From positions 186,001-250,000 of the forward strand of contig CANLUT010000002.1 of NCBI GenBank assembly GCA_947494335.1: 64,000 nucleotides of DNA, read 5' to 3'. Positions within the stretch are counted from its first letter, which is position 1. Each line of letters opens with the position of its first letter. The DNA is from Oligoflexales bacterium (lineage in GTDB: Bacteria > Bdellovibrionota_B > Oligoflexia > Oligoflexales > RGVZ01). The notes under the pieces were generated by a model. It had not been told where the DNA came from, did no database searches, and saw only the letters and a program-made list of their open reading frames with translations. The translations under genes and the position numbers were made by a program. This document shows, piece after piece, positions 1 through 64,000 of this stretch.

Positions 1-772
<772 letters not shown>

Positions 773-874
773 TCAAGCCTTTCCAAATCTAAAACGGACC
801 AAGGGCATCTGGATGACACCTTAATCCGTTCGTTTGGGACGGTAAACTTAAATCTCTCGAGAAAACTGATGGGT

Positions 875-2131
875 TTACTGGCAAATGGTTGGTTTTTGAA
901 CCTTTGTGGGGTCAACACCCTGACTAATACTGGCGTAATTGGTGCAAAGGTTTGTTTTTTCTGCTGCACAACTTCCAGCGGTAGGACACTGGGTGTTAAT
1001 TTTCGCCGCCATAGCCTTAGCATAGGCCTCATTCATTTGCCCTTTGAGAGCCTGAGCCTGGTAGGTGCTGTCACTTCCAGTTCCGCCGGCAGACGTCTTT
1101 AGGGTGCTAGCCATTTGCTTAAGTTTGGTAAGCTGAGACGTAATAATAGATGTCACTGACGATGGCATACCGGCAGCCTCGAATGATTGGCTAACCATGA
1201 TGAGCCCATTTAAAGCCAGGGCAAGTTGCGACTTGGTGTTACTTGTATCAAACGATGCATCCACAATGGTTTTGAACGAAGAGAGCGCGTTGACCAGATC
1301 GGTTGCAGACGTGAAATTTGCTGAGCTAATTTTGGTCGAAACAGTTTGAACACCAGTGTAACCGGAATTACTTGCAACACCATCGATCAAGACACCCTGC
1401 TGAAAAACCAATGCTTCAATCAAGTGCAGAAGGGCAAATGAGATATGAACCTTGGCACCATTATAGGCGGTGTTTGTCTGATCTGGGCAAATGCTCTTGC
1501 TTGTATGACGCTCATCAATAGACTGTGACAACACGAGACTACGGCTCACAAAAGGACAAAGCTTACGAATACCCTTATCAAGGGCGGCCAGCGTCTTAAC
1601 ATTGGCCCTTAGTGTATCGTTTACCTCACTTGGAACATATACCTTGGTGATTCCGACAGAGTTTAAGCCGGGAAATGACTGCTCAGCACCAAGGGCTGCC
1701 TTATCGGCATCCGTTAAATTTAGTAGGAGACAACTGAGTTGACCAAGCGGGTTTGAAGCACCAGTGCCACCAGACGATGAGGACGAAGAGCATGTTGAGC
1801 TCGTCGTAGACCCGGAACCTGATCCAGATAAAGCTGAAAGCTTTCGAACGACCTGGAAGATATCAATGCCGGCTTGACTTAAGTAAATGTTGCCAAGAAG
1901 TACCCCAGCATCACCATTATTACTAGAGCGCGCGTACGCCTTATTGGCTAGCTCTTCGGCCAAGCTAAAGTCACCTTCGTCGTAAGCTAGCTGCGCCCGC
2001 TGAAGGAGTGCCGCATAGGAGTCATCTGTCGAGCCAAACAGTTTATTTACATTGGCTGTACCACAGCTTTGCATTGATGTAGCCAGGCCCGCTACCACTG
2101 CGATAAGTATCAGATTTTTTAAACGCCTCAT
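875..2131 (-). CDS. Predicted lipoprotein with a TPR-like N-terminal region
   Basis: 418 residues. A short basic start, a hydrophobic segment and a cysteine at residue 23 give a signal peptide with a non-ideal lipobox (SMQSC). Residues about 38-75 look like one or two TPR helices (AQLAYDEGDFSLAEELANKAY). A Ser/Gly/Cys-rich linker follows at about residues 105-125, then a long helical, alanine-rich region. The C-terminal third has clustered cysteines, suggesting disulfides outside the cytoplasm. I do not recognise a named family. It lies just downstream of the FtsB-like gene with a 27-base gap, so it is probably co-transcribed. It may be an envelope-associated scaffold, but the function is unknown. 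Confidence 0.8.
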   Translation of the reverse strand: MRRLKNLILIAVVAGLATSMQSCGTANVNKLFGSTDDSYAALLQRAQLAYDEGDFSLAEELANKAYARSSNNGDAGVLLGNIYLSQAGIDIFQVVRKLSALSGSGSGSTTSSTCSSSSSSGGTGASNPLGQLSCLLLNLTDADKAALGAEQSFPGLNSVGITKVYVPSEVNDTLRANVKTLAALDKGIRKLCPFVSRSLVLSQSIDERHTSKSICPDQTNTAYNGAKVHISFALLHLIEALVFQQGVLIDGVASNSGYTGVQTVSTKISSANFTSATDLVNALSSFKTIVDASFDTSNTKSQLALALNGLIMVSQSFEAAGMPSSVTSIITSQLTKLKQMASTLKTSAGGTGSDSTYQAQALKGQMNEAYAKAMAAKINTQCPTAGSCAAEKTNLCTNYASISQGVDPTKVQKPTICQ

Positions 2132-2158
2132 TGAAATCTCCTTCGAGACAAGTCCAGA

Positions 2159-2479
2159 CTAGTCTGCGTAATAAATTATTTTTTCGTCTTCGTCAGTTAC
2201 GTGATATTTTTCACGAAGAATCTTTCGCGCGTAAGACTTACTCTCTTTGATCATGTGAATCTCGTTGGCTAAATGCTCGTTTTCTGCTTTAAGCGCCGCC
2301 ACAGCCTCTTCAAGAATATATTTTGATTTTGCTAGAGAGAAGTAGCGTGCAATAGATGTTTCGCCTCGAAGAATGCCAATTGCGATGACGACCGTGGCAA
2401 AACAATAAAGAAATCCCGCACCTCGCTCTAATAGGAGGTTGGCGACACCTGTCTGTTTAGTCCTCCGCCGGGAGACCAA
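2159..2479 (-). CDS. ftsB: FtsB/DivIC-like septum formation initiator
   Basis: 106 residues with the usual layout: a short basic cytoplasmic tail, one membrane helix (about residues 21-38), a coiled coil (about 48-80) and the conserved end ARKILREKYHVTDEDE. This family bridges the divisome (FtsB-FtsL-FtsQ) and helps activate septal peptidoglycan synthesis. The start is TTG at 2479, supported by a GAGG Shine-Dalgarno six bases upstream; no ATG fits. It follows the UvrD gene by about 60 bases on the same strand. The family identity is good; the gene name is by architecture, since FtsB and FtsL are hard to separate at this size. Confidence 0.8.
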   Translation of the reverse strand: MVSRRRTKQTGVANLLLERGAGFLYCFATVVIAIGILRGETSIARYFSLAKSKYILEEAVAALKAENEHLANEIHMIKESKSYARKILREKYHVTDEDEKIIYYAD

Positions 2480-2539
2480 AGTTCACCTCAAGTGCATGGC
2501 ATGACTCTTTTGGATACTTTAATTATAGCATTCGACGGC

Positions 2540-4735
2540 CTAGAACTCCTCAGAGCTAGGCGATAAATGGTGAGCTTCAACGCGGCGAAGACCAATGTCT
2601 TTAAAGCGGACCAAAATTTTTGGCCGACCAAAATTAGTTTCAATTTGCTCAACTATTCCAGGACCGTAGGTCGGGTGATGAACGCTGGATCCCGGTTCAA
2701 TTAAACCCGAAGAATCGCCTTCTTCATCAGCATAATCATAGTATTGGCCGTCATCGTCTTGATGAGCGCGCGGCTTATCAGAGTGACTATCGCTCAGGGG
2801 ATCATGACCACCTGGAGGTGTCAAAACATTGACGAAACTTGGCGGTATTTCCTTTAAAAACCTTGAGACATCGTTAGCCTGAGTCTGACCATAGGTGCGC
2901 CTCATATAGGCTGCCGAAAGGGACAACTTCTTTTTGGCTCTGGTCATTCCGACGTACAAAAGCCGGCGTTCTTCTTCCAACGAGTGCGCGTCGTCACTGC
3001 TGTTAAAGTGTGGAAGAAGACCGTCCTCTAAACCCACGAGAAATACACGATCAAACTCAAGACCTTTTGCCATATGAAGGGTCATCATATTTACACCTGA
3101 CGCGTCACCCTCGACATCACTAGCTAGCATTGTAGCCTGGAGCCAGTCAGATAGTGTGGCTCCGGGGTTTGAGTCAACATACTCGGCAATGGCTGTTGCC
3201 AGTTCCATGACGTTGTCTTGCTTGTCTTCAGATTGATCCGGATATTTTTTTGCAAGATAAGGAAAATACTGAATGGACTCAATCAGACCTTCCAAAAATT
3301 CCGGTAGTGGCGATGCCGCGAGACTTTGTTTTAACCGCTCAATCAGATCAATAAAAACCGCAAGCTTTGTGGAAAGCCTGGGCACACCCTCTCCCGCAAT
3401 CTCTCGAGCCGCTTCGTAAGCAGAGACGCCCTTTTCACGTCCCCGCGCAAGAACCGCTTCGACGGCTGTATCACCAAGACCTCGAGTTGGGGTGTTGACC
3501 GCACGCATAAAGCTCACGTCATCACGAGGATTAACGATGAGCTTAATGTAGGCCATCACATCTTTAACTTCGACGCGGTCATAGAACCGGACTGTCCCAA
3601 AGATTTTATAGGGAATTTTTTCTTTTCGAAGAGCGTCTTCCAACAATCGGCTCTGGCTATTGGTTCGATAAAAGATCGCCACATTTTCAAAAGGGTATTG
3701 GCCTACTTCTTTTTTGATGGTTTCTGCCACCCACCAAGCCTCAAACTCACCGTCTGTCTCGTAGCGAAAGTCAATTAATTCGCCCTTTGGATTTGATGTC
3801 CGAAGCGTTTTATCAGCGCGCTTTTTGTTATGTCTAACTACCGCAGCCGCAGCGTCAACTATGGTTGACGTGCACCGGTAATTTTCTTCAAGCTTAAATG
3901 TTTTGACTTCAGGATAAACCTTGTCAAAATCTATGATGTTAGCCGGCACTGCGCCTCGCCAGCTATAGATTGACTGATCGTCATCGCCAACGACAAAAAT
4001 GTTTCCATGTTTTCCTGCAAGATGCCCAAGAAGCTCAATTTGAGGCTTATTGGTATCCTGATACTCATCAACCAAGATGTATTTATAGCGATCTTGCATG
4101 AGTCTTCTCACGCGCTCGTTAGCGCGAAGTAAGAAGATCATATTCATGATCAGATCACCAAAGTCCATGGCATTAGCTAACGCAAGAGTCTCTTGGTAGG
4201 CTGTGTAAACATCAACACCACCGATCGGCATAAAGTCTCTAAATAAGCCTTTGTGGGTTTCGCGGTCTGACGGAAAAAGACCCAAAGTCTTGGCGTGATT
4301 TATTGCGTAACGGAATTCGGCAACACTCGTGTCTTTATCTAACTTGATATTTCCACGCTGGATTATTTTTTTGATCACAGAATTCTGATCGGTGTCGTCA
4401 TAAATAGTGAAGTCTGACGTAAAACCAAGCTCTGGAGCAAATTCACGTAGCCATCTTGCGCATGCTGAGTGAAAGGTTGAAATGAGGGCTTTATCGGCAA
4501 CCGGAGATAGCGACAACACACGCTCTCTCATCTCACCAGCTGCCTTATTAGTAAACGTCAGGGCTAGAATTTCCCACGGAGAAACCCTCTCCTCATCAAT
4601 CAACCAAGCAATGCGTGTGGTGATAATCCTGGTTTTACCGCTTCCTGCTCCAGCAAACACGACAGCTGGACCGTCTCGATGTGAGGCGGCATCACGCTGC
4701 GCTGGATTCAGTCGATCAAGTAAACCTGTCGTCAT
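2540..4735 (-). CDS. UvrD/PcrA/Rep family superfamily I DNA helicase
   Basis: 731 residues, close to PcrA/UvrD length. Visible motifs are Walker A FAGAGSGKT (about residues 27-35), motif Ia TFTNKAAGEMRER, motif II DEYQDTN (223-229), motif III GDDDQSIYSWRGA (250-262), motif IV EENYRCT and motif VI LLYVGMTRAKK. The final 50 residues (HPTYGPGIVEQI, KILVRFKDIGLRRVEA) resemble the Tudor-like tail that links PcrA/UvrD to RNA polymerase. It is a 3'-5' ATP-driven helicase for excision repair, mismatch repair or clearing of replication conflicts. The gene follows glmS by 24 bases on the same strand. Whether to call it uvrD, pcrA or rep cannot be settled from sequence reading. Confidence 0.95.
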   Translation of the reverse strand: MTTGLLDRLNPAQRDAASHRDGPAVVFAGAGSGKTRIITTRIAWLIDEERVSPWEILALTFTNKAAGEMRERVLSLSPVADKALISTFHSACARWLREFAPELGFTSDFTIYDDTDQNSVIKKIIQRGNIKLDKDTSVAEFRYAINHAKTLGLFPSDRETHKGLFRDFMPIGGVDVYTAYQETLALANAMDFGDLIMNMIFLLRANERVRRLMQDRYKYILVDEYQDTNKPQIELLGHLAGKHGNIFVVGDDDQSIYSWRGAVPANIIDFDKVYPEVKTFKLEENYRCTSTIVDAAAAVVRHNKKRADKTLRTSNPKGELIDFRYETDGEFEAWWVAETIKKEVGQYPFENVAIFYRTNSQSRLLEDALRKEKIPYKIFGTVRFYDRVEVKDVMAYIKLIVNPRDDVSFMRAVNTPTRGLGDTAVEAVLARGREKGVSAYEAAREIAGEGVPRLSTKLAVFIDLIERLKQSLAASPLPEFLEGLIESIQYFPYLAKKYPDQSEDKQDNVMELATAIAEYVDSNPGATLSDWLQATMLASDVEGDASGVNMMTLHMAKGLEFDRVFLVGLEDGLLPHFNSSDDAHSLEEERRLLYVGMTRAKKKLSLSAAYMRRTYGQTQANDVSRFLKEIPPSFVNVLTPPGGHDPLSDSHSDKPRAHQDDDGQYYDYADEEGDSSGLIEPGSSVHHPTYGPGIVEQIETNFGRPKILVRFKDIGLRRVEAHHLSPSSEEF

Positions 4736-4759
4736 AAGAAAAGTCTTTATGTAGCTCTA

Positions 4760-6592
4760 TTATTCAACCGTCACCGATTTTGCGAGGTTTCTTGGCTGAT
4801 CCACGTCAGTGCCGCGTTTGACAGCTACGTAATAACTTAAAAACTGCAGGGGGATCACAGACAAAATAGTTTGCAGGGCCGCATCTTTAACCTGAGGGCA
4901 GGGGATATAGTCCTGACAAAGGGCTTTGAATTTGTCGTCTTGGAGGTCGCCCACACCAATACAGACACCCTCTCGTGCGCGGACTTCTTCAACATTAGAG
5001 ATCATCTTCTCGTAATGACCATCCAGTGGCGCTACAGCGACCACGGGCATATGCTTATCTATTAGAGCGATTGGTCCGTGTTTAAGCTCTCCACCAGCGT
5101 AGCCTTCAGCGTGAATATAGGAAATTTCCTTAAGCTTCAGGGCACCCTCTAGGGCGACCATAAAGCTGGGTCCACGACCAATGAAAATAAAGTTCGTAGC
5201 CTCGTAGTATTTAGCAGCAACATCTTCGATCAGTCCTGCAGCATTAACCGCACGATCAACAGCACTTGGTAATTGACGTAGTGACTCTAGTGCTTGCTGA
5301 TATGACTCTTTGGAAATGCGATCTTTCTTTTGACCAATGGCTAATCCAAATAGGTAATGGCAAAGAACCATACTTGTGAATGCCTTGGTCGATGCCACAC
5401 CAACCTCGGGGCCTGCTTCCATGTAAAGGGTCGCCGTTGATGAACGCGGAATACTTGAAAAACGAACGTTACAAACAGCAAAAGTCTGGCAACCGCGAGA
5501 GGCCGCATGCTTTATGCAAGCAAGCGTATCGGCTGTTTCACCTGACTGGGTGACCGCTATTACAAGCGTGTCTTTATCCAGATAAGGATCTCGGTACCTA
5601 AACTCACTGGCCAGCTCAACTGATACTGGGACGCCAACCATTTGTTCAACAGAGTATTTTGCAATCATGGCGGAGTAGTAGGCCGTTCCGCAGGCTACAT
5701 AAACAATACTTTTGACTCTCGTCAAATCGAGGTCATCAATTCCCATCTCTTTCGTGTCAATCTTTCCAGACGCAGAATCGACAAGACGCGCAATCGTATT
5801 GGCGATGACAGCCGGCTGCTCGTGGATTTCCTTAAGCATGTAGTGGCGGTAGCCCTGTTTTTCCGCACTCGCAGCAGTCCAGTTAAGAACCGAAGGCGCA
5901 CGCTTTAGCTGTTTTCCGGAAAAATCCCAAAGCTCGACACCGGACTTTGTCAGTCGCCCCACTTCACCATCATTTAAAAAAATCACTGATTTCGTGAGCG
6001 GAAGCAGCGCTAAGGCGTCACTTGCAAAATAATTTTCGTTCTCGCCTACTCCGATCACCACTGGAGAGCCCTGCTTGACGAGATAAAGTGCCTCAGGCTC
6101 ACCAGCCCAGAGAATGCCAAGCCCGTATGCGCCTTCAAGTCTAGTGATGACTTTCAAAAGAGCATCTTTCATTTTCGGAGTGGTTTTCAATTCGCGGCTT
6201 AATAGGTGTAGAACCACCTCGGAGTCAGTTTCGGACTTAAAACTATAGCCGTCTTTCAATAACTCAGCTTTGAGCTCACGGTAATTTTCGATGATGCCGT
6301 TGTGAATCAAGGCCAGATCGCCCGTAACATGAGGATGCGCATTCTGTGTCGTTGGTGCACCGTGAGTCGCCCAGCGCGTGTGACCCATTCCAATGGAGCT
6401 ACTCGCAGGAAGCTCCTTTAAATGTCCCTCGAGCCTAACAAGCTTGCCGTCACTTTTGGCCGTATGAATTTTTCCAGCACTCATGGTTGCGATACCGGCA
6501 CTATCGTAGCCACGGTACTCGAGGCGCTTTAGTCCCTCAAAGATCGTCTCCACACATGGACGACTACCAACAACGCCAACAACTCCACACAT
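4760..6592 (-). CDS. glmS: Glutamine-fructose-6-phosphate aminotransferase (isomerising)
   Basis: 610 residues. It makes glucosamine-6-phosphate from fructose-6-phosphate and glutamine, the first committed step to UDP-GlcNAc for peptidoglycan and LPS. The start is fixed at 6592 because the mature N-terminus must expose the nucleophile of MCGVVGVVG (Cys after Met removal); a longer frame reaching 6673 would bury it and overlap glmU. The class II amidotransferase domain (GHTRWATHG, HNGIIENYRELK) spans about residues 2-220. Two SIS sugar-isomerase domains follow, and the gene ends with PRNLAKSVTVE, the conserved C-tail. It lies 22 bases behind glmU, so the two pathway enzymes form an operon; no glmS ribozyme is expected in that gap. 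Confidence 0.97.
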   Translation of the reverse strand: MCGVVGVVGSRPCVETIFEGLKRLEYRGYDSAGIATMSAGKIHTAKSDGKLVRLEGHLKELPASSSIGMGHTRWATHGAPTTQNAHPHVTGDLALIHNGIIENYRELKAELLKDGYSFKSETDSEVVLHLLSRELKTTPKMKDALLKVITRLEGAYGLGILWAGEPEALYLVKQGSPVVIGVGENENYFASDALALLPLTKSVIFLNDGEVGRLTKSGVELWDFSGKQLKRAPSVLNWTAASAEKQGYRHYMLKEIHEQPAVIANTIARLVDSASGKIDTKEMGIDDLDLTRVKSIVYVACGTAYYSAMIAKYSVEQMVGVPVSVELASEFRYRDPYLDKDTLVIAVTQSGETADTLACIKHAASRGCQTFAVCNVRFSSIPRSSTATLYMEAGPEVGVASTKAFTSMVLCHYLFGLAIGQKKDRISKESYQQALESLRQLPSAVDRAVNAAGLIEDVAAKYYEATNFIFIGRGPSFMVALEGALKLKEISYIHAEGYAGGELKHGPIALIDKHMPVVAVAPLDGHYEKMISNVEEVRAREGVCIGVGDLQDDKFKALCQDYIPCPQVKDAALQTILSVIPLQFLSYYVAVKRGTDVDQPRNLAKSVTVE

Positions 6593-6614
6593 AGGTATCT
6601 CGATCCTTTCGGTT

Positions 6615-7715
6615 TTATTCCATGTCACGATCAGCAAAAACAGTCTGCGGTGGGATCTTCGCCCCCCCTGCAACCTGTGATCTCACTAGCACTGCATGAG
6701 CACCGACGTGTACGTCAGCACCTAATTCTGAGTCTTCCACTACCACCTGCGGGCCAATGACGCAATTGCGAGAAATTTTGCTCTTTCCGCGCAGATACGC
6801 ACCCGGATAGATGGTTACGTCAGGCTCTACAACAACATCTGCTTCAATAAATACAGTCTCTGGCAAATGAATCGTCACGCCGTGGCTCATGAGACCATCA
6901 AGGCGGCGACGCATCATCGCCTGTTCAACGGATGCAAGTTGAGAGCGATCATTGACACCTTGAAACTCCTCGGCAGAGGTCGTCTCAAAAACAAAAGCCG
7001 ACTCACCGCTGCGAGCCGCCGCAGCAAAAATATCGGTCAGATAATACTCATTTTGTGAATTGGTTGGGGATAGGCCCTCCAAGAGGGAAAAGAGGGTGTT
7101 TGTTTTGGCAAAAATTACTCCGCTATTACAGAGGTTTATCTTTTTTGTTGCCGCATCGGCATCACGCTCTTCCACAATCTGACTCAGTCCGCCATCAGTA
7201 CCCTTCACGAGGCGTCCGTAGCCTTTGGGGTCCGGCACAATCATGCCCAGGACCCCAAGTTTTCGACTGGAGCCAAGGACCGATTGAATAAAATTTCGAA
7301 TAGTATTCGGGTTAATAGCAGGGGTATCTCCCGCACAAACCAAAACCCAATCAGCATCCGAGGGCTTACCAGCAATCAGCTCACTTTGAGCCCAGGACGG
7401 GCATTTTGCCTTTGTGTAGGCTTTTGCAGCACTGGCAACCGCATCACCGGTTCCGCGCTGAGCCTTTTGAATTGTAAGTTTAGTCTCTGGATGGAGCCCC
7501 ACCACTTTTTCAAAAGGCTTATGACCTGCAGACAAGACCAAGGAGGTATCTGTTGCCCCGGCCTTCTTTGCCGCATCGATCACCCACTCAACCATGGATC
7601 GACCCATGACAGGGTGAAGAACTTTTGGTAATGTGCTCTTCATGCGCGTGCCCTTGCCGGCGGCAAGGATGATCGCTGAGATTGTGTGGCTTGTGTTTTT
7701 TGTTGTTTCAGTCAT
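6615..7715 (-). CDS. glmU: GlmU-like UDP-GlcNAc pyrophosphorylase with a shortened left-handed beta-helix
   Basis: 366 residues from the ATG at 7715 (MTETTKNTSH); an in-frame ATG at 7754 would add 13 residues. The N-terminal nucleotidyltransferase is complete: LAAGKGTRMKS (about 18-26), QRGTGDAV (86-93) and CAGDTP (128-132). It makes UDP-GlcNAc from GlcNAc-1-phosphate and UTP. Full GlmU is about 450 residues and also acetylates glucosamine-1-phosphate with a C-terminal beta-helix. Here only about 80 residues of hexapeptide repeats remain (about 285-366), ending at FADRDME, so the coils that carry the acetyltransferase site are absent. Another enzyme would have to supply the acetylation. It is the first gene of the glmU-glmS run. 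Confidence 0.88.
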   Translation of the reverse strand: MTETTKNTSHTISAIILAAGKGTRMKSTLPKVLHPVMGRSMVEWVIDAAKKAGATDTSLVLSAGHKPFEKVVGLHPETKLTIQKAQRGTGDAVASAAKAYTKAKCPSWAQSELIAGKPSDADWVLVCAGDTPAINPNTIRNFIQSVLGSSRKLGVLGMIVPDPKGYGRLVKGTDGGLSQIVEERDADAATKKINLCNSGVIFAKTNTLFSLLEGLSPTNSQNEYYLTDIFAAAARSGESAFVFETTSAEEFQGVNDRSQLASVEQAMMRRRLDGLMSHGVTIHLPETVFIEADVVVEPDVTIYPGAYLRGKSKISRNCVIGPQVVVEDSELGADVHVGAHAVLVRSQVAGGAKIPPQTVFADRDME

Positions 7716-7839
7716 TCGCGTTCCGATACTTTGCCTGGCTGATTTCACGTGCAAAATGGACAGTTTAGTCCTTTTTAGAACGCTTGGTCACAGATTTTTT
7801 TGTCCAAACTTGCTTGCGAGATTGTAACGGGGATTTTTG

Positions 7840-8610
7840 ATGGGACTATTTGATTTTATTAAAAATTTTGGCGGAAGCCCGGAATCCAAAATCCAAAAGG
7901 CTTCCGAGACGTCTAGAAACCCAAAAGCAATCCGCGAGGATCGCTGGGCCGCGATCGAGTTTCTTGCAGATGCCGTTTCCGATCCAGCCAAGGCCGTAGA
8001 ACCACTCCTCATGCGCTTTGAGTTTAGCCTTGAGCACGGGATCAACGATACCCGCGAAAAAGAAAAGGCCATGGAAGGCATCGTTCGCCACGGCGAAGCC
8101 GCCTTACCCATGGTCCTATCGCATCTTAAAAAGACCACGCGGATTGCTTGGCCTATCAAGATCATCAAAGCTCTAGGCCGAAGCGAGGATCACGTCATCG
8201 ACTGCCTGGTTAGTACCTTGGAATATTCCGATGTCTCCTTTGATCAAGCGCAAACCGACAAAAATTACGACATCCTCTGTCATCTTGCCGATTACAAAAA
8301 GCACGGCTTAAAAGACAAGATCAACCACTTCCTCAAAGATCCCGATGAGCGCGTACGCTATGCCGCAGCAGAGGTTTTAATGGAGCAAGACCTGACAGAA
8401 GTAGGGGACACTCTGGAAAACCTTATGCGCGACGTGAATCCGGACAATTCGCGAATCCGCCAAACTGTTGTACGCAAATATTTGGAAAATGGTTGGCCCG
8501 TTCAAAACGCGAATGCATTCCCTAATCGCAATGTGATTGGACCTGTTTTTGTGAACGACCAAAATAAACTTTTTGTCAGCCAAGAGCACCTGAGTCAGTA
8601 CAGTGAATAA
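7840..8610 (+). CDS. HEAT-repeat protein
   Basis: 256 residues, soluble, with no signal peptide. The ATG at 7840 is preceded by GGGGA at 7829-7833; a TTG three bases upstream is an alternative. Helical pairs such as EKAMEGIVRHGEAALPMVL, WPIKIIKALGRSEDHVIDCL and DERVRYAAAEVLMEQ are typical of HEAT/PBS-lyase-like repeats, which serve as protein-interaction scaffolds. The last 40 residues (FPNRNVIGPVFVNDQNKLFV) fall outside the repeat pattern. It is divergent from glmU and overlaps the next gene by eight bases, so the two are probably translated together. The partner and role are unknown. Confidence 0.8.
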   Translation: MGLFDFIKNFGGSPESKIQKASETSRNPKAIREDRWAAIEFLADAVSDPAKAVEPLLMRFEFSLEHGINDTREKEKAMEGIVRHGEAALPMVLSHLKKTTRIAWPIKIIKALGRSEDHVIDCLVSTLEYSDVSFDQAQTDKNYDILCHLADYKKHGLKDKINHFLKDPDERVRYAAAEVLMEQDLTEVGDTLENLMRDVNPDNSRIRQTVVRKYLENGWPVQNANAFPNRNVIGPVFVNDQNKLFVSQEHLSQYSE

Positions 8611-9010
8611 TTTCACCGAGATCGACCCTAAAAAACTATGCCAAGTCGAAATCCATGCTGCACGGCTTGACGTAAGTCGTAAGTTCTACGAGGAGGTTTT
8701 TGGGTGGAAGACGGTTCCTGCTGAGATTCACAACTATCTCGTCTTGGATGTTCCAAAAGACTGTCCCTTTGGAATCAGCATTGTCCCGTCGCTAGGCGCT
8801 AAGACTTCCAGTGGCCAAATTATTCTTTACTTTGAAGTAGAAGATGCTGCTCACATCGCAGAGCGTGCGGAGAAATTTGGCGGATCAAAAAAATTTGGGC
8901 CTACAAAACTCCCGGCTTACGGAAATATCTGGCAAATCACAGACCCAGATGGTCACCGCTTTGGACTCTTTGAAAAGCAAACGTCCCGCTCGTCAAAAGC
9001 AAGCCACTAG
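8603..9010 (+). CDS. VOC (glyoxalase/bleomycin resistance) family protein
   Basis: 135 residues made of one vicinal-oxygen-chelate unit: an N-terminal HAARLDVSRKFYEEVFGWKT, a central IILYFEVEDAAHIAERAEKFGG and a C-terminal ITDPDGHRFGLFEK. Family members bind a metal and act as lyases, dioxygenases or drug-binding proteins; the substrate here cannot be inferred. The start is GTG at 8603, overlapping the end of the HEAT gene, which implies translational coupling. It converges on alr with 19 bases between the stop codons. Confidence 0.85.
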   Translation: MNNFTEIDPKKLCQVEIHAARLDVSRKFYEEVFGWKTVPAEIHNYLVLDVPKDCPFGISIVPSLGAKTSSGQIILYFEVEDAAHIAERAEKFGGSKKFGPTKLPAYGNIWQITDPDGHRFGLFEKQTSRSSKASH

Positions 9011-9029
9011 GACGAAATAAGTCATTAAC

Positions 9030-10148
9030 TCAAATCAGACGCCGCTCAATAGCAGGATTTAACCTGGTCACGAGCTCATAATGGATAGTCTCAGACCAAG
9101 CTGCGACCTCTGAAGCGGAAATGGTTTCCATACCATCTGGACCAATCAGCGTCGCAATGTCGCCAACCTTTGCCGTCAAGGCTATATCGGTAATGTCGAC
9201 CATCATCATGTTCATGCAGATACGACCAACGATAGGGCAGCGTTCGCCACCAATAAGGACGTAAGCCTGACTACCAGAGGCCATGCGTGGATATCCTTCA
9301 AAATATCCTATCGGTAAAACTCCGATAACCATATCGTGGCGTGCTTTATAGGTACATCCGTATCCAACATACTGTCCTTGCGACACGTGATTGATGCTTG
9401 TAATTTTTGTACGCCAGCTCAATACAGGCCTAAGTTCAACCAGGTCACCGTAAAGTTGTTTGTAGGAAAGCCTCGTTGCCTGGCTTGGCCAAAATCCATA
9501 CAAGGCAATTCCCACTCGCGCCAAATCAAAGCGACTTTCATCCAATATCAACACAGATGCCGAAGACGCTGAATGTGCTATGAAACTAAAACCACGACTC
9601 ATAAACTTGGATTTTGCGTCATCAAATTTTTTCAGCTGCAGTCGCGCGTACTCATGCTCTGTCACATCCTCGACGTTTGCAAAGTGCATGCAGACTCCCT
9701 TGACCAAATCCTTTTGGGGCAAAAGACTTTGAGCGACTTTCTCTGCGTCATTCGGTCTAAAACCCTGGCGACTCATGCCGGTGTCAAATTCAATATGCAC
9801 GGCTGGCTTTTCTTGAGCCTGCTGCCAAGCCAAAAGCCCCTCTGGGTGTCCAAGAAATAGCTCTAACGTTTCATCGTGCGCAACTTTGAGTTCCGCCGGA
9901 ATAAATGGTCCCACGACAAGAATGCGACCCTTAAACCCAAGGCGCCTTAATGCAACACCCTCTTCAACGTAGTTTACAGATATCCAGGCCAAAGGCTCTT
10001 GACTTAAAGCCGAATAGACCTCTTTTAGCCCATGGCCATAAGCATTACTTTTTAAAACAGGAGCGAGCTTTGCTGCGCCCACAATTTTCGCAAAAACACG
10101 AAAATTATGCCGGAGGTTTTCGGCGTTGAGTTCTATCCAGGTCAGCAT
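9030..10148 (-). CDS. alr: Alanine racemase
   Basis: 372 residues, the normal length. It converts L- to D-alanine for peptidoglycan using PLP. The PLP lysine is K33 in PVLKSNAYGHG, and the second catalytic residue is the tyrosine of VGYGCTYKA; the motifs GRICMNMMMVDITD and GYFEGYPR are also typical. The ATG at 10148 begins MLTWIELNAENLRHN, the standard N-terminus, with a GAAG-type ribosome site upstream. It is transcribed away from the unknown secreted protein gene (same strand, 48-base gap), and the two may be one transcript. Confidence 0.96.
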   Translation of the reverse strand: MLTWIELNAENLRHNFRVFAKIVGAAKLAPVLKSNAYGHGLKEVYSALSQEPLAWISVNYVEEGVALRRLGFKGRILVVGPFIPAELKVAHDETLELFLGHPEGLLAWQQAQEKPAVHIEFDTGMSRQGFRPNDAEKVAQSLLPQKDLVKGVCMHFANVEDVTEHEYARLQLKKFDDAKSKFMSRGFSFIAHSASSASVLILDESRFDLARVGIALYGFWPSQATRLSYKQLYGDLVELRPVLSWRTKITSINHVSQGQYVGYGCTYKARHDMVIGVLPIGYFEGYPRMASGSQAYVLIGGERCPIVGRICMNMMMVDITDIALTAKVGDIATLIGPDGMETISASEVAAWSETIHYELVTRLNPAIERRLI

Positions 10149-10196
10149 CTAACTTCTTCTCTTGAAGACCGTTTTTGATTCGCTGACGATATTGTA

Positions 10197-11471
10197 TCAG
10201 TTGATGGAGGTTCCGAAAACTTTAAGCGAAAACACTTTGGGGATTGGCCCTTGAGCTGGCGCCACTAACGGTGCCGTAAGCGTTTGCGCCGTATTAATGC
10301 GGGAAACATGGCAAACCTTCTGGTTTCCTGCCGCAAGATACGCCATAGCTGCATTTCCAACCGAGTCTTGGCCAATAGCAATTCCAAGACGATCTCCACA
10401 CCCGGTCTCCGTTGCCGCCATAAGCCAATCACCACGCCCCATGCGGGCAACCTTCATCCCAGTGATGGATTGAAGACTCAAGGTTGAATCGACGCTAGAC
10501 GATAACGAGGACACCTCATCGGCGGTCATCGCTTTCAAAGTCTGGGTCGGCGAGATCAGCAAGTCAGCCACAGCAAAAGTTTCTTCTTTTGTCCCTTTAA
10601 AAGAACACGGCGCATTGGGAACAAATGCCGAGATCATCGCGACCTTGGTGCCATCATTGCCAGTAAAAAGCGCAGCCACGGGAACGTCTCTGCAGGTTCG
10701 GTTCCATGTGATACTGAGAGAACGGTCTTGGTTTACCGCCAACTTTTCAGACGCTACGATCCTTAGGGTAAACAGGTTTTCCAAGCGACCTTGTTTTGGG
10801 GTAACTTGCACCTTGTCGGCTGTGAGATTCACTCCAGCAATTTGTTTGCGAACGGTTGTGCGGGGACAGGTCTTTACACCTGTCTGTGCCAACCCGTCTT
10901 TAGGCAGATTAGCAATCATCAGACTCATCTTTGGTGAACCATCACTGGCACTGGAAGGACTGAGGACAACGCCAACATAGGGTCGGCAAGTGTCTTGCCA
11001 AGAAACCGCCATACCACTACTTGAGATGGTCACATCGGTGACCTCAGACAAGCTGATCCTTTCAGCCTCGCCAAGATTTAGGGTTTTGACAGGCCTATGA
11101 CCATTCGTCTTGAGGGTGATTGTTTTTTTAACAGGAAGGGTCAGACACATTGTGTCGCTGCGATCCAGCACCGCGCCGACATAAAGACCATGCTTGGTCT
11201 CGTCAATCAGAACACCGCGCAGCGACTCGCCGCATCCCTCATCATAAGTCATCGTCACAGACTGTGACTTATCCTTCTCACTCTGAATAACGGACACAGC
11301 GACGGGTTTCAGATAGTTAAGCTTAGGAGACTGTCCCGCCACGGGAGCGCCTACAGCCGTAGGGATCAGCACGGTGTTAGACACGAAATTTATCGAAGCT
11401 GCCGTTATGATGCGCGCTGTGCGTGTGGAAAGCCAAGATCTGTAACGGACTTTAGACGGTCGAGATTGCAT
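10197..11471 (-). CDS. Secreted protein with four two-cysteine repeats, unknown function
   Basis: 424 residues. A basic start and a hydrophobic stretch (about 20-42, ending VGA) look like a signal peptide. The rest holds exactly eight cysteines in four consecutive pairs: C80/C109, C162/C202, C260/C289 and C358/C387. Three of the pairs are 29 residues apart. Each unit starts with a beta-like segment before the first cysteine (VTMTYDEGC, AVSWQDTC, SITWNRTC, MAATETGC), then a small-hydrophobic VGVVL/AALF/GIAIG strand, and closes with the second cysteine. This points to a tandem disulfide-stabilised beta domain in the periplasm or outside the cell. I recognise no family. The ATG has an AAGGA site upstream. 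Confidence 0.75.
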   Translation of the reverse strand: MQSRPSKVRYRSWLSTRTARIITAASINFVSNTVLIPTAVGAPVAGQSPKLNYLKPVAVSVIQSEKDKSQSVTMTYDEGCGESLRGVLIDETKHGLYVGAVLDRSDTMCLTLPVKKTITLKTNGHRPVKTLNLGEAERISLSEVTDVTISSSGMAVSWQDTCRPYVGVVLSPSSASDGSPKMSLMIANLPKDGLAQTGVKTCPRTTVRKQIAGVNLTADKVQVTPKQGRLENLFTLRIVASEKLAVNQDRSLSITWNRTCRDVPVAALFTGNDGTKVAMISAFVPNAPCSFKGTKEETFAVADLLISPTQTLKAMTADEVSSLSSSVDSTLSLQSITGMKVARMGRGDWLMAATETGCGDRLGIAIGQDSVGNAAMAYLAAGNQKVCHVSRINTAQTLTAPLVAPAQGPIPKVFSLKVFGTSIN

Positions 11472-11568
11472 GGTCGTCCTTCAAAGCCTAGGGGCTTCGT
11501 AGCTTGTGCGCGTTTAGTGTCTATCTTTTAAGCAGAGAGCTTATAGACCGCATTCTATTAAAAATCAA

Positions 11569-11606
11569 TATATTTTAATAATTTAATAGTATTTTATTAA
11601 AATATA
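11569..11606. repeat. Perfect AT-only inverted repeat, 13-base arms
   Basis: The arm TATATTTTAATAA (11569-11581) is repeated exactly in reverse complement at 11594-11606, around a 12-base AT-rich spacer. With no G or C in the arms it is unlikely to be an intrinsic terminator. It could be an operator for a dimeric regulator or an easily unwound element. Its position in a divergent promoter region favours a regulatory role, which is inference. Confidence 0.6.
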
Positions 11607-11680
11607 GGGGGTTACAGGTCAGCCCTCCGCTATCGATAAAGGGGGGCCGTGACCTTCGAGAGACCTGAAAACATGGATAG

Positions 11681-11709
11681 TTGCATACCTGAGATCTCTC
11701 TGATACATT
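11681..11709 (+). promoter_or_regulatory. Possible housekeeping promoter for rpmH
   Basis: TTGCAT (11681-11686) and TACATT (11704-11709) are separated by 17 bases and lie about 77 bases before the rpmH start. Each is only a partial match to the sigma-70 -35 and -10 boxes. Position and spacing support it, sequence only weakly. Confidence 0.3.
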
Positions 11710-11785
11710 GCGGGACTTCAACCGACGTGCCATCTGTTAACAAGCTGAAATAACACGTCTATTTAGTAACTGGAGTTTCCAAGTC

Positions 11786-11935
11786 ATGAAACGTACATTC
11801 CAACCACACAACAAGCGTCGCGTTCGCACTCATGGTTTCCGCGCGCGCATGAAAACCGCCTCAGGCCGCGCCGTTCTTGCACTGCGCCGCGCAAAAGGCC
11901 GCAAGAAAATTGCCGTCACTGCTTACGAGAAGTGA
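11786..11935 (+). CDS. rpmH: 50S ribosomal protein L34
   Basis: 49 residues, starting [20 protein letters not shown] and ending in a basic tail ([16 protein letters not shown]). The sequence is near consensus for L34, a small basic protein of the large ribosomal subunit. A GGAG at 11772-11775 precedes the ATG. It heads the conserved rpmH-rnpA-yidD-yidC-jag-mnmE block, in which the components of ribosome, RNase P and membrane insertion are encoded together. Confidence 0.97.
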
Positions 11936-12043
11936 TTTTGATCTTTGACGCTGTCGTCAGAGATATCGATCACAACCGATGATTGATAGCCACGATTGGC
12001 TGTCAGGTCACGGTTTTCTTTTGCCTCAATCGGAAGTTTTCCC

Positions 12044-12421
12044 ATGGCGAGATTTTTAAAAACTCAACGCCTTCTCTCAAAGAAGGATTTCGATACGGCG
12101 CTCGGTGACAACAGCTTAAAGGTTGTTTGTCACGACTTTGTTCTCGTGGCCTCGAAATCGGCAAACCATGGGCCGGCCAGGTTGGGACTTATTGTTAGCG
12201 GCAAAGTAGGAAACTCCGTTGTAAGAAACCGCATCAAGAGATCCGTTCGCGACGTATTTCGCAACGAGCTTGCCATGACGCGGGAACTGTCGGGACGCAG
12301 CCTTGTTGTGATTGCGCGTCCGTCATTGGTTGATAGCGCTGGGCACGTAACGGTGAAGCTGCGAGATCATTTAAGATCTTGCTCGGCGCGCCTAGTAAAA
12401 AAGCTCGGTTCGTCACAATAG
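12044..12421 (+). CDS. rnpA: Ribonuclease P protein component
   Basis: 125 residues from the ATG at 12044 (MARFLKTQRLLSKKDF), with GGAAG ten bases upstream; an in-frame TTG at 11996 would add 16 atypical residues. The protein binds the RNase P RNA and helps it cut the 5' leader from pre-tRNAs. The family signature GNSVVRNRIKRSVRDVFR, with the RNR core, is clear, and ARLGLIVSGKVGNS is the preceding conserved strand. It lies about 108 bases after rpmH in the usual order. Confidence 0.95.
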   Translation: MARFLKTQRLLSKKDFDTALGDNSLKVVCHDFVLVASKSANHGPARLGLIVSGKVGNSVVRNRIKRSVRDVFRNELAMTRELSGRSLVVIARPSLVDSAGHVTVKLRDHLRSCSARLVKKLGSSQ

Positions 12422-12438
12422 ATGAACCCTAGGATCGA

Positions 12439-12666
12439 GTGTTTGAATTGATGAATTTGTTTTTTTTAGCTCTTGTTCGCCTATACCAAATTTTCCTTTC
12501 TCCTATTTTTGTTGCTCTCGGTGTTGGCTGTCGTTTCTACCCATCCTGCTCTCAGTATGCAGTTGGGTGCTTGGAACAAGATCCGTGTCCGAGAGCTTTG
12601 TTTAAAATTACACGCCGCCTTTGTAAGTGCGGCCCGTGGCATCCCGGGGGAGTAGACCTACCATGA
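12439..12666 (+). CDS. yidD: Membrane protein insertion efficiency factor YidD
   Basis: 75 residues with the family core YQIFLSPIFVALGVGCRFYPSCSQYAVGCLE and a C-terminal CKCGPWHPGGVDLP. It is a small peripheral membrane protein that assists YidC in membrane protein insertion. The start is taken as GTG at 12439; ATG at 12451 is a close alternative. Its stop codon overlaps the yidC start as ATGA (12663-12666), indicating translational coupling. Confidence 0.93.
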   Translation: MFELMNLFFLALVRLYQIFLSPIFVALGVGCRFYPSCSQYAVGCLEQDPCPRALFKITRRLCKCGPWHPGGVDLP

Positions 12667-14339
12667 AAAGCCAAGAGCGAGATCTGAACAGCCAAAAGGG
12701 CACATTCATTGCGATTGCCCTGTGTGTTGCTTTGTACCTCGCATGGAATCAGTATCTGCAAAAGAAATATCCAAACTTCGGTCAACCAACAAAGACCGTA
12801 GCTACTGAGACCAGTTCCGCTCCTAAGTCAGACCAATCGGTCACGACGTCCACGACCGTTGAAAGCAAAGCTCCAGCTCCAGCAGCAGAAGTTCCCGCTC
12901 AAGTTCTACCAACAGCCATGCCTGCTTCGGATCTTGTTTTTGAAACGGATGACGTGACTTTTACGTTCACCCAGGAACTGGGATCTCTGTCGTCGGCTAA
13001 ATTGAAAGACTACAGACTTAATAATAAAAAAGACGATCAAACTCAGGTTGAGCTATTTGCACGGCCTGCGGCGATCCAAGCCTATGCAAACCAAGCACCA
13101 ACTCGTACGGGCAGTTTGCCCTTTAATGGACAAAAGACTGAAGACGGGATCAAATTTTCCAGAACAGATGGCCCGTGGCTGATTGATCAGGTGTGGACAC
13201 TTCCTAAATCTGGTTATGCTGGCAAGCTTACGGTGACCTACACGAATACATCGTCTGAACCAAAACCTTTAGTTTCCACACTGCTTGCCGAGTTTGGAGA
13301 ATCAACAGAACAATCCAAGTCAAGTTTTTTGGCTCCAGGTCAGCCCGAGGAGAAACCACGCTTTCTCACTCAGACGGATGGCTCCGATGAATTCACGTAT
13401 CTTGAGGACTTCTGTAAAGATCAGTCAATGAATGTCTCATTCAAAGACAAAAAGTTGGACTTTTTTGGTTTCGATACGCACTACTTCGCCTTTGCCATGG
13501 TGCCAAAAGACAAGTCGAGCTACCGCACTTCTTTTTCTGGTCGCGGCTCACAAACCACACCACTGTGCGAAATCCTTACGGCGGCAACGGCTGATTTTGG
13601 CATGATTGCACCCAATGCAAATGCCACTATCAATTATGATGTTTGGTTTGGCCCTAAAGACGTGGAGTTACTCACTGCATTTAATCCACACCTTAAGACA
13701 ACACTTGGGCTTGGTTGGCTTGATATGATTGCTCATCCACTCCTCTTGGCAATCAAAGGTCTCTACAAATTCACCGGCAATTACGGGATTGCCATCATTT
13801 TACTCACAGTTCTACTGAAAGTGCTCTTCTTCCCATTAACCAAGCAGGCTGCTCACAGTGCGGCACGCATGAAGAAGCTCACTCCTGAAATGAACAAAAT
13901 CAAAGAGCGCTTTAAAAGCGACCAGCAGCGCACACAGATGGAGCTCATGAAATTCATGAGCACTCATAAAATCAACCCAATGAAGGGCTGTTTGCCGATT
14001 CTGCCTACTATTCCGGTATTCTTTGCACTGTTTAGGGTTCTCTCGGCGTCCATTGATCTACGCCACGCTCCCTTTTATGGTTGGATCACCGACCTTTCGG
14101 TTAAGGATCCGTTCTTTATAACGCCACTCATCTTAACAGGATTGATGTACGTACAGCAAAAACTGACGCCGATGACTGGCATGGATCCCACTCAAGAAAA
14201 AATCATGACATTTATGCCAATTATTTTTGGTGTCATGATGATCACGCTGCCATCAGGACTCGTACTTTACATGCTTGCCAACACGATTATGTCCATTGCA
14301 CAGCAGCAGTATTTAAATAGGAAGTTCGCGAACATCTAG
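12663..14339 (+). CDS. yidC: Membrane protein insertase YidC (Oxa1 family)
   Basis: 558 residues. There is an N-terminal membrane helix (GTFIAIALCVALYLAW), a low-complexity Pro/Ala/Ser linker and a large periplasmic beta domain (about 95-345), as in Gram-negative YidC. The C-terminal Oxa1 core follows with TGNYGIAIILLTVLLKVLFFPL, MKGCLPILPTIPVFFALFRVL and a final pair of helices. It inserts membrane proteins with or without SecYEG. The start at 12663 is set by overlap with yidD; an upstream in-frame ATG at 12627 would run inside yidD. The gene is followed by jag after 46 bases. Confidence 0.97.
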   Translation: MKSQERDLNSQKGTFIAIALCVALYLAWNQYLQKKYPNFGQPTKTVATETSSAPKSDQSVTTSTTVESKAPAPAAEVPAQVLPTAMPASDLVFETDDVTFTFTQELGSLSSAKLKDYRLNNKKDDQTQVELFARPAAIQAYANQAPTRTGSLPFNGQKTEDGIKFSRTDGPWLIDQVWTLPKSGYAGKLTVTYTNTSSEPKPLVSTLLAEFGESTEQSKSSFLAPGQPEEKPRFLTQTDGSDEFTYLEDFCKDQSMNVSFKDKKLDFFGFDTHYFAFAMVPKDKSSYRTSFSGRGSQTTPLCEILTAATADFGMIAPNANATINYDVWFGPKDVELLTAFNPHLKTTLGLGWLDMIAHPLLLAIKGLYKFTGNYGIAIILLTVLLKVLFFPLTKQAAHSAARMKKLTPEMNKIKERFKSDQQRTQMELMKFMSTHKINPMKGCLPILPTIPVFFALFRVLSASIDLRHAPFYGWITDLSVKDPFFITPLILTGLMYVQQKLTPMTGMDPTQEKIMTFMPIIFGVMMITLPSGLVLYMLANTIMSIAQQQYLNRKFANI

Positions 14340-14385
14340 GGTTCGCTCACAAATAGCAACGAACGAAACAAACAGGAGTCACAAC

Positions 14386-15309
14386 ATGAACACAACCAGA
14401 AACACGACACCCATCCGAATCGAAGCAAAGTCTGTCGAGCAGGCTATTACATTAGCCTGCGTCAAACTCAATGTTTCCAAGGAAGGCCTTGAATTCAAGG
14501 TCCTAAAAGAGCCAAAAGCAGGTCTTGTCAGCTTTTTCATGGGTGCCAAAGCAGAAATCGAAGCTTGGCCAAAATCCGGGCCAGCTCGCGGTGGACGTCA
14601 CGAGAGAGGTGATCGCAAAGGCGCAGAGCAAGGTGGACGCGACGGAAATCGCGAGGGCGGACGCAATCAAGGTCGCGGTGGACGAGATGATCGCCGCCAG
14701 CATGCAAAAGGTAACGGCAAAGATCGTCACGAGCGTCCTCGTCGCGAGGAAAGAGCTCCTCGTGAAGAGCGCGCGCCGGCTGAACCACTAGCACCAGAAG
14801 TTCAAGCACAGCTAGAAAAAGATATTTGCCAATTCTGTAAAGAACTTTGCGAAAAAATTGTCGGAGAAACCGTCTCCGTAACGTCGGCCATGACCGATGG
14901 CAAACTAAAACTTGAAGTGGACAACGCAGCTATCGCTGAGATCATCCAAACTAATACTAAATTTGTTGAAAGCTTGGAGCACTTGCTTCGTAAAAAGCCA
15001 CGCCACCTAAAACAAGAACTTCCTTTCCGCATTTTCATCGATGCTCAAGGAAGTCGCAAGGGTCGCGAGGAAGAACTTATTCGTATCGCAAAAGAAAAGG
15101 CCGACGAGGTTGCAGCTACTGGCCAAAAGTGCGTGCTTGACTACAAGAGCGCAGCAGACCGCAAAATCATTCACATGGCTTTGGAAAATGACACCCGCGT
15201 CTATACTAAGTCCATTGGTAATGGCCCAAGCCGCAAACTCATGATCCTTGTTTCCCGCGGCAAAAAGAACGACCAAAATTCTGAATCCAATTCGGAAGCC
15301 AACGCCTAA
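14386..15309 (+). CDS. jag: Jag/KhpB RNA-binding protein (Jag_N, KH, R3H)
   Basis: 307 residues. The Jag_N domain (about 9-60) includes SVEQAITLACVKLNVSKEGLEFKVL and LVSFFMGAKAEIE. A very basic Arg/Gly-rich linker (about 65-130) follows, with many RGG/GGR steps; then a KH-like region (about 140-225) and an R3H domain (about 235-292) with the R-x3-H signature (R259, H263). The family binds RNA and is linked to cell-shape and division control in other bacteria. An AACAGGAGTC ribosome site precedes the ATG. The RGG-like linker is more pronounced than in familiar Jag proteins and probably adds RNA affinity. Confidence 0.92.
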   Translation: MNTTRNTTPIRIEAKSVEQAITLACVKLNVSKEGLEFKVLKEPKAGLVSFFMGAKAEIEAWPKSGPARGGRHERGDRKGAEQGGRDGNREGGRNQGRGGRDDRRQHAKGNGKDRHERPRREERAPREERAPAEPLAPEVQAQLEKDICQFCKELCEKIVGETVSVTSAMTDGKLKLEVDNAAIAEIIQTNTKFVESLEHLLRKKPRHLKQELPFRIFIDAQGSRKGREEELIRIAKEKADEVAATGQKCVLDYKSAADRKIIHMALENDTRVYTKSIGNGPSRKLMILVSRGKKNDQNSESNSEANA

Positions 15310-15332
15310 TAAGCTATTGGCTTTAAGCCTCA

Positions 15333-16694
15333 ATGCTTCGTCCTGCAGACGAATATCCCATCGCAGCACTTGCCAGCGGCTCCGGACCCGGAGCCGTTGG
15401 TGTTATCCGTCTATCTGGTGTGGGTGCGTTGGAAGTCGTCAAACCAGCACTGGGTGGCGTCTCAACCATCAAGGAAAGACAAACATCCCTTCGGACTTTT
15501 AGAGATCCAAAATCTGGTGAAGTCATTGACGACCTGGTTGCTGTCTTCTTTAAAGGTCCTAATTCATTTACTGGTCAGGATACCGTTGAACTTTACTGTC
15601 ACGGTGGCAGCTATATTATCCAGCGCATCCTTGGAGCCCTGTATGAGTGTGGAGCTCGGCCTGCCGTGGCCGGGGAATTCACCAAACGGGCCCTACTGAA
15701 CGGCAAACTTGATCTCACGGCGGCTGAAGGAATTAAAGATCTTGTTGAGGCGCAGTCCAGGCAGCAGTGGCTTTCTGGAAGACAGCTTTACTCCGGCAAA
15801 CTCAAACATGGCATCGACGGTCTTCGTCGCGAGGCAATTGAAGTGATGGCCTATTTAGAAGCCATGATCGATTTCCCCGACGAAGGTGATACGTCCCATG
15901 TTGCACTTAATGACGTGAGACGTCGCCTGCAGAAAGTCGCAGCGAGCATTGAAAGTCTTGTGTCGACATTTGAAAGCGGACAGGTCGCAAGTCGCGGCCT
16001 GATGGTGGCACTTGTCGGAGCTCCTAATGCTGGAAAATCCACGCTTCTAAATACACTGCTTGGCAAACAAAGAGCCATTGTCAGTGCCATTGCCGGAACA
16101 ACCAGAGACTACATTGAAGAGCCATGTTTGATTGATGGGCGCCTAGTGCGGCTAGTCGACACAGCTGGAATTCGAGAAACAGAGGATGTCATCGAAAAAG
16201 AAGGTGTGGCTTTATCAAAAAAACTTCTTGAGGAGGCTGATGTTGTTTTAGCCTTAATTGCGTCTGATTCTAGCGACAGTGAGCGCAAGGCTTTCAAAGA
16301 GGCTCTGCAGTACATTCAAAAAACCGTCATTCATGTTCTGACAAAATCAGACTTAAGTAGCCCACCCTGGCTTGATAGCAACATGCTCTCTATTAGCTGC
16401 AAAGTGGACTCTGGATTAAAAGAACTGAAGAAAAGGCTTTCTGACATTGTCGATCATCATCTTCAAGGTCTTGAAGAACAGCCTTTTTTGACTTCGTTAC
16501 GCCAAAGACAGGCCCTCATTAAAGCCCAGACATCTCTTAAGAGGTTTTTTGAGCAGGACTCTCAAGGAGCTGGCCACGAGGTGCTAGCCTTTGAATTGCA
16601 GGAGGCCGCTCGCGCCATGTCTTCCGTGATTGGAGATATCTCCAACGAGGATATCCTCGATAAAGTCTTCAGCGAATTCTGTATCGGTAAATAA
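15333..16694 (+). CDS. mnmE: tRNA modification GTPase MnmE
   Basis: 453 residues, normal length. With MnmG it builds the cmnm5/mnm5 group on U34 of certain tRNAs. The N-terminal formyl-THF-binding domain (PIAALASGSGPGAVGVIRLSG, CHGGSYIIQRIL) is followed by helices and a G domain with G1 GAPNAGKST (229-236), AGTTRDYIEE, DTAGIRET and TKSD. The protein ends with the invariant FCIGK, whose cysteine is needed for activity. It closes the rpmH-yidC block and converges on the lipase-like gene with 22 bases between stops. Its partner mnmG is not in the window. Confidence 0.97.
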   Translation: MLRPADEYPIAALASGSGPGAVGVIRLSGVGALEVVKPALGGVSTIKERQTSLRTFRDPKSGEVIDDLVAVFFKGPNSFTGQDTVELYCHGGSYIIQRILGALYECGARPAVAGEFTKRALLNGKLDLTAAEGIKDLVEAQSRQQWLSGRQLYSGKLKHGIDGLRREAIEVMAYLEAMIDFPDEGDTSHVALNDVRRRLQKVAASIESLVSTFESGQVASRGLMVALVGAPNAGKSTLLNTLLGKQRAIVSAIAGTTRDYIEEPCLIDGRLVRLVDTAGIRETEDVIEKEGVALSKKLLEEADVVLALIASDSSDSERKAFKEALQYIQKTVIHVLTKSDLSSPPWLDSNMLSISCKVDSGLKELKKRLSDIVDHHLQGLEEQPFLTSLRQRQALIKAQTSLKRFFEQDSQGAGHEVLAFELQEAARAMSSVIGDISNEDILDKVFSEFCIGK

Positions 16695-16716
16695 TTTTTC
16701 TGATGATTGATAAAAC

Positions 16717-17778
16717 TTATTTATACTCATCAATTTCGCGATTGATACGTCTAATGTAATTTCCCATGAGATGATCATCAAGAAACTTAGGCCACTCAAT
16801 TCCACCCATGACTCGGATATGATCTGGCATGACCTGACCTTGGGGCAGGTTTTTTGTCTGCTCCAAAAACTCTTGATAGGCCTCTTCGTCGGCTGTCAGC
16901 TCTTTGGGAATATCAGCTTCGGCGACTTCCGGCTTGCCAGAGCCATGGCCACCTGTAGCCAGATAGCGGTCTGGCCTAAAATCGACGTTCCCATTGCGAA
17001 GCCAAACAAGGGATCCAAAGTGTTTCATCCAGAAGGGAACTTTAGCCACAAGATCTGTTTCATTGACGACCCTGTAGTAGACATTAATAAATGTATTCCT
17101 CATTTTTTTAGCGAGAACTGCATCTGCAAATAAAGGCTGTCCAAAGGTAACCACTTTATGCATGTCGGGGCCATCGCCAATCCAACGCTCAAATTTTGAT
17201 TTGTAAGCAAAAACTCCAGCCAAGGCTCCGCCGAGACTATGGCCCGTCACCCAAAAGTTTTTACGAGAAACCCCCTCCCGCTTAAGAGCACGGATAACCT
17301 GGGTGTAAAGATTTGTTGCCGCCGTATAAAAACCTTTATGGACGGCACCATCGCTTTTCAAATTCACAGTCGAGGCCTTAAAGTTGACCATCCAGTCCCG
17401 GAAACTTTTCATATCTGTGCCGCGAAACACCAAAACCGCACACTTGTCATTGGTCATCAGATATCCATACATGGAATCATAGACAAAGTGCTCAACATTT
17501 GGGTAACCCCACGATTTCGCCTTTTGTTCGACTCCAGCTGCGTTAAGATATGCGGCCTCACTTGCCTCAGCCAGAGAGCCAATAATTTTCCACGTTAATA
17601 AATCAAGCTGCTCAGCTCCCGATGAACCCATGACTGGCAAGGTGCTACTGCCGAACAGACATGCCTCCTCACGATTACCACTAAATTCTCGAAGCTGAGA
17701 CTGGTCGTTTCTTGATTTGCATTGATTCATTAGTAATAGAGAGAAAAGCGATATGACTGCGATCCGAATCGTCTTCAT
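16717..17778 (-). CDS. Lipase class 3 family lipoprotein
   Basis: 353 residues. The N-terminus MKTIRIAVISLFSLLLMNQC suggests export with a lipid-modified Cys20, although the lipobox is weak. Two hallmarks of class 3 (Rhizopus-type) lipases are present: VLVFRGTDM (about 115-123) and the nucleophile elbow GHSLGGALAG (S181). The downstream region includes VVTFGQPLFAD, the usual segment that precedes the catalytic Asp. It should be an esterase or lipase acting in the periplasm or on the cell surface; the substrate is unknown. It starts at ATG 17778 and is the gene downstream of the GYF_2-like gene on the same strand. Confidence 0.85.
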   Translation of the reverse strand: MKTIRIAVISLFSLLLMNQCKSRNDQSQLREFSGNREEACLFGSSTLPVMGSSGAEQLDLLTWKIIGSLAEASEAAYLNAAGVEQKAKSWGYPNVEHFVYDSMYGYLMTNDKCAVLVFRGTDMKSFRDWMVNFKASTVNLKSDGAVHKGFYTAATNLYTQVIRALKREGVSRKNFWVTGHSLGGALAGVFAYKSKFERWIGDGPDMHKVVTFGQPLFADAVLAKKMRNTFINVYYRVVNETDLVAKVPFWMKHFGSLVWLRNGNVDFRPDRYLATGGHGSGKPEVAEADIPKELTADEEAYQEFLEQTKNLPQGQVMPDHIRVMGGIEWPKFLDDHLMGNYIRRINREIDEYK

Positions 17779-17810
17779 CCACGATCACCTTTCGCTTATA
17801 GAGACTTACT

Positions 17811-18821
17811 TCAGCGCGCGACGCTGTGATAAACGTGCAGACGCCAATGACGATTTAACGCAGCCTGAATCATACCGATGTATAGCGGTGGGAATATGGC
17901 TGCAACCGTTGCAACCCAAGGGTTGACCGTACGGTAGCCGTTTTGCTCCTCCATTTGGCAAACCATCCGTGCAACAAGATAGGCTAAAACCAAATGAACA
18001 CCGGGGATCATACACATCCACATCGGAACGACAAAATTCATACGACTAGCACCATTAAGATGCCAACTAACGTCCTCACTGGTTTTTGCGAGCCAAGCCC
18101 ACCAATAAACACCGAGAGTTAGCGGAAAAAATATCGCAGCTCTGACTACCGGGGAGGCTGGACGTCCAAGTCTCAAGCGACTTGCCACCTGTAAATACTG
18201 CTGATCAAAGCTGATGGGCTGGCCAACGTTAGAGGCGTTCGCTTGATGCTTTAATGCCTGCTTAGCTTGTTTCTGAGCAAGCTTTTTCGAACGCCGCTCA
18301 TCTTCAAGTATCCGCTTTTTTTCCTTTGCAGAGAGTTTTTTTACTGGTTGCGATATTTCTGTAGATTCGGAGTTTTGTACAAACTTCGCCTTGTCGCTGA
18401 CAGATGGAACTGTGTTTGTTAAATCTTTTTGCGCTCTACTGATAGCGCTGATATCACGCTGATCAAGATTTATAGCAGATGCCAGATTTTCTTGGACCCT
18501 CGGCCCTACCTGTTTAGGAACAACAGTGGGCATGTCGACCACAGGTGTTGATCTTGCCTCAGCCAAATAATCAGAATATCGACCAGCCATGGCATGAATC
18601 GCAGCAAAATCTTGAAGAGGGTACCACTGCGAAAATCCTTTGCGGCTGACCATTCTTGCCTGACCAGAATCGGTTTTTTCTGTCCTAGAAAATGCATCTC
18701 GGGCCTCAAGAGGACCGACGACATTGCCATCTTCAAATACGTACCATCCGCCAACCCATGAACTGTTTTTGTCCTGAGTCGCCGAGCCGTTAGACCGTCC
18801 TGAAGACTGCTCACCAGCCAT
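17811..18821 (-). CDS. Membrane protein with GYF_2-like N-terminus and three-TM DUF4234-like C-terminus
   Basis: 336 residues from the ATG at 18821, chosen because AAGGAGG lies seven bases upstream; a longer frame to 19049 would run into the pgm start. Residues 26-75 (GWYVFEDGNVVGPLEARDAF ... QWYPLQDF) match the pattern of GYF_2/DUF4339 domains, which are thought to bind peptides. A Lys-rich coiled coil covers about 160-195. The last 110 residues hold three predicted membrane helices (about 227-245, 263-286, 300-320) resembling DUF4234. The combination suggests a membrane-anchored adaptor. It is divergent from pgm. Confidence 0.7.
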   Translation of the reverse strand: MAGEQSSGRSNGSATQDKNSSWVGGWYVFEDGNVVGPLEARDAFSRTEKTDSGQARMVSRKGFSQWYPLQDFAAIHAMAGRYSDYLAEARSTPVVDMPTVVPKQVGPRVQENLASAINLDQRDISAISRAQKDLTNTVPSVSDKAKFVQNSESTEISQPVKKLSAKEKKRILEDERRSKKLAQKQAKQALKHQANASNVGQPISFDQQYLQVASRLRLGRPASPVVRAAIFFPLTLGVYWWAWLAKTSEDVSWHLNGASRMNFVVPMWMCMIPGVHLVLAYLVARMVCQMEEQNGYRTVNPWVATVAAIFPPLYIGMIQAALNRHWRLHVYHSVAR

Positions 18822-19019
18822 ACATCGCCTCCTTGGCAATGGTTTTAATTGTAATTGCGGATGCTTTAGACCATATTTTAGCCGATAGGCTGGCTCGGGC
18901 ACAACAAAAACCCCGCCTGACCAACCTCTAAGTGATCCCAATTTTCCGACTGTTCGGATAATATTCACTCTCCCCCAGGGATGTCCGTCGTCGATTAACT
19001 TTTTGGAGGCACCGTCGTT

Positions 19020-20801
19020 TTGGACTCTATCATTACAAGTCGCGCCCAATACTGGGCATCAAATACAGTCTTTGATGAGAAAACTCGTCAAGAAATCTCG
19101 ACGCTTATCGACACCAATAATGAGCGTGAACTATCTGAGCGCTTCTACCGAGACCTGGAATTTGGAACCGGCGGTTTACGCGGCATCATGGGTGCCGGCA
19201 CCAATCGTATGAATATTTACAATGTGCGCAAGGCGACAACGGCACTTGCTTTGTACTTGCGAGACGTCCATGGCTCTGACACAGCCCTTAAAGTTGGCAT
19301 CAGTTATGACTCAAGAAATTACTCTCGTGAGTTTGCTGTTGCGGCAGGGGAAGTGCTAGCGGCACATGGCATCAAAGCATTGGTAACAACAGAGTTAAGA
19401 CCAACGCCCATGCTGTCCTATATGGTTCGACACTACCGCTGCGCAGCAGGCATCTGTGTGACCGCAAGCCACAATCCGCCTGAATATAACGGTTATAAGG
19501 TTTACTGGGATACGGGTGCACAAATCATTGCACCCCATGATAAAGCCATCATCGCCAAATATGGTGAACTCAGTCGCTACGAGGAAATTAAGTTTCTACC
19601 TGTCGATGTGGCAAAATCCAGAGGCCTCTTTGAGGACATTGGGCAAGAGTTAGATGAGTCTTACTTTAAAAAAGTTTCGGCCTTGAGCCTTCGTAAAGAA
19701 GGACGCTCAAATTTCAAAATTGTTTACACACCGCTACACGGCAGTGGTTTGTACCCAGTCACTGAAATGCTGAAACGAATCGGCTTTGAAAACGTCTTGG
19801 TCGTACCAGAGCAAAGGCTTCCTGATGGCCGTTTTCCGACCGTCAAATATCCAAACCCCGAGGAGCCCGAAGCACTTCACATGGCGTTGGAGCTCGCAAA
19901 GAAGGAAAAAGCTGACCTTGTTATTGGAACCGATCCCGATACGGATCGCATCGGCATCATTGTGCGCGAGGTCGATAGTTATACGTTCTTTAACGGCAAT
20001 CAGATCGGCTGTCTTTTAGTGGACTTCTTTCTTTCTGCAACCAAAGACGCTGGTCTCATGCCAAAAGATCCGCTTGTCATAAAGACCGTCGTTACCACCG
20101 ACTTGCAGGCTGAAATTGCCAAAGAATATGGTGCCTCGTGTGAAGAAACATTGACCGGATTTAAATGGATCTGCGGTCTTATTGAAGATTACGAGTCTGG
20201 AAAACTCAAACCTTACCGCAAGTATGTGTGCGGCGGAGAGGAGAGCTACGGATTTCTCGCTGATTCATTTGTACGAGATAAAGACGCTGTCAGCGCTGCC
20301 TGTATTGCTTCGGAAATGGTTGCCTATTACAAAAGCCTGGGACTCACTTGCTCACAGGTTTTGGACCGCATTTTCCAAAAGCACGGTCTATACCAGGAGT
20401 CACTTTTCACCATCACCCTGCCTGGTCAAGACGGTGCCGCGGCCATTAAGCGCATGATGGATAGGATGCGCAGTGAGCCGCCAGGGGAAATCGATGGAAT
20501 TGCTGTCGAAATGCTCAGAGATTTTGAAACATCAAAAATTTTGACCTCCGCTGAGGGACGCTTTAACCCTTCGGGAAAATTGACTCTTCCAAAGAGTGAC
20601 GTGTTACAATTTATATTAGTAGACGGAACAAAAGTCAGTGTGCGCCCATCCGGTACTGAGCCTAAGATCAAGTTTTATATCTCGGTCAAAGATCAGTCGG
20701 CAAAAGGGGCCTCCATGCATGACTTACAGGCCCTCAAAAAGGCTGCTTTGGAACGTCTACGGCGGATTGAAAAGACCTTTGTGGCCATGGCTAAAGGTTA
20801 A
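19020..20801 (+). CDS. Phosphoglucomutase/phosphomannomutase, alpha-D-phosphohexomutase family
   Basis: 593 residues, the length of PgcA/PGM2-type enzymes. It interconverts hexose-1- and hexose-6-phosphates through a phosphoserine. The active site is CVTASHNPPEYNGYKVYW (S150), the metal loop is GTDPDTDRIG, the sugar loop is GGEESYGF and the phosphate loop is RPSGTEPKIKFYI. The N-terminal LEFGTGGLRGIMGAGTNRMN is also typical. The start is TTG at 19020, with GGAGG about ten bases upstream. The gene feeds glucose-1-phosphate or GlcN-type sugar pathways. A short hairpin just after the stop lacks a T-run. Confidence 0.94.
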   Translation: MDSIITSRAQYWASNTVFDEKTRQEISTLIDTNNERELSERFYRDLEFGTGGLRGIMGAGTNRMNIYNVRKATTALALYLRDVHGSDTALKVGISYDSRNYSREFAVAAGEVLAAHGIKALVTTELRPTPMLSYMVRHYRCAAGICVTASHNPPEYNGYKVYWDTGAQIIAPHDKAIIAKYGELSRYEEIKFLPVDVAKSRGLFEDIGQELDESYFKKVSALSLRKEGRSNFKIVYTPLHGSGLYPVTEMLKRIGFENVLVVPEQRLPDGRFPTVKYPNPEEPEALHMALELAKKEKADLVIGTDPDTDRIGIIVREVDSYTFFNGNQIGCLLVDFFLSATKDAGLMPKDPLVIKTVVTTDLQAEIAKEYGASCEETLTGFKWICGLIEDYESGKLKPYRKYVCGGEESYGFLADSFVRDKDAVSAACIASEMVAYYKSLGLTCSQVLDRIFQKHGLYQESLFTITLPGQDGAAAIKRMMDRMRSEPPGEIDGIAVEMLRDFETSKILTSAEGRFNPSGKLTLPKSDVLQFILVDGTKVSVRPSGTEPKIKFYISVKDQSAKGASMHDLQALKKAALERLRRIEKTFVAMAKG

Positions 20802-20871
20802 AACACCAAAGCCTTTGGCTTTAGGATGATCCGCTGAGTCAATGACGCTGACAAAGTGAGAGGTCCTCCCC

Positions 20872-21741
20872 GTGAAGCTCAAGTCTCTAGTCAAAGTTTC
20901 CGCCGTCCTCCTCCTTGTTTGGAGCTCTTTAGCGCCCCAATGCTTTGCGGCAGTCGGCGGGTATAGGAAAGCTACAGAAGGTGATGACGTTGTTAAAAAT
21001 AAGCTCTATCCGAAAAAAGGGCGCGTTGAAATAAGTGGCCCAAATTTTGGCCTAATTCTCAATCAAAGTTATATCGATACCTACTTAGTCAATGGTGGAT
21101 TTAATTATTTTTGGAGTGAGACATGGGGTTTTGGACTTGATCTGAGTATTGCACTTAACAAAGATCGTGCAGAACGTCAGTGTATTGAAAATTTCTACAA
21201 TGATCCCGACTATGAAATCGGACCTGAATGCGGCGGACCTGATAATATCACCGATGCAAATGGTAACGGCTTAAAAGGTAACTACGGACCTGCCTACGTC
21301 AACATTCGCGAATACAACACCATTATTACAGGCAATGCCGTTTGGAATCCCATCTACGGGAAAGAAATTTTCTTTATGTCAGCTGTGATGAACTTTGATG
21401 TTTACGTTAACATGGGCGCAGGCCTTGCCATGTCGACTTTCTATCAACTAGATACCGATCTAGCTAACGGCAAGCCAAGCCGCGGATCATTTCCGGCTCC
21501 TGGTCAAACTGGCGATCGTCCCGGAGCAGAGCCAGGAGAAGAAGATTCTTACGGTACTGCTGGACGCCCAACCGCCCAAAAACAATCAAACGTTTTTCTT
21601 GACGCAGGTGTTGGCCAAAAAATTCACTTTGCCAAAAAATTTCACTTTAAAGGTGAACTAAGAAATCACCTAGTATTGGGAACACCCGGTGGCTTTGATA
21701 TGTTCTTCACACTAACCGGTGGATTTGGTATGCGCTTTTAG
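20872..21741 (+). CDS. Outer-membrane beta-barrel domain protein
   Basis: 289 residues with a signal peptide (VKLKSLVKVSAVLLLVWSSL, probable cleavage near residue 27). The mature part alternates aromatic strands (GFNYFWSETWGFGLDLSIAL, YNTIITGNAVWNPIYG, FFMSAVMNFDVYVNMGAGLAM) and ends with a barrel-like FFTLTGGFGMRF whose final residue is Phe. It resembles the small outer-membrane barrel family common in Myxococcota and Bdellovibrionota. An acidic, Gly/Pro-rich loop lies at about residues 200-235. The start is GTG at 20872 with GAGG upstream. A strong bidirectional terminator follows. No substrate can be inferred. Confidence 0.8.
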   Translation: MKLKSLVKVSAVLLLVWSSLAPQCFAAVGGYRKATEGDDVVKNKLYPKKGRVEISGPNFGLILNQSYIDTYLVNGGFNYFWSETWGFGLDLSIALNKDRAERQCIENFYNDPDYEIGPECGGPDNITDANGNGLKGNYGPAYVNIREYNTIITGNAVWNPIYGKEIFFMSAVMNFDVYVNMGAGLAMSTFYQLDTDLANGKPSRGSFPAPGQTGDRPGAEPGEEDSYGTAGRPTAQKQSNVFLDAGVGQKIHFAKKFHFKGELRNHLVLGTPGGFDMFFTLTGGFGMRF

Positions 21742-21801
21742 AGCCGAGTCCCACGAAGCATTCGTCTCTGTCATTGCCCATATAAATCAATGTCAAAAAA
21801 A

Positions 21802-21839
21802 TCCGCGCCTAGATTGTACTTAGTACGATCAGGCGCGGA
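21802..21839. terminator. Bidirectional intrinsic terminator between the barrel gene and ssb
   Basis: TCCGCGCCT (21802-21810) pairs with AGGCGCGGA (21831-21839); inner bases GTAC/GTAC extend the stem. It is flanked by AAAAAAA on the left and TTGTTTT on the right, so it can stop transcription from both convergent genes. Confidence 0.85.
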
Positions 21840-21879
21840 ATTGTTTTAAATCTATCGTTGTTAAGCTATGGCTGACATA

Positions 21880-22398
21880 TCAAAACGGAATATCATCAAG
21901 GCCAGAAGTCTCTGGACCACCAAACCCAGAACCACCTGTCATCGGAGCGCCAAGATCAAACTCAGGGATTGTTGGTTGCGCTGCATAACCTTGGTTTGCA
22001 TCACCTTGGGATGGACGTGCACCAAAATTTTGATTTTGTGCGTAGTCACCACGGCCCTGGCCTGGCGAGGTCAGGAACTGAACGTTCTGGGCGACGATTT
22101 CTGTCTGATAGCGCTTTTGACCAGTTTGCTTGTCGTCCCACGAGCGCGTCTGCAGACGACCTTCGACGTAAACAGTGCGGCCTTTGGCAAGAAACTTTGC
22201 GCAATTTTCAGCGAGCTTATTCCAAACCACAACACGGTGCCACTCTGTGACATCCTGACGCTGCCCATCAGCACCAGTACGGTAATCTGTTGTCGCAACA
22301 CTAAATGTTGCAACAGGGGCTTGATTTGCTGTGTAGCGAAGTTCTGGGTCTTGTCCCAGATTACCGATAATCATCACGCGATTGAGTGAGCCAGCCAT
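21880..22398 (-). CDS. ssb: Single-stranded DNA-binding protein
   Basis: 172 residues. The OB fold covers about 1-112 (MAGSLNRVMIIGNLGQDPEL, TEWHRVVVWNKLAENCAKFL, GRTVYVEGRLQTRSW). A Gly/Gln/Asn-rich flexible linker follows, and the acidic tip LDDIPF is the docking tail for repair and replication partners. SSB coats single-stranded DNA during replication and repair. The gene is monocistronic here, ending at a bidirectional terminator. Confidence 0.97.
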   Translation of the reverse strand: MAGSLNRVMIIGNLGQDPELRYTANQAPVATFSVATTDYRTGADGQRQDVTEWHRVVVWNKLAENCAKFLAKGRTVYVEGRLQTRSWDDKQTGQKRYQTEIVAQNVQFLTSPGQGRGDYAQNQNFGARPSQGDANQGYAAQPTIPEFDLGAPMTGGSGFGGPETSGLDDIPF

Positions 22399-22676
22399 GT
22401 CCAGTTTCCTTTGAAAGTCTTATGAGGCATTACGCCAAAATTAATTTTCGGACTCTTTGTTATCACTCATAACCCAGTCACTCCAAGGGATACAACAAAA
22501 ACCTGAGTCGGCATGGAAAACATCCTCGGCGGACTGCTTGGTCGCAATTAAGTATCTGTAATTTAAGGAAAATCATTACTATTGTGTATTTTCCTCAAGT
22601 TATCAGGCAAACTAACTTGGGACTGTCTCTATTTTTTCACTGCAAAATGCGCTTATGCATTCTGGAGGACATCATT

Positions 22677-24125
22677 TTGCGAATTCTTTATACAGCTCGT
22701 CTTAGCTCTCGACTCCTCGCCCTTATGATCTCAACATCAATTCTCGGCTTTAGCTGTAAGAAGGACGAAAACTTTCCACCGCTGGGCGACAAAGTGGTCA
22801 GTCCAATTGATGTAGCGTCCGACAAGTCAGGACAATATTTTTACGCGATCAACAGCGATTACCCGCGCGATTACAATCAGGGTTCACTTCTGGTCCTAAA
22901 TACTGAAGGACAAAAACTAGGAGTGACGCCGCTGCCACGGCTGGGTCGCAGTCTCACTGTTGCTGGCAACACGTTAATTGTCACCTTCTCTAACTCAGAA
23001 GACTCAGGCCCTAGAGTGATTCTTTTTGACATCACCAATCCTGCCGCGCCAGCGCTTGCAAAAACATTTGAACTCAGTGACGGCTGTAATCCAATTAACG
23101 CTGCTGCGCGAGACAACTACCCCTATTGGGTCGTGTCTTGTTCTAATGGCCAAATTCATGCGGGAACTCTCGACGCAAATCTTGCAAATAGCAGCCTCAG
23201 TTATGTACGAAACTATGCAACAGCCCGTCGAGCACTGCACATCGACACCTCGCGAAACTTACTGTTTGCATTTCCAACTCAATTAGGTGAACAAGAAACC
23301 TCTGACGTCGAGCTCGAAGATAGTAAAACCTTCTCAGATCCTGCCGGCGTTGAAACCGCTGCGCCAAACCAGATTCCTGATTTTTACGAGCGAAATCGAG
23401 TTGTGCGGGCTGACAAAGCAAGACGAGGCCGTTATCAGTTTGCCGTTTACGATTTAGCGGACGGTGCCGCTGGCGGTTGGCAGAAAAAAGAGTTTTCTGA
23501 TTCTTTGGATGAACTTCGGTGGACCTATTTTTCACTGTCTGCAGCCGACGGTACGCCTGACATTGCAGCCACTCCGGAAAATACAAGCAAACGATTTTAC
23601 AGAACTAACTTTTGGGAAGCGCGCCCTGATTTAACTGATCCAAGCACCTTTTACCTCTCGCACAGAGGAAGCCCGGACCCCAACCGTGGTGGGTCGTTGT
23701 TTGCAAACAACATTTTGCGTGTAAAAATCAAGGGAGACATCACCTCTACAGCTGTTTTCACATCCGATGCGCTATCATTTGAGCGTATTTACGGCTTTAA
23801 AAGCGAGCTAGAGCCCGCCAGTCGATACTTTGTTGGGGATTTCGATATCCAAACTGTGCAAGGTCAGCCACTTCTCGTGGTCAATCACTTCAAGGACTTC
23901 TCCAATTGGCCAGGCCAAGCCTATTTTTCCGTGGTCAGTAAGGTGATTGGCAACAACACTTGGATTGCTGAAACAAGCAGCACTTCGAGCTCAAAAGCGT
24001 TTTACCAGATTGCACTAACACCATCGGGTCGAGCGTTGGCAGCGAACTTCTATGGAAACAGCTTAATTCTGTTGGACGTTACGCCCGGCGTTGGTATAAC
24101 GGAACGAGCGACCAACATTCAATGA
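22677..24125 (+). CDS. Predicted lipoprotein with a beta-propeller-like repeat fold
   Basis: 482 residues from the TTG at 22677, chosen because GGAGG (22664-22668) lies eight bases upstream and the product starts with a clean lipoprotein signal ending LGFSC (C27). Earlier in-frame starts at 22584 and 22647 lack this. The body contains phrases typical of propeller blades, such as VVSPIDVASDKSGQYFYAIN, GSLLVLNTEGQKLGVTPLP and ALTPSGRALAANFYGNSLILLD. It is probably anchored in the outer membrane facing the periplasm. No enzyme motif is seen. It lies 89 bases before smc on the same strand. Confidence 0.78.
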   Translation: MRILYTARLSSRLLALMISTSILGFSCKKDENFPPLGDKVVSPIDVASDKSGQYFYAINSDYPRDYNQGSLLVLNTEGQKLGVTPLPRLGRSLTVAGNTLIVTFSNSEDSGPRVILFDITNPAAPALAKTFELSDGCNPINAAARDNYPYWVVSCSNGQIHAGTLDANLANSSLSYVRNYATARRALHIDTSRNLLFAFPTQLGEQETSDVELEDSKTFSDPAGVETAAPNQIPDFYERNRVVRADKARRGRYQFAVYDLADGAAGGWQKKEFSDSLDELRWTYFSLSAADGTPDIAATPENTSKRFYRTNFWEARPDLTDPSTFYLSHRGSPDPNRGGSLFANNILRVKIKGDITSTAVFTSDALSFERIYGFKSELEPASRYFVGDFDIQTVQGQPLLVVNHFKDFSNWPGQAYFSVVSKVIGNNTWIAETSSTSSSKAFYQIALTPSGRALAANFYGNSLILLDVTPGVGITERATNIQ

Positions 24126-24214
24126 AACTCATGCCGCTGACGGCATTGACCGGCCAAGGCGATTCAACCCTTTAGACACTCTCATGGTCGAGAGTTAATG
24201 CGGGAGAACTTGTT

Positions 24215-27200
24215 ATGCACTTAAAACGACTCACGGTACAAGGCTTCAAATCATTTGCCGACAAAGTTGTGCTCACGTTCGATAAAGGGATTACGGGAAT
24301 TGTGGGACCAAATGGTTCCGGTAAAAGTAACGTCATCGACTCTGTTCGTTGGGTTATGGGCGAGCAAAACGCGAAAAATTTGCGTGGCGAAAAAGCCATC
24401 GACATTATTTTCGCTGGATCAGATAAGCGCAAAGCTTTGACTATGGCAGAAGTTGCTCTCACCTTCGACAACACCGAAGATACTGGCGTTTGTCCGCCTG
24501 AATACCGCCATGAGCCAGAAATCACACTCGGTCGCCGCCTCTATGCGGACGGAGAGCGCGAATACTTCATCAACCGCAAGCCATGCCGCCTAAAAGATAT
24601 TGTCCAATTTTTTGCCGTAACCGGACTTGGTGGCCGTAGCTACTCGATGATTCAGCAGGGACAAGTTGACAGAATCTTGAATGCTAAGCCCGAGGACGTT
24701 CGGGAGATTCTTGAAGAGGCCGCGGGTACACTCGTTTATAAACAACGAAAAATTGAAGCACAGAAAAAACTTGAAGAGACTGCCTTAAACCTGTCGCGTG
24801 TTGAAGACATCCTGCGTGAAGTTGAAAAGCAGCAAGGAAGCCTTGAAAATCAGGTTGAAAAGGCAAAAATCTGGAAAGAGCTTACAGATGAACTTAGAGA
24901 GCTTGAACTCAAGCTTTTCAGTCACAACTACCACTTCTTCAAAGAAAAGCTGACTGCCATCGAAGAGCAGATGCTTGCAGAGCAAAACAAGGAAGTCGAC
25001 AACATTGCAAATCTAGCAACTTGGGAAGCTCGCTACGAAGAGCTTCAGCAAATACTCGCTGAAGCCGATCCCGAACTTGCAGTCCTTGGCGAACAGTTCA
25101 CAGTCATCCGCGAAAGTATCGCTCGCGCTGAGGCCCTCATTACCAATAGCCTGACGCGCGTTAGCGATAATGAAGTTCGCCTTTCTGCAATTGAAGGCGA
25201 ACTCTCTGAAGAAGGGCAGCACCTAAAGGCGCTCGAGGAACAAGTAGAGCGTTGTGAAAAAGAACTATCTGCCGCCGAAGAGGAAGCAAAGGCACTTAAA
25301 GAACTGATTGAAGATTTCCAAAACGAAGTCGACGCTGTTGACGAGTCCTCAAACGTTTTCCGCACCCGCGTTGCTGAGTTCGAAGACGAAGTTAAAAATC
25401 TTGACCGACTACTTGAAAACAACAGACTTCGTCATGAATCGATTAGCCGCGAAATTGAGAAAATACGTACCAGTCGCGCCGGCCACGGTCAGCGCATTGA
25501 TCTTTTGGAGGCAGAGGCTCTCGATGCTCTTGAGGCGGTTGCCAAGTGGGAAGAAAAAGCCGCAGGTCAACAGGAAGGTCTTGATAAAGAAATTCGTGAA
25601 AAACACGAGCGTGAGCGAATCTTGGCTCAAAGCTATAACTTGGTAAAAGAAGCTCAAACAGTTCGCGACCAGGGGAAAGAAAAATACCACGAAACCAAGG
25701 CGCGTCTAGCGTCACTCGAGGAGCTTGTTGCAGGAGCTACAGATGTTGCTGCTAGCTGGGCAACCCTAACGGAAAAAGAAGGCGATCTTACTGACATTTC
25801 TCTTGGACTAATCGCACACCACGTAGCCTTTAATGATTCAGCTCAAGAACTTCCTAAGAAAGTTTTGACTGCGTTTGAAGGATGGAGCGAAAGACTTGTC
25901 GTTACAAATGCTGACCGTGTCAGTGACCTGGTACGCATGTGCCAACGACATAATGTTGGTGGCATGCCCGTTTTACTTTTAAAAGAATCTGAAACTGTTG
26001 ACACATCTGCTGTCAGCTCGTGGGCAGCGAAATTCGGTGCTGAACCGATGTCTCAGTATCTGAATACAAGTAAATCTGCCTCCGAGATTAAGGAACTAAC
26101 GAACAGAGTTTATTTGCTGCAGGTATTGCAACTAGACAGCGCAACCATCGACAGCATCCCAAAAGGCCTTATTGTTTTCACCCCACAAGGTCTCTTGATT
26201 CATAGCGCCGGGGATTTCTTTATTGCAGGATCTGCAACCGGAGGCATCCTCTCGCGCAAAGCGGAACAAGAAAACCTGGCTAAAGACCTAAAAAACCTCG
26301 AGCGTACGTTAGCCCAGAGCCAAGCGACCATCGATGAATTGGATATTCGTATCAATGAAAACCGCCAAATCGTTGGCGACATCGATACAAAACTACAAGG
26401 ACAAAACAAAGAAGTTCTTGGCGTCATGGCTGAGCTACAGCTTGCTCGCCAAACTGCCGAAAATAAGACTGAACTTGCGAATCAAGCGAGAGCGCAAGTC
26501 GAAGCTATTGACAAGCAGGACCGCGAATTTACCACCGAACTGGAAACACTCTACGAATCACGACAGTCCCTAGAAAAGGACCGAGAGACAGCCATCGAAG
26601 AGACAAGACAACTTCGGGAAGAATTTGCCAGTGTTGACGAGCGACGAGAAGAAATCATGCGCCAAAATCAGCAGCGCCAACTAGACTTGGCACGCGCTGA
26701 GACAAGAGCCCAACAACTTCGTGAAAATCGCAAGCACTCTCAAGCTCAGCTTGAACTAGCACAGAATAAGCTAACGCGCCGCTATGACGAGCAGGCACGC
26801 CTGGCAAGTGAGATCGAAGAGTCGAAAGCCGCGCACAAAAGAGCCGAGGCAGATATTGAGATCTTGATTATTCAGCGCGACGAGATCCAAGAAAAAATTA
26901 ACGAAAAGCGCGACGCAAATGCTTCGATTCACGAAGAACTGAAGGTTGTCGACGCCAAGCTCCGTGACTGCCGTGAAGCGCAAGCAAGGTTGCAAAAGGT
27001 TCTCAATGAAAAGAGCATTGAAGCAGAGCGTATTAAACTGGGTATAGAGTCTTATACTGCTCAAGCTCTCGAGAAATATCAGGTAGACCTGGTCGAGCTG
27101 CCCTTCGTTAAAGATGAAGACTTTAGCCTCGACAAGGCTTCTCGCCAGTGCTCAACCCTGAGAAATAAAATTGAGGGAATTGGCCCAGTAAATCTTATGG

Positions 27201-27859
27201 CCATGAAAGAATACGAAGAGCTATCCGAGCGCCGCACCTTCATCATGTCTCAGCGAGATGAAATTAACGCTTCGATTGAGGTTCTTAATACAGCGATTGC
27301 TGAAATTGAGCTTACAAGTAAAGACAAGTTTGGCGTGGTATTTGAGGTTATCAATAAGAACTTTGGCGATCTTTTTGCCATACTATTCCCTGGCGGCGAA
27401 GCGGCGTTGGAACTTACAAACAAAGAAGACCCTCTGGCTGGGGGCGTCGAGCTTATGGTTCGTCTACCCGGAAAGACCAGAAAAAGTATGTCGCTGTGCT
27501 CCGGTGGAGAAAAAGCACTTACTGCCATCTCGCTTATCTTTGCGCTTCTTAAGACCAAGCCAACACCGTTCTGCTTCCTTGATGAAGTTGACGCGCCGCT
27601 CGATGAGGCGAACGTCGGTCGCTACAACCGAGTTCTTGAAGCACTTTCTGAGCAGTTCCAATTTGTCGTTATTACACACAACAGAAGAACCATGGAGGTC
27701 CTGGACTCACTTTACGGCGTCACCATGCAAGAGGGTGGGGTCTCTACTGTGGTCGGAGTCGATATGAAGAAAGATCTACCGCCTCACTTGAAAAAGGCCT
27801 TCAAAGACATCAAACCACCGAGTCAGGTGCGTTCTGTAGAAGCAGCTCAAGCCAACTGA
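24215..27859 (+). CDS. smc: Chromosome segregation protein SMC
   Basis: 1214 residues. SMC forms a dimeric ring that loads near the origin and compacts and separates sister chromosomes. The N-terminal head has MHLKRLTVQGFKSFADK and Walker A GPNGSGKSN (31-39). Two long coiled coils flank a hinge (roughly 510-690). The C-terminal head has the signature LCSGGEKALTAISLIFALL and Walker B CFLDEVDAPLDEANVGRYN. Length and order are complete. Kleisin partners scpA/scpB are not in the window. A bidirectional terminator follows directly. Confidence 0.97.
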   Translation: MHLKRLTVQGFKSFADKVVLTFDKGITGIVGPNGSGKSNVIDSVRWVMGEQNAKNLRGEKAIDIIFAGSDKRKALTMAEVALTFDNTEDTGVCPPEYRHEPEITLGRRLYADGEREYFINRKPCRLKDIVQFFAVTGLGGRSYSMIQQGQVDRILNAKPEDVREILEEAAGTLVYKQRKIEAQKKLEETALNLSRVEDILREVEKQQGSLENQVEKAKIWKELTDELRELELKLFSHNYHFFKEKLTAIEEQMLAEQNKEVDNIANLATWEARYEELQQILAEADPELAVLGEQFTVIRESIARAEALITNSLTRVSDNEVRLSAIEGELSEEGQHLKALEEQVERCEKELSAAEEEAKALKELIEDFQNEVDAVDESSNVFRTRVAEFEDEVKNLDRLLENNRLRHESISREIEKIRTSRAGHGQRIDLLEAEALDALEAVAKWEEKAAGQQEGLDKEIREKHERERILAQSYNLVKEAQTVRDQGKEKYHETKARLASLEELVAGATDVAASWATLTEKEGDLTDISLGLIAHHVAFNDSAQELPKKVLTAFEGWSERLVVTNADRVSDLVRMCQRHNVGGMPVLLLKESETVDTSAVSSWAAKFGAEPMSQYLNTSKSASEIKELTNRVYLLQVLQLDSATIDSIPKGLIVFTPQGLLIHSAGDFFIAGSATGGILSRKAEQENLAKDLKNLERTLAQSQATIDELDIRINENRQIVGDIDTKLQGQNKEVLGVMAELQLARQTAENKTELANQARAQVEAIDKQDREFTTELETLYESRQSLEKDRETAIEETRQLREEFASVDERREEIMRQNQQRQLDLARAETRAQQLRENRKHSQAQLELAQNKLTRRYDEQARLASEIEESKAAHKRAEADIEILIIQRDEIQEKINEKRDANASIHEELKVVDAKLRDCREAQARLQKVLNEKSIEAERIKLGIESYTAQALEKYQVDLVELPFVKDEDFSLDKASRQCSTLRNKIEGIGPVNLMAMKEYEELSERRTFIMSQRDEINASIEVLNTAIAEIELTSKDKFGVVFEVINKNFGDLFAILFPGGEAALELTNKEDPLAGGVELMVRLPGKTRKSMSLCSGGEKALTAISLIFALLKTKPTPFCFLDEVDAPLDEANVGRYNRVLEALSEQFQFVVITHNRRTMEVLDSLYGVTMQEGGVSTVVGVDMKKDLPPHLKKAFKDIKPPSQVRSVEAAQAN

Positions 27860-27866
27860 TTTAAAA

Positions 27867-27896
27867 AAAGGGCACCCTATCGGGGTGCCCTTTTCT
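27867..27896. terminator. Bidirectional intrinsic terminator after smc
   Basis: GGGCACCC (27870-27877) and GGGTGCCC (27883-27890) form an eight-pair GC-rich stem with a five-base loop. A-rich sequence lies to the left and TTTT to the right, so it serves smc and the convergent coiled-coil gene. Confidence 0.9.
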
Positions 27897-27913
27897 ATTT
27901 TATACCGTTACCT

Positions 27914-29344
27914 TTAAGCTGATCGTTCAAGGTTCTGGTCGTGCGCTGCTCTCAATTTTTCTCGTAGGAATTGAACTTCCGCTTCAAATTGATTTGAAAG
28001 CTCGTCAATATCTCGCTTCTTTTCTGCCAACAAGCGATCCTCTAGCGCCAGAATGCGCTCGCGCGCCTCGCGCTCGTGAACAACAAGTGATTCCTTTGCC
28101 GAGACAAGCTGCGCCTTGATGTCTTCTAGCTCATTTTTAAGTTTTGTATTACTCCACTCGACAACTGCAAATTCCGACTGAATACGAGTCCTCTCCTGAA
28201 TAAGCTCGGATTGAAGCCGTGCCAGATCAGCCGGTAATGCCTCCGAAGACTCAAATGGCGAAGTATTTGACTGTTCCAAATCGAGGTCGCCGCGAGAAAA
28301 CCTGGAGTCAACTTCTGCCTCCAGTTGATCATTCGAGTAACCATCTGTGCGCTTCCCAAGTTCGGCTTCCATCTGTTGAATGCGAGACTGCGTTGACGCC
28401 TCCGAGCGCTCAGCAGCTTCGATAATTGCCTGCATTGATGCCAATTTTCTTTGGCCATCATCTCGAGACCTAGATACATCAGCCAGCTCGCTCTCAAGGC
28501 TTTTTATACGCTGTTCAGCCTCACCCAGTGACGTCTTTAGATACTTGACTGCCGATTCAAGTTGGCTGACAGCGCGCGAGTATTCTTCAATTCCTGACTC
28601 CATTTTCTTGGATCCCTTACCAAGGTCTATGAGTCTTTGTTGCAAGTCGATATTTCTCTGTTGCTCTTCCTCAAATCTGAATTTGAAGTGGTCAGACTCT
28701 TTGTTTGAGCGCTTGGCATTGACTACAGCATTCTCTTCCGTGCTAATGGACCGCTCCAGAAAAAACCAAAGCAGAGCAAAGCAAATCAAAAGACCCGTTA
28801 ATCCAGTCGCTATAAAATAATTTAGACCAAAAAAAGCGGGACTCGCCTGAGTCTGATAAAACTTTGATTCGAGATTGGTGGCTGCTTTTTTAAATGTGAC
28901 AAAAGTATTAATCGCCGCTTTGCGATCGGACTTTGACAACTGATCTCTGACAGAAGTAGCCATCAAATAAAGTTCAGCCAATTCCTTCTGATTATAACGG
29001 CCATCTATAGCGTCTTTTTCGATAAGCACTTGCTCGAGCATATCAGCAGCTCGCTGAACCTCATCGTCAATCACCACCTCGTCAGCTAGCATCAGACGGG
29101 ACACCGCAAGGCTTAGTCTTGTCAGACCATCGTCGTAGTCGATGTCGCGGTCAACCTGAACAAGACCCCAGCCGCATAGACAAAGAGACACAATAAATCC
29201 CAATGCGATCCAAATTTTAACTGACTTTACTGAGTTCATGAAAAACCCGTGTTTCTCATCGGCAACAATGCCATCGCTTGACGCATTTTCTTGCGACTGC
29301 TCAGATGGCTTTTCAATGTAAATTGAACTTATTTCCATACTCAT
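27914..29344 (-). CDS. Two-TM protein with periplasmic helical domain and long cytoplasmic coiled coil
   Basis: 476 residues. A 42-residue cytoplasmic tail is followed by TM1 (about 43-63), a helical periplasmic region of about 110 residues, TM2 (about 176-196) and about 280 residues of heptad-rich, Glu/Gln/Arg-rich coiled coil. The layout resembles a sensory receptor or polar scaffold, but I see no HAMP, kinase, methyl-accepting or other signalling signature. The ATG is at 29344, with another at 29338. It converges on smc across a shared terminator. The function is unknown; a membrane organiser or receptor-like role is inference. Confidence 0.75.
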   Translation of the reverse strand: MSMEISSIYIEKPSEQSQENASSDGIVADEKHGFFMNSVKSVKIWIALGFIVSLCLCGWGLVQVDRDIDYDDGLTRLSLAVSRLMLADEVVIDDEVQRAADMLEQVLIEKDAIDGRYNQKELAELYLMATSVRDQLSKSDRKAAINTFVTFKKAATNLESKFYQTQASPAFFGLNYFIATGLTGLLICFALLWFFLERSISTEENAVVNAKRSNKESDHFKFRFEEEQQRNIDLQQRLIDLGKGSKKMESGIEEYSRAVSQLESAVKYLKTSLGEAEQRIKSLESELADVSRSRDDGQRKLASMQAIIEAAERSEASTQSRIQQMEAELGKRTDGYSNDQLEAEVDSRFSRGDLDLEQSNTSPFESSEALPADLARLQSELIQERTRIQSEFAVVEWSNTKLKNELEDIKAQLVSAKESLVVHEREARERILALEDRLLAEKKRDIDELSNQFEAEVQFLREKLRAAHDQNLERSA

Positions 29345-29507
29345 ATTTTATCCCGATTGGCAGCCTTCTTTTAGGAGCAAGATTTTGCCCAATTATCCTC
29401 GTTACGAGGTCGTTTTAAAGATGCCTAGGCTGTTTTTGCCTAGTTCGACTCTCCTTCAGGCCAGGCTCGGTGTATACTGGGAGGATAGCTACTCGAGGTG
29501 ACCACAT

Positions 29508-30281
29508 ATGAAGCAAATATATCTAAAGTCTTCTTTCTTAATTCTTGCATTTGCAGCAATCCTTAGCTGCGGGAAAGACGACAAAGCTCCAGGTGAAGGA
29601 GCCAGCCAAGAGCAGCTGCAGCTTTCGACCTCGGAACAAATCATGGCTGAATGGTCTGGAGTCTACAATGTTCTCTCGGCCGGTGAACCAGTTAGTGAAA
29701 CATTCGCCGCTAAAGCAAGTTTCACTGCAGACTACCAATTTGAAATATCCCTAGAAAATGACCCTAGTGCGAAAGTGGTTGGTACCTGGAATGAGTTCCA
29801 GGGAAAGACACTTATTCTAAAGATTTCAGGCTCAACTATATCGGCGGTAGGATCTGCTGGGAAAATTGTGGAGACAGACCTTGACCTTACCGGTACAGCA
29901 TTGAGGATCCGTAATAAGAATTTTGACCTCAGACTCTCCAAAAAAACCACATCCGTTCCATCCGGGGATCCAGTTGCAGGTCGTCACTTTTTTTCCGGAT
30001 CATGGTTATGCGACAATGGCGCAGGCCGTAAGACAAAGATTTCGATCGATGATGATAATAATTTTAAACTGAGTTCTGTGAGGACCGCCGAACGCGCTTT
30101 TGTTGCTACAGGAGATCTCTCCGAGGTTGCCGAGGCTCGCGCAGTTCTTAATATCAGTTCGTCATCGGATCCTCTAGCCGATGGATCCTACTTCGAGCTT
30201 ACGAAAGATGGCTCTAACGCTCAGCTTCTGCTTTCCTCGCCAAATTCACCGCCGCTTCGTCTCGGCAAATGTTTTCGTTAA
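29508..30281 (+). CDS. Predicted lipoprotein, unknown function
   Basis: 257 residues with a good lipoprotein signal (SFLILAFAAILSCGKDD, C21). The mature part looks like two similar beta domains of about 100 residues. Each has a WxGxY/W-like start (MAEWSGVYNVLS; FSGSWLCDNG) and strands ending LILKIS or LLLSSP, in the manner of lipocalin-like or copper-resistance-type small barrels. No named family is recognised. GAGGTGACCACAT precedes the ATG, and TATACT at 29473-29478 could be its -10 box. It converges on the Omp85-like gene with 17 bases between stops. Confidence 0.75.
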   Translation: MKQIYLKSSFLILAFAAILSCGKDDKAPGEGASQEQLQLSTSEQIMAEWSGVYNVLSAGEPVSETFAAKASFTADYQFEISLENDPSAKVVGTWNEFQGKTLILKISGSTISAVGSAGKIVETDLDLTGTALRIRNKNFDLRLSKKTTSVPSGDPVAGRHFFSGSWLCDNGAGRKTKISIDDDNNFKLSSVRTAERAFVATGDLSEVAEARAVLNISSSSDPLADGSYFELTKDGSNAQLLLSSPNSPPLRLGKCFR

Positions 30282-30298
30282 CTGATTTTAGGCTGTCA

Positions 30299-31675
30299 TT
30301 AAAACGTAAGCTTGTAGGGCTGAAAAAATTGATTCAAGCCAATGCTGACACCGCGACTTTTTGTTGTTCCAATCGATAGTCCGTAGTCAACCCGCAGTAT
30401 CAGACGATAAACCTGTGGAATAGAAATTCTAAAGCCAGCTCCAGTTGACGTCTCGCGGCCCGAGCCTGTGGGCTCGGAATCAAGCCACGCAGCTCCAGAG
30501 TCAATAAAAACCGCAGGCTGAATGTGGGCATACTGAAATCTTGCAGCGACTGCCCTTAACTCCAAATTGGTGTATGCGATTTTATTCCCATAACGAATCC
30601 CATCTGGCAGTCCTCGAATTGAATCAAACCCACCCAAGTAGTACAGTCCACTTAATGTTTTGTCGGTTGTGGAACCGATGAACGCATGTACCGCGAGATT
30701 AACGTCACGCCCAGCTAATGCGTAACCAAAGACCTCAGCCTCGGAAAAAGCTCCAGTACTTTGGGGCGCCCTTGACGTCCCCGCAACAAGGCGCCCTTTA
30801 AGACCATCCATACTTAGTCCATAAATAGTCAGATCATCTCCAGCAATGATCGCCCCCAAAACACCGCCAAAACCTGCTTTTGTATTCAATGAAACACCCC
30901 TTGGATGCTCATAACTAGAGGTCTTGGACACCTGAGATTTGGCAAAAGACGATGGGCTTTCACGAGAGACTTGGAGGTGAAAACCTGCCTGGAACGAACC
31001 ATGCCGACCCATACGGCCAATTGGATAAAGCCACTGCATTTTTGTCAGAAGGGACTCACTATCCGCAAAACCAAATACGTCACCATTGCGGTCATAAAAC
31101 TGGCGCCGTCGCCGATCTAGCCAAATTTCACCACCCCAAAGCCCAAGACCTCGCCAGGCTCGAGGAGACTTGAAGAATAAAAAAGCTCCCGGAGGCTGGT
31201 TGCCATAGCGACGGATCTCCCCGCCAATCGCAAATAGACGTCCAAACGCATTTGTTTCATATCCACCCAGAATCACGAGCGGGGTGCCGCCACCATATGC
31301 GCCGCGGATAACTGGAATTCTGGTCCATTTTTCATTAACGAATATCTGGGACTTACAAGAACCTCTTACAGATGGCTCAACTTTGACGCTCGCCGCGGTA
31401 AAAATATCTGTGGTCATTATTTTTTTTTGGAGCGCCTCGATATCATCTGAGTCTTGAATCAAGACGCGACTCAGGTCCAAGTAGTCGCGAAACCACTGTT
31501 CATCGGTGCGCTGAAGTCCAAAGATTTCATACTGGATATTTTGACAGCTAAACTGAACGGGCGACGAGGGGCCTGTTACGTTTTTTTCATCTTGTGCCCA
31601 AGTGTAATTTGTCACAAATAAATTAATGGCTACGATCCAAGAAAAGAGCGCTAAGCCTCCAGTAAACACCTTCAT
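30299..31675 (-). CDS. Omp85-superfamily outer-membrane barrel with a single POTRA-like domain
   Basis: 458 residues. After a signal peptide (cleavage near TWA, about residue 29) there is one POTRA-like unit (about 45-120; IQYEIFGLQRTDEQ, LQKKIMTTDIFTAASVKV, IFVNEKW). A 16-strand-type barrel follows. The Omp85 hallmark is visible near the end: GLYYLGGFDSIRGLPDG, including the conserved RG pair, then TNLELRAVAARF. BamA has five POTRAs and TamA three, so this is a reduced paralogue. Its ATG at 31675 overlaps the hldD stop by one base (TGATG), implying coupled translation. It may insert or secrete outer-membrane components; the cargo is unknown. Confidence 0.82.
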   Translation of the reverse strand: MKVFTGGLALFSWIVAINLFVTNYTWAQDEKNVTGPSSPVQFSCQNIQYEIFGLQRTDEQWFRDYLDLSRVLIQDSDDIEALQKKIMTTDIFTAASVKVEPSVRGSCKSQIFVNEKWTRIPVIRGAYGGGTPLVILGGYETNAFGRLFAIGGEIRRYGNQPPGAFLFFKSPRAWRGLGLWGGEIWLDRRRRQFYDRNGDVFGFADSESLLTKMQWLYPIGRMGRHGSFQAGFHLQVSRESPSSFAKSQVSKTSSYEHPRGVSLNTKAGFGGVLGAIIAGDDLTIYGLSMDGLKGRLVAGTSRAPQSTGAFSEAEVFGYALAGRDVNLAVHAFIGSTTDKTLSGLYYLGGFDSIRGLPDGIRYGNKIAYTNLELRAVAARFQYAHIQPAVFIDSGAAWLDSEPTGSGRETSTGAGFRISIPQVYRLILRVDYGLSIGTTKSRGVSIGLNQFFQPYKLTF

Positions 31676-32661
31676 CACAGGTAAGGATCTTCTTTCGATA
31701 AATAATTGGTGACGTAGTCCGTCACACCGTCTTCTAAAGATGTCATCTTTTTTTTGTAGCCTGTTCGCTGTCTTAGCTCCTCCAAATCAGCCTCCGTAAA
31801 GTACTGATATTGGTTGCGCAGCTGCTCTGGCATGTCGATCCATTCCAATTTTTCCTTTTTTGAGCCAAGCGCTCTAAAAACAGAGCGACCAAGATCTGCA
31901 AATGATCGTGCTTTACCGGAACCCAGATTAAATATCCCGCTGACAGCTAGACGCCTAACGCTATAAAGATGATAAAGGATCTCCACGACATCCTTTACAT
32001 AGACAAAGTCTCGCATCTGGTCACCGTGTTTAACGCCTTCCTTATAACTCTTAAATAAGCGAAGCGAGCCGCGCTCTTTAACTTGGGGGAAAGCATGATA
32101 AACAACACTGGCCTGACCACCTTTGTGATATTCCTGAGGCCCATAAACGTTAAAAAACTTAAGGCCCGCCCAAAACGGTGGCTTCCCAGTCTGCTTCATC
32201 GCCCAGAGATCAAACATGTGTTTGCTATAACCGTATGGGTTAATCGGACGAAGCTTAGTGATGTTTTTCGGACTGTCACTGTAACCGGATTCGCCTGATC
32301 CATAAGTTGCAGCAGATGACGCGTAGATGAAAGGTATCTTATTCTTTGAACAATAGTTCCAAAGGTTCATCGAGTAATGCAGGTTATTCTCGACAAGATA
32401 ATCCACATCGGTCGCTGTAGTGGATGAGCAAGCACCCATATGAAAAATCGCATCGATCGACTTGCCTTTGGGCAATTGTTCCAGCCATTCAAAAAAACGA
32501 TCTTTGTGGATAATATCAGTGATTTGACGCTTAACTAGATTTTTCCATTTGGAGCCTTCTCCCATACGGTCAACGACGACAATATCTGAGATGCCCTTCT
32601 CGTTTAGCTTCCAAACCAATGCCGATCCGATGAAACCGGCGCCACCCGTAACGATAATCAT
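31675..32661 (-). CDS. hldD: ADP-L-glycero-D-manno-heptose 6-epimerase
   Basis: 328 residues from the ATG at 32661, chosen by the GGAGG upstream and the Rossmann start [20 protein letters not shown]. HldD/RfaD epimerises ADP-D-glycero-manno-heptose, giving the heptose used in the LPS inner core. Visible features include FHMGACSSTTATD, SSAATYGSGESGY and the Tyr-Lys pair in NPYGYSKHMFD; KFFNVYGPQEYHKGG is also family-typical. Other heptose genes (hldE, gmhB) are not in the window. It is divergent from tatB. Confidence 0.95.
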   Translation of the reverse strand: MIIVTGGAGFIGSALVWKLNEKGISDIVVVDRMGEGSKWKNLVKRQITDIIHKDRFFEWLEQLPKGKSIDAIFHMGACSSTTATDVDYLVENNLHYSMNLWNYCSKNKIPFIYASSAATYGSGESGYSDSPKNITKLRPINPYGYSKHMFDLWAMKQTGKPPFWAGLKFFNVYGPQEYHKGGQASVVYHAFPQVKERGSLRLFKSYKEGVKHGDQMRDFVYVKDVVEILYHLYSVRRLAVSGIFNLGSGKARSFADLGRSVFRALGSKKEKLEWIDMPEQLRNQYQYFTEADLEELRQRTGYKKKMTSLEDGVTDYVTNYLSKEDPYL

Positions 32662-32746
32662 TTGCTTGACCCTCCATTTGGGGCTAGACTCCCATCCTGC
32701 CATAGTTTTCGCGATGTTGGAATTGTTCTAGTGAGACTATTTTCAA

Positions 32747-33109
32747 ATGGGCATCGGATTTTTAGAGTTAGTTATTATCGCGCTTGCTGGCTTGGTCGTC
32801 CTAGGTCCTCACAGGATTCCTGAGTTGCTGCGACAGGTGGCTAAGTTTTATGTCCATCTCAAGCGCACCTCCAATGATCTTAAAAGCGCTTTTGATCATG
32901 TAGTCCACGAGGCTGAGGCGCAGCTAAAAGATACTGAGTTACCCAAAGCTGTGATCTCCTCTAATATACCGACTCGTCCGTCACCGGCTCCGGTTTCTCA
33001 AGATCAAGTGCCCGAGCAGGCCACGTCCAAGCCAGCCTCAAGCCCCCGAGCCAATGGGACCGCGTCCTGGGATCTATCCTCCGAAAACAATCCTAAAGAA
33101 TCGGAATAA
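32747..33109 (+). CDS. tatB: Twin-arginine translocase TatA/TatB-family subunit, TatB-like
   Basis: 120 residues. One N-terminal membrane helix (GFLELVIIALAGLVVLGPHR) is followed by the GPxRIPELLRQ hinge, an amphipathic helix and a Pro/Ser-rich soluble tail. This is the TatA/B layout. Glu at position 7 and the longer helix after the hinge favour TatB, which recognises folded Tat substrates with TatC. tatC is not in the window. It is followed 12 bases later by lysA on the same strand. Confidence 0.88.
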   Translation: MGIGFLELVIIALAGLVVLGPHRIPELLRQVAKFYVHLKRTSNDLKSAFDHVVHEAEAQLKDTELPKAVISSNIPTRPSPAPVSQDQVPEQATSKPASSPRANGTASWDLSSENNPKESE

Positions 33110-33121
33110 AGGGAGTTTGTC

Positions 33122-34414
33122 TTGGACTGGCTTCATCAATTTCCTTCCGCACACTTAAAACGAAACCCGAAATCCAAAGTCCTGGAAATTGGTGGCGTAA
33201 GTCTCGTAGAGCTGGCCAAAACCTATGGAACACCACTCTTTGTCTACGACTTGGACCGCATTGTGCATCTGGCATCTGAAATCAGAGATGAGCTTTTAAA
33301 AATTACGCCGTCATCCCGAGCTTTCTATGCGATGAAAGCACAGAGCAATATCAATATTTTGCGTTCAATCAATAGACTTGGCCTCGGGATGGACGTCGTT
33401 AGCGGCGGCGAAATTGAGCGCGCACTTGCGGCTGGCGTAAGTGGTTCAAGCATCGTATTTTCAGGGGTTGCAAAGACCGAGTCAGAAATCCGCTTAGGTA
33501 TTCGTGAAAATATTGCCTCATTCAACATAGAGTCTCCACATGAGGTTGATCAGTTACTTCGTCTTTCAAATGGTACCAGCCAGAAAATTCCAGTTGCTCT
33601 GCGAATCAACCCAGATGTCGATGGTAAGACACATGCAAAAATCAATACTGGGCTAGCTGAGACAAAATTCGGACTAAGTCTTGTTTTGGCTAAGACCATG
33701 GCCAGGAAAATCCTTCAGTCAAACAACTTACAACTCTCTGGAATCAGCTGTCATATCGGCAGTCAAATTTTTGATCTAGAGACCATTAAAACAGCCGCTA
33801 TCAGTATGAAAGATTTCGCTCTAGATTTGCTAAGTATGGGAGCTCCAATAAATCATATCGATATGGGAGGAGGCATTGGAGTCGCCTACAGTCCCAGCGA
33901 ATACGCTCATCAGCCCACGTTTAAGCAATGGGTTGAGACTGCTTGCTTATCTTTACCAGGACCAAACTTTGATCTCCACCTGGAGCCAGGACGCTCGATC
34001 GTAGCAGACGCTGGCATTTTGTTAACAGAGGTCATAGACGTTAAGATTGGCGACGAGAAGAACTTTGTGATCGTCGATGCGGGTATGACAGAGCTCGTTA
34101 GACCGGCGATGTATGACGCCTACCATCATGTCGTTCCGGCTCGTTTAAATTCTGAGAAAGAAAAATCCCAAATCTTCGATATAGTTGGTCCAGTCTGTGA
34201 AACATCTTGTTGGCTTGCCTCAGGAGCATCACTAAACGGTGTTCAACTTGGGGATCATCTAGCGATTCTTATGGCCGGTGCCTATGGTATGTCCATGGCC
34301 TCTAACTATAATACGAGACCGAGACCCGCTGAGGTTGCCGTTACACGCGGAGCCACTCGCTTGATTCGTAAAAAAGAAAAGCTCAGCTCCCTTTGGGAGT
34401 CTGAGCTGATCTAA
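33122..34414 (+). CDS. lysA: Diaminopimelate decarboxylase
   Basis: 430 residues. It removes CO2 from meso-diaminopimelate to give L-lysine, using PLP. Visible features are the PLP lysine K72 in RAFYAMKAQSNINIL, the glycine-rich loop DMGGGIGVAYS, LEPGRSIVADAG, and the second active-site cysteine in GPVCETSCWLA. The start is TTG at 33122 with GGGAG upstream. The 3' end of the coding sequence contains a hairpin that appears to terminate the opposite strand (see 34370-34406). Family assignment is secure. Confidence 0.96.
   Translation: MDWLHQFPSAHLKRNPKSKVLEIGGVSLVELAKTYGTPLFVYDLDRIVHLASEIRDELLKITPSSRAFYAMKAQSNINILRSINRLGLGMDVVSGGEIERALAAGVSGSSIVFSGVAKTESEIRLGIRENIASFNIESPHEVDQLLRLSNGTSQKIPVALRINPDVDGKTHAKINTGLAETKFGLSLVLAKTMARKILQSNNLQLSGISCHIGSQIFDLETIKTAAISMKDFALDLLSMGAPINHIDMGGGIGVAYSPSEYAHQPTFKQWVETACLSLPGPNFDLHLEPGRSIVADAGILLTEVIDVKIGDEKNFVIVDAGMTELVRPAMYDAYHHVVPARLNSEKEKSQIFDIVGPVCETSCWLASGASLNGVQLGDHLAILMAGAYGMSMASNYNTRPRPAEVAVTRGATRLIRKKEKLSSLWESELI
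34370..34406 (-). terminator. Minus-strand intrinsic terminator inside the lysA 3' end
   Basis: GCTCAGCTCCC (34381-34391) pairs with GGGAG-T-CTGAGC (34395-34406) with one bulged base and a three-base loop. On the minus strand the stem is followed by TTTTCTTTTT (34371-34380), the hallmark of an intrinsic terminator. On plus there is no T-run. It would stop transcription of the cytochrome gene that ends at 34435. Confidence 0.75.
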
Positions 34415-34434
34415 TCTTATAAAAGAAACCTGAC

Positions 34435-34890
34435 TTATTTTCCCCAGTCACGAATCTTTGCAACGAGTCCTTTGATTTCGTCATCGCTCAGAACACCGCC
34501 CCAAGGAGGCATGGTTCCGGAAAGCCCAACTGCAGCGCCGCCCTCTTTAATCGCCTTTGCAATATGAGCGTCGTCCACCTTAGCTTGCCAAACTTTATCA
34601 TGAAAATTTCTTGGCTTTGGATTCATAGCTGCTGCGGCTGCGCCGTCTGCCTTACCATCAGCACCATGGCAACTACTGCATAGAGATGCGTACTTACCTG
34701 AAATCGGATCGGTTTCAGCAATAGCCACTGTTGGGGCTGGAATCTCACCCTTTTCAGTTAGTTTTAAATTCTTCGCACTTGTTATTTGTCGTTCAGACGT
34801 AAACTGTTTCCAGTAAGGAACCGGGTTATACTGGTCCATACACGATGACATGATGGCTGCGCAGGCTAAAATCGCTAAAATGGCTTTCAT
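34435..34890 (-). CDS. Monohaem c-type cytochrome lipoprotein
   Basis: 151 residues. The signal peptide ends at a lipidated cysteine (IMSSC, C17). The haem site is CSSCH (71-75), and M127 in SGTMPPWGG is the likely distal ligand; DEIKGLVAKIRDWG is the typical C-terminal helix of class I cytochrome c. It should carry electrons in the periplasm, anchored to a membrane. A GAGGAAGG site lies before the ATG. It has no obvious oxidase neighbour. The partner is unknown. Confidence 0.93.
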   Translation of the reverse strand: MKAILAILACAAIMSSCMDQYNPVPYWKQFTSERQITSAKNLKLTEKGEIPAPTVAIAETDPISGKYASLCSSCHGADGKADGAAAAAMNPKPRNFHDKVWQAKVDDAHIAKAIKEGGAAVGLSGTMPPWGGVLSDDEIKGLVAKIRDWGK

Positions 34891-34947
34891 AATTCGGCCT
34901 TCCTCTTTGAAATCAGGCCTATACTATAGCAAAGGCCGACGTCCAAA

Positions 34948-35256
34948 TTAAAGCAGTAATTTCCTGGAAATCTCCTCTGGCTCAAGACCTATCACCTCAA
35001 AAGTCTTGTAGCGAGACAGCAAACCCTGAGTCAAAACGACATTTTTGAATTTTATGCCCAGTCGCTCTGCAATAAATTTAGTCAAAGCCTCATTTGCTTG
35101 ACCTCCGACCGGGGGTGATGAAATTTTAATCTTTAGCCTCCCTGCAAACTCCCCAACCACCTCAGAAGATCTCCCCCCAGGCTGTGCATAAACTAGGACA
35201 AGAACACTTTCGGCCGTCTCGCCAGCCTTGATCCATAAAGTGGATGTGTTGCCCAT
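34948..35256 (-). CDS. DUF167/YggU family protein
   Basis: 102 residues with the family core LKIKISSPPVGGQANEALTKFIAERLGIKFKNVVLTQGLLSRYKTFEV. The function of this widespread family is not settled. The ATG at 35256 overlaps the stop codon of the upstream barrel gene by one base (TGATG), so it is translationally coupled to it. That pairing is more likely a transcription unit of convenience than a shared pathway. Confidence 0.9.
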   Translation of the reverse strand: MGNTSTLWIKAGETAESVLVLVYAQPGGRSSEVVGEFAGRLKIKISSPPVGGQANEALTKFIAERLGIKFKNVVLTQGLLSRYKTFEVIGLEPEEISRKLLL

Positions 35257-36515
35257 CAGATTTGGTCACCGATTTTGTAACTGAGACGGACCGCCAATCG
35301 ACTCTGCGTTGATCGTCCATTTTGGCCCTCACCAAAACCGCCACGATAGCCACCGCCGAATTTACCATCGCGTCGCCACTCACGCGTAACAGCTGTTGTC
35401 AGCTGGAGTTGCTCCTCAAGAAACCAACTGCTTCCTATTTCCGACTGGATACCACGCACAGGTACTGAATTCGACAGAATCCCTTCCGGATGCATTTGTC
35501 CATCACCAAACCAAACACCAGCATGGATTTGATGACTCGAGCGAAAGTCGGTCGACGTAAGTAAGCCCACACTTGTTAATTTAATGTCTGAAATCGTTGT
35601 CTCAGATCGCTCGTGGGCCTGTCTTAAATACCGCGCCTCAAAAGAAACTTGAAGAGGCCATGGAATAACTGATTCAAACTTTTGTCTGACTGCAAATTGA
35701 TACCAATCAATTTGCCTGATACCAGTTTCTGCGCGCTCTTGAAGCGTCACACCACCGATTCCCAGCTTCAAAGCCTCGCCTAAGGCTAGTTTCGCCTGAA
35801 AAGATCCGCCCCAGTAGGGCTCTCGCTTTGCCGGACTCTCTCCAATCTCAGATGAACGTCCAGTCCGAGCATCATGACGATCATTTCGACCGCCGAGAAT
35901 GTCCAAGGAAAGGGCTAAAGAGTGCGCACCAATCGAGCTTTGTCCAGTTTTAAAAAGATCATTTGCGGAGAATCCTACGGCAAAACTTTTTTGAGGACCC
36001 TGTACTCTTAGGCCAAACCCTAACAGTTCCGGAGACCCTGTATAATCATCTAAAACTCTGGAAATAACCCCCAAATGCGACTGAACCTGTGTGTTTTTAA
36101 AGACCAGGCGATATTCATCGAGGAGTTGAACTGACGGCATCTCTTCAATCACCCGGCCCGAGCGAGTATCGATTTCCTTCGCATTCCCAGGGACATTCCC
36201 GGCATCTGGTCTCAGTGAAACCTCAACACCAGCCCCACGCGGGACATAAAAAGCAAGGTCTAAGGCTGACCTGGAAAGCCCGAGAGATGGCGAATTCTCC
36301 GAAGCACCGTTTATATCCTGTTGCGAGCCGACGTCCTGGCGCGCTGGGCTACCCTGAGCCAAACCCCGAACCTCTGTCAAAAGACCAAGATCGAGACTGA
36401 ATCTATATAACACTGTGGAAGCTTTGCCCGTAGGTACGCTTTTTTCACTTTGACCAAAAACTGCCGACGAAACGACAAGAAAAATAATAGAACTACGAGT
36501 TGCAATTCTTAGCAT
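35256..36515 (-). CDS. Predicted outer-membrane beta-barrel protein
   Basis: 419 residues from the ATG at 36515, selected by GAGGAG six bases upstream; an in-frame start at 36545 adds ten residues before the signal peptide. The signal (SSIIFLVVSSAVF, cleavage near residue 21) is followed by a 60-residue variable region, then many alternating amphipathic strands (FAVGFSANDL, SLALSLDILGG, SFQAKLALGEALKLGIGG, SFEARYLRQ, SRLAVRLSYKIG). I recognise no named family; a porin- or MtrB-like barrel is possible. It is divergent from the flagellar operon. Confidence 0.7.
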   Translation of the reverse strand: MLRIATRSSIIFLVVSSAVFGQSEKSVPTGKASTVLYRFSLDLGLLTEVRGLAQGSPARQDVGSQQDINGASENSPSLGLSRSALDLAFYVPRGAGVEVSLRPDAGNVPGNAKEIDTRSGRVIEEMPSVQLLDEYRLVFKNTQVQSHLGVISRVLDDYTGSPELLGFGLRVQGPQKSFAVGFSANDLFKTGQSSIGAHSLALSLDILGGRNDRHDARTGRSSEIGESPAKREPYWGGSFQAKLALGEALKLGIGGVTLQERAETGIRQIDWYQFAVRQKFESVIPWPLQVSFEARYLRQAHERSETTISDIKLTSVGLLTSTDFRSSHQIHAGVWFGDGQMHPEGILSNSVPVRGIQSEIGSSWFLEEQLQLTTAVTREWRRDGKFGGGYRGGFGEGQNGRSTQSRLAVRLSYKIGDQI

Positions 36516-36720
36516 GCCGAACTCCTCGATACATGATGGCGTCATAGTTTTGTCACTGCGGTCAATTTCATGGCGCCAACTGTTGGAACTTTGTCGCTCA
36601 ACTCAGTTGAAGCGTTGAAGTATGACAAAAATACAAAAACAAAATTTATTGTTGTAGATCTGGGTACTCTCATTATACAGCCTGACCCCCCTCGACACGG
36701 AAATTTTTTCCCACTAATTT

Positions 36721-36736
36721 TGGCATACCTTTTGAA
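36721..36736 (+). promoter_or_regulatory. Candidate sigma-54 (-24/-12) promoter for the flagellar operon
   Basis: TGGCATACCTTTTGAA matches the TGGCAnnnnnnTTGCW layout with exact GG-to-TG spacing; the -12 GC is GA here. It lies about 72 bases before the fliL start. Two direct copies of ACCGGT (36742-36747 and 36750-36755) lie just downstream. RpoN-driven transcription of middle flagellar genes is common in polar flagellates, so position supports it. Confidence 0.5.
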
Positions 36737-36807
36737 TTACAACCGGTGAACCGGTGTGTCTGGTGCTACCACGCCCACCACAGCGCGAATTCGGTACGGA
36801 GTTGGTA

Positions 36808-37629
36808 ATGTCGAAAAAAGAAGAAAAAAAGGCTGAAAAAAAAGAAAAAGCTCCTGCGACACCCGAACAGGAAGCTGCCGCGGGCAAGAAAAAGAAACTT
36901 ATTATTTTTGGGGCTGCAGGCCTCCTGGTTGTTGCCGGAGGTGCCTTCGCCGCGATGAAGTTTCTTGGCGGATCTTCTAAGGATAAAAACAGCCCTCCCG
37001 CCGAGACCCCAGCTGAGACAGCATCAGAGGATACCGAGAAACAAGCGGAGCACGGCGACGCCGAGGGTAAAGCCGAGGGTAAAGCCGAGGGTGACGCGCA
37101 TGGTGAGGCAAAAAAAGACGACGGACACGGAGACAGTAAAAAAGACGACGGACACGGCGGTGGCCATGATGAGGCAAAAAAAGACGACGGACACGGCGGT
37201 GGCCATGGTGAGGCAAAAAAAGAAGACGGACACGGCGGTGACCATGGTGAGGCAAAAAAAGAAGACGGGCATGGAGAGGAGAAGGCTAAAGAGGGCGGCG
37301 AGAAATCCGCGAAAGGTCGCTACGCCGGAATTGGGTTGATGTATGAAATGAAGCCGTTTCATCTCAATTTAGGCAATCCGCTTGAGAATCGCTACGTACG
37401 GATGGAGATTCGCCTAGAATATAGTAACGAGGATCAGAAATCAGAATTGACCGCCCGTGATAGCCAGCTTCGGGACGCCGTTGTATCGATCATTAGCCGA
37501 AAAACACGCGAGCACCTGATTAGTCCTGATGGTAAAGACCAACTGAGACTCGAAATAAAAAATCGGCTTAACCAGTACCTGGATAAAAAAATCACAAATG
37601 TTTACATCACTGACATTCTGATCGAGTGA
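36808..37629 (+). CDS. fliL: Flagellar basal-body protein FliL with histidine-rich repeat linker
   Basis: 273 residues from the ATG at 36808 (MSKKEEKK), with GGAG upstream; a GTG at 36754 would add 18 unlikely residues. A Lys-rich cytoplasmic tail, one membrane helix (about 30-50) and then an unusual 110-residue periplasmic linker lead into the FliL domain (about 172-273). The linker has ten histidines and 13-residue repeats like HGEAKKDDGHGGG. FliL surrounds the stator units and stabilises torque. Typical FliL linkers are short, so this one is exceptional. First gene of the operon. Confidence 0.93.
   Translation: MSKKEEKKAEKKEKAPATPEQEAAAGKKKKLIIFGAAGLLVVAGGAFAAMKFLGGSSKDKNSPPAETPAETASEDTEKQAEHGDAEGKAEGKAEGDAHGEAKKDDGHGDSKKDDGHGGGHDEAKKDDGHGGGHGEAKKEDGHGGDHGEAKKEDGHGEEKAKEGGEKSAKGRYAGIGLMYEMKPFHLNLGNPLENRYVRMEIRLEYSNEDQKSELTARDSQLRDAVVSIISRKTREHLISPDGKDQLRLEIKNRLNQYLDKKITNVYITDILIE
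37099..37281 (+). repeat. 39-base tandem repeat inside fliL
   Basis: About four to five imperfect copies of a 39-base unit beginning CATGGTGAGGCAAAAAAAGA, in frame, encode 13-residue His/Lys/Asp/Gly-rich repeats. Just before it, a 12-base unit (GGTAAAGCCGAG) is repeated. Such arrays change copy number easily, here without a frameshift because the unit is a multiple of three. Confidence 0.85.
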
Positions 37630-37675
37630 AGTTTTCGCATCGTTTTACCACTGACTACAATGCGCGGAGAATACG

Positions 37676-38647
37676 ATGAATCAGGTCCTGTCACAAAATG
37701 AAGTTGATGCTCTATTGTCAGCCGTTTCTGACAATACAACGCCCGAACCTGGAGCTCCAGCGCCGGGAGGTCTAGGGGTCATGCAGTATGACTTGGCAAA
37801 CAACGACAAAATTATCCGCGGCAGGATGCCAACTCTTGATATTATTCATGATCGATTTATCCGCCTTTTCCGAATGAACCTTTCAAACTCTTTGCGGAAG
37901 ATGGCAAATATTTCTGTTAACAGCACTGGTCCAATGAAGTTCTCTGAATTTATGAACTCTCTTCCATTGCCATCCTGTCTTAATATTCTTCGACTAGACC
38001 CACTCCGCGGCGCCGCGGTCATGGTCATCGAATCAAAACTGCTTTATGCACTGGTTGACAGCTTTTTTGGCGGAGGCGAGGCGCCATTTACAAAAATTGA
38101 AGGCAAAGATTTCACGCCTATTGAAATAAAAATAGCCCGTCGCGTTGTATTAAATGCAATCGATGATCTTGAAAAGGCATGGGAGCCAGTGTACCCCTTG
38201 AAAATCGGATATAGCAGAACCGAAATCAACCCGCAATTCGTTGCAGTGGTTCCACCATCTGATGTGGTCATAGCTACGACGTTTGATATTGAGTTGGAGA
38301 AGGTGAGTGGGACGATAAAGCTCGTCATCCCCTACGCAACCCTCGAGCCGATCAAGTCAAAACTGTCGGTAGGATTTCAAAGCGAGCAGCTGGAAGTCGA
38401 CTTCATTTGGATCAACCGAATCAAAGAACAGATCATGCAAACTCCAGCCAATATCAATGTGAAACTTGGCCAAGCCGATATATCAGTACGGGATCTTCTC
38501 GAACTTGAGCCAGGCGATGTCATCCAACTCAATACCGACGCAACACTTCCGCTCGATGTTTTAATTGAAGGGGAACCAAAGTTTAAAGGCATTCCAGGAT
38601 TATCAAAAGGTAATAGAGCAATCAAAATCACGGATGTAATCGGATAA
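37676..38647 (+). CDS. fliM: Flagellar motor switch protein FliM
   Basis: 323 residues. The N-terminal LSQNEVDALLSAV is the CheY-P binding peptide. The middle domain (FIRLFRMNLSNSLRKM, FFGGGEAPF) forms the C-ring wall and binds FliG, and the C-terminal SpoA domain (IPLKVSVELG-like region NINVKLGQADISVRDLLEL) packs with FliN. It converts CheY binding into rotor reversal or speed change. It is 46 bases after fliL. The partner fliG is not in the window. Confidence 0.97.
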   Translation: MNQVLSQNEVDALLSAVSDNTTPEPGAPAPGGLGVMQYDLANNDKIIRGRMPTLDIIHDRFIRLFRMNLSNSLRKMANISVNSTGPMKFSEFMNSLPLPSCLNILRLDPLRGAAVMVIESKLLYALVDSFFGGGEAPFTKIEGKDFTPIEIKIARRVVLNAIDDLEKAWEPVYPLKIGYSRTEINPQFVAVVPPSDVVIATTFDIELEKVSGTIKLVIPYATLEPIKSKLSVGFQSEQLEVDFIWINRIKEQIMQTPANINVKLGQADISVRDLLELEPGDVIQLNTDATLPLDVLIEGEPKFKGIPGLSKGNRAIKITDVIG

Positions 38648-38682
38648 ACTTGAACAAAAGATCATCAACAAGGAGCGATGTC

Positions 38683-39117
38683 ATGTCAATGGATGGAAGC
38701 GAAGTAAAACCAGAGAACTTTGGTCTCGGAAACGAACTTGATGATGCGCTTTCTGATGCCGGTGGCGCAGAATCCGGAAAGTCCGAAGATAATCAACGCG
38801 TCGCTGCTGACGGTCCAGCAGCGCGACTTGGAAAGACGGATTTTTCTAAACTCAAAATGATTTTAGATATCCCATTAAAAGTAAGCGTAGAGCTCGGGCG
38901 AACTAAAATGCTCGTCAATGATCTACTCCAGCTTGGACAAGGCTCAGTCATAGAGCTTGAAAAAATCGCTGGAGAACCCATGGAAATTCTCATCAATGAC
39001 AAACTGGTTGCAATGGGCGAGGTCGTCGTAGTTAACGAGCACTTTGGTGTTCGCCTCACAGACGTTGTCAGTCAATTTGGTCTCGGTGATTTTGGCGCAA
39101 CTAAAGATGCAATCTAA
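38683..39117 (+). CDS. fliN: Flagellar motor switch protein FliN
   Basis: 144 residues from the ATG at 38683, which has AGGAG seven bases upstream; a TTG at 38650 would add 11 residues, and ATG at 38689 is a near alternative. The C-terminal SpoA domain is clear: LDIPLKVSVELGRTKMLVNDLLQLG, then PMEILINDKLVAMGEVVVVN. The acidic, variable N-terminal 60 residues are not conserved. FliN forms the base of the C-ring and docks FliH export complexes. Confidence 0.96.
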   Translation: MSMDGSEVKPENFGLGNELDDALSDAGGAESGKSEDNQRVAADGPAARLGKTDFSKLKMILDIPLKVSVELGRTKMLVNDLLQLGQGSVIELEKIAGEPMEILINDKLVAMGEVVVVNEHFGVRLTDVVSQFGLGDFGATKDAI

Positions 39118-39148
39118 CTAGAATCAAACCTTCCGCTGGAGAGCAGTC

Positions 39149-40639
39149 ATGTCAACCAAACTTCTAACCCTCATTCTAGGCGCCGCTGCCACAACAGCCG
39201 CTTTAGGAAACACTCCAAAAACCCCACAGTCACCGGTACCTAGTATTGAAACTCAGAATTCGTCGCCTGTCGTGCGTGCGACTCCCGCGGGCACGATAGA
39301 GACAACCGCTGATTCGGCCCTAGCTGCTCCAGCCGAATTGACATTGCCAGACAAAACCAATGCCGCCGTCTCGACTATCGAGAAAACTTTGCCGGATCAG
39401 ACGCTTGCTGACCAGCTAGCTACTAAGAAATCTGAGCAGCAAAAAATAGCTGCCCAGAAGGCTCAGGCACAAAAACTGGCTCGCCAAAAGGCGGCCGCTC
39501 AAAAACTGGTGGCCCAAAAGACTGCAGAAAAGAAAACGATAGCTGCAAAACAGGCGCAAGAATCCACAGCGAAATCTGGCACGCCAACATTAGGTACCGT
39601 ATCGACCGAAGTTGAAGGTGATATGACTATCATCACAGCACGGATGAACAACTCTCCTGTATGGAAAGACGTTAGCGTTGAGGAGCATGGAACTTTTCTA
39701 CAAGTAAAATTACCAGGAACAATCATTCCATCATCGGGAGAATTTCTTGATGGAAACGGCCCGTTCTTAAAAAAGATAGCCACATTCCAAATTGGCGAAT
39801 CTGATGGCGCTATTCGTTTATTTGTCAATCAGGATGGTGCGAAGGCAAAGCTTGCCACAACAGCGGAAGTCTTAGGTGATCGAATCGTCATGACAATTGA
39901 TCATAAAAAGCTTGAGCAGTTGATTACACCACCGGCAAAGGCTAACGCGGACTTACCTACTGCTGCGGATGTCATAGCAAAGACGGCAGTCGAAAGCTCT
40001 CAGCCGGCGCCGTCGGAGCTAATTTCCGCTGCGGGCACCATGCATGGCGAGTCTAAGTCAAACTCAAAATCTGAGCCTGTGCAGAATCTGTATAGTAAGC
40101 TGACGAAGATTGCGGGTTTCTTTGCCGTTTTATTCTTTGCGTTCTTAGGGATACACCAGCTGAGAACTAAGAAAGGAAAAAAACGTCCATCGTCACTTGC
40201 TAGTGATGAAATCGAACCGGCAACACTGAAGATTCTATCCACGATCAATCTCGGACAAAAGCAGCGTCTTAGTCTTGTACAAGTGGGGTCTCAGCAAGTT
40301 CTTCTTGGAGTCTCTTCCGAATCCATAAACATGCTCACAACAATTGAGTCGCGACCAGCGGCAAGTTTTGCAAGCCAATTAAATATGGCAAATCCAAACG
40401 CTGAAATCCGACTTAAGGCGCCTGACGATCTGACCCAGCAACGCCCCCAAAGAAGAACACTTCCGACAGGTGCTAATAGCTCGACGACGTCAAGCAAGAG
40501 CAACACATCTGCATCTTCCAGTATCAATATCGCAATCGACGATAACGGGCCGCGCGTTACAACAACTAAATCTGCAAAAAAAGACGAAGACATCACGCGC
40601 ATGCTGAGAGATAGGCTTAGGAATCTGCCTCCGGGATAA
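39149..40639 (+). CDS. fliO: FliO-like export protein with a large periplasmic AMIN-like extension
   Basis: 496 residues, about four times a typical FliO. A signal peptide is followed by a low-complexity Lys/Gln/Ala segment (about 92-138), an AMIN-like beta domain (about 147-252; FLQVKLPGTIIPSSG, LKKIATFQIGESDGAIRLFV, VMTID), one membrane helix (320-336) and a cytoplasmic FliO domain (about 358-402; KILSTINLGQKQRLSLVQVG, QQVLLGVS). FliO assists assembly of the FliP ring. AMIN domains bind peptidoglycan in AmiC and PilQ, so this fusion may tie the export gate to the cell wall, which is inference. Position between fliN and fliP supports fliO. Confidence 0.85.
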   Translation: MSTKLLTLILGAAATTAALGNTPKTPQSPVPSIETQNSSPVVRATPAGTIETTADSALAAPAELTLPDKTNAAVSTIEKTLPDQTLADQLATKKSEQQKIAAQKAQAQKLARQKAAAQKLVAQKTAEKKTIAAKQAQESTAKSGTPTLGTVSTEVEGDMTIITARMNNSPVWKDVSVEEHGTFLQVKLPGTIIPSSGEFLDGNGPFLKKIATFQIGESDGAIRLFVNQDGAKAKLATTAEVLGDRIVMTIDHKKLEQLITPPAKANADLPTAADVIAKTAVESSQPAPSELISAAGTMHGESKSNSKSEPVQNLYSKLTKIAGFFAVLFFAFLGIHQLRTKKGKKRPSSLASDEIEPATLKILSTINLGQKQRLSLVQVGSQQVLLGVSSESINMLTTIESRPAASFASQLNMANPNAEIRLKAPDDLTQQRPQRRTLPTGANSSTTSSKSNTSASSSINIAIDDNGPRVTTTKSAKKDEDITRMLRDRLRNLPPG

Positions 40640-40664
40640 ACACCTCACTGTTGGAAATAAAAGT

Positions 40665-41435
40665 ATGCTCAGCAAAAATGAAAAATTAATGGTTTACGTG
40701 CTTGCTGTAGTGGCCGTTGCACTCACGGCTAACGCCGCGTTCGCAGACGCTGGAGTTCCGAAGCTACAAGTAAATCTGAGCCAAACTGACGATCCAACAG
40801 CTGTTGTCCCTGCCATCAAAATCATAAGCATTCTGACGGTACTCAGTGTTGCGCCAGCGATTCTCTTAATGATGACCTCATTTACAAGAATCCTGGTCGT
40901 TTTGAGTTTTCTTAAACAGGCTATAGGAACAAATACGATGCCACCCAACCAGGTGGTCCTCGGATTGTCTCTTTTTCTTACAATGTTTACGATGGCTCCT
41001 GTTTGGGGCCCGATCAACGATCGGGTGATAACACCACTTTCACAGAATGCCATCACCCAGGAACAGGCACTCAATGAGATTACCAAACCTGTACGTAAGT
41101 TCATGCTCGCAGAAACAAGGGAGTCTGATCTGGGCCTTTTCATGAATCTTTCGAAACTGAGTAAACCGTCGAATGAGTCCGAGATCCCGATGAGTGTCTT
41201 GATCCCATCATTCATGATCAGCGAGCTCAAAACAGCATTTCAGATCGGATTTTTGATCTATATTCCGTTTCTTGTTATCGACATGGTAGTCTCAGCCATC
41301 CTTATGGCTATGGGTATGATGATGCTACCGCCTACCGTGGTATCACTTCCATTTAAGCTAGTTCTATTTGTGCTGGTTGACGGTTGGTCCTTGATAGTTG
41401 GCGCACTGGTGAAAAGCTTCCACACTTACTCGTAA
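40665..41435 (+). CDS. fliP: Flagellar type III export gate protein FliP
   Basis: 256 residues with a cleavable signal peptide, as is usual for FliP, then IKIISILTVLSVAPAILLMMTSFTRILVVLSFLKQAIGTNTMPPNQVVLGL and the C-terminal DMVVSAILMAMGMMMLPP. Four membrane segments are visible. Five FliP subunits form the core of the export gate with FliQ and FliR. Twelve bases separate it from fliQ. Confidence 0.98.
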   Translation: MLSKNEKLMVYVLAVVAVALTANAAFADAGVPKLQVNLSQTDDPTAVVPAIKIISILTVLSVAPAILLMMTSFTRILVVLSFLKQAIGTNTMPPNQVVLGLSLFLTMFTMAPVWGPINDRVITPLSQNAITQEQALNEITKPVRKFMLAETRESDLGLFMNLSKLSKPSNESEIPMSVLIPSFMISELKTAFQIGFLIYIPFLVIDMVVSAILMAMGMMMLPPTVVSLPFKLVLFVLVDGWSLIVGALVKSFHTYS

Positions 41436-41447
41436 AAGAGGTGGCTA

Positions 41448-41717
41448 ATGACAGAGCAAACCGTTATCGACCTCGGACTAAACGCCGTCTGGATCGCAAG
41501 CCTGATTTCAGCGCCTGCCTTACTTTCTATTTTGATCACAGGACTCATCGTCTCAGTTCTGCAGGCAGCAACTCAAATCAACGAACAGACATTAAGTTTT
41601 ATTCCTAAGATCTTGGTCATGACAATCGCACTAGCGATCACTGGCCCCTGGATCCTTGAAACATTTATTCACTTCACCATTGGCATTTTCAACCGCATCC
41701 CAAACATAGTCCGATAA
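41448..41717 (+). CDS. fliQ: Flagellar type III export gate protein FliQ
   Basis: 89 residues, two membrane hairpin helices (VWIASLISAPALLSILITGLIV; ILVMTIALAITGPWILETF) joined by the conserved QAATQINEQTLSFIPKI. Four copies wrap the FliP/FliR core. AGAGGTGGCTA precedes the ATG. Length and sequence are typical. Confidence 0.97.
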   Translation: MTEQTVIDLGLNAVWIASLISAPALLSILITGLIVSVLQAATQINEQTLSFIPKILVMTIALAITGPWILETFIHFTIGIFNRIPNIVR

Positions 41718-41732
41718 TGGGAGAATGAATCC

Positions 41733-42521
41733 GTGTTTGCCTTCAGTACAGAAGCAATATTGACAGCAGCAGCGACATTTCTTCGCATAAGCTGCATCAT
41801 AGCTCTCTTGCCCCTTTTCGGGGAGGCAAACGTTCCCGTTCGCGTGCGAATTCTTCTGTCCGTCGCATTAACTGTCGGAATCTATCCCCTATTGCCTGCC
41901 TCATATGAACATCAGTTGGTCGCCGCACTGTCGGATGTAGCACCCTTGAGCTTACTGATTATCCGAGAGATGCTGATAGGGCTCGTCATCGGATACACTG
42001 CAAAACTCGCTTTCGATGGGATTGTTATGGCCGCGAACATGGTTGGCCTGCAGATGGGCTTTAATACCGGAAGCATTTTCATGCCAGATAGCGATGAACA
42101 AACCAATGGATTCAGCGCGCTACATCGACTGCTTATAATTCTCATCTTTCTCGCGCTAAACATGCACCATATCTACATAAAAACAATATGGGACTCATTC
42201 GTCGTAATCCCTATTGGACAAGCTCTTCCAACCGGCCAGCTTCAAGATATACTTCTACGTGTATCGGGAGCCGTCTTCTCCACTTCCCTGCAGCTTGCTG
42301 CGCCTCTTCTCGTTGGCCTCCTTTTTTCAACAGCTGCAATGGGTTTAATTAATCGAGCTGTGCCCCAGGCAAATGTTTTCGTTTTGAGCTTTCCAACGAA
42401 TTTTTTTGTCGGGCTATTTATCTATATGGCACTACTTCCGCTTCTGCCTGGTTGGCTTCAAAGCCATTTCTCCGAAAGCCAGAGGCATCTATTAACTGCT
42501 CTAGTCGCTATTGGCCGATAA
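41733..42521 (+). CDS. fliR: Flagellar type III export gate protein FliR
   Basis: 262 residues, about seven membrane segments. FRISCIIALLPLFGEANVPVRVRILLSVALT and AANMVGLQMGFNTGSIFMPDSDEQTNG are characteristic. One copy completes the helical FliPQR core. The start is GTG at 41733; GGGAG lies about 11 bases upstream. It ends 15 bases before flhB, with which it interacts. Confidence 0.96.
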   Translation: MFAFSTEAILTAAATFLRISCIIALLPLFGEANVPVRVRILLSVALTVGIYPLLPASYEHQLVAALSDVAPLSLLIIREMLIGLVIGYTAKLAFDGIVMAANMVGLQMGFNTGSIFMPDSDEQTNGFSALHRLLIILIFLALNMHHIYIKTIWDSFVVIPIGQALPTGQLQDILLRVSGAVFSTSLQLAAPLLVGLLFSTAAMGLINRAVPQANVFVLSFPTNFFVGLFIYMALLPLLPGWLQSHFSESQRHLLTALVAIGR

Positions 42522-42536
42522 ATCTAGGAGGGTAAA

Positions 42537-43655
42537 ATGGCTGAAGGTGATAACAGCACAGACCAGGAAGATAAAACCGAAGAAGCGTCCGCCGAGCGAC
42601 GTGACGACTTCCGCGAGCAAGGCAACGTCGCCAATAGTCACGATCTAAGCCAAGTCGCAGGCCTCGCTTCCATCGCAATTTTTATCAGCTGGTATACACC
42701 ACAAATTATTAGCATCTCCAAAAAGCTGTTTATTCGCAATTTTCAGGCCGCGGAAACATTCCGCGTGTCCGACAAAAACCTAATGTCTTATCTCAGCACA
42801 ACATGGCTCGACATCCTTTACATCATTTCGCCAGTCTTTATTGTCGCAGCCATTGCTGGCTCCCTCGCCACACTGCTCCAGACACAATTCAACTGGTCGT
42901 GGAAGAAGCTTGAATTCAACTGGGAAAAATTAAATCCCCTGCCCGGCATGGCACGCCTCTTCAGTAAAGATACAGTGGTAGGCATTATTAAAACCATCGC
43001 TAAGCTGTTTGCCGTCTCGGTCATCGCGTGGCTCATATTGGCTGGAGAATGGAGAAAGGTACCATCTCTTCTGAACGCCAGCTTCATTTATTCATGGAAT
43101 TACTGGAATGACATCACGACCCAGCTCCTTTGGGGTGTTATTGGTCTAATGCTTTTCGTTGGTGCTGGTGACTTTATTTATAATTTTGTCAGCATGGAAA
43201 ACAAAATGAAAATGTCTAAAGAGGAAGTTAAAGAGGAGCTCAAACAGCGCGAAACCGATCCACATATAAAGGCAAAACTACGCCGCATGGCCCGAGAGAT
43301 AGCTACTAGAAAAGCCGTCGAAAACACCAAAAATGCGACTGTTTTAATTACAAACCCTACGCATTACTCAATCGCCATTCGCTACGAAATCGGCATGGCT
43401 GCGCCCGTTGTTTTGGCAAAAGGGGTAGACTTCTTAGCGCTTAAAATGCGCGAGGTTGCTCGCGAATCCGAAATACCCATTGTTGAAAATAAGCCGTTGG
43501 CGAGAGCTATCTATGCCTCTGTAAAAGAAGGGGAGGAGATTCCGGTTGGCATGTATCAGGCTGTTAGCGAGATCATTAAATTTGTCTTCAAACTCAAAGG
43601 TGTCAGCGTACCGCGTCGGCAAGAAGTGGCGCGAAACCAAGAGTCCATTGAGTAA
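42537..43655 (+). CDS. flhB: Flagellar export switch protein FlhB
   Basis: 372 residues. Four membrane helices (about 37-215) are followed by a cytoplasmic domain carrying the self-cleavage motif NPTH (273-276) in VLITNPTHYSIAIRYE. Cleavage switches substrate choice from rod/hook to filament type. The N-terminal DKTEEASAERRDDFREQGN is typical. AGGAGGG sits a few bases before the ATG, one of the strongest ribosome sites in the operon. Confidence 0.98.
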   Translation: MAEGDNSTDQEDKTEEASAERRDDFREQGNVANSHDLSQVAGLASIAIFISWYTPQIISISKKLFIRNFQAAETFRVSDKNLMSYLSTTWLDILYIISPVFIVAAIAGSLATLLQTQFNWSWKKLEFNWEKLNPLPGMARLFSKDTVVGIIKTIAKLFAVSVIAWLILAGEWRKVPSLLNASFIYSWNYWNDITTQLLWGVIGLMLFVGAGDFIYNFVSMENKMKMSKEEVKEELKQRETDPHIKAKLRRMAREIATRKAVENTKNATVLITNPTHYSIAIRYEIGMAAPVVLAKGVDFLALKMREVARESEIPIVENKPLARAIYASVKEGEEIPVGMYQAVSEIIKFVFKLKGVSVPRRQEVARNQESIE

Positions 43656-43670
43656 ATCTGAGAGGAAACC

Positions 43671-45797
43671 ATGGCACAGGCGACAGCAAAATCAATCAAG
43701 CAAAATCGCGAGCGGGCAAAATCGTCCGGGCCTGGATTTTTGGAAATCATCAAAAGTACAGACGTGCTTTTTGCCGTAGGTGTTGTTGCTGGCGTTTTCC
43801 TGATGCTCGTTCCTCTTCCGCCGCTTCTAATGGACATGCTTCTAGCAGTCTCCATAACACTTGGCGTTTTGATTCTTCTGATCTCGACTTACATAAAAGA
43901 ACCTTTAGAGTTTTCAACATTTCCTACAATTCTTCTCCTATCGACAGGTCTTCGACTTGCATTAAACGTCGCGAGCACAAGAGCAATTCTTCTCGATGGA
44001 GCCACGGGCGAAATCTCACACGTGATCCAAGCATTCGGCGAGTTTGTGGTAGGGGGTAATTACTTTGTCGGGGTTGTAATTTTCCTTATTTTGAACGTTG
44101 TAAACTTCTTCGTTATCACCAAAGGCTCCGGACGGGTCGCTGAAGTTGGCGCCCGATTCACCTTGGATGCAATGCCAGGCAAGCAAATGGCCATCGACGC
44201 CGAACTAAATGCTGGTGTCATAGACAGAGAAGAGGCAAAACGACGCAGAAGGAAAGTTGAACGCGAAGCTGATTTCCATGGCTCCATGGATGGTGCGTCC
44301 AAATTCGTTCGTGGTGATGCAATTGCAGGCATCATTATCACTTTGATTAACGTCATTGTCGGCTTAGCGGTTGGCGTGATGCAGCATGGAATGTCATTTA
44401 AAGATGCCGCATCGAAGTATACGTTGCTGTCGATTGGTGATGGACTTGTTGCGATCATTCCATCGCTACTTATCTCAATTGCAGCCGGTATCGTTGTAAC
44501 AAGAAGTTCTACCGAGGCTGGCCTTAGTGACGAAATCCAAGGTCAATTTGTCACCCATACAAAGCCACTTTACGTCTGCGGCGGCCTTATGGGCGTCCTA
44601 AGCATTCTTCCAGGATTTCCTTTTCTGCCGTTTATCGCGCTCGCAATATTATTTTTCTTTATCGGCCGCTATAGTGCTGCAGCAGTTGCCGAGAAGGAGG
44701 CTGAGCGCATTGCAGAAGAGGCCAATAAGAGCCGACTTGCAGAAGGCACCTCTGATTCCATTGAAAGCATGCTGCACGTCGACACTCTTAGCCTTGAGGT
44801 TGGCGTTGGCTTAGTACCATTGGTAGATCAGGCGCAGGATGGAGAGGTTCTCGAACGAATAGTCAGCGCGAGGAAGCAGTTTGCGCAAGACCTAGGAATC
44901 ATTGTTCCGATGGTCATGGTTCGAGACAACATTCAGCTAAAACCTGGTGAATATCAGATCCTGTTAAAAGGAAACGTGATAGGTCGCGGAAACCTTATGG
45001 TCGATCACTGGTTAGCAATGGATCCAGGAGACATTTCGGATCCTATCAGAGGCATTAAAGCGAAGGAGCCCGCCTACGGACTGGACGCTCTTTGGATCAA
45101 GACGGCACAGAAGGACGAAGCTACATTCCGCGGTTATACAGTTGTTAACTGCGCTACAGTGATAGTTACCCACCTGACAAAACTGATTGGCGAGAACGCT
45201 CATAATCTGCTGGGGCGCCAGGAGACTCAAAAACTTATCGATAATTTGAAAGCCGAAGCGCCCAAGGTGGTCGATGAAGTTATCGGCGCTGACCGTATGA
45301 CACTCGGAGATGTTGTCAAAGTCTTACAAAACCTGTTGGCAGAATCAGTAAGTATTCGGGATATCCACAGTATTTTTGAGACCCTTGCCGATCACTGCAA
45401 GAAGGTCTCACATCCAGATATCCTGACACGTTATGTCCGTAAATCAATTGGGCGTGGTATAATTAAAAAATACTTAGCAAACGAAAATACTCTGCACATT
45501 GCAACGCTCGATCGGGCCGTGGAAGACGTTTTAGTTGGCGCACTCCAATCCGCCGAAGATGGCTCCACATACTTCAACATCGACACGAAGTATGTTGAGC
45601 GCCTTCTAAATCAGGTCGCCGATGTCATGCGCAAATTTGACTCGTTTGGAACCATGCCGGTCTTAGTGTGCGGCTCACGAATTCGGTGGGACCTAAGAAA
45701 GCTCATCAATCGTTTTGTGCCAGGAATCGTGGTGGTAGCGTTCGACGAGATCCCTTCTGAGGTGCAGACAAATAAAGTTGGCGTTGTGTCGTTGTAA
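43671..45797 (+). CDS. flhA: Flagellar export protein FlhA
   Basis: 708 residues. The N-terminal half has about eight membrane helices with the FHIPEP-family signatures LRLALNVASTRAILLDG and GRVAEVGARFTLDAMPGKQMAIDAEL (positions around 100-170). The cytoplasmic C-terminal domain forms the nonameric ring that receives chaperone-substrate complexes. Its length matches the family. It uses the proton motive force to drive export. Confidence 0.98.
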   Translation: MAQATAKSIKQNRERAKSSGPGFLEIIKSTDVLFAVGVVAGVFLMLVPLPPLLMDMLLAVSITLGVLILLISTYIKEPLEFSTFPTILLLSTGLRLALNVASTRAILLDGATGEISHVIQAFGEFVVGGNYFVGVVIFLILNVVNFFVITKGSGRVAEVGARFTLDAMPGKQMAIDAELNAGVIDREEAKRRRRKVEREADFHGSMDGASKFVRGDAIAGIIITLINVIVGLAVGVMQHGMSFKDAASKYTLLSIGDGLVAIIPSLLISIAAGIVVTRSSTEAGLSDEIQGQFVTHTKPLYVCGGLMGVLSILPGFPFLPFIALAILFFFIGRYSAAAVAEKEAERIAEEANKSRLAEGTSDSIESMLHVDTLSLEVGVGLVPLVDQAQDGEVLERIVSARKQFAQDLGIIVPMVMVRDNIQLKPGEYQILLKGNVIGRGNLMVDHWLAMDPGDISDPIRGIKAKEPAYGLDALWIKTAQKDEATFRGYTVVNCATVIVTHLTKLIGENAHNLLGRQETQKLIDNLKAEAPKVVDEVIGADRMTLGDVVKVLQNLLAESVSIRDIHSIFETLADHCKKVSHPDILTRYVRKSIGRGIIKKYLANENTLHIATLDRAVEDVLVGALQSAEDGSTYFNIDTKYVERLLNQVADVMRKFDSFGTMPVLVCGSRIRWDLRKLINRFVPGIVVVAFDEIPSEVQTNKVGVVSL

Positions 45798-45825
45798 GAA
45801 GATTTTTGAGGGAAAGGAAAATCTT

Positions 45826-46995
45826 ATGCAGGTGAGAAAATTTGAAGCTACGACCATGCGTGATGCCGTTGCCGCCGTGAAGCGAGAGCTGGGCGTAAAT
45901 GCCGTCATTCTCTCCACAAAGGAGCTCCCTCCGGTTGACCCTGGAATGCCTAAGCTATACGAGGTAACAGCCGCGGCATCTGTGTCATCAAAAGCGGGAG
46001 CCGAAACATCACCAAACAATCGCAGCGAAATGATGAATAAAGCTTCGGATCTTGAACTCGCACACAAGATGAGTTCACTCGCAGAGCAAGTAGCTACGTC
46101 TAGACAGGTCAGACTTCTTGAAGGCGCTGTTTATGAGCTGAAAAATCTGGTTCTGGACCTTGTAAAAGATTCTAAGTCTTCATCAGTTCCAACTCATCTT
46201 TTTTCTCTTGAGCGCTCTCTGTCTGCGGCTGGAATAGATCCATCCTACATATCGGAAATGATCAGGCATTTAGCCGCGCTGCCATCACCAGAAGACCTCT
46301 CAAAGACAGGACAAGATAATTTTGACGCGTATTACCGCGATCAAGCTGTCCGCTGGATGATGAAGAGACTTAAAATTTCTCCAAAGTGGACAAATACCCC
46401 TGGCATGACAAATGTTCATGTCATGCTAGGTACTCCAGGCTCTGGCAAAAGCACCCTGTTATCGAAGATTGCGACCGCGATCTCCAAGAAAGACCGGCAT
46501 AAAGTGGCTATCTTAAGCTGGGATCCAGAAAAGCTTGGTTCTAGCGAGCAAACCAAGATCTACAGCAAAATCATCGGAATTGATCACTACACCATTGCGA
46601 GGGCCGAGGAGTTAAAGCCAGCGATTCTCAAGTGCAAAGGCATTGATCTACTTTTGGTCGATACTGCGGGCCGCAATCCCGTTGACACGTCTAGCCTTGT
46701 CGAGCTGGAGCTCATCAAGAACCAAGGTCTTGCACTTGAGTTTCATGTGGCATTGAGCGCGTCCGAAAAGCCTGCGTTGATGGACCGCACAATAAGGCAT
46801 TTCAGCGCTGTCGGCGTATCGAGCGTCGCGTTTACTAAACTAGACGAGATACCAGCCTGGGGCGATATTTTTAATATTTCAAGCAAATGGTCTGTACCCG
46901 TCAGCTGGCTCTCTTGGTCCCATATACCATCTGACAATCCAGAGCGGGCATCACGTGAAAGTATTATTACGCAGATCTTAAAATCCGAATACTAA
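45826..46995 (+). CDS. flhF: Flagellar biosynthesis GTPase FlhF
   Basis: 389 residues from the ATG at 45826 (MQVRKFEATTMRDAVAAV), with GAAAGGAAAA upstream; an in-frame start at 45778 would overlap flhA. It is an SRP-type GTPase with a basic N-terminal domain, a helical N domain (about 125-190) and a G domain with GTPGSGKST (202-211), DTAGRNPVDT and TKLDE. FlhF sets flagellar position, usually at a pole, and recruits early components. Followed by its regulator flhG after 31 bases. Confidence 0.95.
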   Translation: MQVRKFEATTMRDAVAAVKRELGVNAVILSTKELPPVDPGMPKLYEVTAAASVSSKAGAETSPNNRSEMMNKASDLELAHKMSSLAEQVATSRQVRLLEGAVYELKNLVLDLVKDSKSSSVPTHLFSLERSLSAAGIDPSYISEMIRHLAALPSPEDLSKTGQDNFDAYYRDQAVRWMMKRLKISPKWTNTPGMTNVHVMLGTPGSGKSTLLSKIATAISKKDRHKVAILSWDPEKLGSSEQTKIYSKIIGIDHYTIARAEELKPAILKCKGIDLLLVDTAGRNPVDTSSLVELELIKNQGLALEFHVALSASEKPALMDRTIRHFSAVGVSSVAFTKLDEIPAWGDIFNISSKWSVPVSWLSWSHIPSDNPERASRESIITQILKSEY

Positions 46996-47026
46996 AATTT
47001 ACTTGCTCTACGATCGAGGTCCTTTC

Positions 47027-47860
47027 ATGGGAAAAATCATTGCTGTAACCAGTGGTAAAGGCGGGGTCGGGAAGACCATGACCACCATAAACATGGCTCT
47101 CGCCGCCTCTCGCTCGCAAGCGAGAGTACTTATCGTAGACGGCGACCTTGGTTTATCGAATGTCGATGTGGTCATGGGACTGTCAACTCCTGGCACATTG
47201 CAAGACGTCCTTGATGGACACTCAACAATTAAAGATATCGTTGCAACCACATCAGTTGGCATTGATGTTATTTCGTCTGGAACGGGCATCGCGAAACTTG
47301 CAAACATGTCGCCAGTCAGTAGAAGCTTTCTGGTACACGAACTGAGTCGACTTCCAGACACCTATGACGTCGTCTTTATCGATACCGGCGCAGGAATATC
47401 CGAATCCGTACTGGCTCTCAACTCCGTTTCTGACTTGTTTGTCGTTGTAACGACACCCGAGCCCCATGCAATTACGGATGCGTACGCGATGATTAAGGTG
47501 ATGGCCGAAGAACATGACCGCCATGAGTGTGCCTTGATTGTTAATCAGACTATCAATCAGGGCGAAGGTCGTCGAATAGCGACACGTATAGCAGAGGTGG
47601 CCAAACTGTACTCGGGAAGCAATGTTCATTTTGCAGGAGCTGTTGAGACCGATACTAACTTAATCCGCGCCGTCCTTGCACGGCGTGTCGGATCAGATAA
47701 TGCACTTACTTCAATTTGCGGACAGGGGTGGGGCCAAGCGTGGTGCTCCATTTTACAAATGATAAAGACGACCGATTTAAGCACAGCTTCCGTGGGGTTG
47801 GGGCGAGTTTGGCACGCCCTGGCGAACCCCTCTAGTGAGCGTCAATTTATTGACCCGTAA
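47027..47860 (+). CDS. flhG: MinD-like ATPase FlhG/FleN (flagellar number regulator)
   Basis: 277 residues from the ATG at 47027 (MGKIIAVTSGKGGVGKT), with GAGG upstream; TTG at 47003 could add eight residues. The deviant Walker A is KGGVGKT (11-17), followed by RVLIVDGDLGLSNVDVVMG and VVFIDTGAGISE. It limits flagellar number by restraining FlhF and, in some species, the sigma-54 regulator. The short N-terminus lacks the DQAxxLR helix that stimulates FlhF in Bacillus FlhG. Confidence 0.93.
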   Translation: MGKIIAVTSGKGGVGKTMTTINMALAASRSQARVLIVDGDLGLSNVDVVMGLSTPGTLQDVLDGHSTIKDIVATTSVGIDVISSGTGIAKLANMSPVSRSFLVHELSRLPDTYDVVFIDTGAGISESVLALNSVSDLFVVVTTPEPHAITDAYAMIKVMAEEHDRHECALIVNQTINQGEGRRIATRIAEVAKLYSGSNVHFAGAVETDTNLIRAVLARRVGSDNALTSICGQGWGQAWCSILQMIKTTDLSTASVGLGRVWHALANPSSERQFIDP

Positions 47861-47916
47861 CAGGTTCGAGTTTCTTTGCGGTAAAATAAAACATGTAATC
47901 ATTTGAGGCTCGCTCG

Positions 47917-48675
47917 ATGAAATCAATCGTTAAAAAATACAAGCAGGATAACTCGGCCGTTGACGGAAAACTGCGTGATCAATTGATCATGGACTACTCG
48001 CCGCTCATCAGATTCGTGGCGCAACGCATTGCTTCGCGTCTGCCAAGTAACATTGATATCGAAGATCTAATCAGCTCCGGCGTTATCGGCTTAATGGATG
48101 CCATCGATAAATACGACCCCAGCCGCGACAATAAGTTTAAAACTTACGCGGAATTTCGAATTAGGGGGGCTATTCTTGATGAACTGAGAAGTCAAGACTG
48201 GGTTCCGAGATCGGTGCGTGACAAGGCCAAAAGACTTGACCGCATGGCTGCTGACCTGGAACAAAAATTTGGCCGGAAACCTACAGACGACGAACTAAGC
48301 CAAGCACTCGGAATGCCTATTGAAGAATTTTTTGACATGAACGCGAAAGTCAAAGGTGTTCAGCTTCTTTCAATTGACGACTTCGGCGGTACAAACGGTA
48401 GTTCGGACAGGCGCAGCCTTCTTGAATCACTTGAAAATCCAAACTCAAAAAATCCGTTTGCGCAATTACGTAATGCATCTGCTCGAGACATTCTTAGAAA
48501 GCATATCGAAGAGCTTCCTGAAAAACAGAAGCTTGTTCTACAACTATATTACTTCGAAGATTTGAACCTTAAGGAAATCGGCCGCATCTTAGAGGTCACC
48601 GAGTCCCGCGTAAGTCAGCTACACACGCAAGCTATTGAAAAACTGAAAAAACATCGAGCGATTTTGTCCGATTGA
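47917..48675 (+). CDS. fliA: RNA polymerase sigma factor FliA (sigma-28)
   Basis: 252 residues with region 2 (YSPLIRFVAQRIASRLPSN, IDIEDLISSGVIGLMDAIDKYDP, FKTYAEFRIRGAILDELRSQDWVPRSVR), region 3 and a region 4 helix-turn-helix (LNLKEIGRILEVTESRVSQLHTQA). This is the FliA/WhiG class. It directs late flagellar and chemotaxis genes such as flagellin. The anti-sigma flgM is not in the window. It begins 56 bases after flhG. Confidence 0.96.
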   Translation: MKSIVKKYKQDNSAVDGKLRDQLIMDYSPLIRFVAQRIASRLPSNIDIEDLISSGVIGLMDAIDKYDPSRDNKFKTYAEFRIRGAILDELRSQDWVPRSVRDKAKRLDRMAADLEQKFGRKPTDDELSQALGMPIEEFFDMNAKVKGVQLLSIDDFGGTNGSSDRRSLLESLENPNSKNPFAQLRNASARDILRKHIEELPEKQKLVLQLYYFEDLNLKEIGRILEVTESRVSQLHTQAIEKLKKHRAILSD

Positions 48676-48713
48676 CGAAACCAAACCGTGCCTGAATTTA
48701 GGAGATTTAAGCC

Positions 48714-49115
48714 ATGGCTCTCGGCCGACCCGACATGAAAATTCTCGTAGTAGACGATTTTCCCACAATGCGGCGAATTGTAAAAACTCTAATGCGGCAA
48801 AATGGTTATTCAAACTTTGTCGAAGCAGAAGACGGCCAACAGGCAATGAAAGTGCTTGAAACTGTGGCTGACATTGAATTTATAGTCAGTGATTGGAACA
48901 TGCCAAACATGACTGGCCTTGAGTTTCTAAAAGCCGTTCGCGCTCATCCTCAATTTAAACATTTGCCTTTTCTGATGGTAACGGCCGAGGCAGAAAAAGA
49001 GAATATTATTGAAGCCGTCAAAAACGGTGTCAGTAATTACATTGTCAAGCCGTTCACCGGAGCGACCCTGCAGGAAAAGTTAACAAAAGTGTTTGCAGCC
49101 AGAAAAGTCGGCTAA
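48714..49115 (+). CDS. cheY: CheY-like response regulator
   Basis: 133 residues, a single receiver domain. The acidic pocket is D14/D15, the phospho-acceptor D60 in IVSDWNMPNMTG, the switch T90 in FLMVTAEAEKEN and the lysine K112 in YIVKPFTG. The sequence is very close to chemotaxis CheY. Placement directly after fliA, and fliM with an intact CheY-binding peptide, indicate motor control. No kinase lies in the window. Confidence 0.95.
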   Translation: MALGRPDMKILVVDDFPTMRRIVKTLMRQNGYSNFVEAEDGQQAMKVLETVADIEFIVSDWNMPNMTGLEFLKAVRAHPQFKHLPFLMVTAEAEKENIIEAVKNGVSNYIVKPFTGATLQEKLTKVFAARKVG

Positions 49116-49132
49116 GCAACGAAGGACGGACC

Positions 49133-49618
49133 ATGAGCGCTAATCCCCAATTTTTAACCGTTGAGCCAGCAACGAACGATATCGTCGTTCCACAAAAAAG
49201 CAGCGAGGCGCAGTCCTCCGGTAAGTTTGATATATCACTTATCAAGAAGTATCCACGTAGCAGCCGTAAAGTTACCATGCGCTACGGGACATATAGCATC
49301 TCTGCTGACGATGCATCGCTAGAATCCACTCAGAGCATGCACATCAGCCCACACGGAATCGAGTTTCAGACGACGACAGCTTTTGCGCCAGGCACGCTAC
49401 TTCGCATACACCTGGATATTCCCGATTATTGGCAACGAAAGCTTCGCTTTGTTCAGTATCGACGAATTGATCAGCCCGCGCGCTTTCCCATTCTAGCCAA
49501 GGTTGTAAATGTCGAAGATATTGGTCGCCGCGGCAAAAAGAAGATTGTCACTGTTCAAACGGTCAGTATTGATGAGACCGATGAGCTTGTGCTGAAGAGT
49601 TACCTTCAAGAGGGCTAG
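49133..49618 (+). CDS. PilZ-like domain protein with altered binding motif
   Basis: 161 residues. A disordered N-terminus (1-38) is followed by a PilZ-like barrel. The first motif resembles RxxxR as R42-x3-K46 in YPRSSRKVTMRYG; the second, usually D/N-x-S-x-x-G, is H70-I-S72-P-H-G75. Both changes could weaken c-di-GMP binding. Its position after cheY suggests a flagellar brake or assembly factor in the style of YcgR, which is inference. GAAGGACGGACC precedes the ATG. Confidence 0.65.
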   Translation: MSANPQFLTVEPATNDIVVPQKSSEAQSSGKFDISLIKKYPRSSRKVTMRYGTYSISADDASLESTQSMHISPHGIEFQTTTAFAPGTLLRIHLDIPDYWQRKLRFVQYRRIDQPARFPILAKVVNVEDIGRRGKKKIVTVQTVSIDETDELVLKSYLQEG

Positions 49619-49621
49619 TTT

Positions 49622-50212
49622 ATGATGCTAGGAATTCTTTTCGTCCTAATTGCAGCAGACATCTTTCTAATTATTGCCTTCTTTCGCCTGCAGCGTCAGC
49701 AATCGGCACATCATGAGATCGTTCGCGAACTTACAGAAGAGCGATCGATGCTTATCGACCTGCGCACGCAGATCAGATCGGAACTTGCAGACGCACAGCA
49801 CAAGATTCGCGTCATGAAAGATCAGATGCAAGTCCTTGCAACTGAAGTTGAGCAAGAGATTCGGCACGGGCTTTCGGGTATTTCTGCAGAGGCAGAGAAG
49901 ATTATCTCGTCAGTATCACAAAAGCTAGATGCCCCCATGATCGCACTTGGCGAAAAGCAGCGTTTCATAGCACAGCTTGCGCGTGATACCAAAAACGAGC
50001 GAGAGTTACTTGCGCGACTGGTGGCGCGTTCAGAGAACGTTGCCCGCCTTCTCAAAGCTGGTGGGTCATGGGAAGATATTGTTGACGAGATACAGGCTCG
50101 TCGTTACGAAGACATTCGCGCCATGCTTTCGCGCGGACACAGCGTTGATACAGTTGCGTCCGAGCTTGGCGTTAGTGAGCAAGAAGTTCGAATCGTATCC
50201 GGAACGATCTAA
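49622..50212 (+). CDS. Membrane-anchored coiled-coil protein, DUF2802-like end
   Basis: 196 residues (ATG at 49622, with a second at 49625). One N-terminal membrane helix (LGILFVLIAADIFLIIAFF) leads into a coiled coil (about 25-140) and a C-terminal helix-turn-helix-like tail (RGHSVDTVASELGVSEQEVRIVSG) resembling DUF2802 proteins found by flagellar and chemotaxis genes. It follows the PilZ-like gene by three bases and ends the operon. Its stop abuts the stop of the convergent hydrolase with no base between. The function is not known. Confidence 0.72.
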   Translation: MMLGILFVLIAADIFLIIAFFRLQRQQSAHHEIVRELTEERSMLIDLRTQIRSELADAQHKIRVMKDQMQVLATEVEQEIRHGLSGISAEAEKIISSVSQKLDAPMIALGEKQRFIAQLARDTKNERELLARLVARSENVARLLKAGGSWEDIVDEIQARRYEDIRAMLSRGHSVDTVASELGVSEQEVRIVSGTI

Positions 50213-50995
50213 TTATCTCTTAAGAAAATCTACTGTCAGTCCGTATATTTCTTTTGGAGCCTCGGCCAGCAACAGATGACCAGCGGACTTTATTGTTTTT
50301 AGATCAGAGTTAAGTATGCCCTCTTTAAGCCTTTTTGCGCCGTCAATAGCAATGACTAAGTCCTCTTCGCCGTGAATTATCATCGTTGGAGCTTGGATGT
50401 AACCCAACGACGACGTCCAGGCTGCTCCCTTTAGAGCGGCTCTTTGCATCTCTGATCGTTGAGCAAAATTTCCAGATATAATGGCCTGCCTGATTTGAGA
50501 CACCATAGTTTTGAAGAAAACTGGATTACGGTCAACATAACCCGGGGCAAAGTATGTTCGCATTTTTTCTTCAAGCTGATTACCTTCACCTATCCAGCCT
50601 CCACCGCTAGGATTGATGAAGCCCTCCTCTGGTGCAGTCGATACCAATATAAGCTTTTCCACCCGAGTCGGATATTTAATTGCGATACCCTGAGAGATGA
50701 ATCCTCCCATCGATATGCCTAATAGGCTGGAGCGATGAATGCTGAGACTATCCCAGAGTGTGACGACGTCCTGACATAAGTCGTCGATGGAAAATGGTCG
50801 CGATACGGTGGTTTTACCAGCGCCACGATTATCAAGCGACAACACTCGAAATCCAGATTCTCCCAATATTCTAGCCATCATTCTAAAGTCAGAGCTAGAC
50901 CGCGTATGACCATTTACCAGCGTAACGACTTGAGAGGCGTTTGGGTTCACCTCTTCAAAGTAAATCTCTGCGCCATCGCATGTAATAAAACTCAT
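50213..50995 (-). CDS. Alpha/beta hydrolase
   Basis: 260 residues. The oxyanion region is TLVNGHTRSSSDFR, the nucleophile elbow is LGISMGGFISQ, the acid is in IIHGEEDLVIAIDGA, and the base is the histidine in SAGHLLLAEAP. These make a complete Ser-Asp-His triad of the peroxidase/BioH-like class. The substrate cannot be deduced. The ATG at 50995 overlaps the stop of the upstream membrane protein gene (ATGA), so the two are coupled. Confidence 0.9.
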   Translation of the reverse strand: MSFITCDGAEIYFEEVNPNASQVVTLVNGHTRSSSDFRMMARILGESGFRVLSLDNRGAGKTTVSRPFSIDDLCQDVVTLWDSLSIHRSSLLGISMGGFISQGIAIKYPTRVEKLILVSTAPEEGFINPSGGGWIGEGNQLEEKMRTYFAPGYVDRNPVFFKTMVSQIRQAIISGNFAQRSEMQRAALKGAAWTSSLGYIQAPTMIIHGEEDLVIAIDGAKRLKEGILNSDLKTIKSAGHLLLAEAPKEIYGLTVDFLKR

Positions 50996-52026
50996 AGACT
51001 TCGAGATTCCGATCCATATGCTGACATCTTTGAAGGGCTCATAGAAGACCCGGCATGTGATTTGAGAGATAAATAAGGAATGATGCCTAAAAGATTCATC
51101 ACGAGTTGGGACAATACATAAACATTGAATACATTAGCTCCGCCTGGCAATCCGACCAAACTGAATAGCTTTTCAAAGGCTGCGTGACCAACGCCTAGAC
51201 CACCAGGAGCCAACGGTATGGCCGTAACCAAAATACCAAATGGAAAAATGGGAGCCAACAAGCTGGCATCAAAACCCTGATCGCCGTACAAAATCTTCCC
51301 GATAAATCCCATGAAACCCAAGAAGATCATCTGAATCACTACAGAAATTCCAATCGTGGCAAAAACAATTCCAGGTCGATATTTATAGGCTCTTAGTGCC
51401 TGATAAATTCTTTTTAAGAGCCCAAAACCTGGCAATCTGAGCGATAAAACACTATGGACTGGATCACGTCCGTCACGCCAGGGGAGAAAAACAACTGCAA
51501 GAAAAAGAGCGCTTGCGCCGACAACTGCCGCAAGCCCCATTAACAGACTTCTTGTAACTGGCGTTGCTAAAAGCCTTTCGTATGAAAAGCACGCTGCTAC
51601 GACTCCCATAAAAAAAAGGCCAATGAGTCCGATTATACGATCTAATAAAACGCTCAGTAGAGCAGGCGTTTTACCGAGAGGTACATCCTGATCACGCACG
51701 ATATAGATCGCTTTTACAATATCCCCACCGACAGCGCCGGGCATGGCCGTATTAAAGAAAAAACCAACGAGTTGCAGCTTCAGTGCCCTGAAATAGCTGC
51801 AATGAAGATTGGCTCCGCGGATCAATAGCCACCAGCGCAAAGAACCCAGCCCGACTGGGCCGAGCAGCCAAACGAGAATACCGGCGAAAACTAAATCAGG
51901 TCGATTTAGGAAAACGGTCATTTGAGACAATGATAGCTTGCCGGAGTCAACCATCCACCAAAGAAGACCAGCAACAATCGTCAGCTTAATAAAATTGACC
52001 AAGATGGCTTTAGAGACACGTCGCAA
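50992..52026 (-). CDS. Lysylphosphatidylglycerol synthase transmembrane-like (UPF0104) protein
   Basis: 344 residues, about eight membrane helices. The family core LVGFFFNTAMPGAVGGDIVKAIYI, LLSVLLDRIIGLIGLFFMG and IPLAPGGLGVGHAAFEKLF matches the LPG_synthase_TM / flippase-like family. The catalytic aminoacyl-transferase domain of MprF is absent, so it is the membrane part only, likely a lipid flippase or glycolipid factor. The start is TTG at 52026; no nearby ATG fits. Overlaps the downstream hydrolase gene. Confidence 0.85.
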   Translation of the reverse strand: MRRVSKAILVNFIKLTIVAGLLWWMVDSGKLSLSQMTVFLNRPDLVFAGILVWLLGPVGLGSLRWWLLIRGANLHCSYFRALKLQLVGFFFNTAMPGAVGGDIVKAIYIVRDQDVPLGKTPALLSVLLDRIIGLIGLFFMGVVAACFSYERLLATPVTRSLLMGLAAVVGASALFLAVVFLPWRDGRDPVHSVLSLRLPGFGLLKRIYQALRAYKYRPGIVFATIGISVVIQMIFLGFMGFIGKILYGDQGFDASLLAPIFPFGILVTAIPLAPGGLGVGHAAFEKLFSLVGLPGGANVFNVYVLSQLVMNLLGIIPYLSLKSHAGSSMSPSKMSAYGSESRSL

Positions 52027-52144
52027 AATTCTGATCCCAAAGGTGAATAGTCATGAGGATCAGGGTTATACCACGGAATCAAAGGCGAGAAAACCGAAGA
52101 TCAGGGCCTGACCTTCGGTTAATTAGCGAAAACTCTTGGATTTA

Positions 52145-54286
52145 TTACTTTTCAAATTTGGAGTACGTGATCACTTCAACGTCGACTCTTGTTTCGGGCG
52201 GGAGAAGATCGTCCTCTAATTCGATCTCGGATCCCGTCCGGCTGAAGTCTGCGGTCAGCCTCCCATCTACAAACACCTTCCAGCCAAGCTGGGGGTCATT
52301 GGGATCAGCGCCATCGGGCAATTTAACCACAAAGCGACTGGTCCGCTTAACTTCATGCAGATAGTCTATCTTCAGCGCTCCGTAGTCGATGCCATCTGCG
52401 CACTTGAGAGATATTTTTTGGCCCTTGTAGCGAGACTTCCAAGACTTGTCTTTTGATGAGTCATCATTCAGCGCGCTTCCCTTCACGTCACTTTCAGGTG
52501 TCATCTTACAGACATCTGGAACACCATCAGCATAGATCGTAACTTTGTCATCAATGCGCTCGGTTGGCAGGTCAATTGTACGCATGGCAGATTTTGCGCC
52601 AAAATCGATCTCAACGCTGACAAGGCGCCCATCGACAACTTGATCGGGATTAAACGTCAGAAACTTGCGGTCCCAATCTGCTGGCACCTCGGAGCCTGAC
52701 ACTTTATCTCGAACAATCCACGCGACTGGATTTCTCGCGTCTGAAATGACTGCTGGATATTTTAGAATTTTATGCTCATCCGTCTTCCACGAGACGGTAA
52801 TGATGGCTCCGTCCGCTGGTGGAGTTGTAAAATCGATCCCAGCGGCGTCATAACCAAAGTTTACCGCGTCGATTTGCACGCCATTCACCATGACCTTTAA
52901 CGTATCAGGACGAACGCCGGTAAGGTTTACTGGAAAACGAGATAGCAAAGCAACATTTTCGAGATACCCGACCGTCACCTTTGCGTCCTCTGGGGGCATA
53001 GCTGAAAACACAATCGTGCGCTTGGCCTCATCAACTCTAAAGTCTCTTCCAGCCACTTGAGCAACTCCATTGACGGTTACCGTCAAAGTCTCAGGGGCAG
53101 GAATTGCGCTGATCGGAACTTCGCTGAACATTGGAATAGCGTCATGGGTGTAGGAGAAAGCTATTTTAGCACCGTCTTTGAAAGCAGATGGATCAATAGT
53201 TACGACATTTCCGCGAACAGAAACGACTCCGGAAGATGAGACTGGAATCCCGTCGACGGATACTTCAAACCTCGCCATGTCTGGCGAGGCAGACAGGAAA
53301 AACTGGCGCTTGATAATACGCTTTACGTCTGTAGACACTTGCTTCAGATACTCTGAGTATCCTGAGCTCGGGCTGTAGTCATGACATATGGACCCCACAG
53401 ATCCTCCAGTAGCGGTGGCCGCATCTACATACATCGTTCCGCGACCAGCTGCATCGGGACAAGTTCCGTCTCGATCAACAATAGCGTACACACGAGCTTC
53501 TTCATTCGAACGAATGCTTCGAAGAAAATCAACCATCTCGGCTGTGCTTTTTCCAGTTACATTTCTACACCGATTCTGTTCACCAGAATCCGAACCACAG
53601 TTATCTTCATCACTTAAAAAGAGAACACCAATCGATGACCCCTCTCTGATCCATGGGCGTAGCGAGCCATTACATTGGCCCTTTAAGGACTGGATAGCCA
53701 TCGGGAAACCTTGCTCAGTATTCCAGCGATCGACGGGTTTTCTAACGGCATTTGAAAACTTGTCAGATGCGTTGGCATCAGTTTTCTTGATCAAGTTTGT
53801 TGATGAAACGCAGGGATCAGACATGCTGACCACCGCTATTTGCCAATTGCTATCTTGTACCTCTGAAATAAGCGGGGCAAGTCCGCGGCCGACGATAGCC
53901 TGCTCTTCTGACATAGACCTCGAGTCATCTACGACTACCAACAAATCAAGATAGCCTGCTTCACTTAACTGAAATTCCTCTTTGGCAAATCTTGCCTGAT
54001 GACCTTGCGTGTACTTGTGATCAAACCGCTGACGTCGGACCTGGCGCTGGATCACCTGATTTGGATTTTTTTCCGCCTGCCTGACGTCGAAGGATGTGAA
54101 GCGACCACCATCTCGGATTGTGACGGATCCTTGTGTGATTTCCGACGATCGAAAGGCAAAAACCTGGCTCGCTACTGCGTCATAAGATTTTTTTGCACCA
54201 CTGGAAAAGGTTGCTTCCTGATTGCAACCAGTGGTGAGACAGAGCGCTCCGAGCGCATAAACACTCGTCATTAATAGATGCTTCAT
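52145..54286 (-). CDS. vWA-domain lipoprotein with repeated beta modules
   Basis: 713 residues. The signal ends LTTGC (C21). A von Willebrand A domain covers about 110-320 with a MIDAS motif D120-x-S122-x-S124 in LLVVVDDSRSMSEEQA; a later Asp in VLFLSDEDNC fits the fold. The remaining 390 residues comprise several beta modules of 60-90 residues, each with a V-DG/NG turn (FEVSVDGIPV, LTVTVNGVAQ, LKVMVNGVQI, VTIYADGVPD, WKVFVDGRLT). It is probably an exposed metal-dependent adhesin or binding protein. GAGGT lies before the ATG. Confidence 0.85.
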   Translation of the reverse strand: MKHLLMTSVYALGALCLTTGCNQEATFSSGAKKSYDAVASQVFAFRSSEITQGSVTIRDGGRFTSFDVRQAEKNPNQVIQRQVRRQRFDHKYTQGHQARFAKEEFQLSEAGYLDLLVVVDDSRSMSEEQAIVGRGLAPLISEVQDSNWQIAVVSMSDPCVSSTNLIKKTDANASDKFSNAVRKPVDRWNTEQGFPMAIQSLKGQCNGSLRPWIREGSSIGVLFLSDEDNCGSDSGEQNRCRNVTGKSTAEMVDFLRSIRSNEEARVYAIVDRDGTCPDAAGRGTMYVDAATATGGSVGSICHDYSPSSGYSEYLKQVSTDVKRIIKRQFFLSASPDMARFEVSVDGIPVSSSGVVSVRGNVVTIDPSAFKDGAKIAFSYTHDAIPMFSEVPISAIPAPETLTVTVNGVAQVAGRDFRVDEAKRTIVFSAMPPEDAKVTVGYLENVALLSRFPVNLTGVRPDTLKVMVNGVQIDAVNFGYDAAGIDFTTPPADGAIITVSWKTDEHKILKYPAVISDARNPVAWIVRDKVSGSEVPADWDRKFLTFNPDQVVDGRLVSVEIDFGAKSAMRTIDLPTERIDDKVTIYADGVPDVCKMTPESDVKGSALNDDSSKDKSWKSRYKGQKISLKCADGIDYGALKIDYLHEVKRTSRFVVKLPDGADPNDPQLGWKVFVDGRLTADFSRTGSEIELEDDLLPPETRVDVEVITYSKFEK

Positions 54287-54663
54287 AACTGTGTTACCTC
54301 TAACGTTGCTTGACTAAAGTGCCAAGCGGACGCTCAAGGTTTCGTCCAACCCTTAAAAATCTTTACATGAATTTCGAAAATCGTCATTTAATTCAATAAA
54401 TAAAGATAGTTACAATAAAACCTTAAACTCCCCTTTAATAATCAGAGGTTTAAGCAAGGAGCCTTTGGCTTCGATTTCCTGCCTTAAATTTGTGCTGAAG
54501 GCTCGTTTCAAAATGGTCAGATTTTTTAGGCCGACAACCAGGTTGCCAACCCCCCCTGACTCCGTGATAAAAGCCCATGAGTAAAGGCTTTTATGACTTT
54601 TACGGGTGGACTTCTTAAGAGGCATCCAAACTTTTTCCACAAACCTTCATGGAACTGATTCAT
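54287..54663. other. Regulatory stretch between the vWA gene and pckG
   Basis: 377 bases between divergent genes, AT-rich near the left end. It should hold both promoters. A 76-codon minus-strand frame (54410-54640) has no homology I recognise and is probably not a gene. A hairpin at 54567-54594 lies in the expected pckG leader. Confidence 0.5.
54567..54594 (+). promoter_or_regulatory. Hairpin in the pckG leader
   Basis: ATAAAAGCC (54567-54575) and GGCTTTTAT (54586-54594) are perfect nine-base inverted arms with a ten-base loop, about 70 bases before the pckG start. No T-run follows, so it is a possible operator or mRNA structure rather than a clear terminator. Confidence 0.4.
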
Positions 54664-56421
54664 ATGACAACCAACAACAAGGCTCTCGAATCATGGGTTG
54701 CAGAAGTCGCCGCCCTCACTAAACCTGACAAGATTCATTGGTGCGACGGCAGCGAGACCGAAAAGAAAACGATTATCGCGCAAATGATCAAATCAGGATC
54801 TTTAATCCCCCTCAACGAACACAGCCATCCTGGCTGCTATCTGCATCGGTCAGACCCAAGCGATGTCGCGCGCACCGAGCATCTAACGTTTGTTTGCAGC
54901 AAAAACAAGGAAGACGCTGGTCCAAACAACAATTGGCTGGACCCAAAAGAAGGTCACACAAAAATTGACGGCCTTTTTGCCGGCTGCATGCGCGGGCGAA
55001 CCATGTACGTCATCCCTTACTGCATGGGGCCAATCGACTCACCCTTGTCTCGATGCGGTGTTGAGATTTCGGACAGTCCTTACGTTGTGGTCAATATGCG
55101 CATCATGACGCGCATGGGCGCACCGGCTCTAGCGCGCATTGAGCGGGAAGGAACATTTGTAAAAGGCCTGCACTCGACCGGCGATCTTTCACCGGAGCGG
55201 CGTTTTATCATGCATTTCCCTGAAGAGCTGTCGATCAAGTCCATCGGCTCAGGTTACGGCGGAAACGCACTCCTCGGGAAAAAGTGTCACGCACTTCGTC
55301 TTGGCTCTTGGCAAGCCAGGACTGAAGGCTGGCTTGCTGAGCATATGCTTATTGTAGGCATTGAAAATCCAAAAGGTGAGCGTCACTACGTTGCCGCTGC
55401 ATTTCCATCGGCTTGTGGAAAAACGAATCTTGCGATGCTCATTCCACCTCAAGCCTACCGCGAAAAAGGATGGAAGGTATTCACAGTCGGCGACGACATC
55501 GCATGGATCCACCCTGGCAAGGATGGTCGACTCTATGCCATCAACCCTGAGGCAGGATATTTTGGCGTTGCTCCTGGAACTGCTGCCAATACGAACCCGA
55601 CCGCGCTTAACATGCTCAACCGCGACGCGATCTTTACCAACGTCGCCGTTACAAAAGACATGCAACCATGGTGGGAAGGCTTAACTAAGTCAGCGCCGGA
55701 GGGGCTGACTGATTGGCAAGGTCGCGCTTGGGAAGCAGGCAAAGGTCCTGCTGCGCATCCTAATAGTCGTTTCACGGTATCTGCAAAGCAATGTGGAAGT
55801 TACACACCAGCGGCCGAAGAGCCTGCTGGAGTGCCACTGTCGGCCATTGTTTTTGGCGGACGGCGCAAAGAGTTGGCACCGCTAGTTGTCGAATCTGTAT
55901 CATGGGCCCACGGTGTATTCATGGGCGCATCGGTAGCATCAGAAACTACAGCCGCCGCAACGGGTGCCGTTGGCGTTGTGCGTAGAGACCCAATGGCTAT
56001 GCAGCCGTTTTGTGGATACAACTTTGGTGACTACTGGAGTCACTGGCTTTCACTCGGTCAAAAGTACAACAAACTACCTAAGATCTTTCACGTTAACTGG
56101 TTCCGTCAGGACAAGGCCGGCAAGTTTATGTGGCCTGGGTTTGGCGACAACATGCGGGTTCTGGAGTGGGTTTTGAAACGCTGTGAGGGCAAAGGCGATG
56201 CCGTGAGGACTCCACTCGGTTATTTGCCGACCCCAGATGCCATCAACACAGAAGGAACAGGTCTAACAACGGAAACTATGCGCGAGCTTTTATCTATTGA
56301 GGCGCCAGCCTGGAAGACGGAGATGGCTGGAATCAAAGAATACTTTGATAAGTTTGGTGCCAAAATGCCTGCGGATCTCATGACCGAGCACAAGCGAATC
56401 TTAAATGAGTTAAACAGCTAA
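54664..56421 (+). CDS. pckG: Phosphoenolpyruvate carboxykinase (GTP)
   Basis: 585 residues from the ATG at 54664; ATG at 54649 would add five. It converts oxaloacetate and GTP to PEP, the entry step to gluconeogenesis. Visible features are the N-terminal NKALESWVAEVAALTKPDKI, the P-loop with reactive cysteine AAFPSACGKTNLAML (C251) and GDDIAWI for metal binding; MGASVASETTAAATG and FCGYNFGDYW are also family hallmarks. The animal-like GTP type, rather than the ATP type, is seen. A terminator follows, shared with the convergent oxidase gene. Confidence 0.97.
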   Translation: MTTNNKALESWVAEVAALTKPDKIHWCDGSETEKKTIIAQMIKSGSLIPLNEHSHPGCYLHRSDPSDVARTEHLTFVCSKNKEDAGPNNNWLDPKEGHTKIDGLFAGCMRGRTMYVIPYCMGPIDSPLSRCGVEISDSPYVVVNMRIMTRMGAPALARIEREGTFVKGLHSTGDLSPERRFIMHFPEELSIKSIGSGYGGNALLGKKCHALRLGSWQARTEGWLAEHMLIVGIENPKGERHYVAAAFPSACGKTNLAMLIPPQAYREKGWKVFTVGDDIAWIHPGKDGRLYAINPEAGYFGVAPGTAANTNPTALNMLNRDAIFTNVAVTKDMQPWWEGLTKSAPEGLTDWQGRAWEAGKGPAAHPNSRFTVSAKQCGSYTPAAEEPAGVPLSAIVFGGRRKELAPLVVESVSWAHGVFMGASVASETTAAATGAVGVVRRDPMAMQPFCGYNFGDYWSHWLSLGQKYNKLPKIFHVNWFRQDKAGKFMWPGFGDNMRVLEWVLKRCEGKGDAVRTPLGYLPTPDAINTEGTGLTTETMRELLSIEAPAWKTEMAGIKEYFDKFGAKMPADLMTEHKRILNELNS

Positions 56422-56423
56422 TA

Positions 56424-56455
56424 AAAAACCCGGACCTAACCGTCCGGGTTTTTTA
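56424..56455. terminator. Bidirectional intrinsic terminator between pckG and the FAD oxidase gene
   Basis: ACCCGGAC (56428-56435) and GTCCGGGT (56442-56449) with a six-base loop; flanking AAAA and TTTTT extend the stem. It serves both converging genes; its right edge abuts the stop at 56458. Confidence 0.92.
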
Positions 56456-56457
56456 AT

Positions 56458-57885
56458 TCAAAGATCAAATATCTTACCAGGATTGAGTATGCCTTTGGGG
56501 TCAAAGACTGCTTTGGTCTTTTTCATCCATGAGACCTCATCGGGCGTTCGTGTAAAATGAAGATCTTTCTTTTTTGTAAGCCCGATGCCATGCTCAGCTG
56601 AAATACTGCCTTTAAATTTTGCCAAGAGTTTAAAGACGTCTTCTTCAATGGCGCGAGCCTCCTTGTGAAACTCCTGGCTATCTCGACTTTTGGGCGACAC
56701 GTAATTGATGTGAAGATTCCCGTCACCGATATGTCCGAAAAGAACCAGCTCCATATCCTTGGGCTTTTTTGTCACAAGTAGCGCTTCAAGCGATTTTACA
56801 AAACCGTCAAGCTTATCTATAGCCAAGGAAATATCGTTTTTTCGGACCTGACCATGGGCAGCTAAAGACTCTGTAATATTTTCTCTTAGACCCCAAAACT
56901 CCTTAAACTGGGTAGAATTGGTTGCAATGGAGGCGTCCGAAATAAGACCGGCCTCAAAAAGAGTTTCTAGCAAGGATTCAATTTCCGGCTCTGCTCCAGG
57001 CTGCTCAACTTCCAGCAAAACGTAAAATTTGGAAAGTTCCTGGAACGGCGTTCTAGCACCGGGTAAATGTTTTAGAACGATGCGGTGAGCGACCTCGGTG
57101 AAAAACTCAAATGCAGTGATCGATACGCCAGCTAAACTTGATTTACGCAAAATCTCGGGGATTTTCACAAATTCATCAGTTGCCATTATAGCTAGCTGTA
57201 AATTTCGCGGCTTCGGCATGAGTCTCAAAACCGCTTTCGTAACAATTCCGAGCGTACCTTCACTGCCAATAAATAAATGTTTTAAATCGTAGCCGGAGTT
57301 ATTTTTTCGAAGCGCGACATTCATGTCTAAGACATCACCATTAGCTAAGACAACTTCTAGACCTAAGACTTGCTCGCGAGTTCCCCCATAGCGAATAAGC
57401 TTCACGCCGCCGGCATTTGTGGCAATATTGCCGCCGATTTGGCAGCTGCCTTTTGATGCTAAATCCAAAGGAAAAAACAGGCCTTTAGATTTTGCCGCCT
57501 CCTGAAGAGCCTCGGTCGTAACTCCTGCCTCAGCGGTCAGCGTGAGCCCGATCGCGTCAACATCAATAATTCTATTCATTCGTGAAAGATTGATAACGAC
57601 CTCACCGTGCGTTGCAACAGCTCCAGCACAAAGGCCAGTTCGCCCTCCTGACGGCGTTACAGCTAGCTCGTTAGACCAACAATAAGCCAGTAAACGTGAG
57701 ACCTCCTCAGTTGATGCGGGCTTCACAATGCACATTGGTCGAGGCTCAAAGACTCTCGTCCAGTCAGTGCCCCAAGACTGCAAATCCGAAGGATCCGTCA
57801 AGACATTCCTGTCACCAACTACATTCTTAAAAAACTTTATAGCCTCTTCTTGTGAAACATTTGGAGATAAGTGGTCGAACGCCAT
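56458..57885 (-). CDS. FAD-linked oxidase, GlcD/D-lactate dehydrogenase-like
   Basis: 475 residues from the ATG at 57885; an in-frame start at 57963 would add 26. The FAD_binding_4 domain (about 30-215) shows VTPSGGRTGLCAGAV and SKGSCQIGGNIATNAGG, then GSEGTLGIVTKAVLRL. The C-terminal FAD-oxidase_C domain has FGHIGDGNLHINY and SAEHGIGLTKK. It oxidises a D-2-hydroxy acid such as lactate, glycolate or 2-hydroxyglutarate. AGGA lies about ten bases before the start. The exact substrate is not clear. Confidence 0.92.
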   Translation of the reverse strand: MAFDHLSPNVSQEEAIKFFKNVVGDRNVLTDPSDLQSWGTDWTRVFEPRPMCIVKPASTEEVSRLLAYCWSNELAVTPSGGRTGLCAGAVATHGEVVINLSRMNRIIDVDAIGLTLTAEAGVTTEALQEAAKSKGLFFPLDLASKGSCQIGGNIATNAGGVKLIRYGGTREQVLGLEVVLANGDVLDMNVALRKNNSGYDLKHLFIGSEGTLGIVTKAVLRLMPKPRNLQLAIMATDEFVKIPEILRKSSLAGVSITAFEFFTEVAHRIVLKHLPGARTPFQELSKFYVLLEVEQPGAEPEIESLLETLFEAGLISDASIATNSTQFKEFWGLRENITESLAAHGQVRKNDISLAIDKLDGFVKSLEALLVTKKPKDMELVLFGHIGDGNLHINYVSPKSRDSQEFHKEARAIEEDVFKLLAKFKGSISAEHGIGLTKKKDLHFTRTPDEVSWMKKTKAVFDPKGILNPGKIFDL

Positions 57886-58012
57886 AAGCTTAAAGTTCCT
57901 GTTAAGATGAACGAATAAAGATTGCGGATAACCAAAAAAATGAATACCAAAGAAGCCTAGCACATCTTATCCTAAGATGGTGCTTCCTTCTCAGCGATTT
58001 TGGAGGTTCTCC

Positions 58013-58975
58013 GTGGCCGCACTCGTTAGAGATATTTTTACAGATATTATTTCAAACCCGACAAACGACAAATTATGGAATGCCAATATTTGGCAGGGCC
58101 CCACACAGTCAGATGTCGCAGCATGGCAGGCCCAAGGCTTCGGCGTTTATCAAGGAAAAGTACGCACGATGCTGAGCCGTGAGGGCCGAGTGCAGATGCT
58201 GCACTCGGATCGCTTGACCGCATTTGACAGACTTATTGATCATATCCCCTGTAAGGGAGTCATTCTTTCGACAATTTCAAAATTCTGGCTGGAGGAGGCG
58301 GGAAAGCACGTTCCTACTCACTTCATTAAAGAATTAGGACCTCGAGCCCTCCTAGTAGAAAATCTTCGGCCTATAAAAATCGAAGTCGTTGTGCGCGGAT
58401 TTCTTGCTGGAGCAATGCTTCGCTCCTACATCGCTGGTGAGCGCGTTTACTGTGGCATTAAGCTACCTGATGGGCTTCGTCCCTATGAGCGCCTTCCTGA
58501 GCCAATCATAACCCCAACGACGAAGGCTGCGGCATTCGAACATGACCAGGCTATTTCAGTTGATCACCTCATCAATCAAGGTCTTTGTACGCTTGCAGAG
58601 TGGGATCAAATCAGTGCCATGGCATTAAAAGTTTTCAGCCTAGGAACAAAAATTCTTGCCGATAAGTATCTTATGCTTGTGGACTCAAAATATGAGTTCG
58701 GGAAAAACCAGTTTGGCGAAATAAAACTGAGCGACGAAGTTCATACGCCAGACAGCAGCCGCCTATGGAAGCAGGAATCCTACACAACCAGGATCCAAGA
58801 AGGTCTTCCCCCAGAAATGCTGGACAAAGAGATCATTCGCCGCTGGCTTATGGACCAGGGTTTTTCAGGATTTGGAGACGTTCCGACAGTTCCGCGAAGT
58901 CTTCTCATTGATCTAGGGCGCACATACTTGTCTGTTGCAGAGGCGCTTACGGGCAAGCCGATATTTGCTCCATAA
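58013..58975 (+). CDS. purC: Phosphoribosylaminoimidazole-succinocarboxamide synthase
   Basis: 320 residues from the GTG at 58013, preceded by GGAGG; the ATG at 57977 would add 12. The enzyme joins aspartate to CAIR in purine synthesis. The sequence matches the longer, yeast-type form: VYQGKVRTML, SDRLTAFDRLIDHIPCKG, EVVVRGFLAGAMLRSYI, LVDSKYEFGKN and DEVHTPDSSRLW. Its final 29 bases overlap the end of the convergent hydrolase gene. No other purine gene is nearby. Confidence 0.95.
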   Translation: MAALVRDIFTDIISNPTNDKLWNANIWQGPTQSDVAAWQAQGFGVYQGKVRTMLSREGRVQMLHSDRLTAFDRLIDHIPCKGVILSTISKFWLEEAGKHVPTHFIKELGPRALLVENLRPIKIEVVVRGFLAGAMLRSYIAGERVYCGIKLPDGLRPYERLPEPIITPTTKAAAFEHDQAISVDHLINQGLCTLAEWDQISAMALKVFSLGTKILADKYLMLVDSKYEFGKNQFGEIKLSDEVHTPDSSRLWKQESYTTRIQEGLPPEMLDKEIIRRWLMDQGFSGFGDVPTVPRSLLIDLGRTYLSVAEALTGKPIFAP

Positions 58976-59759
58976 TAGTTTTTTCAAGCCACGCTGGATC
59001 TTCAAAAACAATTTCATGCCCTGCCGTTGGGTGGGTGATGAGCTCTGAATCTTTGATGCACTTGTGAATAAAGTCACTGTTTCGTGGGTCAACAAACATG
59101 TCGGCCGCACCTTTTACCACTCGCGAGGGACAACGGACAGCAGCCATTTCGCTAACTCCGTTAAACCGCCGTGCCGCTTTTAGCTGCGCCCAAAGATGGG
59201 CTAATTTGATGTCGTTTGAAAAATCTATTTTCTGCCAGCTCTCAATAAACTGCTGTTTTCGCTCTAGGGGCGTTTTAGATCCAAGCAGGATGTCCGCCAA
59301 ATTTTTGTGACCATTCTTTGATCGTAGCAGCAGTGACAGAATCGAAAGCATGGCGCGACTTGATAAACGCTTGAGACGCGAAGCTGATACACTAGAATTG
59401 ATCACCATTAAGCTGCGCACAAGTTGTGGCTTTGTGGCCGCCAAAGTGATTGCAATCATGCCACCCAAAGACACCCCAACCACATGCGCCCCCGACGGAG
59501 CCTCTTTGGTCAAAATAGCCGCCACATCTTCTGCCATTTGAGGCACGTCCAGATTCTTTACGGACGCCCCTCGTGACCTACCAAAACCTCGATTATCAAT
59601 CGATATGACTTTGTATCCATTCCTGGCCAGGTGTTGATCAAAACCAATCCAATGCTCAGACCAGCGAGCAAGGCCCCTCAACAGAACAATTGCTTGCGGA
59701 CCACAACCACTAACTCTGTAACCAATGCCATGCAACGTCAGATCTTTAGTGTCTATCAC
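58947..59759 (-). CDS. Alpha/beta hydrolase
   Basis: 270 residues. VLLRGLARWSEHW, the elbow VGVSLGGMIAI (Ser nucleophile), VVKGAADMFVDPRN (acid region) and THPTAGHEIVFED (histidine) give a full triad. The start is GTG at 59759, with GGAG six bases upstream. It follows the UDP-glucuronate decarboxylase gene after a 12-base gap on the same strand. It is not closely similar to the hydrolase at 50.2 kb by eye. The substrate is unknown. Confidence 0.9.
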   Translation of the reverse strand: MIDTKDLTLHGIGYRVSGCGPQAIVLLRGLARWSEHWIGFDQHLARNGYKVISIDNRGFGRSRGASVKNLDVPQMAEDVAAILTKEAPSGAHVVGVSLGGMIAITLAATKPQLVRSLMVINSSVSASRLKRLSSRAMLSILSLLLRSKNGHKNLADILLGSKTPLERKQQFIESWQKIDFSNDIKLAHLWAQLKAARRFNGVSEMAAVRCPSRVVKGAADMFVDPRNSDFIHKCIKDSELITHPTAGHEIVFEDPAWLEKTIMEQISACP

Positions 59760-59771
59760 GTTTTCTCCGCT

Positions 59772-60746
59772 TCAAAACGATGACTTCAAAGCGGCTATCT
59801 CTGACAGCACTGCTTTAAAGTATGGAACACTTTTCTCAATGCCCTGCTCAAGTTCGGTCTTTGGCGACCAACCCTTAAGTGTTGCCTTTGTAAGAGTCAG
59901 ATCTGGACGACGCTGCTTCGGATCATCAGATGGCAAAGGCATAAAGCGCAACTTAGACTTTCCGCCAACCTTCTTTAAAACCATCTCCGCCAATTGAAGC
60001 ATTGTAAATTCTCGGTCATTGCCGAGGTTAATCGGACCTGTCACATTCTCAGTGTGAGCAAAGCGATAGATTCCATCAACCAAATCATCGACGTAGCAAA
60101 ATGAACGTGTCTGCTTGCCATCACCAAAAATGGTTAGGTCCTCGCCACGAATCGCTTGGACCAGAAAATTACTAACCACCCTACCGTCATCAATAGCCAT
60201 GTGAGGTCCATAGGTGTTAAATATTCTGATCACTCTAATGTCAACACCATGCATGCGATGATAATCAAAACACAAAGTTTCTGCCGCACGCTTGCCCTCA
60301 TCATAGCAGCTACGAATACCGATCGGATTTACGTGCCCCCAGTACGTCTCCTTTTGAGGATGCTCATGAGGATCTCCGTAAACCTCTGACGTGCTTGCTT
60401 GAAGGATTCTTGCCTTGGTTCGTTTTGCCAGACCAAGCATGTTCATGGTACCTAACACACCAGTTTTTAGCGTCCAAATTGGATTTGATTGATAGTGCAC
60501 GGGACTTGCGGGGCACGCGAAATTTAAAATCAAATCTGCCTCGCACCGCAGTGGCTCGACAATGTCATGACGAATGATTTCGAAACGTGGGTTTTTCATT
60601 AAAGACAAAATATTGCGTTTTTGACCTGTATGAAAATTATCCACCGCGACAACATCCCAGCCGTGGTCCAAAAATTTTGCGCATAAGTGGCTACCGATAA
60701 AACCAGCACCACCAGTAATAACCACGCGATTACGGCCAAGACTCAT
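59772..60746 (-). CDS. UDP-glucuronate decarboxylase (UDP-xylose synthase family)
   Basis: 324 residues, extended SDR. The NAD site is [19 protein letters not shown] (S120, E121) and the catalytic Y148-x3-K152 in [13 protein letters not shown] are the UXS hallmark. It turns UDP-GlcA into UDP-xylose for polysaccharide or glycolipid. No glycosyltransferase is nearby, and UDP-glucose dehydrogenase is not in the window. AAGGAATTCGCTC precedes the ATG. The overall match to UXS is strong. Confidence 0.93.
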
Positions 60747-60997
60747 GAGCGAATTCCTTTAGATCAATATAACAAAGTTTAAAAATCCCCTGCCGCCATG
60801 ATATCCCCCCGGTTGCGAACCGTCCATAAACTTAAGGTCTGGCAAAACTGACGTTGGAACTCAAAAAAGGCACCGCAAGAGACCTTCCCTAAAGCTATTG
60901 CACGAGCGCTTTCCTTTCCCAAATTCCCCGAGTACAATGTCCTCTCCCTAGCATTGCGTATTTTTTGCCCAAATTAGGACTAGAAGGACAGCGCTTT

Positions 60998-62158
60998 ATG
61001 AATATCCATGAGTATCAGGCTAAAGCTTTATTTGCCCAAAACGGGGTTCATGTTCCAGAGGGGTACCTCGCCCTAAACCCAACTGAAGCAGAATTTGCAT
61101 TTAGACGTTTGGGTGGTCCAATCGCAGTGGTTAAAGCACAGGTACACGCTGGTGGCCGAGGCAAGGGCGGCGGCGTCAAGTTAGTTAAATCTCCTGAGGA
61201 ATGCTTCAACGTTTCAAAGTCCATGATCGGCATGAAACTGGTTACACCTCAAACTGGAGCCGAAGGCAAACTCGTCAGGAAACTTTACATCGAAGCTGGA
61301 TCAAATATTGATAAAGAATTCTATTTGGCCATGCTCGTTGACCGGGACACCGCCACCATCGCCATCATGTTCTCGACCGAAGGCGGAATGGATATCGAAG
61401 AGGTTGCCGCAAAAACTCCTGAAAAGATCATCACAGTAAACGTTGATCCAACTGCTGGCCTGCAGGGCTATCATTTACGAAACCTGACGTTTGCCATGAA
61501 ACTTAGCAAAGAGCAGACGAAAGAATTCAATGCATTGATTCCAAAGCTCTACAACATGTTCGTAAAATATGACTTCTCTTTACTCGAGATCAATCCTCTA
61601 GTTTGGACAAAAGAAGGCAAGTTCATCGCCCTTGACGGTAAAATGAACTTCGATGAAAACGCACTGTACAGGCACAAAGAAATTGCCGCCATGCGTGACT
61701 ATGATGAAGAAGACATCCGCGAAGTTGAAGCATCAAAATATGGACTAAATTATATTGGACTTGACGGAACTATTGGCTGTCTTGTAAACGGCGCCGGCCT
61801 AGCTATGGCCACGATGGATATCATCAAGCACTGCGGCGGCTCTCCTGCAAACTTTCTCGATGTAGGAGGAGGTGCTTCAGAAGAGATGGTGACAAATGCA
61901 TTTAGAATTTTATTCTCGGATATCCGCGTTAAAGCAGTATTTGTAAACATCTTTGGCGGAATCATGCGCTGTGACGTGATCGCCAATGCCGTTGTAAATG
62001 CCGCCAAAGCACTGGGACTGAAGGTGCCCCTGATTGTCCGTCTTGAAGGAACTAACGTAGAGCAAGGCAAGGCGATACTCCGCGAGTCCGGGTTGAAAAT
62101 TACGCCCGCTGACAACATGGAGGACGGCGCAAGAAAAGCCGTCGCTGCAGCCAAGTAA
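60998..62158 (+). CDS. sucC: Succinate-CoA ligase, beta subunit
   Basis: 386 residues from the ATG at 60998 ([12 protein letters not shown]), with AAGGA upstream; an in-frame start at 60965 adds 11. The ATP-grasp domain contains [17 protein letters not shown], and the carboxy region includes [18 protein letters not shown] and [16 protein letters not shown]. It is a TCA-cycle enzyme that makes ATP or GTP from succinyl-CoA. The gene pairs with sucD 29 bases downstream. TACAAT at about 60940 may be its -10 box. Confidence 0.97.
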
Positions 62159-62187
62159 CTAATCAAAGACATCAAGGAGCACTACTC

Positions 62188-63069
62188 GTGAGTATTATAG
62201 TTGGAAAAAACACTAAGGTTATCACCCAAGGCATCACAGGAAAGTCTGGAGAGTTTCACACAAAGTTATCCCAAGAGTATGCGCCTCGTTTTGTAGGCGG
62301 AGTAACTCCGGGCAAAGGGGGCACCACTCACATTGGTCTTCCCGTCTTTGATACGGTCAAAGAGGCCAAGGAAAAAACCGACGCCAACGCGACGATGATA
62401 TTCGTCCCGCCACCTTTTGCGGCCGACGCAATTCTTGAAGCGATCGCTGCTGAGATTGAAACGATTGTCTGTATTACTGAAGGCATTCCCGTACTCGATA
62501 TGATCCCCGTAAAAAAGGCGCTGGAACGAAGCAAGACATCAAAACTAATTGGTCCGAACTGCCCGGGTATTATTACGCCAGGTGAATGCAAAATCGGTAT
62601 TATGCCAGGTCATATACATAAACGTGGACGCGTCGGCATCATCAGCAAATCAGGAACCTTGACGTATGAGTCTGTAGGCCAAACAACTGCCTTGGGACTT
62701 GGTCAAACCACCTGTATTGGGATTGGCGGAGATCCCATAGGCGGTATGAGCTATATTGAGCTGCTTCAGATGTTTGAGGAAGATCCAGAGACCGAGGGCA
62801 TCATCATGATCGGTGAAATTGGTGGCGACCTCGAAATTCGTGCTGCTGAATTCGTAAAATCAAACATCAAAAAACCCGTTGCGGGATTCATCGCTGGCCA
62901 AACGGCTCCGAAAGGTAAGCGTATGGGTCACGCAGGCGCTATTATTTCTGGAAGCCACGGTACGGCGGCAGAAAAAATGGACGCCATGAAAGCAGCCGGA
63001 ATCACTGTCGCTGAGGCACCAAGTGATATCGGCAAGGCGATAGCCACTGCGATTAGCCGTAAACGATAG
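62188..63069 (+). CDS. sucD: Succinate-CoA ligase, alpha subunit
   Basis: 293 residues. The CoA-binding fold starts [20 protein letters not shown]; the phosphohistidine is H248 in [11 protein letters not shown], and [13 protein letters not shown] and [10 protein letters not shown] are family motifs. The start is GTG at 62188, with AAGGAG upstream. With SucC it forms the active heteromer; the two are co-transcribed. Confidence 0.98.
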
Positions 63070-63094
63070 AAACTCGAAGTAGGTACACTCTGTC

Positions 63095-63664
63095 ATGCTC
63101 GGATTACGACGTTATAAGCGCACGCAAATCGACATCTGGCAGGGTGACATCACCAAATTTGCGGTTGATGCAATTGTCAACGCAGCTGACGCGAGTTTAA
63201 TTGGCGGAGGCGGCGTTGACGGTGACATCCATGCTGCAGGCGGGCCGGAAATACTGGAGCAGTGTCGCCGCATTGGTAAATGTGAGCCTGGATTTTGCGT
63301 CACAACATCGGCAGGCCGTCTGCCTGCGAGGCATATAATTCACGCAGTAGGACCGTTATGGCAGGGCGGTTCTAGTCATGAAACTGCCACGCTCAGACTT
63401 TGTTATGAAAACATATTCAAAACAGCGGCTCAGCTTGATGTCAGGCATATATCTATTCCGGCTATCTCAACTGGTGCGTACAAGTTTCCAGCCACAGCCG
63501 CAGCAGAGATCGCCATGACCGCTACGCGGGCTTACCTGGATGCCGAGCAATCAGCGGCTTTGAAAAGGATCACCTTTGTTGCCTTTGATGGCGATTCATA
63601 CCGAACACTTCAAGAGCAGCTTTTTGAGAGGTTTCCAGATGAAATCGATGAGTTCGATCTGTAA
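63095..63664 (+). CDS. Macrodomain protein, YmdB-like
   Basis: 189 residues. The ADP-ribose-binding loop is VDAIVNAADASLIGGGGVDGDIHAAGG; HIIHAVGPLW and ISIPAISTGAYKFPATAAAEI complete the fold. Such proteins bind ADP-ribose, remove it from proteins or process O-acetyl-ADP-ribose. Asn, usually at NAANSSLxGG, is Ala-Asp-Ala here. It lies 25 bases after sucD. The link to the TCA cycle is unclear. Confidence 0.92.
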   Translation: MLGLRRYKRTQIDIWQGDITKFAVDAIVNAADASLIGGGGVDGDIHAAGGPEILEQCRRIGKCEPGFCVTTSAGRLPARHIIHAVGPLWQGGSSHETATLRLCYENIFKTAAQLDVRHISIPAISTGAYKFPATAAAEIAMTATRAYLDAEQSAALKRITFVAFDGDSYRTLQEQLFERFPDEIDEFDL

Positions 63665-64000
63665 GTCGGTCATGTATGGACCGATCTTCGCAAGCCTTAT
63701 CTTTTCATTTTCTTCGATGGGTTTTGCTGGATTAGACGCGTCCTATTTAAGTAAAAAGTTTTCAGCCACCAAAGCGGCCGATCATTCCGTGATCTTTTCC
63801 AGAATTAGCGATGGGAAGACTCTGTTTGAGCTCGGAGCAGACACGCAATTATCCCCGGCATCAGTGACCAAGGTTATTACAAGTGCGGCAGCACTTTATT
63901 ATTTTGGTCCAGCATTCAATTTTAAGACACCAGTCTACTACTCAGGAAAGCTGGATAAAGGCAAAATTACCGGCGATCTTTTCATTAAGGGAAATGGCGA
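63639..64000 (+). CDS. dacB: D-Ala-D-Ala carboxypeptidase/endopeptidase (PBP4-like), N-terminal part
   Basis: About 120 codons are visible; the rest is beyond the right edge. A signal peptide (PIFASLIFSFSSMGFA) is followed by the SxxK active site S75-V-T-K78 in LSPASVTKVITSAAALYYFG, typical of PBP4/DacB. It trims or cuts peptidoglycan stem peptides in the periplasm. The ATG at 63639 has GAGAGG six bases upstream and overlaps the macrodomain gene by 26 bases, in another frame. Confidence 0.85.
   Translation, partial: MKSMSSICKSVMYGPIFASLIFSFSSMGFAGLDASYLSKKFSATKAADHSVIFSRISDGKTLFELGADTQLSPASVTKVITSAAALYYFGPAFNFKTPVYYSGKLDKGKITGDLFIKGNG

Follow-up and report, generated by a model that had tools for sequence, protein, structure and literature searches.

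What kind of protein is encoded by the gene that lies between rpmH and an alanine racemase gene in an Oligoflexales genome, and do its regularly placed cysteines mark a repeated domain? The window, that is the whole stretch of 64,000 nucleotides that was analysed, carries this gene on the minus strand as an ORF without interruption, and the plus strand of the same segment contains many stops. The product has cysteines only at the eight positions given in Table 1 and, as the sequence-only reading had described, they form four consecutive pairs, with spacings of 29, 40, 29 and 29 residues. When eight cysteines were placed at random in 424 residues, at least three of the four consecutive pairs had the same spacing in 4.25e-4 of 200,000 placements, a figure calculated post hoc. 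The similar strand patterns noticed earlier before the first cysteine of each unit were found again across the family, as hydrophobic columns of the form h.h.h...C in modules 1, 2 and 3 and h.h.....C in module 4.

Table 1. Features of the four-module locus, in positions of the window.
Feature	Residues	Cysteines	Position	Strand	Basis
Four-module secreted protein gene	424 aa		10197..11471	-	ORF and orthologues in order
Putative signal peptide and N-terminal tail	1-48		11328..11471	-	Kyte-Doolittle scan, 29 members
Module 1	about 49-134	Cys80/Cys109	11070..11327	-	profile comparisons, module model; boundaries approximate
Module 2	about 135-230	Cys162/Cys202	10782..11069	-	profile comparisons; boundaries approximate
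Module 3	about 231-328	Cys260/Cys289	10488..10781	-	profile comparisons; boundaries approximate
Module 4, with C-terminal strand-like segment	about 329-424	Cys358/Cys387	10200..10487	-	profile comparisons; boundaries approximate
alr, alanine racemase			9030..10148	-	TIGR00492, 296.3 bits against a cut-off of 168
rpmH, ribosomal protein L34; divergent neighbour			11786..11935	+	TIGR01030

For comparison with one another, the modules were cut from 28 aligned members, from 32 residues before the first cysteine to 10 after the second, and members without the respective pair were omitted, leaving 28, 27, 28 and 22 rows for modules 1 to 4. All 12 ordered comparisons by HHalign were significant, with probabilities of 88.3-96.4% and scores of 30.0-44.6; column shuffling never gave more than 17.2 when the Cys columns were held in place (100 trials), nor more than 13.6 when the shuffling was complete (40 trials). 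After all cysteines had been masked, scores for the six module pairs were still 21.9-34.3, the lowest of them with a probability of 46%. Scores above the shuffled controls, with the cysteines masked as well as unmasked, rule out that chance similarity or unrelated segments were taken for modules. A half-against-half alignment, made with 21 members after seven with incomplete halves had been omitted, extended over 144 columns (98.3%, E 1.7e-14), and a joint alignment of 105 modules placed all 105 first cysteines in one column and all 105 second cysteines likewise. By each of these approaches the units are homologous to one another, as in a tandem-repeat protein, so that the duplication suspected from the sequence alone holds for all four, and we consider the four-module architecture very likely. 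In the window copy the repeats have drifted to 10-17% identity yet have kept their cysteines, which makes them a clean case for the evolution of an internally duplicated disulfide domain; the lineages described below that are without one Cys pair belong to the same case.

The history of the duplication was approached with two trees. The tree of all 105 modules (74 columns for 105 rows, with many forks without resolution) grouped them largely by position, with 7 label changes compared with a mean of 58.3 after shuffling. Since the modules cluster by position, the duplications are older than the divergence of the sampled members, and the four-module array was built by internal duplication before that split. 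The second tree was restricted to 60 modules from 15 of the 28 genomes, the other 13 having been dropped for long or incomplete modules. Here module 1 formed one group at 100/99, and the arrangement 13|24 needed 2 changes and each alternative 3, at weak deep support. The next Gly follows the first Cys at C+6 in module 1 (28/28) and module 3 (26/28), and at C+5 in module 2 (21/27) and module 4 (16/22). This spacing, together with the alignment of the two halves, favours a duplication by pairs of pairs (A-B-A'-B'), which is suggested by the sequences at hand.

Attempts to assign the protein to a described family gave no name in the libraries searched, and the sequence-only reading was right in calling the family unknown to that extent. 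No family in Pfam, NCBIfam or PHROGs was matched by the window protein, a PDB sequence search gave nothing convincing, and the titles and abstract openings searched in the literature on Oligoflexales and Bdellovibrionota do not mention it. When 27 members were compared with Pfam, eight families were listed at E <= 1, each with one member (best E 0.0054), and no Ig-like family was among these eight. The matches to RFX, NFRKB, adenovirus fibre and others (E 0.005-0.2), each found in one of the 27 members, were regarded as noise, as were a PAU beta-lactamase match (E 0.019) and a match to an unnamed PHROG (E 0.03), each found in one of 10 members.

Relatives were found within the order Oligoflexales. 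A search with the window protein alone against 56 related genomes gave matches in 11 of them at E <= 0.1; those in L010 (E 0.03) and L012 (E 0.09) were dismissed as chance, there being no cysteine-paired ORF of this kind. A profile from a 10-member alignment matched 28 of the 43 genomes of the order at E <= 0.01, and a 27-member profile found the same 28 among 58 genomes of the class, with one match in each and none in the 15 class genomes outside the order; the phylum sample consisted of the same 58 genomes. The gene is single-copy in its own genome, where no paralogues were found. In 19 genomes without a profile match (15 in the order, 4 outside) yidC was located, and its neighbourhood was examined in 16 of them. 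This brought to light an additional member at the same locus in G019 (hmm E 1.2e-17), raising the count to at least 29 of the 43 genomes; since it had been missed by the order-wide profile search, other members may have been missed too. Seven genomes (G010, G012, G026, G028, G031, G037 and G040) have alr beside rnpA with no four-module gene between, and thus absence at that locus is real; other neighbourhoods have another arrangement or are cut by contig ends. Where present, the gene occupies a constant chromosomal position in six family-level groups within the order. Plasmids gave no match, no relative was found among 34 pattern matches in viral contigs, and a strict pattern scan of GTDB contigs returned four close relatives, apparently the four genus members already found. 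The best reading is that the family is restricted to this lineage, where the basis is the 58 genomes within the phylum and the strict pattern scan beyond it. The carriers are a group of freshwater bacteria.

The full-length model, made from five input sequences, had a best pLDDT of 63.7 with a pTM of 0.46, and the other four models lay at 41-45. It is nearly all beta, with a like order of strands around the cysteines of modules 1-3 and a poorly modelled module 4. The model of module 1 was made from 20 module rows (five species with four modules each) and reached a pLDDT of 79.9 and a pTM of 0.69. Its predicted strands (4-9, 12-18, 21-30, 34-42, 48-57 and 66-74, then two short ones) suggest a plain succession of six, and Cys32 and Cys61, corresponding to Cys80 and Cys109, lie just after the third and the fifth, in turns. 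An up-and-down arrangement of the strands in this order would bring both turns to the same end, which makes a bond between them plausible. As to the compartment, a hydrophobic N-terminal stretch was seen across the members in the Kyte-Doolittle scan (n = 29), clearer in many orthologues than in the window protein, whose N-terminus is weakly hydrophobic with a maximum of 1.47; in a small number of members, G001, G007, G008 and G016 among them, the N-terminus is outscored by a stretch further along, mostly by a narrow margin, the difference in G008 being 0.48. Counted from the first module Cys on, eight mature cysteines are found in 22 of the 29 members, six in the other seven, and an odd number in none. 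These even counts and the N-terminal stretches indicate export, and an exported and oxidised protein would also fit the hydrophobic N-terminus and the three genes of the DsbA family that exceed the Pfam cut-off in the same genome. The protein is probably periplasmic.

The cysteines of modules 1 and 3 occur in 28 of 28 aligned members and those of module 2, whose spacing varies from 28 to 49 across the family, in 27, and the two columns of module 4 hold Cys in 22 and 23 members. The module 4 pair is missing in four genomes of one genus (G006-G009) and the module 2 pair in G013; G019, outside the 28-member alignment, has six cysteines and a gap where the module 2 pair is expected. Six cysteines are also found in G018, whose ORF is cut short by the end of its contig, and in G011 the module 4 cysteines (321/347) are present and misaligned. 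That whole module pairs are missing together supports disulfides within modules. Pairing between modules, for instance so as to close the array into a ring, would be accommodated by the full-length model, whose pTM leaves the inter-module geometry unfixed, and the C-terminal segment KVFSLKVFG looks by eye like the strand opening each module, as might be expected in closed repeat rings. Such pairing is nevertheless very improbable, given that the lineages in question are without both cysteines of a single module, and that the two cysteines of a pair lie in turns that might meet within the module. A random pair among eight cysteines falls within one module with probability 1/7, so that two or three independent whole-pair losses are suggestive, not conclusive. 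The in-unit disulfide proposed earlier is thus probably right, with each module presumably stapled by its own bond from the turn after the third strand to the turn after the fifth. The fold itself is less readily judged. Neither model had a Foldseek match at E <= 0.001 among solved and viral structures, and the VIA structure comparison gave no row at Z 5 or more for either; the weak rows (Z 2.0-2.4) include many beta-sandwich or Ig-like chains, such as CD160, TENCON and MHC domains, and NigD-like proteins. The latter (PDB 3qwn and 3k0y) made up the only two VIA rows listed in a second look at the full-length model, with Z of 2.3 and 2.2 over 73-74 residues (rmsd 3.3 over 74 residues at Z 2.3). 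They share all-beta units with the four-module protein, but the Z values are far under a trustworthy level and the PDB sequence search showed no similarity, and NigD-like proteins are not known to form arrays of four repeats with paired cysteines. Tandem Ig-like proteins, too, are built of successive all-beta domains, each about 95 residues long and holding one disulfide of its own. In classical Ig domains, however, this bond links two core strands, whereas the one predicted here joins two turns. The modules could be Ig-like or have another common beta-sandwich fold that is already known, divergence having gone past the point of detection, so that only the sequence family would be new; their all-beta prediction at about 95 residues and the weak beta-sandwich rows speak for this, and the missing Foldseek match and the simple succession of six strands that is predicted, against it. 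We give this view slightly less than even odds. The earlier suggestion of a new repeat fold did not stand as an established result, as a missing match is not proof of novelty when the full-length model is weak and the module model moderate. A further reading, which seems unlikely, takes the module for a small beta fold not seen before, held by one turn-to-turn disulfide and arrayed four-fold in Oligoflexales alone, where it would form a lineage-specific envelope component made with alanine racemase.

Alanine racemase enters through the locus. The alr gene, which serves the cell wall, lies 48 nt downstream on the same strand, and beyond the other end of the four-module gene the order is rpmH-rnpA-yidD-yidC-jag-mnmE; curated cut-offs were passed by alr, rpmH, rnpA, yidD, mnmE and two YidC domain models, and the Jag match falls under its cut-off. 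Of the 29 loci, 25 have alr downstream in the same orientation, 23 of them within 73 nt (with two overlaps with the four-module gene, the longest ORF start having been taken) and G004 and G035 at about 700 nt; no adjacent alr is present in G001, G011, G018 and G019. A divergent rpmH is found upstream in 27 of 29 loci, and the other two (G023, G038) end just upstream of the gene. From this arrangement across the loci we infer that the four-module gene is probably co-transcribed with alr. Alternatively, the link could be positional only, with the gene keeping its place in a conserved order near rpmH-rnpA-yidC and having a role of its own, e.g. at the cell surface. The conservation of the whole neighbourhood fits this, as do the members without an adjacent alr and the seven genomes in which alr stands beside rnpA without the gene and so is independent of it; the gaps of 7-73 nt in most loci, in contrast, favour a single transcript. 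This alternative deserves serious weight, if somewhat less than half, and adjacency at a conserved locus need not imply a shared function. Taken as a whole, the best explanation, with a probability of roughly 0.7, is a periplasmic four-module, disulfide-stapled beta protein co-expressed with alr: the exported, probably periplasmic protein would consist of four beta-rich modules, homologous to one another and each about 95 residues long, and its gene would be transcribed with the downstream alr. As such it may be an envelope protein specific to this lineage and linked to alanine racemase.

What this protein might do can be suggested only tentatively from its conserved sites. Conserved charged columns are few (138, 188, 258, 262 and 369 in the numbering of the window protein, weighted 0.53-0.74) and none is invariant, a weak argument against an enzyme. 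Among segments that are not repeat-wide, conservation is highest in the turn after the first Cys of module 3, with a family consensus of R-x-C-N-E-A-P-[IVL]-G (Glu262 0.74, Pro264 0.84, Gly266 0.95), from which the window copy departs with RTCRDVPVA. A rigid multi-domain envelope protein of this kind might bind or space a component of the cell envelope, with the conserved C-N-E-A-P-[IVL]-G turn as its likeliest contact site; such a non-catalytic binding or scaffold role is the one that we favour, though with low confidence.

Several other genes were noted in passing. In the congener G001 the four-module gene is followed by a 713-aa lipoprotein-like ORF, not alr (L045:7281-9422, plus strand). 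Near alr in the window, 8603-9010 (plus strand) encodes a small protein that we label glyoxalase-like, with a KbpA match below its cut-off, and such a protein also adjoins alr in L081. A GlmU-like protein of 379 aa (6615-7754, minus strand) matches positions 2-326 of the 452 of the GlmU model, below the curated cut-off, and the GlmU-like ORFs in L077 and L081 have 267 and 263 aa; the acetyltransferase C-terminus of GlmU seems to be short or missing in this order. Finally, a 353-aa protein at 16717-17778 (minus strand), with no NCBIfam match at 1e-5, begins with LLMNQC and contains GHSLGG, which we take to be a lipoprotein-like start and a lipase-like motif.
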